This document shows positions 1 through 64,000 of a stretch of DNA of 64,000 bases, piece after piece. The position numbers and the translations under genes were made by a program. The notes under the pieces were generated by a model. It had not been told where the DNA came from, searched no databases, and saw only the letters and a program-made list of their open reading frames with translations. The DNA is from Kordiimonas sp. SCSIO 12610. Lineage in GTDB: Bacteria > Pseudomonadota > Alphaproteobacteria > Sphingomonadales > Kordiimonadaceae. Where the stretch lies: NCBI RefSeq assembly GCF_024398015.1, contig NZ_CP073747.1, forward strand, positions 1,002,501 through 1,066,500. Direction: 5' to 3'. Within the stretch, counting starts at the first letter, position 1. Each line of letters starts with the position of its first letter.

Positions 1-431
1 GAACCAGAGAAACTAAAATTGCTTGCTCGAATTGTACTGAATTCTGATAGAGCTATGTTCGTTGACCCACCAAAAGCTAACTGGTCACCAGCTAGGGGAG
101 GAGCAGATACAGTCCCATCAATAATGGTAACCCGACCACTATTCACGGTATAGTTTACTGAACCAACAGAGATTGCCAAACTGATGAAGTTGTAATTGGA
201 AATATCTCTCGCTGGATCTGATGATACATCAAATGCGTCAGCCAGCGATTGATTGTTATCGAAAATTAATTCCGCCGTAAATGCCTCGAAGGTACTGGAT
301 GCCCCAAACAATGCCATTTCTTCATTGGTGTCAAAGAACGCGTCACCAGTGAAGGTAAAGGTCGTTGTCTGTCCGTGAACTGAGCCCAGTGAAAAAACGC
401 TTAAAAGCGCTGCAAAAATTAGTTTCTTCAT
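1..431 (-). CDS. Exported protein, partial (C-terminus off the window)
   Basis: The reading frame begins at the ATG complementary to 429-431 and runs off the left edge, giving about 143 residues. The N-terminus is a typical Sec signal peptide (MKKLIFAALLSVFSLGSVHG, probable cleavage near residue 20), followed by a Thr/Ser/Asn-rich, beta-type sequence without cysteines. The next gene upstream on the same strand is a PEP-CTERM protein of similar style, so this may be another surface-anchored exoprotein, but its C-terminus, where a sorting signal would lie, is not visible. No family assigned. Confidence 0.7.
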   Translation of the reverse strand, partial: MKKLIFAALLSVFSLGSVHGQTTTFTFTGDAFFDTNEEMALFGASSTFEAFTAELIFDNNQSLADAFDVSSDPARDISNYNFISLAISVGSVNYTVNSGRVTIIDGTVSAPPLAGDQLAFGGSTNIALSEFSTIRASNFSFSG

Positions 432-454
432 GAATTACCCCCAATCTTATGCGT

Positions 455-1036
455 TTAAAGTTGTAATGTTTGACTACGTTCGTGGCGACGAAGCGCGAAG
501 CCCGTTAGCGCGAAACCAACAATCATCATCAGCCATGTGGCTGGTTCTGGAACGGCACTGGTGAGAGAAATATTGTCAATGTTCAGGCTTGTACCATCGG
601 GCGTCAGTTCAAACACCAAGGTATCAATAAGATCAGATGTTCCAGTAGTGATAGTAGAGAAAGAAAACCCCGACGCTGGTTGGGGTACAAAACCTGCGAT
701 ATTAAAGATATTAACACCGTCTAAAAGGCCCATTATTGAAAAAAACGCAGAACCATTATTTGCGGCCAGGTCGAATGAATTGAAAGTAAACGTATTACCA
801 GTTACGGTTACCGTGCCAGTGTTACCATTACGTATAAATAGGCTCGGCACTGGGTTTCCAAATGCTTGAGCCTCTAAAAATGCACCAGTCGCAGTTATTG
901 AAAAACCGTCTTCGTTATAAGGTCCACTGAAAGGTGTGCCATTGCTTCCGGTAAGTCCATCAAAGGTTATAACTTCTGCTTTCGAATGAATAGATAGTGT
1001 CAACAGAAGTATAATTGTTGTAGTCAATATTCTCAT
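455..1036 (-). CDS. PEP-CTERM sorting domain exported protein
   Basis: 193 residues. An N-terminal signal peptide (about residues 1-20) is followed by a Gly/Asn/Thr-rich beta domain with no recognised enzyme motif. The last 30 residues have the tripartite PEP-CTERM pattern: PEPATW, a hydrophobic segment (LMMIVGFALTGFAL) and an RR-containing basic end. In known systems this tail is cut and anchored by an exosortase/EpsH-type transpeptidase and the proteins go to the outer surface or matrix; no exosortase is in the window. The gene precedes the partial exoprotein on the same strand with a 23-nt gap and diverges from the phage tail module. Family assignment is firm; the molecular role is unknown. 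Confidence 0.85.
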   Translation of the reverse strand: MRILTTTIILLLTLSIHSKAEVITFDGLTGSNGTPFSGPYNEDGFSITATGAFLEAQAFGNPVPSLFIRNGNTGTVTVTGNTFTFNSFDLAANNGSAFFSIMGLLDGVNIFNIAGFVPQPASGFSFSTITTGTSDLIDTLVFELTPDGTSLNIDNISLTSAVPEPATWLMMIVGFALTGFALRRHERSQTLQL

Positions 1037-1189
1037 TATTGTGCCCCCTGATAAGCCATTCGGTTAATTTATTAACAAATCGTTAACACAGTTTCACGGA
1101 CCTGTGAAGTGTATATTACACGTCAACTATAAATTCTGATCTGCCCGAAAACCCATAAAACCCTTTAATTCCAAACACAGGATACCCTT

Positions 1190-1618
1190 ATGACAGCTTT
1201 ATCTGTGGTTCCGCTTCAGGTGGCCGTTTATGATGCGCTTATGGCCGATAGCGATCTTTCGGCGCGTATTACCGGCATTTATGATGAGCCGCCTGCGGGC
1301 GCGCGCATGCCCTATATCGCCTTTGGCGACACGTCGATCACGGTCGCTGACACTAAAACACTGGAGGGCAGCACTGTTGATTTTGATGTGAGTGTCTGGT
1401 CAGGGGATATGGGCCAGATGGAGGCGAAGGAAATCATGGCGCTTGTCGATAGTATCCTTCATACCGCTGACCTCCATATTCAGGGCCAGGACCTTGTGTA
1501 CCTGCGCCTTCAAAACGCGGGGGTGGTGCGCCAGTTCCGGGCTACAGGCAGTCTCTATCGCGGGCGGCTTTCCTACCGTGCCCGATTATTCAACAAAACG
1601 GATACCGTGGCCGGGTAA
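1190..1618 (+). CDS. DUF3168-type tail terminator/completion protein
   Basis: 142 residues, start ATG preceded by ACAGGAT. The sequence matches the DUF3168 pattern: an N-terminal helix with LQVAVYDALMAD, then IYDEPPAGARMPYIAFGDTS, a DFDVSVWS strand and a C-terminal strand ending in RGRLSYRARL. In siphophages and gene transfer agents this family forms the ring that ends the tail tube and joins it to the head, and it normally sits just upstream of the tube protein, as here. It is the first gene of the module; no head-tail connector, capsid, portal or terminase gene precedes it, only divergent PEP-CTERM genes. Confidence 0.85.
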   Translation: MTALSVVPLQVAVYDALMADSDLSARITGIYDEPPAGARMPYIAFGDTSITVADTKTLEGSTVDFDVSVWSGDMGQMEAKEIMALVDSILHTADLHIQGQDLVYLRLQNAGVVRQFRATGSLYRGRLSYRARLFNKTDTVAG

Positions 1619-1705
1619 CCGTTCTGAACAACCGTTCGGTATTTTCTGTATTTCTTAAACCTTCCCAATTCTTCCCAATCCCTCTAACATTTCCGGAGAT
1701 TTACA

Positions 1706-2110
1706 ATGACAGCACAAGCTGGCAGAGAGCTTTTATTGAAACTTGAAAACAGCGGCAGTTTTGTTGCCGTTGGCGGGTTTAAAAGCAATAGTTTTTCCAT
1801 CAATGACCAAACCATCGAAATTACGAACAAGGCCTCTGGCGGGTTTCGTGAAATTCTGGCGGGCGCGGGTATCCGCACTGTTTCCGCGAGCGGAAGCGGC
1901 GTTTTTGTCGATGACGCAATGTTTGCCGAGGTGAACCAGATGGTCCTGAGTAGCACCCATGGTACCTGGCAGATCATTGTGCCTGATTTCGGCATCTATG
2001 AAGGTCGTTTTGCGGTCACCAGCCTGGATATGAGCGGCGAATATAACGGCGAGGTTAGCTATGATATCTCGCTTGATAGCGCTGGTCCGATCACCTTCAC
2101 TGCTGAATAA
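1706..2110 (+). CDS. Phage major tail tube protein (TP901-1 family)
   Basis: 134 residues, start ATG with GGAG seven bases upstream. The N-terminus AGRELLLKLENSGSFVAVGG and the segments SFSINDQTIEITNKASGGFRE and GEVSYDISLDSAG are characteristic of the TP901-1/GTA major tail protein family, whose members stack as rings to build a non-contractile tube. Length is normal for the family. It lies between the tail terminator and the tail chaperone genes, the standard order. Confidence 0.88.
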   Translation: MTAQAGRELLLKLENSGSFVAVGGFKSNSFSINDQTIEITNKASGGFREILAGAGIRTVSASGSGVFVDDAMFAEVNQMVLSSTHGTWQIIVPDFGIYEGRFAVTSLDMSGEYNGEVSYDISLDSAGPITFTAE

Positions 2111-2126
2111 GTTGGGGCACGGTATA

Positions 2127-2531
2127 ATGGCAAAGAAAATTGCTGGCGAGGGCCGGCTGAAGGTTGGGGCGCGGTCTATGCGCCTGCGCCTTGATATCGG
2201 CACCATGATGGACCTTGAGGATCATTTTGAAATGGGTTTAGTGCCGTTTTTGAATGAGCGCCTCCCCGAATTTCGCCTCGGTGATGTGGCGGTTCTTTAT
2301 ATGGCGATGACGTCCAAAGGGGATGAAACCCCTGATTTTGGGAGTGCGGAATTGCGCCGCGCAGCCGCAGCAGATGTGATCAAGGCCGGATTGAACGAGG
2401 CCGCGACCGCGATCGCAGCCTGCCTTACAAACACCCTGATGCCTCAAGAGGGCGCGAAACAAAAAACATCAGAAAGCGTATCAGAGGGCACATCAGGAAC
2501 GATATCGGGACCGACATCTGAGGGAAAGTAA
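2127..2531 (+). CDS. Tail assembly chaperone, GTA gp10 / lambda gpG-like
   Basis: 134 residues from the ATG at 2127; an in-frame start at 2061 would overlap the tube gene and add an unrelated N-terminus. The core (GEGRLKVGARSMRLRLDIG, then a Met/Leu/Glu-rich helical part) fits the GTA_gp10 family encoded between tube and tape measure genes. Residues 115-134 are five tetrapeptide repeats (SESV, SEGT, SGTI, SGPT, SEGK) coded by five 12-nt units at 2469-2528. The last unit contains GGGAAAG directly before the UAA stop, which allows -1 frameshifting into the next reading frame. In lambda the equivalent pair gpG/gpGT chaperones tape-measure and tube assembly. Confidence 0.85.
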   Translation: MAKKIAGEGRLKVGARSMRLRLDIGTMMDLEDHFEMGLVPFLNERLPEFRLGDVAVLYMAMTSKGDETPDFGSAELRRAAAADVIKAGLNEAATAIAACLTNTLMPQEGAKQKTSESVSEGTSGTISGPTSEGK

Positions 2532-2551
2532 GCGGGGGCGCCCACGCCCGC
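2522..2551 (+). promoter_or_regulatory. Candidate -1 programmed ribosomal frameshift signal
   Basis: GGGAAAG at 2522-2528 lies in frame as G-GGA-AAG and is followed at once by the UAA stop (2529-2531) of the gpG-like gene. A GC-rich stem-loop follows: GGGCG (2536-2540), loop CCCA, CGCCC (2545-2549), extendable by 2532-2533 with 2550-2551 across a two-base bulge. The same heptamer is the lambda G/GT slip site. A -1 shift reads AAA GTA AGC and continues in the downstream frame to 2767. Confidence 0.8.
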
Positions 2552-2767
2552 GGTATTGACCCTGATGGTAATGCGATCAACTGGGCTTGGCTTTTGGAAG
2601 CGGGGGCAATGCTCGGCTGGCCACCTGATACGCTTTACGGGGCCACGGTTCCCGAACTTATGCTTGCCCTTCAAGGCTGGAAGCGGGCGAATGGGTATGC
2701 CGTTGATAATGCACCCACTGTTATGACCCGCGAGCGCCTCAATGAAATTTTGGAAAGATACACATAG
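2528..2767 (+). CDS. Frameshift-encoded chaperone extension (rcc01693/Phage_TAC-like, lambda T analogue)
   Basis: This frame is open from 2522 to the TAG at 2765-2767. It has no ATG, GTG or properly placed start before the conserved part; the first ATG (2609) lies inside it. The product of a -1 shift at 2522-2528 continues VSGGAHARGIDPDGNAINW and includes WAWLLEAGAMLGWPPDTLYG and ATVPELMLALQGW, the pattern of the small tail chaperone found between gp10 and the tape measure in alphaproteobacterial phages and GTAs. The fusion would be about 213 residues. The stop lies three bases before the tape-measure ATG (2770). Confidence 0.8.
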   Translation, partial: VSGGAHARGIDPDGNAINWAWLLEAGAMLGWPPDTLYGATVPELMLALQGWKRANGYAVDNAPTVMTRERLNEILERYT

Positions 2768-2769
2768 CT

Positions 2770-3612
2770 ATGACCCCATTTTCATCCATCCCTGCGTTTG
2801 GAAATCCATTTGCAGGCACATCGTCGCTTGTACCACCCGTATTTTCAAACGGGTTTGGTGTCTCTGGTGTTTCATTCAGCAGTCTAGGCATTCAGGTCCA
2901 GAATATCGCGCAGGCGATCATGGATGTGGGCGCCCAAATGGGCGGAGCCGCGACCACGCTTGCCGTGAAAACGGCGGGGCAGGTGGCCCAGAACCTTTCT
3001 GGCACCAAGGGGGGTAATCCCGCGGCTGCAAATGCCGGAAATGCGGGTGCGGGCGGTAATACGCCCCCGAAATCCAAAGGGTTTCTGTTGCCGCCAGAAT
3101 TTGATCTGAAGGCGGGGATAGAAGGCGTGTTCACCAAAGCGGCCAGCGATTTTGGCAGCCTGTTTTCCAATTTTGATGGTAGTTTTAAAAACCTGTTCAA
3201 GGATTTCAAAGGGTTTTTCAAGGGCTTTGGGAATCGTATTCTGGGCGGCATTGGCGGTGTGTTCAAACAGGCCGCTGGCGGTATTTTGAAAAACCTTGTC
3301 GGGGCAGGGCTTGGCTTCCTTGGCATTCCTATTCCGGGTTTTGCGGGCGGCGGGCGCGTGCAGGCGGGTGTTCCGGCGCTTGTCGGCGAACGCGGGCCAG
3401 AACTGATTGTACCGCAGCGCACAGGCACCGTGATGAATGCAGCCTCCAGCCGGAAAGCGATGGCCGGACAGCCTGTAACCCTTAATCAAACCGTGAATTT
3501 TGACCTTCAGCCTGCGCCCACAATCAGCGCGATGATTGACGCGAAAAAGCCCGAAATTGTTCATGCGGCCACCATGGGTGCCTTGCAGGCGATCCAGCGC
3601 GGTGGAATTTAG
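2770..3612 (+). CDS. Short phage tail tape measure protein
   Basis: 280 residues. It has a Gly/Ala-rich middle, Phe-rich amphipathic segments (LFKDFKGFFKGFGNRILGG) and the C-terminal signature FAGGGRVQAGVPALVGERGP then ELIVPQRTGTVMNA, which is common at the end of tape measure proteins. Siphophage tape measures are usually 600-2000 residues; this length is closer to GTA tape measures (about 220). With the usual ruler relation (about 1.5 angstrom per residue) the tail would be only about 40 nm. It directly follows the chaperone frame and precedes tail-tip genes. A truncated remnant is possible, but both ends look native. Confidence 0.8.
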   Translation: MTPFSSIPAFGNPFAGTSSLVPPVFSNGFGVSGVSFSSLGIQVQNIAQAIMDVGAQMGGAATTLAVKTAGQVAQNLSGTKGGNPAAANAGNAGAGGNTPPKSKGFLLPPEFDLKAGIEGVFTKAASDFGSLFSNFDGSFKNLFKDFKGFFKGFGNRILGGIGGVFKQAAGGILKNLVGAGLGFLGIPIPGFAGGGRVQAGVPALVGERGPELIVPQRTGTVMNAASSRKAMAGQPVTLNQTVNFDLQPAPTISAMIDAKKPEIVHAATMGALQAIQRGGI

Positions 3613-3702
3613 GGTATGGAATTTAACGCGCCCAAAAGCCAGTCACTACATATTCCAGTCATCAAATAATTCAGCAAAAGCATGCCTTTAGAGAGATCAT
3701 AA

Positions 3703-4308
3703 ATGATACCTATCGAACCACCTGCTGGTCCGGCCCCGGTCGCCAGCGAGTTTTATATTGAACGCAACCAGATCAAGACCGAAAGTTTTTCCAAACTGTC
3801 GCAAATCCAAAGCAATCCGGGGGACCGCTGGATCGGGAAAATCACCTTGCCCGTTTTAAGCGCGGATCAGGCCGCGGACTGGCTTGGTTTTTTTGATGCG
3901 CTTGATGGTTTCATCGGGTCCTTTTGGTTATCGCATCCTGATTACACCGAGCTTCGTGGTAGCGCGCGCGGCAGCACGTCAGGCCGCGTGTTCGGCGATA
4001 TGCAGCGCGGCAGCATCCTTTCAACCGATGGCTGGGCACCCAACCTGTCGGGCGCGTTCAGGCGCGGTGATATCATTCAGGTAGGGGATAAGCTAAAGCG
4101 TGTTGTTGAGGACGCGGACACCGACAGTGTTGGCCGGATATCCCTTAAAATCGCACCCAAAATCTATACACCCATTCCAGACAATACAGCGATTGCCACC
4201 AGCAACCCGCGCGGTATCTTCCGGCTGGCTGAGGGGTTTGTGGCTCCAAGCGCGGATGAGATGCGCCGCCACACGATCAGCTTCGCTGTTGAGGAGCTTT
4301 TACTATGA
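3703..4308 (+). CDS. Tail-tip (distal tail) protein, siphophage type
   Basis: 201 residues. The sequence (GDRWIGKITLPVLSADQAAD, then a segment about a single-domain size limit, GFIGSFWLSHPDY) resembles the small protein that follows the tape measure in many alphaproteobacterial siphophages, in the position of GTA g12. The stop overlaps the start of the next gene by four bases (ATGA at 4305-4308), implying translational coupling. It probably forms the ring between tube and tip (inference from position); no enzymatic motif is seen. Confidence 0.65.
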   Translation: MIPIEPPAGPAPVASEFYIERNQIKTESFSKLSQIQSNPGDRWIGKITLPVLSADQAADWLGFFDALDGFIGSFWLSHPDYTELRGSARGSTSGRVFGDMQRGSILSTDGWAPNLSGAFRRGDIIQVGDKLKRVVEDADTDSVGRISLKIAPKIYTPIPDNTAIATSNPRGIFRLAEGFVAPSADEMRRHTISFAVEELLL

Positions 4309-4991
4309 CCCGTCCTGATGTAAGCAATGATATGCAAACCGCGCTGAAGGGTGCTGAACTGACGGCATTGCCGATTGTGCATCTGGATTTTGCTGGCGAC
4401 CCTGTTTATGCGTGGGGCGGTGTTGGTGACTTGAGCTGGAACGGTGAAACCTGGCTAGGTGTTGGTAATTTGGGGGAAATCGGCACGATCCAATCGGACA
4501 TTAAGGGCAGTATCCCCTCGCTTGAATTATCCCTCAATCATATTGACCGTGAAATATTGGCATCTGCGCGGGGGCAAAGTTTTATGGGGCGCAGGGGCCG
4601 TGTTTGGATTGGTGTTTTTAATGATGATCAAACGCTTATCAGCGATCCCGCCCTTTTTTATGCTGGCGAGATTTCAAACCTTACGATCAGTGACGGCACT
4701 GATCCCTCGATCAATGTGGTTATCGATAGCCGCCTTTCGCTTTTGAAACGCGTGCGCCCAACCTACCGAACGCAGGAAGACCACCTGCGGCAGCTTGATA
4801 AAGCGGGAATTACAGTGAACGACCGCTTCTTTGAATTTGTGCCGTCGCTTCTTAATAAAACGATCTATTGGGGCCTTCGGGAACCAAGCCCGGGGCGTGG
4901 CCGCGTTGGTGGCTCTAGCGGCGGTTTCGCTGGTGGTTTTTCAGGCGGCTTTGGCGGCCTCGCGGGGCCATCCCTAAGCGCAGAAAGATAA
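4305..4991 (+). CDS. Tail-tip protein, DUF2163-like family
   Basis: 228 residues, start ATG overlapping the previous stop. Motifs such as LPIVHLDFAGDPVYAWGGVG, DLSWNGETWLGVGNLGEIG, then SLELSLNHIDREIL and RRGRVWIGVFNDD match a widespread siphophage tail protein found upstream of the NlpC/DUF6950 and host-specificity genes. The C-terminus (residues 202-221, 4908-4967) is a GGFx repeat with a 12-nt period. Structural tip/hub component by position; exact family name is uncertain. Confidence 0.65.
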   Translation: MTRPDVSNDMQTALKGAELTALPIVHLDFAGDPVYAWGGVGDLSWNGETWLGVGNLGEIGTIQSDIKGSIPSLELSLNHIDREILASARGQSFMGRRGRVWIGVFNDDQTLISDPALFYAGEISNLTISDGTDPSINVVIDSRLSLLKRVRPTYRTQEDHLRQLDKAGITVNDRFFEFVPSLLNKTIYWGLREPSPGRGRVGGSSGGFAGGFSGGFGGLAGPSLSAER

Positions 4992-4995
4992 GATT

Positions 4996-5436
4996 ATGAC
5001 GCTAAGGAAAGCCGATTGGCAGGCCAATTTATTGGCGGCTGTGCGCGACAAAAAGCACACAGTGTTTGAGTATGGCAGCCATGATTGCTGCACGGCGGCT
5101 GCGGATGTGATCAAGGCCGCTTTTGATATTGACCTGATGATCGGACTTCGCGGGCGATACCGCAGCGCAGCAGGGGCCATGCGCGTGATCAGAAATGAGG
5201 GTTTTGATGACCTGCGAGGCCTAGTTACCGCAAGGGTTCAGGCGCACGGCGGTAAACCTATCGCGCCCGCGTTTGCGACGATGGGCAACCTCGTGATGAC
5301 CGATACGGCACTTCATGACCAAACGCGGGGTGAAGCCGTCGGGGTATGCGCTGGCCGAAAATTTCTGTTTCCTGGCGAGGTTGGATGGATAACTTTAGGA
5401 CGCGGGGATCTTATAACCGCGTTTCGGTTATCTTAG
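4996..5436 (+). CDS. DUF6950-type tail-associated protein
   Basis: 146 residues, starting four bases after the previous stop. The N-terminal half has a YGSHDCCTAAADVIKAAFDI motif, followed by RGRYRSAAGAMRVIRNEGFD. This is the pattern of small phage proteins in the slot of the NlpC/P60-like tail peptidase; the HDC motif resembles a papain-like Cys/His start, but the second catalytic His is not obvious, so peptidase activity is uncertain. It precedes, with an intervening accessory gene, the tail tip/host-specificity gene, as in GTA g14-g15. Confidence 0.65.
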   Translation: MTLRKADWQANLLAAVRDKKHTVFEYGSHDCCTAAADVIKAAFDIDLMIGLRGRYRSAAGAMRVIRNEGFDDLRGLVTARVQAHGGKPIAPAFATMGNLVMTDTALHDQTRGEAVGVCAGRKFLFPGEVGWITLGRGDLITAFRLS

Positions 5437-5566
5437 TCAAAGTCGCCATTGGTTGCCGTAGCGCATTTTGATACATCAATATGAACAGACGTCTCAGAAT
5501 TTTTTCATAATCACCGAGTATCCAATTGGTGCGGCTTCTTGAAGGCCGCTGATAGTGCCTTGCCTG

Positions 5567-5593
5567 TTGAATAGATATATCGTTTAGTATAAT
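5567..5593 (+). promoter_or_regulatory. Candidate sigma-70 promoter of the embedded membrane gene
   Basis: TTGAAT at 5567-5572 and a perfect TATAAT at 5588-5593, separated by 15 bases, lie 44 bases before the ATG at 5637. The spacing is slightly short. With the terminator at 6144-6170 it would make the following gene independent of the tail operon. Confidence 0.45.
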
Positions 5594-5636
5594 GCAAAAT
5601 ACGCGTTATGATTTTATGAATATTGTGGAGGGGGAA

Positions 5637-6116
5637 ATGACGTACGAATTAACCGAAGCTGAAAAGCGTGAACGGGAACGCGAATTAGGCTGGTATTGGG
5701 TCGGTGTTGAGGATCATTTCACGGCTCGGGCTGCCGCGCGCAGGGGATCGTGGGTCGCTTTTTATGTTGTCGTCAGCTATATCGTGACGACTGCATTCTT
5801 ATTTTTTGCAGATGCAGATATTGCCCAGGTTGGTTACGTTAACGAGACTGAAAAATTATACGGGCTGATTGGCAATATCGTTTTCATGGTGATGTTTCTG
5901 GGCCTTGGTTTGGCAATACGGTGGGGCAAGTTCTTCGCTGTTCCGATCGTTTTTTTCTTATATTGTGTTGAATTATACTTTATTTTTCAAGGGGCACTTT
6001 CCGCGGGTCTTTTTGTAAAATTATTGTTTTTATTATACGGGGTTAACGCGATGATTGGTTGGTGGAAGTTAAAGAAATATCCTGATATGGAAAAGGTTGA
6101 ACAGGTGTTTGACTGA
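5637..6116 (+). CDS. Four-helix membrane protein inserted in the tail operon (moron-like)
   Basis: 159 residues from the ATG at 5637, chosen because GGAGGGGG lies just upstream; an earlier in-frame start at 5592 has no such site. A charged N-terminus (TEAEKRERERELGWYWVGVE) is followed by four hydrophobic segments at about residues 43-62, 80-98, 103-122 and 124-140 and a short cytosolic end. This arrangement (soluble RERE-type N-terminus plus 2TM-like segments) is seen in uncharacterised bacterial membrane proteins, and I recognise no phage function. It has its own probable promoter and terminator and interrupts the tip genes, as expected for a lysogeny-expressed cargo gene. Confidence 0.7.
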   Translation: MTYELTEAEKRERERELGWYWVGVEDHFTARAAARRGSWVAFYVVVSYIVTTAFLFFADADIAQVGYVNETEKLYGLIGNIVFMVMFLGLGLAIRWGKFFAVPIVFFLYCVELYFIFQGALSAGLFVKLLFLLYGVNAMIGWWKLKKYPDMEKVEQVFD

Positions 6117-6143
6117 TTTCAAATTCCACCTAATACAATGCTT

Positions 6144-6170
6144 AAGTCGCCCTTAGAGGCGGCTTTTTTT
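6144..6170 (+). terminator. Rho-independent terminator
   Basis: A six-pair stem GTCGCC/GGCGGC (one T-G wobble, 6146-6151 with 6158-6163), extended by AA/TT, has a loop CTTAGA and is followed by seven T. It ends the membrane gene 5637-6116, 94 bases before the large tail gene. Confidence 0.8.
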
Positions 6171-6263
6171 GTGCTTGAATTTAGCGCACTTTGCCGTTGG
6201 TTTCTTACCAGTCGCTAATCAAGCCATTCTTTTTCTTCTTTTCTAAATTTCTCAGGAAAATTC

Positions 6264-9200
6264 ATGGGTAAAATTGTTAAAACCACGCTGTTTTTTGCAG
6301 CGGCGGCCGCGATTGTTGTGGCAACAGGCGGTGCTGGCGCCGGGCTTTTAGGTGCGTCTTTGACAACTGCGGGTACGCTCGGTGTTGGCTTGACGACGGG
6401 GGCCGCAATCTTTGGCGGGCTTGTTGGTGCGGGGCTTGGTATCCTCTCCTCGATCGCGGCGCCAAGTGCGCGCGAAGTGGGGGAGCAGGCTGGCCTGAAG
6501 CTGCCTATCACAAACGCGGTCGCAAGCCGGCAGATCATTTACGGCGAAATGCGGGTTGGTGGCTCCGAAGTGTTTATTGAAGAATATAACACGTTTGAAA
6601 GCGACCGTGGCCGCGACGATGATATCCCCAATGATGCCCTGATTTACGTGCGTGCGGTCGCTGATCACCCGATTGATGGGTTCGTTAGCTACCATATGGG
6701 CGACCGTGAAATCCGGTTTGATACCAGCAAATCCCAGAATCTCGAGAACGGTGGTAACGCGATTGGGGATCTGCGGGATTGCCTATATTTGAGCGAGCAT
6801 GATGGAACACAAACCCTTGCTGACCGAAAATTAACCAGTGTTCCCACCCTTGGCTGGGGTGCGGGGCACGTTGGGCGCGGTATCGCCTATTTTACCGTGC
6901 GTGCCCAGTTTGATCAGGATAAATACCCTTATGGCCCGAGCGAAATTCGGAACCTGCGCGTACAGGTGCGCGGGAAGCGGATTTATGACCCCCGCCTTGA
7001 TAGCACACGGATTGAAATTGGCGGCGACGGGCCGCAGCGCCTTGGTGACACGGCGACATGGGCATATTCCCAAAACCCCGCGCTCGTTATTTATGATTTT
7101 CTGCGGGATGATACGCTTGGGAACGCGGTTCCCGATGATGAAATTGATATTAGCTCGATTGTGGACGCCGCCAACATCGCTGACGAACGGGTGCCGGTGA
7201 AATCGGGCGGTACGATCCCCCGCTATACCTTTAACGGTGTGATCGACGGTAACCGGGATAAATATGCAAATATTTCTTCCATGCTATCCGCGATGAGCGG
7301 GCGCATTATGTGGCTTGGCGGTAAGGTGCATATTTTCGCGGCCTATCCCGATATGGAAACCGAGCGTTTTCAGTTTGATGAAGATAATGTGTTTGCGGCA
7401 CAGCTTCTGCCGTTGCCGCCGATTGAACGGCGTTATAACGAGGTACGCGGTACATTCCTAAGCCCCGAAGACGGCTTTGAACCGCAGGATTTTCCCCCTG
7501 TTGTTGATGCGGCCGCGCAAGCAGAGGAAGGGGCGGTTGTTTTCAACCTTAATCTACCTTTTACCCATGACCACAGGGAGGCGCAGCGGCTAGCGCAAAT
7601 TGCTCTCAGGCAGGCGCGTCAGCCCATGCTTCGGCTGGAGGCGCAGCCCATTGGGGCCGCGTTTGCGCCGATGGATGTTGTCGCCGTATCCTGGAGAAAT
7701 CTGGGCGTCGGTTTTTCCGGTGGACCTTCTAGCGAGGTCCCAACCCCCGAAGATTTCAGGATTACCGAACAGTCAATCTCTGGCGGGCAGGGCGGGCAGC
7801 CCATGCGCGTGCAATTGGGCCTGACGCGCGAGGACGCAAGCATTTATGCGTGGGACGCTGCGGTTGACGAAAAGGACCGCAATATCCCGGTGACCCTCAG
7901 GCAACCAACGGGGCTTGAAATGGTTGAACCACAAGGGGTTACCGCAAGTCCGACCACTATTCGCCGTCAGGATAATAGCGAGGTCGCAGCCCTTAGCGTT
8001 AGTTGGGAAACGCCTTTGTCGCTCGTCAGTGAAACCTATGTGGATGTGAGGCCAGCAGATAGTGCGGTTGATGCGGCCTGGATCCCGATCAGCACGGTCA
8101 ATCGTTTCGAGAGCGATATCATCATTACTTTGCCGGAAAATACAGTGGTTGAGGTGCGGGTTCGCCACAAGCTTTTGAACGGGATGATCAGCACGCCCGT
8201 GATCGTCACTGCCACCACGGATGATGTTGGCGGTGACGGCGGTGGTATCACATGGGCGACGCTCGGCGGCGAGGGAAAACCAAGCGACTTTGCCGATGTA
8301 ACGGCTGATAATCAGGTTGTGTTTGGCAGGCTGTGGGATTTCAATAATAACGCCCTTGGCTGGACCGCGATCGGTGGAACGCTTGATAACTCTTTCGGGT
8401 TGATGACCATCACCGCGACAAGCGCAGACCATCAACTTATTAGCCCATCAGGCCTTGGTATTCGAGGCAGCGAATTTGGTGCAATCGTCCTAAGGGTTGC
8501 CCGCAAAGTTGGTGGGTCGGTGGATTTTGAGGAAACACGGGCCTTCTATCAAACAGCGGGGCCAAACGGCCATGATTTTGACGCAGGCTTTTTCCGCCGT
8601 GCACCGCGCAGGTTCGAACAAGGAGTGTTCACCACCTTTGTTTTCGATATGGAAAACCTGACGCAAGGGGGCAGCGACTGGCAGGACAGCATCATTGACC
8701 GGATCAGGATTGATCTTTCGGAAACTGATAATGATGCCTTTGATATTGATTATATCGGGATTGCGCGCATTGGTGTTGGGGATGTGGTGGATGGGAACGG
8801 GGTGAACCTTATTCCAAATGCCTATCCAACCATCACAGATGCAAGCGATACTGATGATGAAAGCCAGTTGGTCGTAGAGCCGATTGCAAACCTTGGCTTG
8901 GAAGCGGGAGACATTATCTCTGCGTCGATGCAAATCCGCGCGCCGGATGCGCGCGCTGGCACGCTTGTAATGCGCTTTTTCGGGTCGGGTGATACCAAGG
9001 TTGGCGAGGATTTCACAAGCATTCCGGTTTCTAATCAGGCTGTGTTTGAAACCGTTCGGATCAACGGTATCGAAATTCCGGCGGGCGCAGAGCGGGTGCG
9101 GCTTTTGATGCAGCGAAGCGATGGTGTATCTGGTGTGGTTGTCGGCAGGCGACCAGCCCTTAATATCGGGTCACGGGCCTTTGCGCCAACACCTGTTCGC

Positions 9201-10625
9201 CCTGATATCGAGGAAGGGGCAACACGCACGCTTGGCCGCGGTGAATATCAGGCGGGTATTGAATACAAGAAGGGTGACGTTGTTACCTATGAGGGGAGCA
9301 GTTATCTGTTTATCGGCGATACGGCAGCCACCGGCAGCACGCCACCAAACGCCAACTGGCAAACGCTTTCGGAACGCGGGCAATCGATCACGGTTGAGTA
9401 TGCGCCGTTTCCAAACGGGCCGTGGGATAGCACATTTGGTGCTGAAGACCTGTTTATGCGCCAACGCATCGGGGACGGTGCCTTTAGCGCGGCTATCCGC
9501 ATTGTCGGCGAAGAGGGGGGCGCGACCGACTATCGTTTCCGCCGTGACTTGAATACACCATCCCGGCCAAGTGATGCTATACCAAGCGGATGGTTTGACC
9601 AGCCGCCAAGCGGTGTTTTCCCCCTATGGATGATCCAGGCGCGGAAAAGGCCCGATGGTAGTTTCGCGGACGGGGCAACATGGTCAACACCTGTCCGCCT
9701 GACGGGTGAAGACGGTGCTGATGGCACAAATGGCCCAACCTATGCAGGATTGATAAACAATAGGGGCGGGACGGGTATTGATCGTAATACCATATATTTC
9801 TGTGGTTACACGGACGGCGCTATTGATATTGATAAACCGGCACGGATTGCGCGCCCTGACGCTCAGGGGCAATTTTTCGAATTTGGGGGCGTACGCGGGC
9901 AAACAAGTGCAGCACTAAGTGAATCGTCATTGTTGGCCAACACTACGGGTAGTAATGGAACTTGGTATGTTGTTGTTGAAACCAATGGAACTCGTCCCTT
10001 TGTTAATCGGGTAACCACCAATTTTGCAAGAACCCATGCGGCTATAGCGAAACGAGTGAATGGTGAATGGGTGTATGATAAATTTGCAGATGCAGATACC
10101 CCGATCACGGTAACACCCTCAATGGTTATTATCGGTCAGGTTGATCGTTTTCGGGATTCCGAAGGTGGTGAAGGGTTTCTGGAATTCATACCATTCTACA
10201 GCTCGCTTGCGGCCGCACCATCAATTGGGGCTCCGAATACAGAACACATACCGGCGACATCACTGGGCGGCACCTATACGCTTGAGCCGATTGCACCGGC
10301 CCGCGGTGTTGACGCAGGCAGCTCAGCAACAATTCATGTCGATCCGTCAACGCTTTATCTAGGTGGGCGAGAGATTGCTTATTTGAGTGGAAATATTCCG
10401 GGGTTAGCCTTCAGCACTTATTATCATGTTTATGCAATCGATCCGCATCTGAACGGCCGTAACGTCCAGTATCTTGCAATAACCGATCGCACGATGTTGC
10501 CGGAAGGGCATATCTATTTTGGCCTTGTGCGCACGCCCGCAAATGGCGGTTCGACCACAGGGGGAACCCCGGGTGGCTTTGGTGGTGGCGGCGGTGCCTA
10601 TGACCCCACCTTCATCTATCCGTAA
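6264..10625 (+). CDS. Tail tip/host-specificity protein (lambda gpJ-like)
   Basis: 1453 residues, start ATG after AGGAAAATTC. Residues 1-75 are Gly/Ala-rich and hydrophobic, then comes the conserved start of J-like tip proteins (ANAVASRQIIYGEMRVGG is approximated here as NAVASRQIIYGEMRVGGSE). The middle carries the tip hub with TIPRYTFNGVIDGNR and a fibronectin-like part around 560-650. A jelly-roll carbohydrate-binding-like region lies near 840-980 and a chitin-binding type 3-like segment (GIEYKKGDVVTYEGSSYLFI) near 993-1012. The C-terminus ends in a Gly-rich stretch. It should form the central tail fibre that contacts the host surface. The variable C-terminal third probably sets specificity (inference). 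Confidence 0.85.
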   Translation: MGKIVKTTLFFAAAAAIVVATGGAGAGLLGASLTTAGTLGVGLTTGAAIFGGLVGAGLGILSSIAAPSAREVGEQAGLKLPITNAVASRQIIYGEMRVGGSEVFIEEYNTFESDRGRDDDIPNDALIYVRAVADHPIDGFVSYHMGDREIRFDTSKSQNLENGGNAIGDLRDCLYLSEHDGTQTLADRKLTSVPTLGWGAGHVGRGIAYFTVRAQFDQDKYPYGPSEIRNLRVQVRGKRIYDPRLDSTRIEIGGDGPQRLGDTATWAYSQNPALVIYDFLRDDTLGNAVPDDEIDISSIVDAANIADERVPVKSGGTIPRYTFNGVIDGNRDKYANISSMLSAMSGRIMWLGGKVHIFAAYPDMETERFQFDEDNVFAAQLLPLPPIERRYNEVRGTFLSPEDGFEPQDFPPVVDAAAQAEEGAVVFNLNLPFTHDHREAQRLAQIALRQARQPMLRLEAQPIGAAFAPMDVVAVSWRNLGVGFSGGPSSEVPTPEDFRITEQSISGGQGGQPMRVQLGLTREDASIYAWDAAVDEKDRNIPVTLRQPTGLEMVEPQGVTASPTTIRRQDNSEVAALSVSWETPLSLVSETYVDVRPADSAVDAAWIPISTVNRFESDIIITLPENTVVEVRVRHKLLNGMISTPVIVTATTDDVGGDGGGITWATLGGEGKPSDFADVTADNQVVFGRLWDFNNNALGWTAIGGTLDNSFGLMTITATSADHQLISPSGLGIRGSEFGAIVLRVARKVGGSVDFEETRAFYQTAGPNGHDFDAGFFRRAPRRFEQGVFTTFVFDMENLTQGGSDWQDSIIDRIRIDLSETDNDAFDIDYIGIARIGVGDVVDGNGVNLIPNAYPTITDASDTDDESQLVVEPIANLGLEAGDIISASMQIRAPDARAGTLVMRFFGSGDTKVGEDFTSIPVSNQAVFETVRINGIEIPAGAERVRLLMQRSDGVSGVVVGRRPALNIGSRAFAPTPVRPDIEEGATRTLGRGEYQAGIEYKKGDVVTYEGSSYLFIGDTAATGSTPPNANWQTLSERGQSITVEYAPFPNGPWDSTFGAEDLFMRQRIGDGAFSAAIRIVGEEGGATDYRFRRDLNTPSRPSDAIPSGWFDQPPSGVFPLWMIQARKRPDGSFADGATWSTPVRLTGEDGADGTNGPTYAGLINNRGGTGIDRNTIYFCGYTDGAIDIDKPARIARPDAQGQFFEFGGVRGQTSAALSESSLLANTTGSNGTWYVVVETNGTRPFVNRVTTNFARTHAAIAKRVNGEWVYDKFADADTPITVTPSMVIIGQVDRFRDSEGGEGFLEFIPFYSSLAAAPSIGAPNTEHIPATSLGGTYTLEPIAPARGVDAGSSATIHVDPSTLYLGGREIAYLSGNIPGLAFSTYYHVYAIDPHLNGRNVQYLAITDRTMLPEGHIYFGLVRTPANGGSTTGGTPGGFGGGGGAYDPTFIYP

Positions 10626-10654
10626 TTTAACCTTTATAGTTTTCAGGAATCATC

Positions 10655-11131
10655 ATGAATATTATTGAGATCGCGGGGCTTGATCCCGCTTACCGCGTGT
10701 ATGAAAAGGACGGGGCTTTTTTTAAGGTCCATGTTTCCGAATTTGGAAGCGCAGCCGTTGGCAGCCTTGCCTTTCTGTTGAAAACCGAAGTGTGCGATAA
10801 TTTGGGCGCATCGATTTATGATACCGCACTTGGTGAGATGGTTCTTTCTGTTGCGCTGACGGAAACCGATCTCGTTTCAGTGAATGATGAAACGTCGACG
10901 CCAACCAGTTTGACTATGGGGGACTTGGCGCGCTTTGATAATCGCCTTTATGGCGGCAACGATGATGGCACGGTGATCGATCATGGCCCCATTGATATGG
11001 CCGCGAACGCAGCGGTCGCAGAGGTGATGAGCGAGTGGGATAAGGCCGCGCGCAGTGAGGTTGCAAAAGCCGCGCGTGTTTGGGCAAGATTATCCGAGAA
11101 AGCGAATATTCTCGCGCTAATCGGGGTGTGA
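10655..11131 (+). CDS. Hypothetical protein after the tail fibre
   Basis: 158 residues, start ATG after TTTCAGGAATCATC, 29 bases behind the tip gene and so probably cotranscribed. The N-terminus is a small beta domain (AGLDPAYRVYEKDGAFFKVH) and the C-terminus is a charged helix rich in Ala (EVMSEWDKAARSEVAKAARV). The position suggests a fibre accessory or assembly protein, but I do not recognise the family. Confidence 0.6.
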   Translation: MNIIEIAGLDPAYRVYEKDGAFFKVHVSEFGSAAVGSLAFLLKTEVCDNLGASIYDTALGEMVLSVALTETDLVSVNDETSTPTSLTMGDLARFDNRLYGGNDDGTVIDHGPIDMAANAAVAEVMSEWDKAARSEVAKAARVWARLSEKANILALIGV

Positions 11132-11152
11132 TGGGCCTGATTTTCTGAAGTA

Positions 11153-11371
11153 TTATAGAGCGAGATTATAAGGCTTGAAATGATAATCGCCGTAAAGTTT
11201 GGCGTTATGCTTTGCTTTACGGCGATTGATGGCTTTGTATTTTTTATTTTCGATTTTTCGCGCTTTAAAAAGCGGGTTACCGAGCGCTTTCGCGACCGGA
11301 TTTCGGGCTTTGGGTGCAGTACCAGTGATCTTGATCTTTGATCCCTTCACCCGCCCCTTCCGTTGAGGCAT
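11153..11371 (-). CDS. ArfA-like alternative ribosome-rescue factor
   Basis: 72 residues, highly basic. Residues 23-55 (key parts RNPVAKALGNPLFKARKIEN, KK, RRKAKH) align with the core of E. coli ArfA ([28 protein letters not shown]); both genes also encode 72 residues. ArfA recruits RF2 to free ribosomes stalled on non-stop mRNA. In E. coli its mRNA contains a 3' hairpin cut by RNase III so that active, truncated ArfA is made only when tmRNA fails. Here a 13-bp perfect hairpin covers codons 49-63, the same relative place. The gene lies antisense just after the tail fibre operon. Assignment is by pattern, not by search; an uncharacterised small basic protein is the alternative. Confidence 0.65.
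   Translation of the reverse strand: MPQRKGRVKGSKIKITGTAPKARNPVAKALGNPLFKARKIENKKYKAINRRKAKHNAKLYGDYHFKPYNLAL
11185..11227 (-). promoter_or_regulatory. Perfect 13-bp hairpin inside the 3' end of the ArfA-like gene
   Basis: AATCGCCGTAAAG (11185-11197) and CTTTACGGCGATT (11215-11227) are exact inverse complements with a 17-base loop. In the mRNA it covers codons 49-63 of 72, after the ArfA core motif. A stem of this kind is a plausible RNase III target producing a stop-less message, as known for E. coli arfA. Confidence 0.75.
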
Positions 11372-11479
11372 GATATGTCCTTTCTTTATGATTTGTGGTG
11401 CTAGTGTATCATGTAGGCTGATTAGCGTAAATTGTTATATATACCGTGAAATTACATGGAATGTTTTTGGAAAATGGAT

Positions 11480-11938
11480 TTATAGACCAATTGGATCATC
11501 CGCATATTTAAATGCCCTAGATGTCTTTATGGCTGCGATTAGTTCTTTTACTTCCGGTGGTGTGATCTTCTCTTGCTCTGGGAAGAAGAAACAACATTCG
11601 ATGGTTTGAGTGATTTCTATAATCTTTGGTATAATCAGGCGTAAGTCCTGACGCAGGTCTAATCGTATGCAAATATATTTTGCTTTGCCTTGCTCAATAC
11701 CTACCTGAATATCATGCTCATTATCATTACCCCAAACTAATAAATTCTTATGCCGTGATCTGGTTTCGGGCAATATTTGACTGAGTAAATCGCGAAAGCC
11801 TTCTCTGAGTTGATAATCATTCCAAGCATACTCGACGTCATGATACCCCTCTGCGGTGTAGAGGGAGGCAGGATTAAATTTATTGTCTTTCGCCCAGGAC
11901 TTTGGAAGCAACTGTATTGTAAATTGCCACACAGCCAT
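11480..11938 (-). CDS. Hypothetical protein
   Basis: 152 residues, soluble. Features are a Trp/Tyr-rich N-terminus (SLYTAEGYHDVEYAWNDY), a central WGNDNEHDIQVG strand and IRLDLRQDLRLIIPKIIEI, ending in an alpha-helical segment. The size and the W/D-rich beta pattern resemble small immunity-type proteins, but this is only an impression. It runs 15 bases after the 246-aa gene on the same strand, probably in one unit, within the accessory block between tail and lysis genes. Confidence 0.6.
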   Translation of the reverse strand: MAVWQFTIQLLPKSWAKDNKFNPASLYTAEGYHDVEYAWNDYQLREGFRDLLSQILPETRSRHKNLLVWGNDNEHDIQVGIEQGKAKYICIRLDLRQDLRLIIPKIIEITQTIECCFFFPEQEKITPPEVKELIAAIKTSRAFKYADDPIGL

Positions 11939-11953
11939 CAGCCCTAACTCCTA

Positions 11954-12694
11954 TTATTGCTCAGCCAAACACATATCCACTTCAACGGGTTTGGAGCCCA
12001 GTAGGCTCGTTTGCCAGCAATCGCCATAAACCGAACAGTAGCATACCTTAATATCGACCTTACCGCTTAGCGTATCGACAAGACGCCTGCTGGCGGCGTC
12101 CCAGTCAACGGAGAACAGCGTGATTTCTTCATCCGGGCTAATGACGGTTTCGTCAATATTGCTCGCAAGATACCGCTCATAACTGAAGGCATCTTCGGGC
12201 CCAAGGATATCAAGGATCAATTGATCGAGATCCGTCACCTTCTGGCCTTGATAGGTTAAGACCCCCATTTCAATGAGGGCCGGGCCAATGCCCTTGTTCT
12301 CAACAAAATAGCTGAAGCCATTGGCATTATAGCGCTGCTTGACCGCGATATAGGGCCATGCCTCTACTTTTGCGACATCGCGGGCAGTACTGACCTCGAT
12401 GACAGAAACATAGGTCGCAACAATCGACAGGATAACCGCGAGCAATGACCCCATATCCGAGAGGGTGATTTTTCGTTCATTCTGTGTAGAGGCGCCGGAT
12501 AAATTGCCGGATAATTTGCCAGATAACTTATCAGATACTATGCCAGTGTCTGCGTCGGATACCGTTTCAGGGCCTTGATCAGGTGATAGATCAGACGTCT
12601 GTTCAGGTGTCTGCTTAGGTGTCTGTTCAGGTGCTTCAGGCTGTTTTGGTGGTGTCTCCATTTTGGGTGCTCCCTCAAAATTCATTTTGGACAA
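11954..12694 (-). CDS. Single-span membrane protein with repeat-rich N-terminus
   Basis: 246 residues. The first 70 are low complexity: EQTPKQTPEQT-type repeats followed by SDKL, SGKL, SGNL, SGAS, the latter coded by four 12-nt units (12488-12535). A hydrophobic helix (about residues 79-97, SLLAVILSIVATYVSVIEV) follows and then a soluble domain with VEAWPYIAVKQRYNANG and FVENKGIGPALIEM, a pattern common in uncharacterised membrane-anchored proteins with an Ig-like outer domain. The C-terminus has cysteines (VCYCSVYGDC). Function unknown; accessory gene between tail and lysis modules. Confidence 0.65.
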   Translation of the reverse strand: MSKMNFEGAPKMETPPKQPEAPEQTPKQTPEQTSDLSPDQGPETVSDADTGIVSDKLSGKLSGNLSGASTQNERKITLSDMGSLLAVILSIVATYVSVIEVSTARDVAKVEAWPYIAVKQRYNANGFSYFVENKGIGPALIEMGVLTYQGQKVTDLDQLILDILGPEDAFSYERYLASNIDETVISPDEEITLFSVDWDAASRRLVDTLSGKVDIKVCYCSVYGDCWQTSLLGSKPVEVDMCLAEQ

Positions 12695-12759
12695 ACCATA
12701 GCCTGATCATAGGCAAATAAATTTTCTTATTTCAATATCTTAAATTTCAGGAGGCATTT

Positions 12760-13239
12760 ATGTCTAACTCTCCGTCCCTTTGGGCGCGGGCGCGTATGCG
12801 CGTGCGCTCTGTCTTCAGCATAGCTTTTCTCAAACGCGCTTGGCGGCGCGTGAAGGCGTTTTTATTTCATCAGGTTTGGTGCGGATATATTTTCCGTGCC
12901 CTGATCTGGATTGATCAGGGGGTGAATGTGATCGTTGGCCCCGCTCTTAATTTTATGCTGCTATTGGAAGCGAAAATCAGGCACACCAATCGTTCGCTGA
13001 TTGCGAAATTCGGTTTTCCTGACGAGACGCTATCGAGCGTGTTTGGGAAAAACAAAAACCTTAGTCTTTGGTGCGGCTGGATTGCCTGGGGCCTGGACAA
13101 AATCGACCGCGGCCACACGGACCTTGCAATGGAGCGGGATGAAGGCTTGTTCTTTGGCCAAAGAATTGACCCAAAAATTGATCCCAAAACCGGAAATGGT
13201 ATCGATCGTAACACCGGCAAAACTATCCGAAAATCATAA
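12760..13239 (+). CDS. Hypothetical phage-associated protein
   Basis: 159 residues, start ATG after a strong AGGAGG. An Arg-rich N-terminus (RARMRVRSVFSIAFLKRAWR) leads into aromatic, moderately hydrophobic segments (QVWCGYIFRALIWIDQGVNV) and the C-terminus contains a short RIDPKIDPKTGNGIDRNTGK repeat. It starts a rightward set of genes (12760-15395) that resumes the direction of the tail operon. No family recognised. Confidence 0.6.
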   Translation: MSNSPSLWARARMRVRSVFSIAFLKRAWRRVKAFLFHQVWCGYIFRALIWIDQGVNVIVGPALNFMLLLEAKIRHTNRSLIAKFGFPDETLSSVFGKNKNLSLWCGWIAWGLDKIDRGHTDLAMERDEGLFFGQRIDPKIDPKTGNGIDRNTGKTIRKS

Positions 13240-13283
13240 TCCCCAGTCTTTATAATCCCCAGTCGTCATAATCTCTAGTCGTT
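13234..13283. repeat. Three 16-bp imperfect direct repeats
   Basis: Units ATAATCCCCAGTCTTT, ATAATCCCCAGTCGTC and ATAATCTCTAGTCGTT follow one another between two small genes. They are another example of short-period tandem duplication in this window. Confidence 0.7.
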
Positions 13284-13296
13284 AAGAGTGTTTCCA

Positions 13297-13713
13297 ATGC
13301 CCAATGGTTCCAACCACCCAATTTCCCACAATAATACTCCAAATCATAACACTGGTCAAAATACCAATGGCCAGAATGCCAATGGCCCCAGCCCAAATGG
13401 CCCGAATGGGAGCTGGACGGTGAATAAGCAGATTGACCTTCTGAAAGTGCTTGCGCTCTTTATCGCGGCGGTTGGGGCTTATTTTACGCTCAAGAGCGAT
13501 ACGGAGGCGCTGCGTGATGGCCTCGCCCGCGCTGAGGGGCGCATCAACAAACTTGAGGTGGCGCAAAAAGACGAAGGTGCGGAAATGGCCCGCCTCGCGG
13601 TCTTGGAAGCGCAGCAACGCATGAGCGAACAAAGCCTTGGTGAGATCAAACAAACCCTGAAGGCAATCGATAAAAAGGTCGATGATATGCGCAAGGAAAT
13701 CCGCGCGAATTAA
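13297..13713 (+). CDS. Small membrane protein with coiled coil, spanin/holin-accessory style
   Basis: About 138 residues from the ATG at 13297; a GTG at 13288 is also possible. The first 40 residues are an Asn/Gly/Pro-rich repeat (GQNTNGQNANGPSPNGPNG) with 15-nt periodicity. One hydrophobic helix follows (about 52-66, LLKVLALFIAAVGAYFTL) and then a long charged coiled coil to the end. Proteins with an inner-membrane anchor and coiled coil next to lysis genes are often holin accessories or regulators, so that is the likely role, but there is no family match. Confidence 0.6.
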   Translation: MPNGSNHPISHNNTPNHNTGQNTNGQNANGPSPNGPNGSWTVNKQIDLLKVLALFIAAVGAYFTLKSDTEALRDGLARAEGRINKLEVAQKDEGAEMARLAVLEAQQRMSEQSLGEIKQTLKAIDKKVDDMRKEIRAN

Positions 13714-13805
13714 GGCGCTAAGCAAAACGGGTAAATTAAAGAACGAATTAAGGAGGCATATCTCCAGAAATTCAGCCTTTCACTTCTATAATTGGGAAAA
13801 ATTAT

Positions 13806-15395
13806 ATGTTGAAAATCCAACAATCGGTTGGCATTGGCAGCCAGAACAGGCCGCATGATGTTGCGGTAATTCAGTTGGCGCTTCGACTACACCGAACTGC
13901 GGGGCAAGGGGCTTATTACTCAGGGGCAATTGATGGAAACTACAGTGACTTGTTACATCAAGCTATTGTTCGGTTTCAATTTGACAATGGGTTAGTTACA
14001 TTAAAATCGAAAGCGGGCGTTATAGACAAAGCTAGTCAGACAGCTACGAAATTATATCGGAAATTTCCTGCCGCCTGGAAGAATATTACACCAATTGCTG
14101 TTGCTGATGGCTCTGTGGTTTTCTATGATTTTAACCAACAAAAGCTCGAGGCTGATTTAGCAAAAGAGATAGCAAGGATCAGAGCAGCGGCATATTTGTT
14201 GCCACGTTACGAAAAGGCCCTGACAGCTTTAATGACGAGCGTTTTAAAGGAAGCCAAGGTATTACTTAAACTAGACTTTAAGTCCCGAAAAATCATTCAT
14301 CCTGGCAGTTTTCGATTATCATTGAAATCAGAGCCTAACCGTATCCTCAAATTACTGGGGGGAAATTTGAGTGTTCCAACTATACAACGTCAATTTTCAC
14401 TGTTGGACTTTCAAAAGAAAGTTATAAGCAGCAAGGTTTCGGTAAATGACGTATGGGTTCAGGATGGCAAAATTGACAAGGTTCTGAGGCTGAAATCCCG
14501 TATCAGTAATTACATGGCAGGGCCACTATATGTTACTGGTGTGAAAAACGGCTTATTGGAATTGAATGCAGAAGGAGGCAATGTTGATCTCGATTTCACT
14601 CTGCATCGTAGGGTTCTACTGAAGAAACAGTCAAGTGACCCACTTCTGCGTAATTATGAAACTGCGTATGTATACGGAACGGTGATAAAGCTTTACCGTG
14701 AGCATGCGGACTATACAGATGATTTGTCTAAAGTCTGGTTCAAAGAGTTTCTGTTTAATAAATCTAATTACGATGAAATATATCAATATTTAAAACGCAA
14801 AAATAACATATTTGCCCTGAATTTATCCCCTCTCGCGGGTGAAATTGCCCGCGCAATGACAACAGAAACCTATGCATTGCTTGCAGACCAGTTAGGCGCA
14901 ATAAATTCACTTATTAGTAAAGGTAAATTGAGCGCTGATATATATGATGCTTTCCAACGTGCCACAAAAAATGGTGACGAATTAGCAGCATTTTTACTGG
15001 AAGATGTAGAGAGTGGTTCCTCAAAAATATTACTGAAACTTACCCAAAACACTGTTGCGATTATAACGTTAGGGGCGAAGGTTCAAGTTGATATCTCCAA
15101 GGGTATTCCTGCGGATGAGGCAATTATTAAAAATATAGCAGAATTCTTTTTAGGAAAAGTTCCGGGAATTGTTTCATCAGCAATTGTTGTGAAACGCTTG
15201 AATTTGCGCCTTAATAAACGCTTCACGAGCGGACAACAGGTGATTATTACGGCTCTTGCCAGTTTTTTCATCGATATGGCGATTACCTATATTATTGAAG
15301 AGTTTTCGAAGAAGATGCGCATTGAAGTCGGGTCAATAACGCGTGCATTTTACCGTGAACATATCAAGCCAGCTTTGAAAGATGAAACATCATAA
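13806..15395 (+). CDS. Peptidoglycan-binding domain protein with unknown C-terminal part
   Basis: 529 residues. Residues 15-60 form a PG_binding_1-like domain (DVAVIQLALRLHRTAG, then IDGNYSDLLHQAIVRFQ). The rest has no enzyme motif I recognise; it is charged and mostly helical, with two hydrophobic stretches near the C-terminus (about 415-440 and 475-497). Codon use is AT-richer than the flanking tail genes. It sits in the accessory block before the lysis pair. It could be a cell-wall-targeted cargo or effector, or a non-catalytic lysis helper; the sequence does not decide. Confidence 0.65.
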   Translation: MLKIQQSVGIGSQNRPHDVAVIQLALRLHRTAGQGAYYSGAIDGNYSDLLHQAIVRFQFDNGLVTLKSKAGVIDKASQTATKLYRKFPAAWKNITPIAVADGSVVFYDFNQQKLEADLAKEIARIRAAAYLLPRYEKALTALMTSVLKEAKVLLKLDFKSRKIIHPGSFRLSLKSEPNRILKLLGGNLSVPTIQRQFSLLDFQKKVISSKVSVNDVWVQDGKIDKVLRLKSRISNYMAGPLYVTGVKNGLLELNAEGGNVDLDFTLHRRVLLKKQSSDPLLRNYETAYVYGTVIKLYREHADYTDDLSKVWFKEFLFNKSNYDEIYQYLKRKNNIFALNLSPLAGEIARAMTTETYALLADQLGAINSLISKGKLSADIYDAFQRATKNGDELAAFLLEDVESGSSKILLKLTQNTVAIITLGAKVQVDISKGIPADEAIIKNIAEFFLGKVPGIVSSAIVVKRLNLRLNKRFTSGQQVIITALASFFIDMAITYIIEEFSKKMRIEVGSITRAFYREHIKPALKDETS

Positions 15396-15481
15396 ATTCG
15401 CTTATAGAATGCATGTTGACTACCTTTGGTGCGCTATGAGAGAGTGATGTAAGTTTTTTATGCTAAAACTCTGGGGGATAT

Positions 15482-16162
15482 ATGCCGAAAAAAATCATTT
15501 TATGTTTGGTAGTTTCGATTATGGCTGGTTGTGGTGAAAGCCCTGAAATGACCTGTTCAATTTTGAATGAAATGGTTCTGGAAGTTGAAAATGATTTAGC
15601 CAAACAGGAAATAAGCGGCCCCTTTAATGTAGATCTGGTTCTCCGTGAACCGGAAGACACGCCCCGCAGGTTTCAGACGGTCTACAAAAGCCCTGATGAA
15701 TTAACATCTGAACCGGATTGGCAAGAAAAAGACTATTTGAGGACTTATTTTACTTATACGAAGCCTAATTATACAGGCTGGTTGCAATGTCGTCGTTTGG
15801 CCCTACTTCATGATCGAAGTGGGGAGCATCAGGAATTCCTGGAATGTACTTTGGAGAAGGCAAAAAGCCGGGAGGACGCGGATGAGAAGTTTCTGCGTAT
15901 TTCAACTGTACTTGATCAATGTGCTGACCAGCTTGCCATGACGAGCAGCATAGACGCCGATGAAATGCACTCTGTATATGGCCCTGGCTTTGTAAAAGGC
16001 GAGTATAAATTAATCGGCAAACAGCATACATCCGATACGATGAAAACAAGTTCACTGATCTGGCTGAAATATTCGCCCTTGAATAAGGATAAGCTGGTTT
16101 TTCACATTAATGCCGTCAAAAAGGTTGAAAACATGAGCGAGCAGGGCGGGATTTATAAATAG
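15482..16162 (+). CDS. Putative lipoprotein
   Basis: 226 residues, start ATG after GGGGGATAT. The N-terminus MPKKIILCLVVSIMAGCGES has a lipobox (IMAGC, Cys 17). The mature part has six further cysteines and charged, soluble sequence without a known motif. Probably anchored in the outer membrane. It lies between the PG-binding protein and a convergent membrane gene in the accessory block. Function unknown. Confidence 0.7.
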   Translation: MPKKIILCLVVSIMAGCGESPEMTCSILNEMVLEVENDLAKQEISGPFNVDLVLREPEDTPRRFQTVYKSPDELTSEPDWQEKDYLRTYFTYTKPNYTGWLQCRRLALLHDRSGEHQEFLECTLEKAKSREDADEKFLRISTVLDQCADQLAMTSSIDADEMHSVYGPGFVKGEYKLIGKQHTSDTMKTSSLIWLKYSPLNKDKLVFHINAVKKVENMSEQGGIYK

Positions 16163-16253
16163 TTTAAGGAATAGTATATTCCGTAAATTGACAAGGTTTC
16201 TGATTTTCAATTCTCGAAAGATGAATTACAGCGCATTAAATCTACCTTCTAGT

Positions 16254-17177
16254 TCAGTTCAGGTTCAGTTCAGAGATGTAATCTGGCACCCTAAGAACAG
16301 CATAATTAAACAATCGTTCTGCATATGAACGAACCCTCGATATGGTTTCTTCTGTTTCGTCAGGTGTTAAAGGTGACTCGCTTTCAATAGATTCCGTCAG
16401 CAAAAAGAATAATTCATCCCTAATTTCTATGCCAACATCACTAATATCATCACTTACTAAATCTAGTGTTTGATAGTGTGCCGTGTTGAAATCTAAAATT
16501 GTCCCATAGCGACGTGCTTCGGAAATGTAGGTGATATGCTGATTGTGAAAATCAGCGAATGTATCGATCGTATAAAATTCAGGGATGTTCTTATTCAATT
16601 GCTCAGAGAATAAACCTGAAAGTGACTGTGTTGTGGTAACTGCTACTTCATTAAGCTTGAGTTTGAGTAACAAAGTGGCCCGTTGTTTGGGAGTAAGAGG
16701 CTGATGGGCTAGGTAATGCAGTAAATCCGTCAAACTTTTTGTGACCTCATTATATTGGCTGAGGATTGTTCGTTGCCTGACCATATTCTCATCAATGTTT
16801 AGAGGTTGATCGATTGGTAGTCGTTCAGTTTGGTATTTCTTTAAAGCTGTCGCCACATGACTAACAGGATAACCTTTGATACCAGACAATGTTGTTTCAA
16901 TATTGGTGATCGTTTCCTTTAACTTTGCGTTTGCGTTTTTGCGTGTGGTCAACAAGTCATCTTCAGTTATATGCTTGTATTCATCAGAACCTGATCCCAA
17001 TTTATAGCGTAATAATTGTTCCTCTGATAAGCTGGTAACAAGTTTTTCAATCGTTTTAAATGTTTCGTTTATTTCACTGAAATCGGCTTGCGTTTCTGTT
17101 GAACCGGAAAATAAACCTGAATCCGTTTTTAACGTGTAGAAAAGATTAAAAGATACAATCGTTATGATTGCTATCAA
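16254..17177 (-). CDS. Membrane-anchored helical protein, possibly broken at codon 4
   Basis: 307 residues if it starts at the TTG at 17175-17177. One N-terminal hydrophobic anchor (MIAIITIVSFNLFYTL) is followed by a long charged, all-helical domain, perhaps sensor-like or coiled coil. Upstream in the same frame, at 17196-17198, is an ATG with GGGGA in good position, but it reads ATG AAA GTC TAG; after the amber codon the frame continues RLLL into the anchor. So the natural start was probably at 17198 and a nonsense change now separates it, unless translation starts at CTG 17183 or TTG 17177. It is antisense to its neighbours. Confidence 0.55.
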   Translation of the reverse strand: MIAIITIVSFNLFYTLKTDSGLFSGSTETQADFSEINETFKTIEKLVTSLSEEQLLRYKLGSGSDEYKHITEDDLLTTRKNANAKLKETITNIETTLSGIKGYPVSHVATALKKYQTERLPIDQPLNIDENMVRQRTILSQYNEVTKSLTDLLHYLAHQPLTPKQRATLLLKLKLNEVAVTTTQSLSGLFSEQLNKNIPEFYTIDTFADFHNQHITYISEARRYGTILDFNTAHYQTLDLVSDDISDVGIEIRDELFFLLTESIESESPLTPDETEETISRVRSYAERLFNYAVLRVPDYISELNLN

Positions 17178-17318
17178 TAACAGTCGCTAGACTTTCATAA
17201 AGTTCCCCAATTTATATATGCACACTTATACGTTGATCGGTCATAGGTGTCTAGCAGGTCAAATTACATAAGTGATTGGCCGTAAACTCCCAACAATTAA
17301 ATCATAAGGATATTCATC

Positions 17319-17948
17319 ATGAATTTCCCTCGTTTTACGCGCTTTGCTCGGCGCTCAACGGGCGCTGATCTGTGGGCGGATGCGCGTGTGCTTAGCCCGC
17401 ATTTTACCCTTTCTGAATTCACGCGTTCTGACACGGCCAACAAGCATGGCATCAATAATCACCCCACTGAATTGCATGAGCTGGAGAATATGAAGGCGCT
17501 TGCAGGTAGCGTGCTGGAGCCGGCGCGGCAGATTATCGGGCGGCCCCTTTTTATCACCTCTGGCTACCGATCGTCTGCGCTTAACCGTATTATCGGCGGC
17601 GCGCGCCATAGCCAGCACATGCTGGGTGAGGCCGCGGACTTTATCGTGAAGGGCGCGGATATGCATGAAATCGCGGAAACGCTGACGGCGCTTGATAGCA
17701 TTCCGTTTGATCAATTGATCTTTGAAAACCGCTATAATGAAGGCAGGCGTAATGGCAGCCAAAAGAGAGGTCAGGGGGGCTATAAGTGGACCCCTAATTG
17801 GACTCCCGAATGGACTCAGTGGGTCCATATTTCCCATCGCCGCATGGGTGAAAATAGGGGTGAGGTGCTGACGACCGCGAAACAGGGCAATAAACGCCGA
17901 ATAGTGCGCGGCATTGTGGCACCAGAAATGGTCCTTTCGTCAGCATAA
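17319..17948 (+). CDS. Phage M15-family peptidase (endolysin)
   Basis: 209 residues. It has the Peptidase_M15_3 layout: LSPHFTLSEFTRSDTANKHG near the N-terminus, LFITSGYRSSALNRIIGG, then SQHMLGEAADF (the S-x-H-x-x-G-x-A-x-D zinc motif) and WVHIS with the last zinc His. These enzymes cut peptidoglycan peptide bonds. There is no signal peptide, so it needs the holin that follows 41 bases downstream. Just before WVHIS is an unusual repeat KWTP NWTP EWTQ coded by three 12-nt units (17784-17819), lengthening the loop next to the active site. Confidence 0.85.
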   Translation: MNFPRFTRFARRSTGADLWADARVLSPHFTLSEFTRSDTANKHGINNHPTELHELENMKALAGSVLEPARQIIGRPLFITSGYRSSALNRIIGGARHSQHMLGEAADFIVKGADMHEIAETLTALDSIPFDQLIFENRYNEGRRNGSQKRGQGGYKWTPNWTPEWTQWVHISHRRMGENRGEVLTTAKQGNKRRIVRGIVAPEMVLSSA

Positions 17949-17989
17949 TTTCCGCAAAACAAGCCAGTATAACCAATCAGGAGACACTC

Positions 17990-18412
17990 ATGGGTATTCC
18001 CGTACTTGATACGATTTTGGATGTGATCAAAACGCCGCTTGAACGCTTGATCCCAGACAAAAACAAGAAGGCAGAGTTCGAGCACGCGCTTCAGATTGAG
18101 GTTCTGAAGGCCGGCCTCGGCCAGATGGAAATTAATAAGGTTGAGGCCGCGCACAAAAGCATTTTTGTTGCCGGGTGGCGTCCGTTCATTGGCTGGGTTT
18201 GCGGCTTTGCACTCGCGTGGCATTTTATCCTTTATGATATTGCGGTTTGGGTGCAGCTATCGTTTTTCCCCGCCTCCCCACAGCCACCGGCCCTCAATGG
18301 TACTGAAACATTGATCACTGTTCTTTTGTCCATGCTTGGCCTTGGTGGGTTGCGTACGGTTGAGAAAATCAAGGGCGTCGCCCGCGAGGGGATAGTGGGG
18401 AAGAGTGAATGA
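17990..18412 (+). CDS. Holin, three-TM family
   Basis: 140 residues, start ATG after AGGAGAC. The N-terminus IPVLDTILDVIKTPLERLIP, an amphipathic middle (EFEHALQIEVLKAGLGQMEI) and two or three hydrophobic spans (KSIFVAGWRPFIGWVCGFAL, then ILYDIAVWVQLSFF and a GLGGLRTVEK end) are typical of the Holin_3TMs family beside M15 endolysins in alphaproteobacterial phages. Its last 110 bases are repeated, with about ten differences, at 18923-19046. Confidence 0.85.
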   Translation: MGIPVLDTILDVIKTPLERLIPDKNKKAEFEHALQIEVLKAGLGQMEINKVEAAHKSIFVAGWRPFIGWVCGFALAWHFILYDIAVWVQLSFFPASPQPPALNGTETLITVLLSMLGLGGLRTVEKIKGVAREGIVGKSE

Positions 18413-18548
18413 TCAAAGACGATTTTTGTATTTCACTTTTACCTTACTATTTCGATCATCTCTCCACCTTTCACAGAGGCGCGATTGATGCTAAAATTTA
18501 TGGTAGGCTGCATTGCATGCACAAAGTAAGTGTTTTGGATCGATATAA

Positions 18549-18902
18549 ATGAGTATAATATTAAAAAAATCATACTACTATTTGTGGACTGAAATATTGG
18601 ATTATAAGAATATTTATTGGCCGCGAACAAAAGGGATTATATTGATCTTTTCAGTAGTGACAGCCATAAGGCTATTTCATGAATATTCAGAAGCTGAAGG
18701 CCTAATAAATGCGGTATCAAATTCGCAAGATTTATTAGGCACGTTCCTATTATTGTTTACGGTTTTGATGGCGCCTTTTTTAATCTTAAGGGTTTGGGGC
18801 AAGTATCTATATGTCAGTAAAAGATGCAAAAAAGGTGAGGATATTTGGAACAAGCAACGCAACCCATGGCAATTGTATTTAGATTACGATGCGCAAAGGT
18901 AA
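18549..18902 (+). CDS. Small membrane protein between two copies of the holin 3' end
   Basis: 117 residues, AT-rich compared with the holin. It has two hydrophobic segments (about residues 29-43 and 62-82) and charged ends. No family recognised. It lies in a roughly 510-base stretch bounded by the holin stop and by a second holin 3' fragment, so it seems to have come in with a recombination event at the lysis locus. It could be an accessory lysis or superinfection-immunity protein, but nothing in the sequence shows this. Confidence 0.55.
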   Translation: MSIILKKSYYYLWTEILDYKNIYWPRTKGIILIFSVVTAIRLFHEYSEAEGLINAVSNSQDLLGTFLLLFTVLMAPFLILRVWGKYLYVSKRCKKGEDIWNKQRNPWQLYLDYDAQR

Positions 18903-18922
18903 GATTTTCATCCTTTGAGAAG

Positions 18923-19046
18923 TGAAACATTGATCACTGTTCTGTTGTCCATGCTTGGCCTCGGTGGGTTGCGCACGGTCGAGAAAATCAAGGGCGTCGC
19001 CCGCGAGGGGATCGTTGGGGCAGATAAGAAATCAGGAAATAAATGA
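18923..19046 (+). pseudogene. Duplicated 3' fragment of the holin gene
   Basis: The fragment reads in frame as ETLITVLLSMLGLGGLRTVE, then KIKGVAREGIVGADKKSGNK and TGA, nearly the same as the C-terminus of the holin at 18304-18412. There is no start codon or upstream coding part. It marks an insertion or unequal recombination at the end of the holin. Confidence 0.85.
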
Positions 19047-19081
19047 CGGCAATGAATATTGATTGAGAGTGGCCTATTAAA

Positions 19082-19117
19082 TATCAGGCAAATATCAGGC
19101 AAATGTCAGGCCGGCCT
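19082..19117. repeat. Three 11-bp direct repeats
   Basis: AAATATCAGGC occurs twice and AAATGTCAGGC once in immediate succession, just past the stop of the nucleotidyltransferase-like gene. A looser group with ATCAGG/ACCAGGC cores occurs at about 22553-22590. Confidence 0.6.
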
Positions 19118-19600
19118 GTTTTGTAATATCCTTGACCTGGCAGAATGGACGAGTTCCCCATAACCTGATTTTTCAAGCAATTCCATATGGTGCTTATCTT
19201 TGTTCGACGACCGGATAAGTTTATATTCAATCACATGACTAAGATGCACAAAAGGCAATCCCTCGATCATTTCTGCGCTATCGATCAGGGTATCAATATC
19301 GGGGTTCCCAATCCCCCATTCTGTTCCAAATGTAATATCGCCGTTGCAGGTGGAAACGATTGTGACGTTATAATCCGGTAAAAATTCTGTTGTCCCGATC
19401 TTTTGAACCCTATCCCAAGCGCTTCCGCGGCATATAATATCAAGATCGTTCGAGCCTTCGATCAGGCCTCGCACAATAAGGGGACCACTGCCAAAAATTG
19501 CAAAGTCGTCATCAGGCAGGCCATAGCCTTTTACAATGTCAAAATATTTACGCATTTCAGCCCATGTGGAATGTGTATCATACAGGTATTTCAGTGCCAT
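19106..19600 (-). CDS. Nucleotidyltransferase-like protein
   Basis: 164 residues. The FGSGPLIVRGLIEGSNDLDI motif fits the nucleotidyltransferase pattern (GS followed by D-x-D), and VIEYKLIRSSNKDKHHMELL resembles the conserved C-terminal helix of small NTases that act on diverse substrates or serve as antitoxins/toxins. The second metal-binding Asp pair is present (NDLDI), so activity is plausible. It stands alone outside the phage module; substrate unknown. Confidence 0.7.
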   Translation of the reverse strand: MALKYLYDTHSTWAEMRKYFDIVKGYGLPDDDFAIFGSGPLIVRGLIEGSNDLDIICRGSAWDRVQKIGTTEFLPDYNVTIVSTCNGDITFGTEWGIGNPDIDTLIDSAEMIEGLPFVHLSHVIEYKLIRSSNKDKHHMELLEKSGYGELVHSARSRILQNRPA

Positions 19601-19643
19601 AGACCGATTGTAACGTCAACGGCAGTATAGTGAGGCAGTATAA

Positions 19644-20294
19644 TCAAGGCCTTGCTATTGACCTGCTCTGTATTTCCTTTTCACCACTATCCATAACGAG
19701 CATCATGACTTCGGTATTTTTTTCCAACACATACAGGGCCTGCAGGAAATAGCCGGCGATTGGTTTTTCGCTTATGTGTGTGGTCTTTAAATTCAGCGAT
19801 GTGAAACATGCCTGCCAGCCATCATGATCGCGGTTATTATGCGGATGGCCGAAAAATTCCATATTGGTGATGCTATCCATGATTTTGGTAAGCACGCGCT
19901 GCATGGGGCTTTTATAAATATCCTCAATGATAATCACGCGCTTTGCGACCCTTGCGGCCTCACGCACGACCTGATCAGGATCATGGGCGTGATGCAGCGT
20001 TGTGAGGATAAGCGCCGTGTCAAATTTCCCTTCCTGAAATGGCATTCTTGTGCCGTCATAAACAATGGGTGCTAACGCTTCGCTAAAGGCTGAGTTCTGA
20101 ACATCGAGCGCCGTTACATTATGCCCGCGTTCCCTGAGTAGTTCGACCACGCTTCCGGGGCCGCTCCCGACCTCCAATAACGTCTCCCCCACCTTTATGT
20201 GCGGCGCGATCCAGTTGATTTTGCGCGCTGCATCCAGCCTCCACACGCGGTAAACCAGTTTGCTGATGATTGGAATTTTCCAGAAAATCTGCAT
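19644..20294 (-). CDS. Class I SAM-dependent methyltransferase
   Basis: 216 residues. Motif I is VGETLLEVGSGPGSVVELLR, followed by an acidic strand end (NVTALDVQNSA), FDTALILTTLHHAHDPDQVV (motif IV-like) and RVIIIEDIYKSPMQRVL. It is the Methyltransf_11 arrangement. Hydrophobic residues flank the fold, as in enzymes acting on lipids or quinones, but the substrate cannot be told. It runs in the same direction as the nucleotidyltransferase-like gene, 43 bases apart. Confidence 0.8.
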   Translation of the reverse strand: MQIFWKIPIISKLVYRVWRLDAARKINWIAPHIKVGETLLEVGSGPGSVVELLRERGHNVTALDVQNSAFSEALAPIVYDGTRMPFQEGKFDTALILTTLHHAHDPDQVVREAARVAKRVIIIEDIYKSPMQRVLTKIMDSITNMEFFGHPHNNRDHDGWQACFTSLNLKTTHISEKPIAGYFLQALYVLEKNTEVMMLVMDSGEKEIQSRSIARP

Positions 20295-20565
20295 CGCCAG
20301 GCCTGCATTCCTTACTCATAACGTTTCAAAAGATTGATCGGACTATGCCGGGATATGCAATACCGGAATATGTAAGTGTTATTCCATCAACCTGTTCGCC
20401 TGTTTGTGCCTGATTTCCCTTGCAAACTGCCATACACAAGACAACACAATCACGCGAAAAGGCAGTGAATGCCTTGGTTTCTCGGTGAATCCGTGAAATC
20501 GTTAACACCTCCTTAAGGAATTATAGCAATAGTTGCATAGTGATTATCTAGCTTTGGGGCGAACC

Positions 20566-21909
20566 ATGCCAGTGAACAGAGTGAATGTGTCGAGGAAATA
20601 TATGGCTGTGATTGCAGTCAGTTTGTTTCTTGCGACAGCAATTTGCTTCGTATGTGGATTGTGGGCTGGATATTTAAGCCCGGTTGAACTGATATCCTTG
20701 CCATCGCTTAGTCTGGGTACCCTCTTTATTTTCCTCGCTTATGCTTCAAAATTGAAAATCAAGGATCGCTATCTTGGTATGGCTTTTATCTTTCTGGCGG
20801 GGGCCTATCTTTTGGCAGGTCAGTTTGATTTTACTTTCAACGAGCATCATAATTTTGTCTTTTATATCATATGGATACCCGGCTATTATCTGATGCTGGT
20901 GTTCGCTGATTTCCGGCGTGAACGGCGCAGATGGGGGCTTAGGTTTCTTATCCTTTCGATCATAAGCCTTATGCTTGGTGCGCTTTTCAGCGATCGATCA
21001 TTTGATACATACAGTCTTATCCTGTTGTTGAATCTGTTTTTGGGTCAGGTTGTGATTGTCGCGACCTTTAGTTTGCTAAGCAGCTTGATCAGAAGCAAGA
21101 CCGCAGAGGCCGCTCAGCTTGAAACATTGAAGCGCTCAGAGCAGAAATTAAAAGCGGCTGCTGATATCGCAATCCGAGCAAAGCATGAAGCCGATCAGGC
21201 CAATTCCGCCAAATCCAAATTCATCGCTAATATGAGCCACGAGCTTAGAACCCCCTTAAACGCGATTATCGGATTTTCTGACCTGCTCAAAAATCCAGAT
21301 ATGGAGGCGGCCAACAAAAGTAAATTTATTGAATATGGCACTGATATTCATGCAAGCGGAACCCACCTTCTGGGGCTTATCAATGAATTGCTGGATGTTG
21401 CGCGTGCAGAATCCGGCAAGCTTCGCATCAATGAAGAAAATCTTGATATGCGTAATATTATCGAGGCGGCAATCGATGAATGCGGCGCCCAGGCAAATGC
21501 CCACAAAGTGACCATGGATATCGTCGAAGTCAGCGAAGGTCTGTCGATGATTGGTGACTTTAGGATGATGGGGCAGGTCTTTAGCAATCTGTTTGCAACC
21601 GCTTTGAAGTCCGCGCGTCCGGGCGGCAATATTCGGGTGTGGTTTGAGCGAAAGGGCGGAGCGGCAGATCAGCCATGTTTCATCGTTGAAGATAACGGTG
21701 AGGGGATGGAGGCCGATGTTCTGGGGCGCGTTAAACAACCGTTTGCCTATGAAAATGACCCCTATTCCCATGACAATGAAGGTATTGGTGTTGGGTTATA
21801 TCTTGTCGATATCTTTATGAAATTGCATGAAGGCTCGTTTGATATTTACAGCAAAAAGGGCGAGGGTACGCGCGTTGTGTTAACGCTGCCTAATGCAAGA
21901 ATAGTCTGA
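20566..21909 (+). CDS. Membrane sensor histidine kinase
   Basis: 447 residues from the ATG at 20566. Six or seven hydrophobic helices fill residues 12-190, with no large outer domain, then a coiled linker and the kinase: [17 protein letters not shown] with the phosphoryl His near residue 225, and VEDNGEGM (G1) and [12 protein letters not shown] (G2). The N-box reads [15 protein letters not shown], where the usual second Asn is Thr. No response regulator is adjacent, so it is an orphan whose partner lies elsewhere. It may regulate surface or biofilm genes (inference only from the RTX cluster that follows). Confidence 0.85.
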
Positions 21910-22042
21910 AGCGCCCAGATCATGAAGGTGAAGGTATCGCGGAATTTTAAAGGGCAGTAAATTCAGATATTTCCTGATACCAGCAAAATCACCTCAACGC
22001 GTATTCTTCACAATTGATCTTCAACTTTCCACAAAAAAAAGA

Positions 22043-22062
22043 GGCTCTGAAAATGCAGAGCC
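22043..22062 (-). terminator. Terminator-like hairpin
   Basis: GGCTCTG (22043-22049) pairs with CAGAGCC (22056-22062). A run of A precedes it on the plus strand, so on the minus strand the stem is followed by T residues. No clear leftward gene feeds it. Confidence 0.45.
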
Positions 22063-22239
22063 CCCCCCTATTAGGAGTAAGTCACCAGGAATCGTATATC
22101 TGTAGTTTCAAGCTTTGCCATTTCTGACAAAATTTAAAATTCAGAGATTGCCAGAGAGAATTCCGGCAAGTACGTAATAAAATGATTTTCTAAAAATCAT
22201 CTGGTACTTAAGTTTGCCCCCAACCATTTAGTTACTAGC

Positions 22240-22287
22240 CATAGCGACCAATGCCCGAGAGCAGGGCGATACTATGTTGGTTTTTTT
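22240..22287 (+). promoter_or_regulatory. Structured stretch ending in a T-run, possible terminator or attenuator
   Basis: CATAG (22240-22244) pairs with CTATG (22272-22276), and inside it GCCC (22253-22256) pairs with GGGC (22264-22267). TTGG and seven T follow. It lies 330 bases after the histidine kinase and 540 bases before the first RTX gene. Confidence 0.4.
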
Positions 22288-22825
22288 CCAATTTCTGTGA
22301 CGGCGATCACGCTTTCTGAATTCAGTGTGAATTTATTTTGAAAACACATCTTAGGGTTTTTCAAAGAAAACCTATGATTATGCTTATTGAAACGCTCAAA
22401 GTGTTGTTGATTTTAATATTTAGAGCAAACGATGTACCTGCCATATTTCTGACGATTTATTGCAGATATATGCCTGAAATTCCCGGAATTAAGCGGGTTA
22501 GTTAGAATCGTATTCGTCAAAATGGAACTGATTTTGACCCTGATTTGCACAATGTCAGGCTGAAATATACCAGGCAAACATCAGGTTATCGCAGGGCTCT
22601 TAGGAGAGTATCGTTTCAGCAAATAGATAAAATTGTAATGAACCTTTATATGCCTATTAATTTTCTTTTCCTATAACGGGCACACAAGAAAAGGACTTTA
22701 ACCTTTTGACACATTCAGGGTTGGTGAAACGGTTGCTGCGTAACCATAGGCCGAAATCAGAAACGGATTTGGTGGATACAGGGCAATTGAACACAGTATT
22801 AAAATAGTAAAATGGAATTTCAGGC

Positions 22826-24499
22826 ATGTCATTTTTAAATTTAAACTCTATCACTGGCTCAGGCGGCGCTGATCAGCTTGCGGGTAGTGGCAACGCGGTT
22901 GTGTTTGGGCGCGGCGGTAATGATACAATTACCAGCAATGGTGCGGGCATACGGGTTCTTGCCGGCGGCTCCGGCAATGATACGTACCTCATTACAGGTG
23001 GTATCAATATTGTTATCGAAACGGGCGGCGCGGCTGATCGTTTGGAAGCAACAGGAATTGATATCAATGACCCTTCTACCTCAATAACGGTTATTGATCG
23101 TACCCATTTGTTTATCAATGATGGAAACACGCAAATCATCCTCTATAACTGGCTGACAACGGGGGGTCAGATTGAAACCTTTGAGTTTGCAGGCGGCAGC
23201 TTATCAGTAACAGATTTAATCGATGATTTTGCAAGCCTACCTGGCTTTGATGGTGACCTGACTTGGGATGAGGTGGCGACAAGCCTTGCCATCCCTGCGG
23301 AAGCGCTCGCCAGCTTTACTGGGGCAGCCACAGCCACGGGGCAAGGTCTTGAGGATAGCATCGCCTTTATCGAGCAAAATATTGCACGCCTTGAAACAAA
23401 CACGACCAATGCGTTCACCGGAACATCCGGGAACGATACGTTCATTTCACAGGGTAATTTTGCCGCGGATACCTTAAATGGTAATGACGGCGCGGATAGT
23501 CTCGTGGGTGACGACGGTTTTTCGACACTACGCGGCGGTGACGGCGATGATTTCCTCGCGAGCTCGGATGGCAACGATTTTATCTCGGGTGGCCTCGGTG
23601 ATGATATTGCCTTGGGCGGCGACGGCGCGGATCAAATCTTTGCAGGGCCGGGTGATATTGGCAATGATCGATTTTTTGGTGAGGCTGGAAGCGACGTTAT
23701 CGGCGGTGGTGCCGGAAACGACTTGCTTGTTGGTGGTACATCAAACCTGATTTCGAGTGCGTTTGCGTCCGCTGACCTTGCGGTTGATGCTTCTGACACA
23801 CTTTTTGGCGGTGACGGAAATGACACGCTCATTGGCGGTAATGTTAATGATGCGAACGCTAACGGTGCATTTGAAACAGGCGAAGAAATTACAACAGGTC
23901 TGAGCGGCAACACGCTTTATGCTGGCACTGGCGATGATCTGGTATTTGGTGCTGCTGGAAATGACGAAATCGGCGGCGGCGTTGGTGATGATACGCTTGT
24001 TGGCGGCGCAGGTAACGACGTGTTCTTCGGCGGCGCTGGTGACGGCGCTGATACGGGTACAAACGATTTGATCAACGGCGGTGACGGCAATGATACTGTT
24101 TTCTCGTCTGGCGGCAATGACAGCGTTGATGGCGGCGACGGTGATGACGAATTATTCTCAGGTGGCGGCGTTGACACAGTTCTTGGCGGTGCTGGTGATG
24201 ACACGATTTTTGGCGGTGGTGGTAACGACCAGTTCACGGGTGGAAGTGGCGCGGATACGTTTGCTTTCTTTGGTGGCAACGGTGATGACACCATCACGGA
24301 CTTTAGTTTGGCCCAGGATATACTCGACCTGAACGGTACAACAACTGATTTCACCAATCTTTCCAGCGTTCAAGCGGCGGCTTCAAACGCCGTTCAGGGC
24401 GGACAGGCTGGACTATTGATTGATACGGGCGGCGGCGACAGTGTTTTCCTTGAAGGACTGACAGTGAATGACCTTCCTGCGCTGAATATCATATTCTAG
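22826..24499 (+). CDS. RTX (hemolysin-type Ca-binding) secreted protein, 557 aa
   Basis: No signal peptide. Residues 1-60 have degenerate Gly/Asn-rich repeats. Residues 60-190 form a domain with VIDRTHLFINDGNTQIILYN, of the kind seen before RTX arrays. From about residue 195 GGxGxDxLx nonapeptides form parallel beta-rolls that bind calcium outside the cell. Near residue 342 is an EF-hand-like loop DANANGAFETGE. The last 80 residues (TFAFFGGNGDDTITDF, then DLNGTTTDF and an end LPALNIIF) are shared with the other seven RTX proteins here and probably carry the type I secretion signal. Function beyond this is unknown. Confidence 0.85.
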   Translation: MSFLNLNSITGSGGADQLAGSGNAVVFGRGGNDTITSNGAGIRVLAGGSGNDTYLITGGINIVIETGGAADRLEATGIDINDPSTSITVIDRTHLFINDGNTQIILYNWLTTGGQIETFEFAGGSLSVTDLIDDFASLPGFDGDLTWDEVATSLAIPAEALASFTGAATATGQGLEDSIAFIEQNIARLETNTTNAFTGTSGNDTFISQGNFAADTLNGNDGADSLVGDDGFSTLRGGDGDDFLASSDGNDFISGGLGDDIALGGDGADQIFAGPGDIGNDRFFGEAGSDVIGGGAGNDLLVGGTSNLISSAFASADLAVDASDTLFGGDGNDTLIGGNVNDANANGAFETGEEITTGLSGNTLYAGTGDDLVFGAAGNDEIGGGVGDDTLVGGAGNDVFFGGAGDGADTGTNDLINGGDGNDTVFSSGGNDSVDGGDGDDELFSGGGVDTVLGGAGDDTIFGGGGNDQFTGGSGADTFAFFGGNGDDTITDFSLAQDILDLNGTTTDFTNLSSVQAAASNAVQGGQAGLLIDTGGGDSVFLEGLTVNDLPALNIIF

Positions 24500-24510
24500 C
24501 TAATGCTATT

Positions 24511-24540
24511 GGCGTGCTGACACAATTCAGCGCGCCGTTT
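24511..24540 (+). terminator. Probable terminator after the first RTX gene
   Basis: GGCGTGCTGA (24511-24520) pairs with TCAGCGCGCC (24527-24536), one T-G pair, then GTTT. The rest of the 322-base gap to the next gene (24500-24821) is AT-rich and shows no convincing gene. Confidence 0.6.
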
Positions 24541-24821
24541 GGTTATAAATTTGTCTCCAAGATCAGTTAAATATTTTACCAGTGAATTATTTTGTTTCCC
24601 CGATTTTCTTTTGGATTATCGTTCAAAAGCTTCGCTGGCCTATCTTTAGCTTCGTTGACCTTTCTGTTTATTTGCCTTTTTCCTGCCGCAATGGTGCGAA
24701 AGAGTGGAATAAACGAAAGTATAAAAAAATTTGAATAAAAAATGGACATACATTTTACGTTCATGTGGGGTGGGTATATTAGTTATGTGATGGGGCGGAC
24801 TTATCAGGCGGATAAAGAGTA

Positions 24822-27023
24822 ATGATTACGTGGGAAGTCAGTTTAAACAGCACAGCGGCAGAAAATAACGTTCCTCAAAGCACCATTGATGCAATTGAGA
24901 ATTTAATTATTCAGGCAGGTAATTTCTGGTCACAGTATTTTGACCCACCAGGTGACGTAACTATCACAATTGAACTAAGCTTCTTCTCTGAAGATTCAAA
25001 TACACTCGCAACAGGTGGCGGCAGTTTCGTACGCGTTGGTAATGCGTCATCAGGGAATCCGCTTTTTCAGGCTGCAGCCGCAAATGAGATAGCGACCGGA
25101 TTTGATCGCACGTCAGGCGAAGACGGTCGCATTGGTATCAATGTTGATAATCTGAGCAGTCTGTTTTTAGACCCAAACCCTACCGTTGATGGCCGCGTTC
25201 CTTTCAATCAAATTGACGCCTTTACCGTTATTGTGCACGAGCTTGGTCACGTTCTCGGTTTTCTTGGGTTTGTGGAAGAAGCGCAAGATGCCAATAATGT
25301 TTTCCAGACTTTCTCTACCTTTGATGAATTCGTAACGTTTGACGGCGATATTCCGTTCTTTAATGGCCCGAACGCAGTCGCAAATTTTGGCGGACCAGTT
25401 CCTTTAACGGAAGGTAACAACAGTCACCTCGGTAATCCAAATGGTCCAGGGGATGAACTTACGGGCCGTGACGGTGATGTGCTTGCCGCCAGTATTTCCC
25501 GCGGCAATCGTCTGTCGATCAGTTCCTTGAATATCGCAATATTACAAGACGTTGGTATCCCTATTCGAACGGCATCCTCTTCCGCTGACGAGCTTTTTGG
25601 TTTTGACCGTGAAAATGATGAACTCGAAGGATTGAACGGCGATGATAGCCTTTCGGGCCTCGGTGGTAGTGATACGCTCATCGGCGGCGGCGGTGATGAT
25701 ACGCTCTCTGGTGGAACAGGCGCTGATATTTTCGTCCTTGATGGCAATGACGGCAATGACGTGATCACGGATTATGATGCCGCGGACGTTATTGATTTGC
25801 GCGGCACGAATGCAGGGTTGCAGGATCTGAATAGCGTACTTGCCGCGGCCCAAAGCACAGTCGTAGACGGCGCTTCTGGCGTCTTGATCAACACAGGCGC
25901 TGGCTCCAGCGTGTTTATTGTTGGGGCTGTGCTTAGTCAGCTTAACGCCTCTGATTTCATCTTTGCGTCCGCGAGTGCATCTGGCGGAACCCCAGAAGAA
26001 GCGGGGGATATTGCAGGCACAGCCGGGTCTGAAACCCTGCGCGGTGGTACGGGTAATGATCTGATCAATGCCCTCGGTGGTAATGATTTTGTCACTGGTG
26101 GTGACGGTAATGATACAGTCCTCGCCGGATTTGGAGCGGATCAGGTGTTTGCGGGCGCAGGTGACGGCGGTGATGATATTTTCATTGGCGGTGCTGGAAA
26201 TGATACAATCGGTGGCGGTGCGGGTAATGACCTTATCGTCGGTGGTGGCTTTAGCGATGGCAATTCCCAACAAATCGCCCCAGCGGTCGTAGGAAATTCG
26301 CTTTCTGATGATGGTCAGGATACGCTTTTCGGCGGTGCTGGTAATGACACGCTTATTGGTGGTGCCTTCAATGACCTGATTGATAACGGCGTTTTTGATA
26401 CGGGCGAAGCAGTGGTGAATAGCCTGGAGGCCAATACGATTTACGCAGGCACCGGTAATGATCTGATTTTTGGTGCAGCAGGCGGTGATGAACTCGGCGG
26501 CGGGGCCGGTGATGATACCATTAACGCGGGTGCAGGCGATGATGTGTTGTTTGGTGGTCGCGGTGATGTGGATGATACAGGCCTTAATGATGTTATTGAC
26601 GCCGGTAGTGGAAATGATCAGGTCTTTGCATCGGGTGGTAACGACAGCGTAATCGGCGGTAGCGGGAACGACTCCCTCTTTTCCGGAAGCGGCTCGGATA
26701 CGGTCGACGGCGGGATTGGTAACGATTCAATCTTTGGTGGTGCTGGTGATGATTTCTTCACTGGCGGTTCGGGTAATGATCTGTTTGCCTTCTTCGCAGG
26801 GAACGAAAACGATACCATTACTGATTTTAACCTTGCGCAGGATACGCTTGATTTGAATGGTACGATAACCGATTTCACTGACCTCGCGAGCGTACAAGCA
26901 GCGGCCAGCAATGCGACGCAGGGCGGCGTTGCGGGGCTGTTGATTGATACTGGCGGTACAGACAGCGTATTCTTACAGGGGCTAACGACTGCTGATCTTC
27001 CAAGCATAGATATCGTCTTTTAA
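24822..27023 (+). CDS. RTX zinc metalloprotease, leishmanolysin-like zincin domain (733 aa)
   Basis: No signal peptide. Residues 1-250 form a zincin domain with VHELGHVLGFLGF (His139, Glu140, His143). There is no third His in the usual metzincin place (HExxHxxGxxG here), but a conserved SHLGN gives His202, 63 residues after the first His; an insertion of about this length is known between zinc ligands of leishmanolysin (M8). The Met-turn position reads DVLAAS, with Leu for Met. Residues 255-380 hold RTX repeats with a GNDVITDYDAADVIDL linker, then comes the shared RTX module with an EF-hand-like loop (DLIDNGVFDTGE) and the common C-terminus. Very similar in plan to the next gene. Confidence 0.8.
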   Translation: MITWEVSLNSTAAENNVPQSTIDAIENLIIQAGNFWSQYFDPPGDVTITIELSFFSEDSNTLATGGGSFVRVGNASSGNPLFQAAAANEIATGFDRTSGEDGRIGINVDNLSSLFLDPNPTVDGRVPFNQIDAFTVIVHELGHVLGFLGFVEEAQDANNVFQTFSTFDEFVTFDGDIPFFNGPNAVANFGGPVPLTEGNNSHLGNPNGPGDELTGRDGDVLAASISRGNRLSISSLNIAILQDVGIPIRTASSSADELFGFDRENDELEGLNGDDSLSGLGGSDTLIGGGGDDTLSGGTGADIFVLDGNDGNDVITDYDAADVIDLRGTNAGLQDLNSVLAAAQSTVVDGASGVLINTGAGSSVFIVGAVLSQLNASDFIFASASASGGTPEEAGDIAGTAGSETLRGGTGNDLINALGGNDFVTGGDGNDTVLAGFGADQVFAGAGDGGDDIFIGGAGNDTIGGGAGNDLIVGGGFSDGNSQQIAPAVVGNSLSDDGQDTLFGGAGNDTLIGGAFNDLIDNGVFDTGEAVVNSLEANTIYAGTGNDLIFGAAGGDELGGGAGDDTINAGAGDDVLFGGRGDVDDTGLNDVIDAGSGNDQVFASGGNDSVIGGSGNDSLFSGSGSDTVDGGIGNDSIFGGAGDDFFTGGSGNDLFAFFAGNENDTITDFNLAQDTLDLNGTITDFTDLASVQAAASNATQGGVAGLLIDTGGTDSVFLQGLTTADLPSIDIVF

Positions 27024-27089
27024 ATAATCCGGTTTTAAGTAATCTGATTATTGAGGGACTTGCCATACCCTTGTCATATACCATACTGT

Positions 27090-27116
27090 AAAGTCAGCAC
27101 AGAGCGTGCTGGCTTT
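27090..27116 (+). terminator. 11-bp hairpin upstream of the second zincin gene
   Basis: AAAGTCAGCAC (27090-27100) pairs with GTGCTGGCTTT (27106-27116), one T-G pair, loop AGAGC. It lies 67 bases past the preceding stop and 20 before the next ATG. It may be a terminator of the upstream gene or a leader hairpin of the downstream one. Confidence 0.5.
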
Positions 27117-27135
27117 CCGAGTGTAGGGGGAAAAT

Positions 27136-28959
27136 ATGATTACGTGGCAGGTTATAAGAAACTCAACCGTTGCAACAAGTGGTGTTTCCACCGAGTTGCT
27201 CAATCTTATCGAAAGCCTGATCATTCAGGCTGGGGAATTTTGGGCACGCTATCTCGACCCTGTAACGGATGTCACGTTGACGATAGATTTCGGATTTATC
27301 GATGAAGAAGGTGGCACGCTCGCGGAAGCAGGGAGTTCCTTTGGCCGTATTGGCACCACAGACGACGGTGAACCCCTGTTTCAGATTGCCACAATCACCG
27401 AACTTGCGACCGGGGTGGACCCATTTTCAACGGCTGATATTACGCTTAGTTTTAACCTCGCCAATCTGGATGATATTTATTTTGACCCGGACATTACAAC
27501 GGTTGATGATCTCCCTTCCAATTTAAACGATGGATTTTCAATCCTACTGCATGAAATTGGCCATGGTCTGGGGTTCCTGGGTTTCATCGATACGCCTGCC
27601 GATCTTGATGATCCGGATAATGTGATTTCGGTTTATGACCAACTGGTCCGGTTTGATGGCAACATACCGTTTTTTACTGGCGCGAATGCGCGTGCGTCTT
27701 TTGGCGGTGATGTGCCTTTAACGCCTGATGATCCAAGCCATTTGGGAAACCCAAATGACCCGAATGATCCGCTGACAGGACCGGGCGGTGATATCCTTCA
27801 GCCCTTTGCTGTTCGCGGGGTTCGTGAAAGCATTAGTTCACTTAATATCGCTGTTTTGCAGGATGTTGGTATTCCCGTCAGAACGGCCTCTTCAAGCGCA
27901 AATGAACTTTTTGGTTTTGAATTGGAAAACGATACAATTGATGGCCTTGAAGGTAATGACACCCTCGACGGATTAGGCGGTAACGATACCCTTAGGGGCG
28001 GTGAAGGCGATGATCAGATACTCGGCAATGGCGGTAATGACTTTATTTCAAGCGGCCTTGGCGACGATCTGGCAACAGGCGGTGATGGCGATGATCAGAT
28101 CTTTGCGGGTGTCGGTGATGTTGGCGCGGATACGGTAATCGGCGGTGCCGGGAACGATACGCTTGGCGGCGGCGGCGGCAACGACCTTGTGATCGGCGGC
28201 GGTAGTAACGTTATTGACGGTATCGATGCTGGCGCGATTACGCTTGCTGGTGCCAATACGCTCTTTGGTGGTTCAGGTGATGATACACTTTTGGGTGGTG
28301 GCTTTGATGATGCGAACGGCAATGGCCAATATGACGTTGGCGAAGAGGTAATTTCGGTCGCGGGGGTAAATACTATTTTTGCTGGCACTGGTAATGACCG
28401 GATAGCGGGCGCTGCTGGTAATGATATCCTAGGGGGTGGCACAGGTGATGATACGCTTCGGGGCGGCGACGGTAATGATACCTTCTTCGGCGGGCAGGGC
28501 GATGCGTCTGACACGGGCCGCAACGATGTGATCTCGGCTGGTAACGGTAATGATACCGTTTTCTCTGGCGCAGGGAACGATGATATCGATGGCGGTTTCG
28601 GCGATGATGAGCTCTTTAACGGCGCTGGCAACGATACGGTTCGGGGGAATTTGGGTGACGATACGATATTTGGCGGCGCCGATGATGACCGACTAAGCGG
28701 TAACGGCGGCGCTGACACCTTCGCCTTCTTTGACGGGAACGGCAATGACACCATCATTGATTTCAGCGTGGCAGAGGATACGCTTGACCTGAATGGTACG
28801 GAAATCGATTTCACCGACCTCGCGAGCGTGGAGGCGGCGGCATCCAACACCACACAGGGTGGTGTTGCTGGGTTACTCATAGACACAGGCACAGGCGACA
28901 GTATCTTCCTCGAGGGCCTAACGACCGCGGACCTCGCCAGCATCAATATCATTTTCTAA
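27136..28959 (+). CDS. RTX zinc metalloprotease, leishmanolysin-like zincin domain (607 aa)
   Basis: Start ATG with GGGGGAAAA upstream; no signal peptide. It is a paralogue of the preceding gene: both begin MITW. The zincin motif is LHEIGHGLGFLGF (His139) with SHLGN placing a His again 63 residues on. The Met-turn position reads DILQPF (Leu instead of Met). Residues 255-525 are RTX repeats without the extra linker of its neighbour, with an EF-hand-like loop DANGNGQYDVGE, and the common C-terminus (SIFLEGLTTADLASINIIF). Expected to be a calcium-dependent secreted protease exported by a type I system encoded elsewhere. Confidence 0.8.
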   Translation: MITWQVIRNSTVATSGVSTELLNLIESLIIQAGEFWARYLDPVTDVTLTIDFGFIDEEGGTLAEAGSSFGRIGTTDDGEPLFQIATITELATGVDPFSTADITLSFNLANLDDIYFDPDITTVDDLPSNLNDGFSILLHEIGHGLGFLGFIDTPADLDDPDNVISVYDQLVRFDGNIPFFTGANARASFGGDVPLTPDDPSHLGNPNDPNDPLTGPGGDILQPFAVRGVRESISSLNIAVLQDVGIPVRTASSSANELFGFELENDTIDGLEGNDTLDGLGGNDTLRGGEGDDQILGNGGNDFISSGLGDDLATGGDGDDQIFAGVGDVGADTVIGGAGNDTLGGGGGNDLVIGGGSNVIDGIDAGAITLAGANTLFGGSGDDTLLGGGFDDANGNGQYDVGEEVISVAGVNTIFAGTGNDRIAGAAGNDILGGGTGDDTLRGGDGNDTFFGGQGDASDTGRNDVISAGNGNDTVFSGAGNDDIDGGFGDDELFNGAGNDTVRGNLGDDTIFGGADDDRLSGNGGADTFAFFDGNGNDTIIDFSVAEDTLDLNGTEIDFTDLASVEAAASNTTQGGVAGLLIDTGTGDSIFLEGLTTADLASINIIF

Positions 28960-29100
28960 GTCTGATCACGGTTTCTTAACGATTGCGCTTTAGAACTGAA
29001 TGCACGTTTATAGTGTAGTTGTGGCTTATGCCATGGCGAGAGCATCCAGGATTGGGGAAATCATGGCGACAATCGTAAGTACATCATCGGACGAAACATT
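28960..29100 (+). repeat. Duplicated intergenic spacer, copy 1
   Basis: The spacer and the first codons (28960-29100) match 32639-32780 with about six substitutions. They include TTTCTTAACGATTGCGCTTT, the ribosome binding site TTGGGGAAATC and the start. The shared part shows that whole gene plus spacer was duplicated. Confidence 0.85.
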
Positions 29101-32100
29101 AACCGGAACAGCAGCCAGCGATACATTCATTTTCGCGGATGATCATGGATTTGATATAATTAACGAATTTGATCCGTCGAGTGATGTGATTGACCTTTCT
29201 GCTCTGACAACAGGGTTCAACAGCTTTGCCGATATTCTTGAGGCAGCGTCTGATATTTCGCCTATTGGTGTTATCATTGATACAGGTGTGAATAGTAATA
29301 TCACGATAGGAGGTGTTTCCATTGCTGACCTGTCTGCCTCTAACTTTATATTCTCGACGATTACGGGCCGTGTGATTGATGGCACGGATGGTAATGATAC
29401 GCTGGAAGGTGACCTCGGTGACGACACGATTAGTGGTGGTGCGGGGAACGATACGCTGTTTGGTAACGGCGGCGATGATGTTTTTATAGGCGGTGCCGGT
29501 AATGATGTTTTTGTTGACCTTGGTCCTGTGACAGGTGGTACTGACGGTGACAATAGGTATGTTTTCGCGGATGATCATGGATTTGATATAATTAACGAAT
29601 TTGATCCGTCGAGTGATGTGATTGACCTATCGGCTTTGACGACAGGGTTCAACAGCTTTGCCGATGTTCGGGAACTGGCTTTTCAGAATGGTAATGACGT
29701 CGAGATTTTTACAGGTGCTTCGGGTTCGTCAATTTTCTTAACTAATGTGAACCTCTCTGACCTTTCAGCATCTAACTTTATATTCTCAACGATTACAGGC
29801 CGCGTGATTGATGGCACGAGCGGTAATGATACGCTAGAAGGTGACCTCGGCGATGATACGATCAGTGGTGGTGCAGGGAACGATTCGATTGATGGCGTAG
29901 GCGGCGTGGATGTTATTAATGGCGGTGCTGGCGATGACACCATCAGCGGTTTTGGTAGTGGTTCACGGTTGGTGTTTGAGGACGGCCATGGACTTGATGT
30001 CGTTCAGAACTTTAACCCGTCTGAGGATATTATTGACCTTTCGGCCTTAACCACAGGCTTCAACAGTTTTGATGATGTTCTCGCTCTTTCTTCTGGGTTC
30101 GGTGGTGATGTTCGTATTACCACAAGTGCAGCCGGTAGTGAGATTTTCCTACAGAATGTGAACCTCGCCGACCTATCGGCCTCTAACTTTATATTCTCGG
30201 CGAATACAGGCCAAGTGATTGATGGCACGAGTGGTAATGATACGCTGGAAGGTGACCTCGGTGATGATACGATCAGCGGTGGTGCAGGGAACGATTCGAT
30301 TGATGGCTTAGGCGGCGCCGATGTTATTAATGGCGGTGCTGGCGATGACACGATCTATGCGCTTGATGGTACGCGGGTGGTGTTTGAGGATGGTCATGGC
30401 ATTGATGAGATTAGGAACTTTAATCGATTTGAGGATATCATTGACCTTTCGGCCTTAACGACTGGTTTTAACAGTTTTGATGATGTTCTGGAGTTGACTT
30501 CTCAGTTCGGTGCTAATGTCCATATTACTACAAGTGCTGCAGGTAGTGAGATTATCCTGCGGAATGTGAGAGTCTCTGAACTTTCTGCGTCCAATTTTAT
30601 TTTCGCAAGCAGTAGTGGTCGTGTGATCGATGGCACGGACGGTAATGATACGCTAGAAGGTGACTTCGGTGATGATACGATCACGGGTGGGGCCGGTAAT
30701 GATACGCTTATTGGCGGTGGTGGTGACGGCGTTGATGTGTTTGTCATCACACCCGGTAATGGTTTTGATGTCATTCAGGATTTTGACTCAAATGACATCA
30801 TTGACCTATCGCAAACAACAACTGGCTTGATTGATTTTGATGCAGTTCTGGCCCGCGCTGCAGGTTCTATATTGGATACGGATGCCCTTAGCCATATTGA
30901 CCTAAATGGATTTGACATTAGTCTTCTAACACCCGCTAATTTTATATTTGCAACAACGGATGAATTAATCTTCCGCGGCTCTGACGGCGATGATGATTTT
31001 ATTGGCGAAAGTGACCTGCCAGAGGTGCTTTTGGGATTGGGCGGTAACGATACCATTAGCGAATTTAGCACAGGCGATACTGTGCGCGGCGGCGCTGGTG
31101 ATGATCTAATTTCTAACGGTATATTGGGTAATAGCCTGATAGACGGTGGTTCAGGTAATGATACGCTTCAGGGTGTTGGTAACGATACTATCATCGGTGG
31201 TGCCGGTGACGACGATTTAAGCACTCTTGGCGCTGACAATGTTTTTGTATTTGCAGGCAATCACGGCAATGACACAATCACTATAACGATCGAAGAAGCC
31301 ATCATTGATTTATCGGCAACAACTAACAATCTGATCGGGCTGGATGCAGTCATTGATGCCATTGAAAATCGCCCTGTGGATGATGCCACCCAAGCTGATC
31401 TGATTTTACGAACAAGCCCAAGTAGCACAATTACATTCTCGCAGTTTTCAATCGATGAGCTCAGGCAAATTCGTTTCATTTTTGAGGGGCAAAGCGAAGT
31501 TGGTGTAGAAAGTAACCCTGGCGCTACCAACACGCCTTCACCCATGAGCGAACCTGTTGCGGGAACGGATGCTGACGACACGCTTGATGGTGGCGGCGGG
31601 AACGATACTGTTGACGGCGGTGATGGTAACGATAGTCTATCGGGCGGTGACGGTGTCGATACGGTGCGCGGCGGTGCCGGCAACGACCGGATTGACGCGG
31701 GCACAGGCGATGATTTCGTCTCTGGCGGTACGGGCGATGATACGGTCGCGGCGGGTACCGGGAATGACGCTGTGTTCGCAGGCGCGGGCGATATGGGTGA
31801 TGACGTATTTGTGGGCGGCGAGGGCCGTGATACGCTTGGCGGCGGTGCCGGCAATGACCTTCTCGTTGGTGACGGTGCATCCAGCACGAGCCTGAGCGGG
31901 CTCGGCGTGGGTGACACTGGCCTTGATGACCGGGATACAATCTTCGGCGGTGACGGCGATGACACGCTCCTTGGTGGTGGCTTTGATGATACTTCAGGTG
32001 ATGGCACCTATGATGACGGTGAAGCCGTAACCACCGGAACCGAAGCCAATACGCTATACGCTGGCACGGGTGCTGATCTGGTGATCGGGGCGTCTGGCAA

Positions 32101-32638
32101 TGACACCATCGGTGGCGGTTTGGGCGATGATACGCTCAATGGCGGTGACGGTGATGATACCTTCTATGGCGGGCGCGGTGACGGAACAGACACTGGCTTC
32201 AATGATGTGATCAATGGCGGCGACGGTAATGATACCATCTTCTCCTCCGGCGGGCGTGACCTTGTGAATGGCGGCGACGGCGATGACGAACTGTTTTCTG
32301 GCGGTGCAGTTGATACGGTTGACGGCGGTGCTGGCAATGACACCATCTACGGCGGCGGTGATGATGATCTGTTCACGGGTGGAACTGGCGCAGATACCTT
32401 CGCCTTCTTTGACGGCAACGGTAACGATACGATCACAGACTTTAATACCTCAGAGGACACGCTTGACCTGAATGGTACAGAAACCGACTTCACTGACCTC
32501 GCGAGCGTGCAGGCGGCGGCATCCAACGCCACACAGGGCGGCGTTGCTGGGTTGCTCATAGATACAGGCACAGGCGACAGTATCTTCCTCGAGGGGCTAA
32601 CAACCGCAGACCTCGCGAGTATTAATATCATTTTCTAA
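29063..32638 (+). CDS. Large RTX repeat protein (1191 aa), six linker-RTX units
   Basis: The ATG at 29063 is chosen because TTGGGGAAATC precedes it; a longer ORF from 29000 would add a non-conserved peptide. Residues 1-810 hold six units, each a linker (FADDHGFDIINEFDPSSD, IDLSALTTGFNSF, DLSASNFIF) followed by RTX nonapeptides. Such a linker usually occurs at the C-terminus of M10/RTX proteins; here it is a repeated internal domain. Residues 810-1191 are the shared module with an EF-hand-like loop (DTSGDGTYDDGE). No enzymatic domain is seen, so a matrix, S-layer-like or adhesive role is plausible (inference). Confidence 0.8.
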   Translation: MATIVSTSSDETLTGTAASDTFIFADDHGFDIINEFDPSSDVIDLSALTTGFNSFADILEAASDISPIGVIIDTGVNSNITIGGVSIADLSASNFIFSTITGRVIDGTDGNDTLEGDLGDDTISGGAGNDTLFGNGGDDVFIGGAGNDVFVDLGPVTGGTDGDNRYVFADDHGFDIINEFDPSSDVIDLSALTTGFNSFADVRELAFQNGNDVEIFTGASGSSIFLTNVNLSDLSASNFIFSTITGRVIDGTSGNDTLEGDLGDDTISGGAGNDSIDGVGGVDVINGGAGDDTISGFGSGSRLVFEDGHGLDVVQNFNPSEDIIDLSALTTGFNSFDDVLALSSGFGGDVRITTSAAGSEIFLQNVNLADLSASNFIFSANTGQVIDGTSGNDTLEGDLGDDTISGGAGNDSIDGLGGADVINGGAGDDTIYALDGTRVVFEDGHGIDEIRNFNRFEDIIDLSALTTGFNSFDDVLELTSQFGANVHITTSAAGSEIILRNVRVSELSASNFIFASSSGRVIDGTDGNDTLEGDFGDDTITGGAGNDTLIGGGGDGVDVFVITPGNGFDVIQDFDSNDIIDLSQTTTGLIDFDAVLARAAGSILDTDALSHIDLNGFDISLLTPANFIFATTDELIFRGSDGDDDFIGESDLPEVLLGLGGNDTISEFSTGDTVRGGAGDDLISNGILGNSLIDGGSGNDTLQGVGNDTIIGGAGDDDLSTLGADNVFVFAGNHGNDTITITIEEAIIDLSATTNNLIGLDAVIDAIENRPVDDATQADLILRTSPSSTITFSQFSIDELRQIRFIFEGQSEVGVESNPGATNTPSPMSEPVAGTDADDTLDGGGGNDTVDGGDGNDSLSGGDGVDTVRGGAGNDRIDAGTGDDFVSGGTGDDTVAAGTGNDAVFAGAGDMGDDVFVGGEGRDTLGGGAGNDLLVGDGASSTSLSGLGVGDTGLDDRDTIFGGDGDDTLLGGGFDDTSGDGTYDDGEAVTTGTEANTLYAGTGADLVIGASGNDTIGGGLGDDTLNGGDGDDTFYGGRGDGTDTGFNDVINGGDGNDTIFSSGGRDLVNGGDGDDELFSGGAVDTVDGGAGNDTIYGGGDDDLFTGGTGADTFAFFDGNGNDTITDFNTSEDTLDLNGTETDFTDLASVQAAASNATQGGVAGLLIDTGTGDSIFLEGLTTADLASINIIF
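31474..32638 (+). repeat. Shared 1165-bp RTX C-terminal module, copy 1
   Basis: This segment is almost identical to 34541-35705 (same length) and, from about 31780 on, to 61275-62134. The near identity across the three genes suggests recent duplication or gene conversion. Confidence 0.85.
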
Positions 32639-32780
32639 ATCTGATCATGGTTTCTTAACGATTGCGCTTTAGAACTGAATGCACGTTTATAGTGTAGTCG
32701 TGGCTTATGTCATGGCTAGAGTATCCAGGATTGGGGAAATCATGGCGACAATCGTAAGTACATCATCGGACGAAACATTA
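32639..32780 (+). repeat. Duplicated intergenic spacer, copy 2
   Basis: Second copy of the spacer and 5' coding start described at 28960-29100; the following 75 bases of coding sequence are identical in both genes. Confidence 0.85.
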
Positions 32781-35705
32781 ACCGGAACAGCAGCCAGCGA
32801 TACATTCGTTTTTGCTGAAGGTCATGGGAATGATATTATTGAGGATTTTGATCCTGAAGATATTCTGGACTTGTCTGGTCTGACATCCGGTTTTACGGAT
32901 TTTGATACACTGGAGCGTTTCTCCTTTCAGGATGGCAATGATGTATTACTGATTACAGGTGAATCTGGTGATGATATTGCGAGCAGCATTACCTTTCGAA
33001 ACCAGACGGTTGATAACTTGCTTTTTTTGTTGCGAGAATTTGACAGTGTAATTTTCTCGACGGTGACGGGGCAGGTTATTACGGGTACAGGCGGTGATGA
33101 TACTTTAGAGGGCGACCTCGGGGATGACACGATCACCGGCGGTGCTGGTGATGATTTCCTCGCTGACACCAGCGGTATTGATACCTATGTTTTCGCGGAT
33201 GATCATGGGAATGATATTATTGAGGATTTTGATCCTGAAGATATTCTGGACTTGTCTGGTCTGACATCCGGTTTTACGGATTTTGATACACTGGAGCGTT
33301 TCTCCTTTCAGGATGGCAATGATGTATTACTGATTACAGGTGAATCTGGTGATGATATTGCGAGCAGCATTACCTTTCGAAACCAGACGGTTGATAACTT
33401 GCTTTTTTTGTTGCGAGAATTTGACAGTGTAATTTTCTCGACGGTGACGGGGCAGGTTATTACGGGTACAGGCGGTGATGATACTTTAGAGGGCGACCTC
33501 GGGGATGACACGATCACCGGCGGTGCTGGTGATGATTTCCTCGCTGACACCAGCGGTATTGATACCTATGTTTTCGCGGATGATCATGGGAATGATATTA
33601 TTGAGGATTTTGATCCTGAAGATATTCTGGACTTGTCTGGTCTGACATCCGGTTTTACGGATTTTGATACACTGGAGCGTTTCTCCTTTCAGGATGGCAA
33701 TGATGTATTACTGATTACAGGTGAATCTGGTGATGATATTGCGAGCAGCATTACCTTTCGAAACCAGACGGTTGATAACTTGCTTTTTTTGTTGCGAGAA
33801 TTTGACAGTGTAATTTTCTCGACGGTGACGGGGCAGGTTATTACGGGTACAGGCGGTGATGATACTTTAGAGGGCGACCTCGGGGATGACACGATCACCG
33901 GCGGTGCTGGTGATGATTTCCTCGCTGACACCAGCGGTATTGATACCTATGTTTTCGCGGATGATCATGGGAATGATATTATTGAGGATTTTGATCCTGA
34001 AGATATTCTGGACTTGTCTGGTCTGACATCCGGTTTTACGGATTTTGATACACTGGAGCGTTTCTCCTTTCAGGATGGCAATGATGTATTACTGATTACA
34101 GGTGAATCTGGTGATGATATTGCGAGCAGCATTACCTTTCGAAACCAGACGGTTGATAACTTGCTTTTTTTGTTGCGAGAATTTGACAGTGTAATTTTCT
34201 CGACGGTGACGGGGCAGGTTATTACGGGTACAGGCGGTGATGATACTTTAGAGGGCGACCTCGGGGATGACACGATCACCGGCGGTGCTGGTGATGATTT
34301 CCTCGCTGACACCAGCGGTATTGATACCTATGTTTTCGCGGATGATCATGGGAATGATATTATTGAGGATTTTGATCCTGAAGATATTCTGGACTTGTCT
34401 GGTCTGACATCCGGTTTGTTTACTCTTGCCGATATTTTGGCCGTTTCCCGTGAGGAAAATGGCAATGTTATTATCGAAACCGGACCTGATAGTTCTATAA
34501 CTCTTCAAACGTTGAGCCTGTCCAGTTTAGAAGTTTCAGATTTCATTTTTGAGGGGCAAAGCGAAGTTGGTGTAGAAAGTAACCCTGGCGCTACCAACAC
34601 GCCTTCACCCATGAGCGAACCTGTTGCGGGAACGGATGCTGACGACACGCTTGATGGTGGCGGCGGGAACGATACTGTTGACGGCGGTGATGGTAACGAT
34701 AGTCTATCGGGCGGTGACGGTGTCGATACGGTGCGCGGCGGTGCCGGTAATGACCGGATTGACGCGGGCACAGGCGATGATTTCGTCTCTGGCGGTACGG
34801 GCGATGATACGGTCGCGGCAGGTACCGGGAATGACGCTGTGTTCGCGGGCGCGGGCGATATGGGCGACGATGTGTTCGTGGGCGGCGAGGGCCGGGATAC
34901 GCTCGGCGGCGGTGCGGGTAATGACCTTCTTGTTGGTGACGGCGCATCCAGCACAAGCCTGAGCGGGCTCGGTGTTGGTGACACTGGCCTTGATGACCGG
35001 GATACAATCTTCGGCGGTGACGGCGATGATACGCTCCTTGGTGGTGGCTTTAATGATACCTCAGGTGATGGCAGTTATGACGACGGTGAAGCCGTAACCA
35101 CGGGAACCGAAGCCAATACGCTATACGCTGGTACGGGCGCTGATCTGGTGATCGGGGCGTCTGGTAATGACACCATCGGCGGCGGTTTGGGGGATGACAC
35201 GCTCAATGGCGGTGACGGTGATGATACCTTCTATGGTGGCCGCGGTGACGGCACGGACACTGGCTTCAATGATGTGATCAATGGCGGCGACGGTAATGAT
35301 ACCATCTTCTCCTCCGGCGGGCGTGACCTTGTGAATGGCGGCGACGGTGATGACGAACTGTTTTCTGGCGGTGCGGTTGACACCGTTGACGGCGGTGCTG
35401 GCAATGACACCATTTATGGCGGCGGTGATGATGACCTGTTCACTGGTGGCTCTGGCGCAGATACCTTCGCCTTCTTTGACGGGAACGGCAACGACACGAT
35501 CACTGATTTTGATACCGCAGAGGATACGATTGACTTGAATGGTACAGAAACGGATTTCACGGACCTCGCGAGCGTCGAAGCGGCGGCATCCAACACGACA
35601 CAAGGTGGCGTAGCTGGGTTACTAATAGACACAGGTACAGGCGACAGTATTTTCCTCGAGGGCCTAACGACCACAGACCTCGCCAGTATCAATATAGTAT
35701 TTTAA
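32742..35705 (+). CDS. Large RTX repeat protein (987 aa) with exact 127-aa repeats
   Basis: Start ATG at 32742, homologous to the start of the preceding paralogue. The N-terminus MATIVSTSSDETLTGTAASD is the same in both. Residues 28-558 are four exact copies of a 127-residue unit plus a partial fifth. Each unit has HGNDIIEDFDPEDILDLSG, QTVDNLLFLLREFDSVIF and RTX GGDDTLEGDLGDDTITGG. A last divergent linker leads into the shared module with the EF-hand-like loop DTSGDGSYDDGE and common C-terminus. No enzymatic domain. Copy-number changes would keep the frame. Confidence 0.8.
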   Translation: MATIVSTSSDETLTGTAASDTFVFAEGHGNDIIEDFDPEDILDLSGLTSGFTDFDTLERFSFQDGNDVLLITGESGDDIASSITFRNQTVDNLLFLLREFDSVIFSTVTGQVITGTGGDDTLEGDLGDDTITGGAGDDFLADTSGIDTYVFADDHGNDIIEDFDPEDILDLSGLTSGFTDFDTLERFSFQDGNDVLLITGESGDDIASSITFRNQTVDNLLFLLREFDSVIFSTVTGQVITGTGGDDTLEGDLGDDTITGGAGDDFLADTSGIDTYVFADDHGNDIIEDFDPEDILDLSGLTSGFTDFDTLERFSFQDGNDVLLITGESGDDIASSITFRNQTVDNLLFLLREFDSVIFSTVTGQVITGTGGDDTLEGDLGDDTITGGAGDDFLADTSGIDTYVFADDHGNDIIEDFDPEDILDLSGLTSGFTDFDTLERFSFQDGNDVLLITGESGDDIASSITFRNQTVDNLLFLLREFDSVIFSTVTGQVITGTGGDDTLEGDLGDDTITGGAGDDFLADTSGIDTYVFADDHGNDIIEDFDPEDILDLSGLTSGLFTLADILAVSREENGNVIIETGPDSSITLQTLSLSSLEVSDFIFEGQSEVGVESNPGATNTPSPMSEPVAGTDADDTLDGGGGNDTVDGGDGNDSLSGGDGVDTVRGGAGNDRIDAGTGDDFVSGGTGDDTVAAGTGNDAVFAGAGDMGDDVFVGGEGRDTLGGGAGNDLLVGDGASSTSLSGLGVGDTGLDDRDTIFGGDGDDTLLGGGFNDTSGDGSYDDGEAVTTGTEANTLYAGTGADLVIGASGNDTIGGGLGDDTLNGGDGDDTFYGGRGDGTDTGFNDVINGGDGNDTIFSSGGRDLVNGGDGDDELFSGGAVDTVDGGAGNDTIYGGGDDDLFTGGSGADTFAFFDGNGNDTITDFDTAEDTIDLNGTETDFTDLASVEAAASNTTQGGVAGLLIDTGTGDSIFLEGLTTTDLASINIVF
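32822..34417 (+). repeat. Exact 381-bp tandem repeat, four copies plus 72 bases
   Basis: Copies begin at 32822, 33203, 33584, 33965 and a partial one at 34346. I compared them by eye and found no differences. The period (381 = 3 x 127) keeps the reading frame of the RTX gene. Confidence 0.9.
34541..35705 (+). repeat. Shared 1165-bp RTX C-terminal module, copy 2
   Basis: Near-identical to 31474-32638; differences are scattered third-position changes. Confidence 0.85.
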
Positions 35706-35729
35706 GAGGCAGGGTAGTAGGCACAAAAG

Positions 35730-36239
35730 ATGCTGAGCAAGATACGCAATGTTGAAGAAGGCGATGATACTTTGACCATATCGCTTTCTTATACTGTGCT
35801 CGCAATTCCGATTTTTATTTGTGGGATTTGGTTGCTTGTATGGGGCGGTGCAGAGCTTTTGAACAGGGATGAAGCGTTCGAGATTACGAGATTAGTCAGC
35901 GAGGACAAAAACGATCCGGTTTGGGCCCTATTGATGGGGATCGCCTTGGTTATATTTGGCTGGTTTTGCCACTTTCGCAGTATTTTTGTTCTATCCAAAA
36001 AAACGGGTTTAATGGAATGGAGCAGAAAACGTATTTTCTGGCACGAGGGCGGCATAGTTCCCCTTAGTCAGATACAAAATGTGGAACTTGAAGAAAGGTA
36101 TTCAAGGGGGAAAACCATGTATCGAATAACACTTTTCACAACCTATGAAACCTTGCCAATCACCCGCATCCACACCAATCTGTTTTCACGTTGGCAGGAA
36201 GAAACTGTAGAGGCAATTCGAAGGTTCCTTGGCTTGTAG
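35730..36239 (+). CDS. Two-TM membrane protein, PH-like
   Basis: 169 residues, ATG 24 bases after the RTX gene, probably cotranscribed. Two hydrophobic spans (about residues 18-39 and 66-84) are followed by a cytosolic beta domain (SKKTGLMEWSRKRIFWHEGG then PLSQIQNVELEERYSRGKTM). This order resembles bacterial PH-domain (YdbS/YdbT-like) membrane proteins, but the fit is loose. Function unknown. Confidence 0.6.
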   Translation: MLSKIRNVEEGDDTLTISLSYTVLAIPIFICGIWLLVWGGAELLNRDEAFEITRLVSEDKNDPVWALLMGIALVIFGWFCHFRSIFVLSKKTGLMEWSRKRIFWHEGGIVPLSQIQNVELEERYSRGKTMYRITLFTTYETLPITRIHTNLFSRWQEETVEAIRRFLGL

Positions 36240-36314
36240 CGCGTTGAAACTTCTGAACTAACTTAACTAAGGCATTGCGCGTTCCTGAATTCCCTGCAAT
36301 GATTTTCCTGTTAT

Positions 36315-39300
36315 ATGGATGGGCAAAATATTAGGGGATATATCGTGGTAAAATTTCAATCGTACGCGGTGAAAACTAGCGATCTAAATCAAGCTTCGTG
36401 GCAAAGCAGAAAGCGGTTTGGCCGTGTGGGGGTTAGCGCGATTGCGCTCGCGGCATCACTCACTGTGCAGCCATTGACTGCGATAACACCGATTGCCCAC
36501 GCGGTTGAGGACACACTGCCGTTTGACGGTAAAACGGCAGATAAGCTCGAATTTAGCGTGTCTGAAGGCACGTGGATGTCGCTTGACCTGACGCCCGATG
36601 GTAAGACGATTGTTTTCGAGCTTTTGGGAGATCTGTATACCATGCCTGCTGCGGGCGGTAAGGCCACGCGCATACTGGACGGGTTGGGCTATGCGGCGCA
36701 GCCCCGCGTGTCGCCGGACGGAAAATGGATTGCCTTTATTTCTGACCGTGATGGATCGAATAATCTCTGGGTTGCGCCCTTTGATGGGGGTACGCTCGGG
36801 AAGCCGCGCAAGCTCTCTGATGAAGCCTATACAAAGGTCATATCCCCCACTTGGATGCCGGATAGCCAATATGTGGTGATGAGCAAAATCACCCGCGATC
36901 AGGGCCTGACGATGCATCATATCGCCGGCGGTGACGGTCTTTCGCTTGCATTAAACAACGGCGGCGGCGCTGTTGAGGGGATGGGCGCAACCGTTAGCCC
37001 CGATGGTCGCTATATCTATTACGCGCGAAATGCCCGTGGCTTTGCGCGTTTCCCGGCGCTTCAGATTTACCGGTTTGACCTTGAAAGCGGCGAAGAAATT
37101 CAAATCACCCAGGGGGAAGGCGGCGGCCTTCGCCCGTTACTTTCACCCGATGGAACCCTTCTTGTGTACGCCACACGGCGGGACGGGGAAACCGGTCTAC
37201 GGCTCAGGAACCTGAAAACGGGCGCGGATACACCGCTAGTTTGGCCTGTGCAGCGCGACAGCCAGGAAAATTTCGGTGCGGACCGTGATGTTTTGCCGGG
37301 GTATGCCTTTACGCGTGATGGCAGCGCGCTTTTGTATCACACTGGCGGGAAAATTCAGGAAATTGCCTTGGGTACGGGCGAGCAGCGCGAAATTCCGTTT
37401 ACCGCTGATGTCTCGCTCGATATCGGGCCAGAACTTTCGTTTTCTTACCGCGTTGACGATAGTGATATGGTCGAGGCGCAGATCATCCATAATCCAACCA
37501 CATCACCCGATGGGTCAAAGCTCGCGATGTCGGCGCTTACGAAAATCTATGTGATGGATAAAAAGGACGGCACGCCCACGCGCCTGACGAAAGGCGATGC
37601 CTGGGAATTTCAGCCCGTCTGGTCACCGGACGGCAAGTGGATTGCCTATGTGACCTGGTCGATGAATGAGGGCGGGCATATCTGGAAAATGCGCGCAAAT
37701 GGCCGCGGCAAACCGCAGAAGCTAACGGTTGATCCCGCCTTTTATACGGACCTTGCCTTTTCAAAAGACGGTAAGCGGATTGTTGCCATGCGCGGCAACG
37801 AATGGCAGCGGCATCAAACCTTTTCGGAATTTGGTGGCCTCGCGACCCGCCTTGATCTTGTTTGGCTGGACGCGAAAGGAAGCGACACAAATGTGATCGT
37901 CGCTGCAAACGGCGCCCGCCGCCCACACATGGGGCCAGAGGATGACCGGATTTACCTTTATGATGGTGGGGCGCTGTTCTCGCTTCGTTATGACGGCAGC
38001 GACAAGCGCGATCACCTGATCGTTGAGGGACCGCGCGGTAACCGCAATTCCACCGAGGCACCAACGGCGGAGGATGTGCGCATGTCGCCAGACGGCAAGC
38101 ATGCACTCGCCTTCATCAATAAACAGATTTATGTGATGCCGCTCACGAAAATTGGCGGCGATGTGCCGGTGATGGCGCACTATGGCGGCGGCCTGCCGAA
38201 CAAGCGCCTGACGGATGTGGGGGCAGATTTCTTCGGCTGGTCAGATGCGGGCAATACAATCTATTGGGCGATTGGGTCCACCTATCTGGAACGGGGGATG
38301 GACAGCATCGATTTCGCCCCGGAGGACGGCGCAGAAGATGAAAATAATGCAGACGATAAAAAGGAATCAACTTCGGACTCTAAGGACTCTGATAACGACT
38401 CTGAAAATACCAACAATTTAACTAAAATTGTAAATGAAACGGGTCAGGAACAATTCGATTCAGAATCAGATTCGAAGGAGTCTGAAGAGCAATTTTGCTC
38501 CATAACCAGAATAGAAGGCGGCACCGTTACTTTAAGTGAAGAGTTTGATTGTGCAGAAAATCCTGAACTGATGGAACTGGCGAAACAGCAAGCAGACATG
38601 CTTAAAGCCGCGCAGCCCGAAAACCCCGCGCTTGATGCGGATGAAAGCGTAACCGCAACCAAAATCAGCGTCATGGTACCGCGCTCAAAACCCGTTGGGT
38701 CTATCGTGCTCAGGGGGGCGAACGTAATCCCGATGAAGGCGGGCACAACCGCATCGATGGACAGGGTCGTTGAAAATCAGGATATCCTTATCACCGATAA
38801 CCGCATTGTGGCGGTGGGCGATAATGGCACCCTTGATGTGCCAGCGGGCGCAGAGGTCGTGGACGTATCCGGTAAATATATCATGCCCGGTTTCATCGAT
38901 ACCCACGCGCACTGGGAATTTAGAACACAGGATGTGCTGGAACCACAGAACTGGTCGCTCGCTGCGAACCTCGCTTACGGTGTCACGGCGGGGCTGGACG
39001 TACAAACCAGCCATAAGGATTATTTCGCCTACCGCGATATGGTTGACACTGGCCAATCCGTTGGGCAGCGCGCCTTTATGACCGGGCCGGGGATTTTCGG
39101 CAATAATGATTTCCAAAGCTATGATGCGGTTTATCATTACCTCAGCCGATATTCGCACCATTATGGCACCTATAATATCAAATCCTATATCGCGGGGAAC
39201 CGCAAACAGCGCCAGTGGGTGGTGAAGGCCGCAAAGGCACAAAACCTGATGCCAACAACCGAAGGCGCGGGCGATATGAAGCTGGATATCACCCATGCGA

Positions 39301-39971
39301 TCGACGGCATGCACGGCAACGAACATACCCTGACGATTGCGCCCATGTATGATGATGTGCTCACGCTTTATGCCGAAACCAAAACCGCCTATACGCCCAC
39401 ATTGCTGGTACAATATAACGGCATTTCGGCAGAGGAATATTTCTTCGCGAACGAGGATGCGTACGGCGACGAAAAACTACGCCGTTTTTACCCGCGCAAC
39501 CGCTTGGCTGAGTTAACGCAGCGCCGCGGCATCTGGGCGCGGGATGAGGAATATAGCTTTGACCATATCGCGTCCGCCGCCGCCGATTTGCAGCGCAAGG
39601 GCGGCCTTGTGGGTGTGGGTGGCCACGGTGAATTGCAGGGCCTTGGCTATCACTGGGAAATGTGGGCCATGGGCCTTGGCGGCATGACGAACGTGGAGGT
39701 CCTGCGCGCCGCCACCATCGACGGTGCTAAAATCATCGGGATTGACCTTGATCTGGGGTCCATAGAGGCTGGGAAGCTCGCGGATTTGGTGGTCTTGGAT
39801 AAAAACCCGCTGGAGAATATCAGGCACACCAACACCATCAAATATGTGATGAAAAACGGCGAGTTTTATGAGGGTGATACGCTCAATCAGATTTGGCCCA
39901 CCAAACGCGACCTAAAGCCCTTCTGGTGGTGGGACGGCGACCTCCGCGCCAAGAATAGTTTGAAGGAGTAG
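36315..39971 (+). CDS. TolB-like/amidohydrolase fusion, exported
   Basis: 1218 residues from ATG 36315; a GTG at 36345 with AGGGGATAT upstream is an equally good start. A twin-basic segment (SRKRFGRVG) and hydrophobic stretch precede AHA, a probable signal cleavage site. Residues 70-680 carry PD40/TolB-type beta-propeller repeats (VSPDGKWIAFISDRDGSNNL, SPDGKWIAYV). Residues 800-1200 are an amidohydrolase: PGFIDTHAHWEF with the metal-binding HxH, a late GGHGELQG and IEAGKLADLVVLDKNPLENI. Such fusions are known as periplasmic imidazolonepropionase/prolidase-like enzymes of unknown substrate. Between the domains (about 675-790) is a 110-residue acidic Ser/Asp/Glu insertion. Confidence 0.85.
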   Translation: MDGQNIRGYIVVKFQSYAVKTSDLNQASWQSRKRFGRVGVSAIALAASLTVQPLTAITPIAHAVEDTLPFDGKTADKLEFSVSEGTWMSLDLTPDGKTIVFELLGDLYTMPAAGGKATRILDGLGYAAQPRVSPDGKWIAFISDRDGSNNLWVAPFDGGTLGKPRKLSDEAYTKVISPTWMPDSQYVVMSKITRDQGLTMHHIAGGDGLSLALNNGGGAVEGMGATVSPDGRYIYYARNARGFARFPALQIYRFDLESGEEIQITQGEGGGLRPLLSPDGTLLVYATRRDGETGLRLRNLKTGADTPLVWPVQRDSQENFGADRDVLPGYAFTRDGSALLYHTGGKIQEIALGTGEQREIPFTADVSLDIGPELSFSYRVDDSDMVEAQIIHNPTTSPDGSKLAMSALTKIYVMDKKDGTPTRLTKGDAWEFQPVWSPDGKWIAYVTWSMNEGGHIWKMRANGRGKPQKLTVDPAFYTDLAFSKDGKRIVAMRGNEWQRHQTFSEFGGLATRLDLVWLDAKGSDTNVIVAANGARRPHMGPEDDRIYLYDGGALFSLRYDGSDKRDHLIVEGPRGNRNSTEAPTAEDVRMSPDGKHALAFINKQIYVMPLTKIGGDVPVMAHYGGGLPNKRLTDVGADFFGWSDAGNTIYWAIGSTYLERGMDSIDFAPEDGAEDENNADDKKESTSDSKDSDNDSENTNNLTKIVNETGQEQFDSESDSKESEEQFCSITRIEGGTVTLSEEFDCAENPELMELAKQQADMLKAAQPENPALDADESVTATKISVMVPRSKPVGSIVLRGANVIPMKAGTTASMDRVVENQDILITDNRIVAVGDNGTLDVPAGAEVVDVSGKYIMPGFIDTHAHWEFRTQDVLEPQNWSLAANLAYGVTAGLDVQTSHKDYFAYRDMVDTGQSVGQRAFMTGPGIFGNNDFQSYDAVYHYLSRYSHHYGTYNIKSYIAGNRKQRQWVVKAAKAQNLMPTTEGAGDMKLDITHAIDGMHGNEHTLTIAPMYDDVLTLYAETKTAYTPTLLVQYNGISAEEYFFANEDAYGDEKLRRFYPRNRLAELTQRRGIWARDEEYSFDHIASAAADLQRKGGLVGVGGHGELQGLGYHWEMWAMGLGGMTNVEVLRAATIDGAKIIGIDLDLGSIEAGKLADLVVLDKNPLENIRHTNTIKYVMKNGEFYEGDTLNQIWPTKRDLKPFWWWDGDLRAKNSLKE

Positions 39972-39993
39972 GGGAGAGCGATAATGAAACATG

Positions 39994-40066
39994 GTCATTC
40001 CCGCGCAAGCGGGAGGCCATAACGTTATTTGCTTTAGAATGATTTGCCAATTAAGCCCGGAATGAC
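39994..40066. repeat. Small palindromic (REP/MITE-like) element
   Basis: GTCATTCC (39994-40001) and its inverse complement GGAATGAC (40059-40066) bound 73 bases. Inside is the stem TCCCGC/GCGGGA (39999-40004 with 40009-40014). A looser relative, CCCGC...GCGGG, lies at 42366-42385. The stem sits just past the amidohydrolase stop and may also end transcription. Confidence 0.6.
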
Positions 40067-40091
40067 TTAGACTGATTTGGATGGGGGTAAG

Positions 40092-40523
40092 ATGACAGTG
40101 TCGTTTCGCAGTGTTACGAAATTAATAGCGCGAACCAGCTTTGTTTTGATCGCTGGTTTGTTCGCAGTTCTGTTTTTTTATGCCCTGATTAACCCGTTGG
40201 GTTACTTGAATACTGTGGCAGGTAAGGTTCCCTTTTACTCATCGCATAAGCATGTCATTCGATTGGTGGACTATTATTTTGAAAAAGGGATTTTCTATAA
40301 CTGTCATACTATAAAATACATTGGGTATAAGGCATGGGGGCCGATGATCCCGCTACGCGATGATACAGGCCAGAGCCGATTAACAGGCAATATTGATAAT
40401 AACAAAGTCATCTATTTATGGGGTACAGACTTTGTTACCGAGAATGTCAAAGAATATTATTTAGCAATGGCTGACCATAACAATTTAGTGCGAAGTAGGT
40501 GTGGCCATATCGGAAAGCGATAG
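40092..40523 (+). CDS. Hypothetical membrane-anchored protein
   Basis: 143 residues from the ATG at 40092, with GGGGGTAAG upstream; a TTG at 40077 is less likely. One N-terminal hydrophobic helix (about residues 14-34, SFVLIAGLFAVLFFYALINP) and a soluble tail containing two Cys and aromatic residues. No family recognised. Convergent with the next gene. Confidence 0.55.
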   Translation: MTVSFRSVTKLIARTSFVLIAGLFAVLFFYALINPLGYLNTVAGKVPFYSSHKHVIRLVDYYFEKGIFYNCHTIKYIGYKAWGPMIPLRDDTGQSRLTGNIDNNKVIYLWGTDFVTENVKEYYLAMADHNNLVRSRCGHIGKR

Positions 40524-40537
40524 GCCTTTGAATAGAT

Positions 40538-40948
40538 TTAATCTCTTTCTATATACCAATCATCAGCAAAGCATTCAAAACAGGTATCACGGAAGTAAAA
40601 GAGATAGTGATGACTTCCTCCCTGAAAACCTGTATCTATCCATTCCACTTCGCTTGTTTCCAGTAAAGGGTCACCTGTATTCTGGTAAAACTCACCCCAT
40701 TTGGGGGCAATTTTGCTGAAACGGCATTGCCCCAAATACCAGCCTTCATCATTAATATGACTAAACCCATACCGAGCACAATTGATGAAACGGAGTTTTG
40801 CAGTGTTACCAAGAACGGTGTTTTTGGAAATGTATGGGTTTAAAATAAAGCTTAGTTGAACACTTTTATCGACTATGGAAGTGTTAGGCTCTGGTGAATT
40901 GGGATCAGCATTCCAGCCATCATTAAGTTGTATAAATGTAGCGCTCAT
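40538..40948 (-). CDS. Hypothetical soluble protein
   Basis: 136 residues, beginning MSATFIQLNDGWNADPNSPE. It is beta-rich with several Cys and Trp residues (DEGWYLGQCRFSKIAPKWGE, DTCFECFADDWYIE). The composition resembles small immunity-like proteins, but no match is recognised and no toxin gene is next to it. Confidence 0.55.
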   Translation of the reverse strand: MSATFIQLNDGWNADPNSPEPNTSIVDKSVQLSFILNPYISKNTVLGNTAKLRFINCARYGFSHINDEGWYLGQCRFSKIAPKWGEFYQNTGDPLLETSEVEWIDTGFQGGSHHYLFYFRDTCFECFADDWYIERD

Positions 40949-41026
40949 ATGATCTTGCCATCCTATATGCCGAGATTGTATTAATAATTAAATAGTATGC
41001 AATCATATTAGTGACTTGGGGGTGCT

Positions 41027-41308
41027 GTGTATTTATCTTTCATCATAGGGCAGATTATTTATTACACACGTGTGTTTGAAGAAAAACAGGCGCGGGTTAT
41101 CTTGGGCCGGGATTATGAACAGAAAAGCCCTTGGCTCAGCGCGCTGAAAGCTGTTTTGTATTTTTTGAGCCTATTCGCTTTTTTGATTTATATGCTGTCG
41201 GTGATTAATTTGGGCTGGTTTTCCCTTGTATTGCTACTTATTGCAATGGAATGTTCGGGCCTTATTTTTAAAAGTGTAAATAAACATTTTCGGAACTGGT
41301 ACGAATGA
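41027..41308 (+). CDS. Small membrane protein coupled to the MBL hydrolase
   Basis: 93 residues with a GTG start. Two hydrophobic spans lie at about residues 39-58 and 59-76. Its TGA overlaps the next ATG (ATGA at 41305-41308), so the two are translationally coupled. Function unknown. Confidence 0.6.
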   Translation: MYLSFIIGQIIYYTRVFEEKQARVILGRDYEQKSPWLSALKAVLYFLSLFAFLIYMLSVINLGWFSLVLLLIAMECSGLIFKSVNKHFRNWYE

Positions 41309-42324
41309 CCTTATCCACACCAATCACCAACACCTATCAGCGCCTTGCCGTATCGCCCATCATCATTATGAGCGCACTCACATTCACAGCCGCGCAGGCA
41401 CCATTACACGCATCGGCACAGGCATCCATAGAGGCATCAGCACAGGCAGAAGAACAGCCGGAGTTTTGCGGGCAAATTCCGCGGGTGGGGTGGGCGAACT
41501 ATGAAAAGCTCGATGTCAGCGATGATTGGTTTCAGGTTTACCAGCTTCATGATGATCTTTATGCCATTTCAGAACCCTATCAGTGGCAGGAAGTGATCAG
41601 CTATCTGATCATTGGGGAAAGTCGCGCGCTGTTGTTCGATAGCGGGAACGGCATGGGTGATATCAAACGCGTTGTGGATGCGCTGACGCCGCTTTCGGTC
41701 ACTGTGCTCGCAAGCCATAGTCATATCGATCATGTGGGCGGGCATTATCAGTTTGAAACGGTGCTCGCGCCCGAAACCGCCTTCACCAATGACCGGGCGA
41801 AGGGGCGGGGGAATGCCTTTGTGGCTGAGGAAGCAAGCACGGCGGCGCTGTGCCGACCATTACCGAACGGTGTAACGGAGGATAATCACCGTACCCGCGC
41901 CTTCACGCCAACCGCGCGCGTAGAGGAAGGAAGCAAAATTGACCTCGGCGGTACGGTGCTGACGGTGATGATGATCCCGGGGCATACGCCCGATAGCCTG
42001 ATGCTGTTGGACACGGCGAAGGGCCGCCTGTTTACGGGTGATAGCTATTATAAAGGGCCGATCTGGCTTTATGCGAGCGAGACCGATTTGCCTGCCTATG
42101 CGCGCTCCATTGGCCGCATGGCGGACCTTGCGCCGACGCTCACCAGCATTCACGGCGCGCACAATGAACCCTACAGCGACCCCGCAGAGCTTTTGAAGGT
42201 GCGGAATGCCTTCACCGCGATTATGGCGGGTACACGCAAACCCGATGAGGTTTTGGGCACGCAGGCGATTTATCAGTTTGGAACCTTCGACCTCTTGATG
42301 CAAAAGGACCATGATCACAAGTAA
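41305..42324 (+). CDS. Exported metallo-beta-lactamase fold hydrolase
   Basis: 339 residues. A hydrophobic N-terminus (SPIIIMSALTFTAAQAPLHA) looks like a signal peptide. Four 12-nt units follow (ASAQ, ASIE, ASAQ, AEEQ; 41410-41457) in the linker. The catalytic core has SHSHIDHVGGH (HxHxDH, zinc site), VMMIPGHTPDSLMLLD and FTGDSYYKGPIWLY, the order of the MBL superfamily. It is likely a periplasmic hydrolase; the substrate is not evident and no beta-lactamase-specific residues stand out. Confidence 0.82.
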   Translation: MTLSTPITNTYQRLAVSPIIIMSALTFTAAQAPLHASAQASIEASAQAEEQPEFCGQIPRVGWANYEKLDVSDDWFQVYQLHDDLYAISEPYQWQEVISYLIIGESRALLFDSGNGMGDIKRVVDALTPLSVTVLASHSHIDHVGGHYQFETVLAPETAFTNDRAKGRGNAFVAEEASTAALCRPLPNGVTEDNHRTRAFTPTARVEEGSKIDLGGTVLTVMMIPGHTPDSLMLLDTAKGRLFTGDSYYKGPIWLYASETDLPAYARSIGRMADLAPTLTSIHGAHNEPYSDPAELLKVRNAFTAIMAGTRKPDEVLGTQAIYQFGTFDLLMQKDHDHK

Positions 42325-42692
42325 GATAGGGACCGGACTTCATTGTAAATTATGGAATGTTTGTTCCCGCTGAAGCTTGTGCGGGCATGGACATCTATTG
42401 CCTGTTTGCTGCGATCTGGAGCTTAAAACGGTTGGTGATCTTGCCGGGGCTGATCAGTCTGAAACCTGAAAATACACTCACAATATATCAATAGATATAA
42501 ACGAAAGATTATTTCAAATAGATTAAAATACGACTTTCAAGTTGATTATTGCCTTAAATACTCCCTATGTTTGTTTTTGTGTCACAAAAGTTAAACAAAA
42601 TACAAAAAACTAAACTTTGGTTGTGTGGCGCGCGCTGGTTGTCATTCACATGATGGTCGGTTGTTTAAAGTCAAATATTTTAGGGTAGGAAC
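42325..42692. other. 368-base gap with promoter region of the M36 peptidase
   Basis: No gene seen. It holds a loose CCCGC...GCGGG stem (42366-42385) and then AT-rich sequence with a 15-base palindrome (42575-42589) 104 bases before the M36 start. Confidence 0.5.
42575..42589. promoter_or_regulatory. Palindromic operator candidate TTTTGTGTCACAAAA
   Basis: A perfect 7+1+7 palindrome in an AT-rich stretch 104 bases upstream of the M36 peptidase gene. The TGTG...CACA core is the sort of site bound by CRP/FNR- or MarR-like regulators (inference). Confidence 0.4.
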
Positions 42693-44813
42693 ATGAACAT
42701 GACAAAATCAGGTATAAGAAATTTCCTGGCATGTGCGGGCATATCGTCGTTGGCGTTGGTCGCAACAGGCGCTGTCGCTCAGGATGAGGGAGCATCCGAC
42801 GATACACTGTCGCAACTACGGGCGAATGTAATCAGCAATGCTGGCGAACTGGCCTCGCTTGATAGGGGAAACTCTTCACAAGCCATAAGGTCTTTTCTAA
42901 GAAGCCGCGGCTTTGGTGTGACAACCGCTGGCTCTGCCACCTTGGTGAAAGAACATTTTGATAAGCAAGGCCGTCGTTTTGCTGCCTATGAGCAGCGGAT
43001 CAATGGATTGCGGGTTCATGGTGCCTATGCCCGATTGGCGTTTGATCGGAATAATGCCCCCATTCATGCGATGGAACGTTTCGCAACGATTTCAGCAAAT
43101 GTGAGCGCTGCGGGCATCAGTGAAGAAACCGCTTTGAACGCTGCAATCACAGAGCATTTTAACGGGCAGGTTAATAGCCCAGGCCGTTCCGGTAGCAGCG
43201 CTGGTAATTCAAATGCAAAAGTATTTTTCGAGAAAGGCACGTTCTTTTATACGGAACCATCTGTTGAGCGGGTGATCATCGCGCGCGGTGCTAAAGGCCA
43301 GGGCGGCCTCGCGGAAGGTTTCCTTGTGGAGACCTGGAGCCAAAGCGACAATATGCTTTATGAAACCGTGGTTGATGGACGAGGCCGGGTGATTTCGTCG
43401 GAACTAAGAACCGCAACGCAGGATACCTATAGTATTTTCCCTGATCATCCCGGCAATAGTTCCCAAACTGTAGTAAGCGGCCCCGGTGCAGGTAACGCCC
43501 AATCACCGTCCGGTTGGCTGGCCGGCAATCAAAGCACCCAGCTTATTCAGGGTAATAACGTGCGGGCGTATCTGGATGTTGATGCCAATAATGCACCTGA
43601 TGGTGGGGGTGTACCCGTTGGGAATAGCTCCTTTACAACGTCCGCTAACCTTGCGCAGGACCCAACAACGACCGATAATCGCAATGTCGCGGTTCAGAAC
43701 CTGTTCTACTATAATAATGTCATTCATGACCGTCTTTATATCCATGGCTTTACCGAAGCAGCGGGTAACTTTCAGGAGAATAACTTCGGAAATGGCGGTG
43801 CAGGCTCCGACAGCGTCAATGCCGAAGCACAAGACGGTGGTGGCTTCAATAATGCCAATTTTGCAACGCCGTCCGATGGCTCTAATCCGAGAATGCAAAT
43901 GTTTTTGTGGGATTTGACATCGCCGTTCCGTGATGGTGATCTGGACTCCGATATCATCTGGCATGAATACGGGCATGGCCTGACCTGGCGGATGATTGGT
44001 TCCATGTCGGGTGATATTTCCGGCGCAATCGGCGAGGGTATGGCCGATACGCTTGCGATTATCATCAATAACGATGATGCGGTCGGTGAATATTCTGCGA
44101 ACCGTTCTGCGGGAATTCGGTCCTCCCGTTATGGAAGCCATCAGGATACTATTGGTGACTTTGACAGTAATCGCGGCGTCCACCGAAATGGTGAAATTTA
44201 CGGCGCTACCATGTGGGATTTACGGACACTTTATCTCTCTAACGGCTTTACGGATAATGATCTGCTGGATGATCTGGTTGGTGGGATGAATTTTACTCCG
44301 TCAGGTCCGGATTATTTTGATATGCGAAATGGTATTCTTGCGCAGGCACCAGCCGATCGTACATGCCTGGTCTGGGAGGCTTTCGCGGGGCGCGGAATGG
44401 GTGATGGTGGCTCTATGGGAGGGCGTAGACGCATTTCCGTGACACAGTCTTTCAGCCTTCCTGCAGAGTGTGATGATACGCCGCCTCCGCCGCCACCTGT
44501 CGAAGTTGATGCGGCGCTGGCCAATCTTTCAGGTTCGGCTAGTTCTCAAGGTCGCAATCGTTGGAGTGCTAGTGTAACGGCATCGGTTATCGATAACGCA
44601 ACAGGCAGCGCAGCATCCAATGTGACCGTTTCCGGTACATGGAGCACTGGTGACAGCGGTTCTTGCACAACAGATACGTCAGGTAGCTGTTCAGCAACAT
44701 TATCAGGGCTGCGAACCAATCGGGTTTCCAGTGTTACCTTTACGGTGAATTCGATTGCAGGTGATGCAAATGCAAATGGTGTCGGAACTTCGGTAACCAT
44801 TAATCGGCCTTAG
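42693..44813 (+). CDS. M36 (fungalysin-type) metallopeptidase with Ig-like C-terminus
   Basis: 706 residues. Signal peptide to about residue 29 (ALVATGAVAQ). Residues 45-210 are an FTP/PepSY-type propeptide (ATLVKEHFDKQGRRFAAYEQ). The catalytic domain has NLFYYNNVIHDRLYIHGFTE, the zinc motif WHEYGHGLTWRM and GEGMADTLAII carrying the third ligand Glu. Residues about 605-706 form an Ig-like domain with two Cys. M36 enzymes are secreted zinc endopeptidases that mature by autocleavage. The gene stands alone with its own terminator. Confidence 0.88.
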   Translation: MNMTKSGIRNFLACAGISSLALVATGAVAQDEGASDDTLSQLRANVISNAGELASLDRGNSSQAIRSFLRSRGFGVTTAGSATLVKEHFDKQGRRFAAYEQRINGLRVHGAYARLAFDRNNAPIHAMERFATISANVSAAGISEETALNAAITEHFNGQVNSPGRSGSSAGNSNAKVFFEKGTFFYTEPSVERVIIARGAKGQGGLAEGFLVETWSQSDNMLYETVVDGRGRVISSELRTATQDTYSIFPDHPGNSSQTVVSGPGAGNAQSPSGWLAGNQSTQLIQGNNVRAYLDVDANNAPDGGGVPVGNSSFTTSANLAQDPTTTDNRNVAVQNLFYYNNVIHDRLYIHGFTEAAGNFQENNFGNGGAGSDSVNAEAQDGGGFNNANFATPSDGSNPRMQMFLWDLTSPFRDGDLDSDIIWHEYGHGLTWRMIGSMSGDISGAIGEGMADTLAIIINNDDAVGEYSANRSAGIRSSRYGSHQDTIGDFDSNRGVHRNGEIYGATMWDLRTLYLSNGFTDNDLLDDLVGGMNFTPSGPDYFDMRNGILAQAPADRTCLVWEAFAGRGMGDGGSMGGRRRISVTQSFSLPAECDDTPPPPPPVEVDAALANLSGSASSQGRNRWSASVTASVIDNATGSAASNVTVSGTWSTGDSGSCTTDTSGSCSATLSGLRTNRVSSVTFTVNSIAGDANANGVGTSVTINRP

Positions 44814-44836
44814 ACCTTTATCTCAGGCAAAATGAT

Positions 44837-44866
44837 AAACAGGGCGCAAATTGCGCTCTGTTTTTT
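44837..44866 (+). terminator. Rho-independent terminator
   Basis: ACAGGGCGCA (44839-44848) pairs with TGCGCTCTGT (44852-44861), one G-T pair, and is followed by further T residues. It ends the M36 gene. Confidence 0.85.
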
Positions 44867-44893
44867 CTCTAGCGTTTAGTGCACTCATTTGAG

Positions 44894-45529
44894 CTACAGC
44901 GTCAAATATCCATAGGCGAAATCGGCGATTTGGTCGCAAAATTCCTCGTCGGATAAGTCGAGTTCCCAATCGGGGCTATCGTCCCTAAAAAGGCCGCGCT
45001 CGATATAGATATTGTTTAGGTAATAGGCCAGCATGCCAGCGGCTTTGCCGTGATCTTGTTGCGTTACCTCGTGCGCATAGAGCGTGATAATCGCCTTCAT
45101 GCTTGCGAGCATCGCATCTTCCATGCCCTTGAACTCATGTTCCACCCGTTGTGCGTGCTTGCGCCCATAAATATGGATGGCGCGCATGATATGGGCCTGG
45201 CTGGTTAATTGCCACCAGTTTGAGCGTGCGATCATTTTTAACGCTTCGCGGAGCGGTACACCCTCAAGGTCAAGGCTTGCCTCGGGCGACGCGGCCCATT
45301 CATTCAGGCGCTTTAGGTAAAGTTCCAGAAGAACCGGGATGAACCCTTCCTTTTTATCGAACCGACGATAAATTGATGCGGGCGAAACACCGGCACGGGC
45401 CGCGATTTCATTCACCGAGATATCATCAAAATCCTTCTCATGCAAAAGCGCCTCTAACGCCGTTAAAAGCGCATCACGGGTTTGCTCTGATCGTCGCTGA
45501 TGGGTTTTCCTTGCCCCTTGACTCTTCAC
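44894..45529 (-). CDS. TetR-family transcriptional regulator
   Basis: 211 residues. The N-terminal helix-turn-helix reads ISVNEIAARAGVSPASIYRR followed by FDKKEGF, a standard TetR DNA-binding region (about residues 17-62). The C-terminal part is the ligand/dimer domain, not assignable further. It diverges from the CPBP protease gene, and a 25-base near-perfect palindrome lies 14 bases before its start codon, so it probably represses itself and perhaps the neighbour. Confidence 0.88.
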   Translation of the reverse strand: MKSQGARKTHQRRSEQTRDALLTALEALLHEKDFDDISVNEIAARAGVSPASIYRRFDKKEGFIPVLLELYLKRLNEWAASPEASLDLEGVPLREALKMIARSNWWQLTSQAHIMRAIHIYGRKHAQRVEHEFKGMEDAMLASMKAIITLYAHEVTQQDHGKAAGMLAYYLNNIYIERGLFRDDSPDWELDLSDEEFCDQIADFAYGYLTL

Positions 45530-45542
45530 CTTATAATCCTAT

Positions 45543-45567
45543 ATGTAAAAGTAAATTACATTTACAT
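45543..45567. promoter_or_regulatory. TetR operator candidate (25-bp palindrome)
   Basis: ATGTAAA-A-GTAA-A-TTAC-A-TTTACAT: 11 of 12 pairs match around the central A at 45555. It is in the divergent region, 14 bases from the TetR start and 83 from the CPBP start. Confidence 0.75.
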
Positions 45568-45649
45568 TTTATAATAAAATTCAATAAAGTCAATGAATTA
45601 ATATGACTTTATATGCGTGATTTTGAAAGAAAACAGGAAGGACGGGACG

Positions 45650-46552
45650 ATGATAATAGGGTTGATAACATTAGGGTTTCTTACGGTGGCAGCATCGTTG
45701 TTGGAGGGTGAAACTGCAAATGGAACTGTGCAGCCAAATATGGATATGACCAGTGGGGTTATCAGTGAAGTTACCAGTGACGTTAGCAGTAAAATGGAAA
45801 TTGTCGGTGCGCCCCCTCTTGGTAGTAGCCCGACATCGATTGATCTTACGCTCATGCTGATTATTGGGGTTGGGTTACCTTTTGTCGGATGGGTTCTGCA
45901 TAAAAGGGAAATGGCTCGGAAGGAAAAAGGCGTTAAAACCCCTTTGCTTGCCAGTTATCAGCATTCCCTTTTGTTTTTGTGGGTACCCACAATTCTGCTG
46001 ATCGCTGCGTGGATATATCAGGGGCGCACGTTTGATCAGCTTGGTTTGGGGTTCGCTGGCACTTGGCAGAACTGGTTGGGGTTGGGCATCGTTGTTATTC
46101 TTTCTGCCTTTTACATGGGGCAAGCGTTTCGTGTGAAAACGAATGAACGCGCGGCTGAAAGCGTGCGAAAGGGGTTGGAAGGTGAAGCTGGCATTCAGGA
46201 TATTGCACCGCAATCACACAAAGAATACCGTGTTTTTCAAATACTTTCGCTCAGCGCCGGCTTGACCGAAGAGATTATGTTCAGGGCCTTTCTGGTTTGG
46301 GGGCTGTCGCACTATATGCCGGTTATTCTGGCGGCGGCCCTATCGCTCGCTGCTTTCACATTGGCGCACTTATATCAGCAGACATTCAATGCAATCATTC
46401 GGGTGCTTTTGATGGGGGGCACCTTGACGCTGGTGTATCTTTTAAGCGGATCACTGTGGCCTGCGATTATCCTGCATGCTGGCGTGGATTTGGGTAGCGG
46501 CGCGATACTTTGGTACGCAAGGCAAAATACTGGACCTGATCAATCTGAATAA
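45650..46552 (+). CDS. CPBP-family intramembrane metalloprotease (Abi/CAAX-like)
   Basis: 300 residues from the ATG at 45650, with GGAAGGACGG upstream; a GTG at 45617 is in frame but has no good site. Several TM helices. The catalytic motifs are present: TEEIMFRAFL (EExxxR), FTLAHLYQ (FxxxH) and HAGVD (HxxxD/N). These enzymes cleave within membranes and in some bacteria modify peptides or confer immunity. An N-terminal insert with four 12-nt units (MTSG, VISE, VTSD, VSSK; 45746-45793) lies in the first outer loop. Confidence 0.85.
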   Translation: MIIGLITLGFLTVAASLLEGETANGTVQPNMDMTSGVISEVTSDVSSKMEIVGAPPLGSSPTSIDLTLMLIIGVGLPFVGWVLHKREMARKEKGVKTPLLASYQHSLLFLWVPTILLIAAWIYQGRTFDQLGLGFAGTWQNWLGLGIVVILSAFYMGQAFRVKTNERAAESVRKGLEGEAGIQDIAPQSHKEYRVFQILSLSAGLTEEIMFRAFLVWGLSHYMPVILAAALSLAAFTLAHLYQQTFNAIIRVLLMGGTLTLVYLLSGSLWPAIILHAGVDLGSGAILWYARQNTGPDQSE

Positions 46553-46633
46553 CCTTAGAAACCTGGGCAGAAGTTTCCGGTTGATCGGGTGCGATGCCAC
46601 CCCTATAAATTGCAGCGTATGCAATTGGGGTGT

Positions 46634-47533
46634 ATGATGAGTGTTGATTTAGTCCGCTATTATCAGTTTTTGCTGATGCATTTTGACCGTTTCAGGCATG
46701 AGGGTGTGCAGGGTGATCTGCGAACGCTGATCCCGATCAAGGATATTCGCCGCCGCAAGCGGGTGAAAAGCGTACTTGAAAAAGCTCTTGGTTTCTCAGC
46801 AAACAGCGCTGTCCGTAAAGACAGAATGGGCAGTGCAGACAGCACGGCCAGTGAGGGTGGTGCAGAAAATGCAGGCGGCGCCAATAGTGGCCCCATTCTG
46901 GAATTTGGCGTGTATAACGGGCGTACCATTCGTTACATGGCGAATATGCTGCCGGACACTAAACTTTATGGCTTTGACAGTTTTGAGGGGTTCCCGGATG
47001 ATGGCCGCAGCGACTGGCAGGCGGATTTTTCGGTCGAGCGCATGCCCGATGTGCCGGACAATGTTACCCTGATAAAAGGCTATTTTGACGAAAGCCTGCC
47101 CAAATTTCTGTATGAAACACCAGCGCTTCCATCGCCGCGCCTGTTGCATATTGATTGCGACCTATATTCGTCGACCAAGGTTGTGTTTGACCATGTGGGG
47201 CCTTTGCTGGACGCGGGGAATATCATCGTCTTTGACGAATTGCTGCATTATGGCAGTTTTCACAGTAATGAATTTCTGGCCTTTTTCGAATTTCTGGAGA
47301 AGAGGGGGCTGAGCTTTCGATGGCTCGTGAAGGTTGGCAAGCTAATGCCACTTGAAGACCTGCTCAATCAAAAGGCAAATCATATCTTGCCGTCTATGAT
47401 TGACTTGCGGGTACTTGGCTATCACCAGAATGTTGCAATCGAGCTGACCCAAAGGCCCAAAAGTTATGCGGACGACCTTGCAAAATATCGCTCCAAAGCC
47501 GAGGACCTGGCAAAACTATATCCGCTCGAATAG
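46634..47533 (+). CDS. TylF/macrocin O-methyltransferase-like protein
   Basis: About 300 residues from ATG 46634 (or 46637), with GGGGTGT upstream; a GTG at 46589 is in frame but less likely. The SAM-binding motif is GPILEFGVYNGRTIRYMANM, followed by LYGFDSFEGFPDDGRSDWQ and LLHIDCDLYSSTKVVFDHV, all typical of the TylF family acting on sugars or other small molecules. A low-complexity stretch (ADSTASEGGAENAGGANSG) precedes it. The substrate is unknown; it may act on surface polysaccharide (inference). Confidence 0.75.
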   Translation: MMSVDLVRYYQFLLMHFDRFRHEGVQGDLRTLIPIKDIRRRKRVKSVLEKALGFSANSAVRKDRMGSADSTASEGGAENAGGANSGPILEFGVYNGRTIRYMANMLPDTKLYGFDSFEGFPDDGRSDWQADFSVERMPDVPDNVTLIKGYFDESLPKFLYETPALPSPRLLHIDCDLYSSTKVVFDHVGPLLDAGNIIVFDELLHYGSFHSNEFLAFFEFLEKRGLSFRWLVKVGKLMPLEDLLNQKANHILPSMIDLRVLGYHQNVAIELTQRPKSYADDLAKYRSKAEDLAKLYPLE

Positions 47534-47605
47534 TAGGCGACATAATTGGCTACGCGGTTATGCGGTAAGGGTGTTTACTGGTAGGTATAGAGAAAGCTGA
47601 TAATG

Positions 47606-48226
47606 TTATTTACGGCGTCCGTACTGTGGTTTGGATAACGGTTTTTCCCTGAGTTTGTTTACCTCTGCGAGCGTCGTGTATTTGCGTATTTTTTTGCTTG
47701 GCCGCGGAGCGTTATAGTCGAGTTGAATTTCGCGTGGTTTGTTGTCATCATTGACGTTGATTGACGTATATTTTTCAAGTTCTACGGAAAGCTTTTCAGT
47801 GTCAACTTCCAGATGACTTAGCATAAGCTTATCGAGCTCAATATGCTGATTGCCGATAACTTTAAGATAACGATTTTTGCTAGATGTCAGATACCCTCCA
47901 TCATCCTGATATGCGAATTCTATCTCTTTAATTTGGCTGGCCCATTGATAGTGAGTGTAACTCCAGGCTCCATTGATGGTTAGGCCGAAAGAAGAAACCT
48001 CAAGAGCGTCGGGTGCAAAGAAGAGATGACGAATTTTGCTACCAATATAATACGGAGCTATAATGAGAATGATTGGCGTGAGGACAGTTGCTCGGCCGAG
48101 TTCATGATCAGCATTATTGTATACATTATCGTAGATTAGGGTCAGCCAATAAATCGCTGCTACCAAGAGGCATGTGAAAATCACAATAATGAACCATGCC
48201 ATGCTTTTACTGTAATAAACTTTCAC
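47606..48226 (-). CDS. Hypothetical two-TM membrane protein
   Basis: 206 residues. Two hydrophobic helices (about residues 9-29 and 48-62) are followed by a soluble, charged domain ending with several Lys/Arg (PSKKIRKYTTLAEVNKLREK). No family recognised. It starts two bases after the oxidoreductase stop on the same strand and is probably cotranscribed with it. Confidence 0.6.
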   Translation of the reverse strand: MKVYYSKSMAWFIIVIFTCLLVAAIYWLTLIYDNVYNNADHELGRATVLTPIILIIAPYYIGSKIRHLFFAPDALEVSSFGLTINGAWSYTHYQWASQIKEIEFAYQDDGGYLTSSKNRYLKVIGNQHIELDKLMLSHLEVDTEKLSVELEKYTSINVNDDNKPREIQLDYNAPRPSKKIRKYTTLAEVNKLREKPLSKPQYGRRK

Positions 48227-48228
48227 AC

Positions 48229-49470
48229 TTACCCCCTGATTTTATCCCGCAGTATATAATACCGATATGTGGCCTCTGCGGCCAGTTTGCCGAGTGTGCC
48301 ATAGCTGTTTTTAAGGCCGTAATGATCGGTGAAATCCCGGTATGTCTCGTCACCGTCCGCAACCGCGCCCGCGATCATATCCCCGAACAGGTGCGTAAGC
48401 GCGACCCCGTGCCCACCAAACCCGTGGGTGAACCAAACACCGTCAGCGGGCCTTCCAATCACTGAATTGCCTATAACTGGCATTTTATGGCGGGCATAGC
48501 TCATGATGCCATGCCATGAATAGTCGATTTTTATGCCTTCTAACTGCGGGTACACGCGCATCAGGTCGCTATATAATTTATCCTTAATGTCCGGTGGGTT
48601 CATCGCGGTGGCGGATATGCGCCCACCCCACAGAATGCGTGTATCCGCAAGCGGGCGGTAATAATCAAAATCAAAGCGTGTGTCATAAACGGCGGCGCCT
48701 GTATTGATGGCAGTTTTCAACCTGTCACCAAGGGGTTCGGTTGCCATCACATAGGTCGCAACTGGCGTTTGGGTGCGATCATAAAGGGGGGATAGCCCCT
48801 TCATATATGCGCTGCCGGCCAAAATAACGGTTTTTGCGGTCACATTCCCCTTCGGTGTGTGGATGATATGCTTGCCGTCGCTGATCGGCTCTAACCTAAC
48901 TGCGGGGCTATGCTCATAAATCTGTGCGCCCTTCGCGATGAGCGCATTTGCAAGGCCGCGGATATATTTGACAGGGTGAAAGTGGAAGGCCCCACGCTCG
49001 TGCAGCGCGCCGTAATAATGCGCTGATTTCAATAGCTCCCTGCATTCTCGCGCGTCATATTCACCAAGGTTTACACCGAAGGCCTCCGTCATCAGGGATT
49101 TATAATCATCGAGGATTTCAGGCCTGTCGAACCAGTTTGCAAGCAGAATACCGCTATTGTTTATGTCGCAGTCGATATTGAAATCCCGGATGTTATCCTT
49201 GACCATTTTCACTGCGGTTTCCGAATGCCGATAAAGCGTCTGTGCATGCGAAAAGCCAACCTTTTTAATCAGGGTTTCCTCGTCCAGATTAAAGCCCGAG
49301 AAAACAAAGCCTCCGTTCCGCCCAGAGCAGCCATGGCCGACCTCTTGCGCTTCAATGACCACCACACTCTCTATGCTGCGATCAATAAGCCCCTTGGCAG
49401 CCGACAATCCGGCAAAGCCCGCCCCGATCACACAGACATCAGCCGTTATGGAATTTTCCAGCGTGGGCAA
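48229..49470 (-). CDS. FAD-dependent oxidoreductase, PuuB/gamma-glutamylputrescine oxidase-like
   Basis: 413 residues if it starts at the TTG at 49470. ADVCVIGAGFAGLSAAKGLI is the dinucleotide-binding motif, followed by VIEAQEVGHGCSGRNGGFVF, both typical of DAO-fold enzymes such as PuuB. Near the C-terminus are DYSWHGIMSYARHKMPVIGN and HGFGGHGVALTHLFGD. Family members oxidise amines with oxygen. Upstream in frame to about 49597 is KIETYYRASAPTEAP, matching the PuuB N-terminus (SYYAASA), but no ATG or GTG precedes it, so the true start is unclear. Confidence 0.8.
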   Translation of the reverse strand: MPTLENSITADVCVIGAGFAGLSAAKGLIDRSIESVVVIEAQEVGHGCSGRNGGFVFSGFNLDEETLIKKVGFSHAQTLYRHSETAVKMVKDNIRDFNIDCDINNSGILLANWFDRPEILDDYKSLMTEAFGVNLGEYDARECRELLKSAHYYGALHERGAFHFHPVKYIRGLANALIAKGAQIYEHSPAVRLEPISDGKHIIHTPKGNVTAKTVILAGSAYMKGLSPLYDRTQTPVATYVMATEPLGDRLKTAINTGAAVYDTRFDFDYYRPLADTRILWGGRISATAMNPPDIKDKLYSDLMRVYPQLEGIKIDYSWHGIMSYARHKMPVIGNSVIGRPADGVWFTHGFGGHGVALTHLFGDMIAGAVADGDETYRDFTDHYGLKNSYGTLGKLAAEATYRYYILRDKIRG

Positions 49471-49723
49471 GGGCGCTTCTGTTGGCGCACTTGCGCGGTA
49501 ATAGGTTTCAATTTTGGAGCGATTGGTGATGGTGCGTCTCTCTGGTTTTAGGGTCTGTTTTCTTAATCGGGGAAAGCGACTGCATTTTTGATTAAGATTC
49601 TATAGTAACAGCATATTTCGAATCCCTAGCATAGTTTTCTTGATATTGGCCCGCGAAAATGGGACGAAACCACGGGTATCCCCCTGTAAACCTTTAACGG
49701 GTATTTTTTGGTGGTATTTCACA

Positions 49724-49762
49724 GCCAAATTTGTTAACACTTTATTAATCACGTTTTCGTGA
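49724..49762. promoter_or_regulatory. 39-bp element upstream of M10-RTX gene, copy 1
   Basis: This sequence begins GCCAAATTTGTTAACAC and ends CACGTTTTCGTGA. It is identical to 52623-52661 and lies 111 bases before the start of the 865-aa protease. About 25 further bases to its left (GTATTTTTT, TGG, ATT) also correspond. Probably a shared control site. Confidence 0.7.
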
Positions 49763-49872
49763 GTTTATCGTGATAGAAGATGCGCATGTGTTTTTCGGTA
49801 ATGGGCATCAGCGGGCATGTTGGCGCGCAGTGGTAGGCTATTTTTATGCCGGCACAACGATTGGGGGAAAAT

Positions 49873-52470
49873 ATGGATACGATTCTTAACAATAGTTCAA
49901 CGTCTGGTGAAATTTCGAACGGCCAGACCATTTTTGGGACTATAGACACAGCGGGTGATCGTGATGCCTATCGCATCGAGCTTGAAGCGGGTGTTACCTA
50001 CACAATATCATTAACCGGTTTATCGCTTTCAGATCCGTTTATACGCGGTATCCACGATGAAAATTTCAATCTTATATCTGGTACATCGAATGATGATGGT
50101 GGTGAAGGGCTGAATTCACTGGTTACCTTTACACCGGCAACGTCTGGAACATTCTTCATCGTTGCAGGTGCGTTTGGTTCAAGCACAGGCGACTTCGCTC
50201 TGACTGTCGAGAGCAGTCTGGATGAAACTGAGGTCGCAGCAGTAGACGAAACCGGTACAGCGTTCGGCGTTATAAATTCTGTCGATGATAGTGACTTGAT
50301 CAGTGTCGAGCTGCAGGCAGGAACAACGTATGTTATTGGATTAAACGCGAATGGTTTTGCTACCAGCCCTCTTCTTGATCCATTGATCGAAGGTATTTTG
50401 GATGCAAACCAAAACCTTATTCCCGGCACAAGAAATGATGACGGCGGTCCGGGGTTAAATTCACTGGTTACTTTCACACCTGAAACCAGTGGAACATATT
50501 TTATTCAGGCTTCTGCGTTTGGCCTTAATACTGGTGCTTACAGCGTTTCTGTAGAGCCGGAAACATCGCTTATTCGTTCGGATGATCCGGTAAGGTTTGT
50601 AGGTCTGTCAGGGAATAACCTAATTGACTCGCTCATACTTGGGTATGCTTACGGTGCGGATGAAAGTGGCGGCATTGATATCAGCTACAGCTTCCCTGAT
50701 GCTGATAGCCAATTTAGCAGCACATTTTATGGCCCTGGATCAGAACCGTTTGTTGACTTCGCATCCTTGTCACCTGTGGCACGTGATTTTTTCCGGGGGA
50801 CGCTCGAGCAAATCAGCAGGTTCACAAACGCTAATTTCACCGAAGTGACGGAAACAGATACAGAAGTTGGAACAATCCGAACAGCTTTCACAGGCCTTGG
50901 TGATCCGGGTGTTCTTGGGTTTGCATTTGTTCCTGTCAGTACGTCTGATTCTGCACTCGTTAGTGATATCTGGATAGTAGGGCAAAACCTTGCTGAAGGT
51001 GATGTAGCTTTCAATACAACACTTATTCACGAACTGGGTCATGCTATTGGCCTCAAGCATCCGTTTGAAACTGAACCGGGGAACAGTAATGTTCTAAGCG
51101 CTGAATTTGATAATTTAGATTATACGGTTATGAGTTACACAAGCTCATTCCGTAATGACGGCGTTGGGGATTTGGAGCCGCAGACATTCATGTCGCTTGA
51201 TATTCAGGCGCTGCAGTATCTTTATGGCGTCGATACGGTCACAACCGCGGGCAATCAAACCTATGATTTTGACCAATCAGAAAGGCATTATCTAACGATT
51301 TGGGATTATGCTGGAAACGATACAATCTCGGTTGGAAATGCATCTCGTTCGGTCAATATAAATCTGACACCAGGAACCTGGAGTGATGTTGGAACCACAA
51401 TCAATTATACTTCAGGTGATACAGAAAACTTCACGGTATTCATAGCAGAGGACACTATCATCGAAAACGCCGTAGGGGGCGCAGGTGATGACACAATTCG
51501 AGGTAATGATGCCGACAATGAATTACTTGGGGCGCCAGGAGACGATTTTATTGCGGGCGGCAAAGGTAATGACTTTTCCCGTGGGGGCTTTGGCAATGAT
51601 CAGTTGTTTGCGGGTGCTGGCGATGAAGGCAATGATACGCTTGCTGGTGGCCGCGGCGATGATACACTTGGCGGCGGTGCAGGAGATGACCTTGTTGTTG
51701 GTGGTGGGTTTGTGCGCGCTGGGTTGGCACTTGACTTGGGTGATCTCGCTTCTGACGATGGTCAGGATACCTTATTCGGCGGTGCAGGGAATGACACGCT
51801 GATCGGTGGTGGCTATTCCGACACTAATGAAAATGGCAGCTATGATGTTGGTGAAGAAGTCATCACAGGAATAGATGTTAACACCCTTTATGCAGGCACC
51901 GGGAATGACCGTGTGGTAGGTGCCGCAGGCAATGATACGCTCGGCGGTGGTACGGGCGATGATACGCTTAGAGGCGGTGATGGTAACGATACTTTCTATG
52001 GTGGCCGCGGCGACAGTGATGACACGGGTCGCAATGATGTTATTTCTGGCGGAAACGGAAACGATACGGTGTTTGCGGGCGCAGGTAACGATGATATCGA
52101 TGGCGGGCTTGGTAATGATCAGCTCTTTAACGGTGCTGGTGATGATAGTGTGCGCGGTAATTTCGGCGATGATACCATTTTCGGCGGTGCGGGTGATGAT
52201 AACCTGAGGGGCGGTTTTGGTGCCGATACTTTCGCATTCTTTGACGGGAACGGCGATGATGTTATTGGCGACTTTAATATCGCGGATGATACGCTTGACC
52301 TGAATGGCACGGAAATCGATTTTACGGACCTTGCGAGCGTGGAAGCCGCAGCGTCCAATGCGACTCAGGGGGGTGTTGCGGGCCTTTTAATTGACACGGG
52401 CACGGGTGATAGCATCTTCCTCGAAGGTCTCACGACCAATGATCTCGCAAGCATTAATATTATTTTTTAG
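49873..52470 (+). CDS. M10 serralysin-like RTX metalloprotease (865 aa)
   Basis: ATG 49873 is chosen for the TTGGGGGAAAAT site; a start at 49846 would add nine residues. Residues 10-230 are two pre-peptidase C-terminal-like (PPC) domains (GTIDTAGDRDAYRIELEAGV; a second copy with DSDLISVELQAG). The catalytic domain has IHELGHAIGLKHPF (HExxHxxGxxH, His386) and the Met-turn YTVMSYT (Met420), so all zinc ligands are present. RTX repeats follow with an EF-hand-like loop DTNENGSYDVGE and the shared C-terminus. No signal peptide: type I secretion. Serralysins are extracellular broad proteases. Confidence 0.88.
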   Translation: MDTILNNSSTSGEISNGQTIFGTIDTAGDRDAYRIELEAGVTYTISLTGLSLSDPFIRGIHDENFNLISGTSNDDGGEGLNSLVTFTPATSGTFFIVAGAFGSSTGDFALTVESSLDETEVAAVDETGTAFGVINSVDDSDLISVELQAGTTYVIGLNANGFATSPLLDPLIEGILDANQNLIPGTRNDDGGPGLNSLVTFTPETSGTYFIQASAFGLNTGAYSVSVEPETSLIRSDDPVRFVGLSGNNLIDSLILGYAYGADESGGIDISYSFPDADSQFSSTFYGPGSEPFVDFASLSPVARDFFRGTLEQISRFTNANFTEVTETDTEVGTIRTAFTGLGDPGVLGFAFVPVSTSDSALVSDIWIVGQNLAEGDVAFNTTLIHELGHAIGLKHPFETEPGNSNVLSAEFDNLDYTVMSYTSSFRNDGVGDLEPQTFMSLDIQALQYLYGVDTVTTAGNQTYDFDQSERHYLTIWDYAGNDTISVGNASRSVNINLTPGTWSDVGTTINYTSGDTENFTVFIAEDTIIENAVGGAGDDTIRGNDADNELLGAPGDDFIAGGKGNDFSRGGFGNDQLFAGAGDEGNDTLAGGRGDDTLGGGAGDDLVVGGGFVRAGLALDLGDLASDDGQDTLFGGAGNDTLIGGGYSDTNENGSYDVGEEVITGIDVNTLYAGTGNDRVVGAAGNDTLGGGTGDDTLRGGDGNDTFYGGRGDSDDTGRNDVISGGNGNDTVFAGAGNDDIDGGLGNDQLFNGAGDDSVRGNFGDDTIFGGAGDDNLRGGFGADTFAFFDGNGDDVIGDFNIADDTLDLNGTEIDFTDLASVEAAASNATQGGVAGLLIDTGTGDSIFLEGLTTNDLASINIIF

Positions 52471-52622
52471 AAAACAGAGATCCGATATCTCATAAGGAAG
52501 TCGGATTTTCGGCTTTCATTCCGGTTTTTAAATACTTTTTGCGAGAAGTTACCCAATTTCCATGATCGTTTTGATTTAAGGATAAAGGTGTCATGGTTGT
52601 ATTTTTTCAGTGGCATTCCGAT

Positions 52623-52661
52623 GCCAAATTTGTTAACACTTTATTAATCACGTTTTCGTGA
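52623..52661. promoter_or_regulatory. 39-bp element upstream of M10-RTX gene, copy 2
   Basis: Exact second copy of the element at 49724-49762, 90 bases before the start of the 2382-aa protease. Confidence 0.7.
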
Positions 52662-52750
52662 ATCTTCTGTGAAGGTGACGCCAGGCGTTTAATTGGTGAA
52701 TGGACCTTTGCAGAACAGAGTAATTGCAAGTGTCAGATTGGGGGATCGTC

Positions 52751-55700
52751 ATGACTGATACAATCTCGAGCGGTATAGATACCACAGGTGTTGTCACTGT
52801 AGATGGCAGTGTTACAGGCACCATCGATACATCGAATGATGTTGATGCCTACCGTGTTACCTTAACCGCGGGTGTTACCTACGAATTTCTGATCAATGGC
52901 ATTACGCTTGGCACCCCTATCGTACATGGGGTTTTGTCGGATAGTGGTAGGCTGATTGCTTCTGAACGTTATGACAATCGACTGCTTTTTACACCTGAAA
53001 CAACCGGAACATATTTTATTCAGGTTGGGTCACGGTCGTTTGGGACAAACACCGGCACATTCGAACTTATGGTGAATGAGCTGGTTGAGGTTAACGATGG
53101 CGGTTTGATCGCTGACGGTGAAACCTTAACGGGAACTATCGATTATGAGGGCGACGTTGACATATACAGTTTTGATGTAACGGAAGGTCAATCCTATCGC
53201 TTCAGGATCGCTAGTGATGATTTGAATTATCTAAGCATCAATACCTTGCGCGATGAAGATGGAAGCCGGGTTTATACCGATTTCTCTGGGCTTATACGGG
53301 ATGAAGGGGATCAGGCCTTCTATGAGTATACGTTCACTGCCACGAGCACAGGGACCTATAGCTTTGATTTCGGTAGAGATTATTCCAGCAGCACGGGTGA
53401 TTATACCGTTTCTTTCGAGGAACTTGTCGAAGTATCTGATGGTGAACAACTGACATTGGGGCAAAGCACCGACGGAATTCTCGATCACAGAGGCGATGAA
53501 GATACGTATACGCTTGATGTTGTAGAAGGAGAGATCTACAGGGTTTTTGTAAGTGGAGACGATATTTCCAGATTGGAGATTAACAGCCTTCTTGACAGTT
53601 CGGGTGATTTTATCAGAGCGATCAGCTCTCGCGCACATGACGGCGGATATGAGTTGATTTTCGAAGCGGTGGCATCGGATACGGTTAGTTTTGATGTTGC
53701 TGGCGGATCTTGGGGTGAGGAAACAGGAACCTTCCAAATTGAAGCTGAGCAAATCGAGGAAGTAAGCGACGGGGCACATATTGCGGTCAACGATACGGTT
53801 GCGGGACAAATTGATTTCACCCGCGATAGCGATGTGTTCACATTCGATGTTGTCGAGGGGCAGGCGTACTCGATAGTTGTCTCAAGTGAAGATCTCAACA
53901 CCATCAGGTTATTCAATATTTTGAATGAGGAAGGCAATAGCCTACATGGTAGAGGGGTTTATTCACAGTCAACTGATGATGGACATGTTATTAATTTTAC
54001 TGCCCTATCAACCGGGACCTACAGTGTAACGGCTGATGCTTCATATGATGTTACCTTAGGGGGTGCTTTTACCGTTCAACTGCGTGAACTTGATGAAGCG
54101 AGCACAGGCGGCAGCCTTAATTTAGGTCAGACATTTACAGGATCGCTTGATTTTGAAGCTGACTTTGATCAGCTTTCACTCAATGTGGAGGCAGGCCGGA
54201 AATATAGTATTCTGTTAACTAGTGACGATGTTGATAGTTTAAGTTTTGCCAGACTTTTGAATGAAGAAGGAATTCCGGTCTCGCTCATTGGTAGTCGGGA
54301 TGTTGAGAACGGAAGAGAGGTTATCTTTGAGGCGGTTTCGAGTGGGGTATACACATTTGAAGTCAATTCTGGTTACCGTAATGATACGGGCACTTTCCGC
54401 GCTTTGGCGACGGAAGTCGTCGAAGGTGGGGACGGGGGTGAACTCCCTCTAAATGTAACGGGGCTCGGCCGGCTCGATTTTAACGGCGACCAGGATGTAT
54501 ATTCAGTCAATGTCATTGCCGGTCAATCATACCGTGTCATAATCTCCAGCCCGGATATTAGTGATATTGATCTGCGCTCGATTTCAGTCGAAGGGGATGG
54601 CAGCAGTGTTTCCCAGATATCTATTGATGATAACAGATTTGATGGATATGTAGAGGTTATCTTCACGGCCCATACAACAGGTGTTTACAACCTGACTGTG
54701 GGCGATGAATATCGCTATGATATATCCACTGGTTTCTTTGAAATTCGTGTTGAAGATGTGGATGAAGCCAGCAATGGCTCGGCCCTAAGCTTCGGGGATG
54801 CGGTCACGGGGACCATTGATTTTCCGAGAGACTCTGACATATTTACGATTGATGTGGTTGAAGGACAGCTATACCGGATCACGCTCAATAGTGATACCCT
54901 TGATAATATTCATCTCGAAAGCCTTGTGGATGAATTTGGAAGTCGGGTTTCCACCAACGTTATTGATGAAGCTTCTGGTGATGGGCAGGTCGAGGTTTTG
55001 TTTACCGCCACTTCAACAGGCACTTATTCGCTGAATATTAACAACCGATATAGCAATGATACCGGGCAGTTTGATATTCTTGTTGATGAAATCATTGAAC
55101 TGAATGACGATGCAACCCTGACGGAAGGGGAAACATTTACGGCGACCATTGATTATGTTGGAGACCAAGATCAGTTTTCCATCGATGTGGTTGAAGGACA
55201 GACATATCGGATCACGATCGATAGTGATGATATTTCAGATCCCAGGGTTCTTGTACGCACCGGGTCGAATAATTCAATTGGGGTTCTGTCATTTAACGGT
55301 GAATACGGCGATGGTCACTATGAAGTTGTTTTCACTGCAACGGCAACCGAGACCTATTCGCTAATATTACAAGATGGAAGTCATCGATCTTTTGAGACAG
55401 GCGATGTTGATATAACGGTTGATGCCTTGGTTGACACTACGGATCAAACCCCAATCAGTGTTGATGGAACTGCAAACGGTGTCCTTGATTATGAGGGGGA
55501 TGCTGATACATTTACGGCTGATCTTGTTGCAGGGCAAACATACCGGATTATCGTTACAAGCGATGATTTTACTTCGCCGAGTGTTTTCCGTGTCAGAGAT
55601 CCTGATGGCAACTTTGTTTCACGTAGTGTCTTCAACCCAGATTTTGATGACGGCATATATGAAGTCGTGTTTACCGCGGATACCAGCGGTCAATTTCAAT

Positions 55701-58700
55701 TCGAAGTCTCTAGCGGCCGCTCTGCCGAATTTGGTGCTTTCTCGGTTCAGTTAGAAGAATTCTTTGAAAGCAATGAAGGCGGTGCGATTGCGGTTGACCA
55801 AACTGTTGATGGTGTCATTGATTATGCTGGAGACGAGGATGAGTTTACCCTCGATGTCGAAGCTGGTGTTGTATATCGTATTACCCTCAATAGTGATTTA
55901 GCGAGAGCCCCTTACATCAGTAATGTTATTGACGCTGACGGCGGCGTTATTCATAGCATTTTTGATAGCTCAGATGGGAATACTTCAATAATTATCGCGC
56001 CCGAGCAAACGGGAACAATCAGCTTTTCGATTGTAGGGCAAGATAACGTTGTAGGCGGCGATTTCTCAGTATCCGTTGAAACAGTTCCTGAAGCCAACAC
56101 TGGCGGCGTTTTAACGCTTGGTCAATCTGAAGAAGGGTCTTTTGACTTTGTCACCGACCATGATAGCTATCGCTTCACTGTCACAGAGGGGTCTAGCTAT
56201 AGCATATTGCTGACAAGCGATGAAATCTCTGACTTTAACTTGGTCTCGCTTGTTGATGAAAATGGTGAACGTATTTCGCCTACCTTTATTAATTCGAACA
56301 ACAATGATGGTAGGCTCGAGCTACAGTTTACTGCGGAAACATCTGGGGAATATACGCTTGAGGTTGCGGCATCAAACTCTATTGATGCCGGGACCTTCGA
56401 TATCGTAGTTGACGAACTTCAAGACACAATAGACGGTGGGATTTTAACGCTTGGACAAGCTGTGGAAGGGGAATTGGACTTTGCCTCAGACAGCGATACC
56501 TATGAATTATCAGTAATAGGAGGTCAGGTATACAGGGTTATCGTTCAAAGCGACGATTTTACGAACCCAATAATAGGATCTGTTATAGACAGTGATGGCA
56601 ATTATGTCACCCGTCGGACAATTTCTGACTATTCTGATGACGATACGCGTGAGATTTTGATTTATGCAGAAGAGACCGGATCGATTTTCTTTGATGTAAG
56701 TCAGTTCGGCAGTGATGGGGGTACGTTCACGGTTATCGCTGATGTCGTGGATGAAAATAGCACAGGGGGCACCTTGACACTTGGGCAAAGTGAAAGCGGT
56801 GAGCTTGACTTTGAAGGCGATGAAGATCGCTACCAGTTTGAGGTTGAGGCCGGTGTTAGCTATAGGGTTACCCTAACAACAAGCGATACAGTCGAAACGC
56901 GGATTTATCAATTCCGTGACGAAAATGATGACCGGATCGTCACTCAGTCTTTCGGGCAATTTGACGATGATAATACAGTTGAATATGTGTTCACAGCGGA
57001 GACTTCGGGCACTGTATCCTTTGATGTCGGTAGTAAGTTTGGTAACAATGTCGGGACTTTCGATCTGTTGGTGGAAGCCCTGTCTGAAACCATTGACGGC
57101 GGAACGGTCGCAGTTGATGGAAGCGTTAATGGCACCATTGATTTTGCTGGTGACACAGATAACTACACGGTCGACCTTGTAGCGGGAGTTAGCTATACCT
57201 TTACGCTTGAGGCCAGTACTGCTGACCCTGATGACGCCTTTTTGCCGGTCTTCAGAAATTTTACCGATAGTGAAGGTAACACCATCTATTTTAACCCCAG
57301 GTCGCATGATGGGCAGACACAATTTGTATTCACGCCTAGCGAGAGCGGCACCTATAGCTTTGACGCTATCGGGTTTAATGGAACGTCTGGCGATTTCACG
57401 CTAAGTGTCGCTGAAATAGAAGACGGCAGTACCATTACATCGGAAGATCCAATCGAGTTTATCGGCTTTAGCGGTGTCCATGAAATTGATTCATTGCTTT
57501 ACGGTTATGGCTATGTGGCTGATGAAACGGGAACCGTGGATATTTCATTCAGTTTCCCGGGCGCAGACAGTGAATTCTCTCCCGTTACCTATCCGCTTGA
57601 TAGCGAACCCTATCAGGGCTTTCAGGCTTTGTCAGATAGTGCGAAGGATCTGTTCCGCGGTGCCTTAGCCTCGGTTGCAGAATTTACAAATGCATCCTTT
57701 ACAGAAGTGGCAGATACAGGTGCAAATGCTGGAACCATTCGGGCTGCATGGACGACAGACGGCCATCATGCGCTCGCTTTTGCTTATGTTCCGATCTCAG
57801 ATAGCAATGATGCCCGCATAAGCGATATCTGGCTTGTTGACGGTAGTTTAGCAGAAGACGCCTATAATTTTGATTTTGTCCTCTTGCATGAACTTGGGCA
57901 CGCGCTTGGATTAAAGCATCCGTTTGACGCCAGGGGCTCAGGACTTACTTTACCAAACAATCTGGATAGCCATGAATATACGGTTCTAAGTTACACACCG
58001 TCATCCACGCATTTTGGTACTGCTGATCTGGCCCCGCAAACCTTCATGTCGCTTGATATCAAGGCGCTGCAATATCTGTACGGTGTTGATACCGTAACAA
58101 CTGCGGGTGACGAAACCTATAACTTTGACCAGTCAGAACGGCATTATCTCACGATTTGGGATTATGGCGGGGATGATACCCTGTCTGTTACTGGCGACAG
58201 AGGGGTTACACTTAATCTTACTCCTGGCACATGGAGTGATGTTGGGACCACAATTACATATTCTTCCGGCACTACTGAGCAATTTACTGTTTTTATCACC
58301 GATGACACGGTGATCGAGAATGCAACGGGCGCACTTGGTGACGATAATCTGATTGGCAATCAGGTTGCGAACAGGTTAACCGCTATGGCGGGTAATGATA
58401 CCCTCACTGGCGGAGCCGGTGACGATAGCTTAGACGGTGGTATCGGCGAAGATATCCTGAATGGTGGCACAGGGGATGATATCCTCTCTGGTGGTGACGA
58501 TGAGGATTTGTTCGAGTTTGCTGATGATCATGGTAACGATACAATCACTGATTTCGCGTCGAACGATATTCTGGATGTTTCTGCCCTATCTATTGAATTC
58601 AGAAGTATGGCCGATATTCTTGCGAATGCACGTGAAGAGGGTGGTAATGTTATCATTGATACCGGTATCGCAAGCTCGATCACCATTGAAAATATCACGT

Positions 58701-59899
58701 TGAACGACCTTAACTCTGCCAACTTTATTTTTGTCGGGCAAACCCAGCCTGAGCCCGGTTCTAACCCGGGGGTAGTCAATCGGCCTTCCTCTACCAGCGA
58801 TCCCGTTTCCGGGACCGACGCTGACGATACGCTTGATGGCGGTGGCGGGAATGATACCGTTAATGGCGGCGACGGAAATGATAGTCTTGCGGGCGGTGAC
58901 GGTGTTGATACGGTGCGCGGAGGCGCGGGTGATGACAGGATTGATGCAGGAACGGGTAACGATTTCGTCTCTGGTGGTACGGGTGATGATACCGTGACCG
59001 CAGGTACAGGTAACGACGCTGTTTTTGCAGGCCCGGGTGACATGGGTAATGACGTATTCATCGGCGGCGAAGGGAATGATACACTTGGCGGCGGCGGCGG
59101 TAATGATCTGCTCGTCGGTGATGGTGTTCACGATAGCGCGCGGTCGGACCTTCTAAATGGAATAGACGCTGGTAGTGTATTCCTTGATTACCGGGATACG
59201 ATATACGGCGGTGCAGGCGATGATACGCTTCTTGGTGGTGGTTTCGCAGATATTACCGATAATGGCTATTATGACCCAGGTGAAGAGGTTATGTCCGGTA
59301 CGGCGGCAAATACACTATATGCGGGCACGGGCGCTGATCTTGTGATCGGGGCGTCTGGTAATGACACCATTGGCGGTGGTACGGGCGATGATACGCTAAA
59401 TGGCGGTGCGGGCAATGATACCTTCTACGGTGGTAAAGGTGATGTCCCTGATGATGGATTTAATGATGTGATCAACGCAGGCGACGGTGATGATATCGTA
59501 TTTGCATCGGGTGGCCGCGATAGCGTGAACGGTGGTGCGGGCGACGATTTACTGTTTTCTGGCGGTGCGGTTGATACGGTTGACGGCGGTGCTGGCAATG
59601 ACACCATCTATGGCGGCGGCGGTGATGATCTGTTCACGGGCGGTGCGGACGCCGACACTTTTGCCTTCTTTGGTGGAAACGGTAATGACACGGTCACTGA
59701 TTTTGATCTCAGAGAAGACACCCTTGACCTGGAAGGTACCTCAACCGACTTTACGGACCTTGCAAGCGTCGCGGCTGCGGCATCCAACGCGACACAAGGC
59801 GGTGTGGCCGGATTGCTCATTATCACAGGTGACGGCGACAGCATTTTCCTACAGGGCCTCACAACAGACGACCTATCGAGCATCAATATAGTATTTTAA
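52751..59899 (+). CDS. Giant M10 serralysin-like RTX protein with about 14 PPC-like domains (2382 aa)
   Basis: ATG 52751, with GGGGGATCG upstream. Residues 10-1560 consist of about 14 divergent units of 105-125 residues, each with G-x-(L/I)DF-x-GD-x-D-x-Y-x-(L/V)-DV-x-x-GQ-x-Y and a final GTY/GTF strand: PPC-like domains, which in other proteins flank peptidases. The catalytic domain has LHELGHALGLKHPF (His1713), but the Met-turn reads YTVLSYT, Leu1746 for the usual Met. A linker (FADDHGNDTITDFASNDILD) and the shared RTX module with loop DITDNGYYDPGE follow, ending in the common C-terminus. Possibly a cell-spanning or adhesive protease. Confidence 0.85.
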   Translation: MTDTISSGIDTTGVVTVDGSVTGTIDTSNDVDAYRVTLTAGVTYEFLINGITLGTPIVHGVLSDSGRLIASERYDNRLLFTPETTGTYFIQVGSRSFGTNTGTFELMVNELVEVNDGGLIADGETLTGTIDYEGDVDIYSFDVTEGQSYRFRIASDDLNYLSINTLRDEDGSRVYTDFSGLIRDEGDQAFYEYTFTATSTGTYSFDFGRDYSSSTGDYTVSFEELVEVSDGEQLTLGQSTDGILDHRGDEDTYTLDVVEGEIYRVFVSGDDISRLEINSLLDSSGDFIRAISSRAHDGGYELIFEAVASDTVSFDVAGGSWGEETGTFQIEAEQIEEVSDGAHIAVNDTVAGQIDFTRDSDVFTFDVVEGQAYSIVVSSEDLNTIRLFNILNEEGNSLHGRGVYSQSTDDGHVINFTALSTGTYSVTADASYDVTLGGAFTVQLRELDEASTGGSLNLGQTFTGSLDFEADFDQLSLNVEAGRKYSILLTSDDVDSLSFARLLNEEGIPVSLIGSRDVENGREVIFEAVSSGVYTFEVNSGYRNDTGTFRALATEVVEGGDGGELPLNVTGLGRLDFNGDQDVYSVNVIAGQSYRVIISSPDISDIDLRSISVEGDGSSVSQISIDDNRFDGYVEVIFTAHTTGVYNLTVGDEYRYDISTGFFEIRVEDVDEASNGSALSFGDAVTGTIDFPRDSDIFTIDVVEGQLYRITLNSDTLDNIHLESLVDEFGSRVSTNVIDEASGDGQVEVLFTATSTGTYSLNINNRYSNDTGQFDILVDEIIELNDDATLTEGETFTATIDYVGDQDQFSIDVVEGQTYRITIDSDDISDPRVLVRTGSNNSIGVLSFNGEYGDGHYEVVFTATATETYSLILQDGSHRSFETGDVDITVDALVDTTDQTPISVDGTANGVLDYEGDADTFTADLVAGQTYRIIVTSDDFTSPSVFRVRDPDGNFVSRSVFNPDFDDGIYEVVFTADTSGQFQFEVSSGRSAEFGAFSVQLEEFFESNEGGAIAVDQTVDGVIDYAGDEDEFTLDVEAGVVYRITLNSDLARAPYISNVIDADGGVIHSIFDSSDGNTSIIIAPEQTGTISFSIVGQDNVVGGDFSVSVETVPEANTGGVLTLGQSEEGSFDFVTDHDSYRFTVTEGSSYSILLTSDEISDFNLVSLVDENGERISPTFINSNNNDGRLELQFTAETSGEYTLEVAASNSIDAGTFDIVVDELQDTIDGGILTLGQAVEGELDFASDSDTYELSVIGGQVYRVIVQSDDFTNPIIGSVIDSDGNYVTRRTISDYSDDDTREILIYAEETGSIFFDVSQFGSDGGTFTVIADVVDENSTGGTLTLGQSESGELDFEGDEDRYQFEVEAGVSYRVTLTTSDTVETRIYQFRDENDDRIVTQSFGQFDDDNTVEYVFTAETSGTVSFDVGSKFGNNVGTFDLLVEALSETIDGGTVAVDGSVNGTIDFAGDTDNYTVDLVAGVSYTFTLEASTADPDDAFLPVFRNFTDSEGNTIYFNPRSHDGQTQFVFTPSESGTYSFDAIGFNGTSGDFTLSVAEIEDGSTITSEDPIEFIGFSGVHEIDSLLYGYGYVADETGTVDISFSFPGADSEFSPVTYPLDSEPYQGFQALSDSAKDLFRGALASVAEFTNASFTEVADTGANAGTIRAAWTTDGHHALAFAYVPISDSNDARISDIWLVDGSLAEDAYNFDFVLLHELGHALGLKHPFDARGSGLTLPNNLDSHEYTVLSYTPSSTHFGTADLAPQTFMSLDIKALQYLYGVDTVTTAGDETYNFDQSERHYLTIWDYGGDDTLSVTGDRGVTLNLTPGTWSDVGTTITYSSGTTEQFTVFITDDTVIENATGALGDDNLIGNQVANRLTAMAGNDTLTGGAGDDSLDGGIGEDILNGGTGDDILSGGDDEDLFEFADDHGNDTITDFASNDILDVSALSIEFRSMADILANAREEGGNVIIDTGIASSITIENITLNDLNSANFIFVGQTQPEPGSNPGVVNRPSSTSDPVSGTDADDTLDGGGGNDTVNGGDGNDSLAGGDGVDTVRGGAGDDRIDAGTGNDFVSGGTGDDTVTAGTGNDAVFAGPGDMGNDVFIGGEGNDTLGGGGGNDLLVGDGVHDSARSDLLNGIDAGSVFLDYRDTIYGGAGDDTLLGGGFADITDNGYYDPGEEVMSGTAANTLYAGTGADLVIGASGNDTIGGGTGDDTLNGGAGNDTFYGGKGDVPDDGFNDVINAGDGDDIVFASGGRDSVNGGAGDDLLFSGGAVDTVDGGAGNDTIYGGGGDDLFTGGADADTFAFFGGNGNDTVTDFDLREDTLDLEGTSTDFTDLASVAAAASNATQGGVAGLLIITGDGDSIFLQGLTTDDLSSINIVF

Positions 59900-59944
59900 A
59901 AACCAATATTCTAACGATAACAAATAAGAATTGGGGCTGAAAGT

Positions 59945-62134
59945 ATGGCAACTATTAATGGTACGAATGGTGACGATGAAATTCTGGGGACAGATGACAG
60001 TGATATAATTAACGCTGGGTCAGGTAATGATACTATAGATGCGGGAGCAGGAAGAGATACGATTAATGCAGGCTCTGGTGATGATGTTATCTTCGTAGAT
60101 ACTGTTTTTGGCAGTGGATTTTCAACTGATCAGCAAAAAAATATTACACTTGGAACTGGAGCTGATCAAATTATTAGCCGCTTCTTCCGTAATGTCGTCA
60201 TTGAGGATTTTTCAACAGAAGATGTGCTTCAGTTTAACAGCCTAAATGCGCATAGCAGTGACAGGGTTGTTTTGCGTGAAGATGGGGATGATCTAATACT
60301 TGAGATACTCCCTGCAGTGAGTACGAGTTCCATAGTTTTGAGTACAATCACATTCCGTGGATTAGCAGGGCGTGATATTATTATAGCACGTTCTCAGGCC
60401 TCAGCATTTATTGTTTTGCGCCCTCTTGAGGATACTAATCAAAATGGCACAGATGGTGACGATCGACTTTTCTCGTTCAATGGCCAGCTTGAAGGTTTCG
60501 ATGGTAATGACACTTTAATAGGCTCGAATGATGCTGATAGGCTGTTTGGTGACGACGGTGAAGATGCTATTGAGGGACTAGGCGGTGCAGATTTTATATT
60601 TGCAGGAAGTAATGATGATATTGTGTTTGGCGGTATGGACGATGACACGATTGACGGAGGTAGTGGGAGAGATAGCCTAGAGGGTGAACAAGGGGCAGAT
60701 AGTATTTCGGGTGGTGATGGTAGTGATACGTTAAGAGGTGGGAATGGTAATGATACCCTCATAGGAGGCTCGGGCAATGACGCTATTGATGGGGGAGACG
60801 GCGACGATATAATAAATGGTGGCGCGGGGAATGACACTTTTCTATCCAGTGACGGTGCAGATACTTATGATGGTGGTTCAGGGAGTGACTTAATATCTTA
60901 TCTTGGATCAAATGAAGCAATAAATGTTAATCTGCAATCAGGCATATCTTCAGGTGGAAATGCTGAAGGTGATACGTTTGAGAGTGTTGAACTTGTTATC
61001 GGTTCTCCATTTGGTGACACACTTGTTGGTGCAACATCGAGGTTTAATTCCTTAGGGGGTAGTAACGGCGATGATGAAGTTATCGGTGGCAATGTCGGCG
61101 ACTTTTTGACCGGCGGAGATGGTGATGATAGTCTTGATGGACTTGCTGGGAATGATACGCTCCGAGGAGATAACGGCCATGATACATTAGCTGGGGGAGA
61201 TGGTAATGACTTCATCTCAGGCGGCCTGGATAACGATATAGCTCTCGGTAATATAGGTGATGATCAAATATTCGCGGGCGCGGGCGATATGGGTGATGAC
61301 GTATTTGTGGGCGGCGAGGGCCGGGATACGCTCGGCGGTGGTGGCGGTAATGATCTTCTTGTTGGTGACGGTGCATCCAGCACGAGCCTGAGCGGGCTCG
61401 GCGTTGGTGACACTGGCCTTGATGACCGGGATACAATCTTCGGCGGTGACGGCGATGACACCCTCCTTGGTGGTGGTTTTGATGATACCTCAGGTGATGG
61501 CAGTTATGATGACGGTGAAGCCGTAACCACGGGAACCGAAGCCAACACCCTTTATGCTGGCTCAGGTGCTGATCTGGTGATCGGGGCGTCTGGCAATGAC
61601 ACCATCGGTGGCGGTTTGGGCGATGATACGCTCAATGGCGGTGACGGTGATGATACCTTCTATGGCGGGCGCGGTGACGGAACAGACACTGGCTTCAATG
61701 ATGTGATCAATGGCGGCGACGGTAATGATACCATCTTCTCCTCCGGCGGGCGTGACCTTGTGAATGGCGGCGACGGCGATGACGAACTGTTTTCTGGCGG
61801 TGCGGTTGACACCGTTGACGGCGGTGCTGGTAATGACACCATTTATGGCGGCGGTGATGATGATCTGTTCACGGGTGGTTCGGGGGCAGATACCTTCGCC
61901 TTCTTTGACGGCAACGGTAACGACACGATCACTGATTTTAATACCGCAGAGGACACGCTTGACCTGAATGGCACAGAAACCGATTTCACCGACCTCGCGA
62001 GCGTGCAATCGGCGGCATCCAACACCACACAGGGCGGTGTCGCAGGGTTGCTCATAGACACAGGCACGGGCGACAGCATCTTCCTCGAGGGCCTTACAAC
62101 GGCAGACCTCGCCAGCATTAATATTGTTTTCTAA
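59945..62134 (+). CDS. RTX repeat protein (729 aa)
   Basis: ATG after GGGGCTGAAAGT. RTX nonapeptides run almost throughout (GGxGNDTL), with an N-terminal part using divergent, AT-rich codons up to about 61260 and a C-terminal part (about 61275-62134) almost identical in DNA to the end of the 1191- and 987-aa proteins, including the EF-hand-like loop and the last 80 residues. The abrupt change in relatedness suggests that the C-terminal module was copied in by recombination. No enzymatic domain. Type I secretion expected. Confidence 0.82.
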   Translation: MATINGTNGDDEILGTDDSDIINAGSGNDTIDAGAGRDTINAGSGDDVIFVDTVFGSGFSTDQQKNITLGTGADQIISRFFRNVVIEDFSTEDVLQFNSLNAHSSDRVVLREDGDDLILEILPAVSTSSIVLSTITFRGLAGRDIIIARSQASAFIVLRPLEDTNQNGTDGDDRLFSFNGQLEGFDGNDTLIGSNDADRLFGDDGEDAIEGLGGADFIFAGSNDDIVFGGMDDDTIDGGSGRDSLEGEQGADSISGGDGSDTLRGGNGNDTLIGGSGNDAIDGGDGDDIINGGAGNDTFLSSDGADTYDGGSGSDLISYLGSNEAINVNLQSGISSGGNAEGDTFESVELVIGSPFGDTLVGATSRFNSLGGSNGDDEVIGGNVGDFLTGGDGDDSLDGLAGNDTLRGDNGHDTLAGGDGNDFISGGLDNDIALGNIGDDQIFAGAGDMGDDVFVGGEGRDTLGGGGGNDLLVGDGASSTSLSGLGVGDTGLDDRDTIFGGDGDDTLLGGGFDDTSGDGSYDDGEAVTTGTEANTLYAGSGADLVIGASGNDTIGGGLGDDTLNGGDGDDTFYGGRGDGTDTGFNDVINGGDGNDTIFSSGGRDLVNGGDGDDELFSGGAVDTVDGGAGNDTIYGGGDDDLFTGGSGADTFAFFDGNGNDTITDFNTAEDTLDLNGTETDFTDLASVQSAASNTTQGGVAGLLIDTGTGDSIFLEGLTTADLASINIVF
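61275..62134 (+). repeat. Shared RTX C-terminal module, copy 3 (860 bp)
   Basis: Near-identical to 31780-32638 and the same part of 34541-35705, in a gene whose 5' half is unrelated at DNA level. Confidence 0.8.
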
Positions 62135-62285
62135 ATCTGCGTTCTGATTGGGGCTTTATGGTCATCGATACTGTGTTTGGGGGTTGAGCAAAGGCTTGGC
62201 CCCTATTATGCTGATCAGGTCGCATATGCTATGACCAGCATTTCATATCACGCCAAATGACAAGAGTTGCTCAAATGACAAAGGG

Positions 62286-63014
62286 TTGGTTTTGATTTCA
62301 ATTACTGTCAAAAAAGCAAACCCTGAGTGTGCCCAAGTTGCCCTCAGCGGCGATAGTCCGCTTGCGCCATTTGAAATTGAACGCCTGAACACCATGCACG
62401 CGGACAACAGGGCGGCCTTTGTGACCGGGCGGTTAACGCTTCGGTCCATGCTTGGTCAAAAATTAGGCATAGACCCGCGTGATGTTCCCTTGATGCAGGA
62501 GGGGGCTGGTCGTGTGATCCTGAATAGGGAACCGGAAACGGGTGCGTTTGACCAAGATGTGGGGCAACCATATTTCTCTGTCAGTCATACGAATGTGGGT
62601 GAAACCGCTTATGTCGCGGTGGCGGTTGGGGACGCCCCTATTGGGATAGACCTTGATAACAGAAACCGCACCGTTAACTGGCGGCGAATTTCCGATCGGC
62701 ATTTCCACCCAAAAAACCGCGCTGTTTTAAACGGCCTGTCGGGGGCGGAGGCGACAGACGCGTTTTTCAAATATTGGACTTTTGCGGAAGCCCTGGTGAA
62801 ACTGGAAGACGGCAAGCTATTACCGTATTTGCACGGCCTTGAAATCGCCCTGACGCAGGGTGGTGGGGCCTTGAAAGGAACCACGCCGCTGGGCGACAAG
62901 GATATTTCCCTCAAAACATATAATTTCAAGGATACTGGACTGATGTTCGGCGTGGCAGTGAAGGGCCAAGCGCAAGCGATCCAAATGATAACAGACCTTT
63001 CTTATGAAACTTGA
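62286..63014 (+). CDS. 4'-phosphopantetheinyl transferase (Sfp/AcpT-like)
   Basis: 242 residues; start is TTG (62286 or 62292). A nearby ATG at 62275 is out of frame and stops after six codons. The conserved parts are PYFSVSHTN, APIGIDLDNRNRTVNWRRIS (metal-binding Asp pair) and YWTFAEALVKLEDG. In the last motif the usual Lys before Glu (W-x-x-K-E) is Ala. Family members attach phosphopantetheine to carrier proteins of fatty acid, polyketide or peptide synthesis; no carrier or synthase gene is in the window, so the partner is elsewhere. Confidence 0.8.
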   Translation: MVLISITVKKANPECAQVALSGDSPLAPFEIERLNTMHADNRAAFVTGRLTLRSMLGQKLGIDPRDVPLMQEGAGRVILNREPETGAFDQDVGQPYFSVSHTNVGETAYVAVAVGDAPIGIDLDNRNRTVNWRRISDRHFHPKNRAVLNGLSGAEATDAFFKYWTFAEALVKLEDGKLLPYLHGLEIALTQGGGALKGTTPLGDKDISLKTYNFKDTGLMFGVAVKGQAQAIQMITDLSYET

Positions 63015-63197
63015 GTAAGATAATGTCGCGCACTGCAAATAGGGTGTTGATTTTCGCCCCCAAAACCTTGTTATATAATATTGGATCAGGCGCATGGGCA
63101 CTATCGTCAATGAAATTGGCATAAAATAGCGCGCTGTTGATCCTATAAAAAAATGCAGACTTTTGACCATGCATGTGAACAAAGAACAAAACCATAA

Positions 63198-64000
<803 letters not shown>

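Follow-up and report, generated by a model that had tools for sequence, protein, structure and literature searches.

A predicted lambda-type -1 frameshift linking two tail chaperone frames in a chromosomal tail cluster of Kordiimonas

How is a tail assembly chaperone translated when its reading frame overlaps that of the preceding chaperone and offers no start codon? This question is raised by a tail module of Kordiimonas sp. SCSIO 12610, located in a 64,000-nucleotide stretch of DNA (contig NZ_CP073747.1, positions 1,002,501 to 1,066,500, hereafter the window) from a complete 3.5-Mb genome related to Kordiimonas and other Kordiimonadaceae. Two overlapping frames are flanked there by the genes for the tail tube and the tape measure (Table 1), and a first-pass annotation had proposed that a lambda-type -1 frameshift joins them. 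The heptamer, the conservation of its register in relatives and the missing start codon all support this proposal, and we give a probability of roughly 93% to a programmed -1 ribosomal frameshift of the lambda G/GT type, yielding the chaperone and a minor 213-aa fusion. Such a frameshift is of the textbook phage-lambda kind and already known (Levin 1993; Xu 2004; reviewed in PMC5009743); the addition of Kordiimonadaceae extends its range, and the less expected part, worth following further, is the alternation between frameshift and ordinary start codon in one and the same gene pair.

Table 1. Features of the tail chaperone locus, in window coordinates
Feature	Position	Strand	Basis or content
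Tail module, GTA-like order	1190..10625	+	terminator, tube, two chaperones, tape measure, distal tail, hub, DUF6950, 1453-aa tip protein
Major tail (tube) protein, expected partner of the -1 domain	1706..2110	+	Phage_tail_2, E 1.5e-34
Upstream tail assembly chaperone, g10-like, Phage_TAC_11, 134 aa	2127..2531	+	Pfam 25.2 bits, E 1.7e-5
C-terminal linker, five imperfect 12-nt units (TSES VSEG TSGT ISGP TSEG)	2466..2525	+	codon-shuffle test
Slippery heptamer G GGA AAG, for predicted -1 ribosomal frameshifting	2522..2528	+	sequence, in-register conservation
-1 frame extension, Phage_TAC_6 (g10.1-like) domain	2522..2767	+	Pfam 21.5 bits, E 3.2e-4
0-frame UAA stop, immediately 3' of the heptamer	2529..2531	+
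GC-rich hairpin, possible weak stimulator	about 2533..2553	+	-14.4 kcal/mol, z about -1.3
Tape measure protein, short (280 aa), expected chaperone partner	2770..3612	+	PHROG tape measure, E 1.5e-7

Reading frames and slip site

Profile searches placed the upstream protein in Phage_TAC_11 and the -1 frame in Phage_TAC_6, in both cases slightly below the curated cut-off (25.2 against 27.8 bits and 21.5 against 23.4 bits, respectively), and the Phage_TAC_6 domain was present in 42 of 149 related genomes. NCBIfam provided a name for neither chaperone, and neither Foldseek nor a sequence search of solved structures returned a chaperone match in the PDB. The AlphaFold model of the upstream chaperone (pLDDT 81) matched viral models named tail assembly chaperone, at best with a TM-score of 0.64-0.67, a probability of 1.00 and an E-value of 0.009, the tail chaperone matches in the viral model library having E-values of 0.009 and 0.03.

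The upstream gene, whose homologues share a start at MA.., ends in GAG GGA AAG TAA (2520-2531), so that GGGAAAG is read as G GGA AAG and abuts the UAA, as the first-pass annotation had described. It had also stated that a slip of one base enters an open downstream frame devoid of a usable start codon, and both statements hold: the shifted reading is GGG AAA GTA AGC GGG... (G K V S G G A H A R) and continues from 2522 to a TAG at 2765-2767, with a predicted fusion length of 213 aa, while ATG, GTG and TTG are all absent from this frame ahead of the Phage_TAC_6 domain. There is no space for a start further upstream, because the frame opens at 2522, right behind a TGA (2519-2521) that bounds it on the 5' side. 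GGGAAAG itself is found at 302 sites when both strands of the 3.5-Mb genome are counted, or ~4e-5 per position. From the slip site onward, the differences that separate this locus from a same-genus relative (L002) number 22, 16 and 42 at the first, second and third codon positions of the -1 frame, with a concentration in third positions.

Ahead of the stop, the upstream chaperone carries a linker that had been described as five 12-nt repeats, the last of which is the slip site, and as a spacer possibly grown by duplication. Since Tandem Repeats Finder gave no score for the 12-nt units, a codon-shuffle test was applied instead: identity at lag 12 reached 27 of 47 positions, where codon shuffles gave 14.4 (P 0.0016 over lags 6-18), and windows of the linker scored highest among the tail genes at this lag. 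The repeats are thus statistically real but imperfect, and the heptamer only begins inside the last unit, extending past it into the following AAG. A spacer grown by repeat duplication is plausible, since the same-genus relative L002 lacks these 12-nt repeats and homologues have linkers of anywhere between 3 and 54 aa ahead of the slip site. The Eilatimonas locus has repeats of its own. A separate locus (L076, genome G305) contains three in-register copies of GGGAAAG, at spacings of 12 and 24 nt, within a repetitive linker 5' of the TAC_6 domain.

The GC-rich stem-loop noted earlier shortly after the slip site is present, but its folding energy is unexceptional (z from -0.3 to -1.9), and relatives display a mean z of -0.71 and no common shape. 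Being neither significant nor conserved, it was not supported as a stimulator and should carry no evidential weight.

Conservation of the slip site and competing explanations

A search for the heptamer in homologous alphaproteobacterial tail loci had been suggested as a check of the proposal. As the TAC_6 alignment was too variable for scanning sequence collections, g10 was chosen as the probe, and 92 unique g10/g10.1 pairs from relatives, from the class and from viral contigs were assembled and classified by profile searches (one of them, L021, by hand, since the automatic call had split its g10 frame). In the tree of these 92 pairs, 30 of the 31 loci of the Kordiimonadaceae clade carry a heptamer in the same register and inside the overlap, GGGAAAG in 28 and AAAAAAG in 2. 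The flanks of the heptamer have diverged, with ~0.2 bits per column in the 28 GGGAAAG loci aligned on it, and a stop codon follows after 0 or 1 codon in 16 of 27 GGGAAAG relatives. Codon permutation of the 57 -1-frame pairs without an ATG start led to an expectation of 2.4 GGGAAAG heptamers against 30 observed, and to 6.1 against 47 for a wider set of heptamers that entered the scan after inspection of the data, the related loci being in both counts statistically non-independent. Judged from these comparisons of sequences, the slip site is under selection and not accidental.

The same comparison bears on the possibility that the downstream gene is translated alone, through a non-standard start or re-initiation after the UAA at 2529, the heptamer being incidental. 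Termination-reinitiation is common in phage operons, and the counterparts of this gene in related families do possess an ATG or GTG that overlaps the stop of the upstream gene. However, here and in 20 other loci of the clade the -1 frame holds no ATG, GTG or TTG ahead of the domain, and in the 9 of 30 heptamer-bearing clade loci where one of these codons does occur its position is not conserved. Moreover, the heptamer is kept where starts are missing (45 of 54 pairs) and almost absent where a start exists, either ATG or overlapping GTG (5 of 35), making separate translation of the second gene very unlikely.

We attach a still smaller chance to the frame change being a degenerate, functionless fusion in a decaying remnant cluster. 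Foreign genes, such as those encoding PEP-CTERM-like proteins and a 1667-aa protein, do interrupt the cluster, but those structural genes that were found have uninterrupted open frames, and across the family both the heptamer and the protein sequence of TAC_6 are maintained, with change biased towards third positions. Slippage of the RNA polymerase instead of the ribosome, for which the AAAAAAG of two relatives would also be suited, is the least credible of these explanations, given that most of the clade uses GGGAAAG, with homopolymer runs of at most 3.

Proposed mechanism and the lambda model

Under the programmed ribosomal frameshift, most ribosomes would terminate at the UAA at 2529 and release the 134-aa chaperone, while in a minority the glycyl- and lysyl-tRNAs paired with GGA AAG would move back by one base onto GGG AAA, and these ribosomes would read through the TAC_6 domain to 2767, producing the 213-aa fusion. 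The only tRNA-Lys found in the genome has the anticodon UUU, the tRNA list (38 entries) being incomplete and missing for instance Ala-TGC and Ile-GAT, and a pattern search of the genome for a CUU tRNA-Lys also yielded no tRNA. A tRNA-Lys UUU alone is the situation that makes AAG slippery in E. coli. The sequence G_GGA_AAG is highly shift-prone in that species, and the G/GT pair of lambda undergoes low-level -1 frameshifting with a gpG:gpGT ratio of 30:1 (PMC5009743). From the shift-prone heptamer, the lambda ratio and the sole tRNA-Lys found, we infer a low level of -1 frameshifting, with the chaperone as main product and a rare fusion.

On the lambda model, the abundant chaperone would coat the tape measure protein, tail tube subunits would be brought in by the rare fusion, and the ratio of the two would set tail assembly. 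The first-pass annotation had held that a lack of fusion product in particles would speak against the frameshift. This reasoning is not valid, since both gpG and gpGT are missing from mature lambda virions (PMC5009743) and particles are therefore the wrong place to seek the fusion. The likeness with lambda has its bounds: the proteins belong to the TAC_11 and TAC_6 families and have no sequence-level membership with lambda G and T, the tape measure is short, and the element is chromosomal with no integrase near.

Related lineages and the surrounding cluster

Loci from other families of this order, and others elsewhere in the class, open the second gene with an ATG or GTG that overlaps the stop of the first; this second gene is often in the other frame, and a heptamer is lacking. 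A homologue with a normal start had been put forward as a refutation of the frameshift; such homologues do exist, in genome G005 within the family and in start-type loci of related families, but they belong to separate lineages without the heptamer and thus represent an alternative solution and not a refutation. A quick tree built on both chaperone domains requires at least 9 changes between the two modes, and for the start group the well-supported branches force 4 by themselves. Eight loci without a start near the domain (L061, L062, L065, L066, L067, L074, L077 and L084) carry CCC TTT inside the overlap, on the conserved PF.W motif of the second domain (mostly PFPW), and CCCTTTC/T/G is probably another slip motif.

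Phage records add to this picture. The g10 protein of the window retrieved only one weak match, the tail tube protein being the better probe; of the eight viral records with a related tail module that were examined (L153-L160), six were found via the tube protein and two via the chaperone. In every one of the eight, the overlap contains a heptamer in register. As in Kordiimonas, the second gene lies in the -1 frame in Sinorhizobium phi2LM21, Oceanospirillum GJ44, Alteromonas PB15, Pseudoalteromonas PHS3 and Desulfofustis LS06-2018-MD02, but their heptamer varies between GGGAAAG, GGGAAAC, AAAAAAG and CCCAAAG, and AAACCCT belongs to two further records (1, 2, 1, 2 and 2 occurrences over the eight, respectively). 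Unlike our reading of the Kordiimonas locus, these records describe two separate genes, the second one being annotated in 7 of 8 from an internal ATG 3' of the first stop; these annotations are likely truncated versions of a frameshifted gene. Gene calling misses or truncates the second chaperone of such clusters.

We consider it slightly favoured that this orthologous chaperone pair, in alphaproteobacterial phages and GTA-like tails, has switched repeatedly between -1 frameshift and ordinary overlapping start, using several slip motifs (G GGA AAG/C, A AAA AAG and probably C CCT TTC), and that a coupled start may have replaced the frameshift in domesticated lineages. If the latter is true, a fixed ratio or the fusion itself would be dispensable for very short tails, and the contrast within one gene pair represents a natural experiment on whether a short tail needs a fixed chaperone-to-fusion ratio, or a fusion at all. 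Our search, from which subscription journals were mostly excluded, found no published report of a g10/g10.1 frameshift in gene transfer agents. At L143 (genome G042), the region near the g10 stop combines a GGGAAAG in register with an ATG that overlaps this stop, a possible intermediate between frameshift and coupled start. One genome contains three g10 matches (L102, L136 and L152, on contigs C23 and C35 of G315), two of them ~1 kb apart.

The cluster shares its gene order and both chaperone gene families with clusters like the gene transfer agent of Rhodobacter capsulatus (RcGTA). Genes for the terminase, HK97 portal, prohead protease, HK97 capsid and connector are found in the ~19 kb that precede the window, interspersed with several unrelated genes, and the whole follows the RcGTA-like succession of terminase, portal, protease, capsid, connector, terminator, tube, two chaperones, tape measure, distal tail, hub, peptidase-like protein and tip, apart from the foreign insertions. 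No integrase was found within 450 kb of the cluster. Both g10 and g10.1 fell short of the curated cut-offs given above, and in a quick tree of the two the Kordiimonadaceae loci occupy a branch of their own, separate from the other families of the order (SH-aLRT 96). Because of this separate branch, filing as an RcGTA-type gene transfer agent was rejected. In the GTA-like loci of the class with the clearest TAC_6 scores (e.g. L058 and L059), through which the comparison was made, the ATG of the second gene overlaps the first stop, whereas a frameshift is needed here.

Several neighbouring genes were recorded alongside. A 1667-aa predicted protein encoded between the prohead protease and capsid genes (L031:7777-12780, G000:C1:991776-996779) looks, judging by its sequence, like a repeat-rich surface protein. 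Genes for small PEP-CTERM-like secreted proteins, with VPEPATW near the C-terminus, are scattered among the head and tail genes (455-1036 on the minus strand, L031:2945-3661 and 18219-18932). The product of 17319-17948 resembles, by eye, M15-type peptidoglycan peptidases and is a possible endolysin of the cluster. Further downstream, an array of large proteins with glycine-aspartate-rich, RTX-like repeats (22826-62134) displays near-identical C-termini, suggesting recent duplication.
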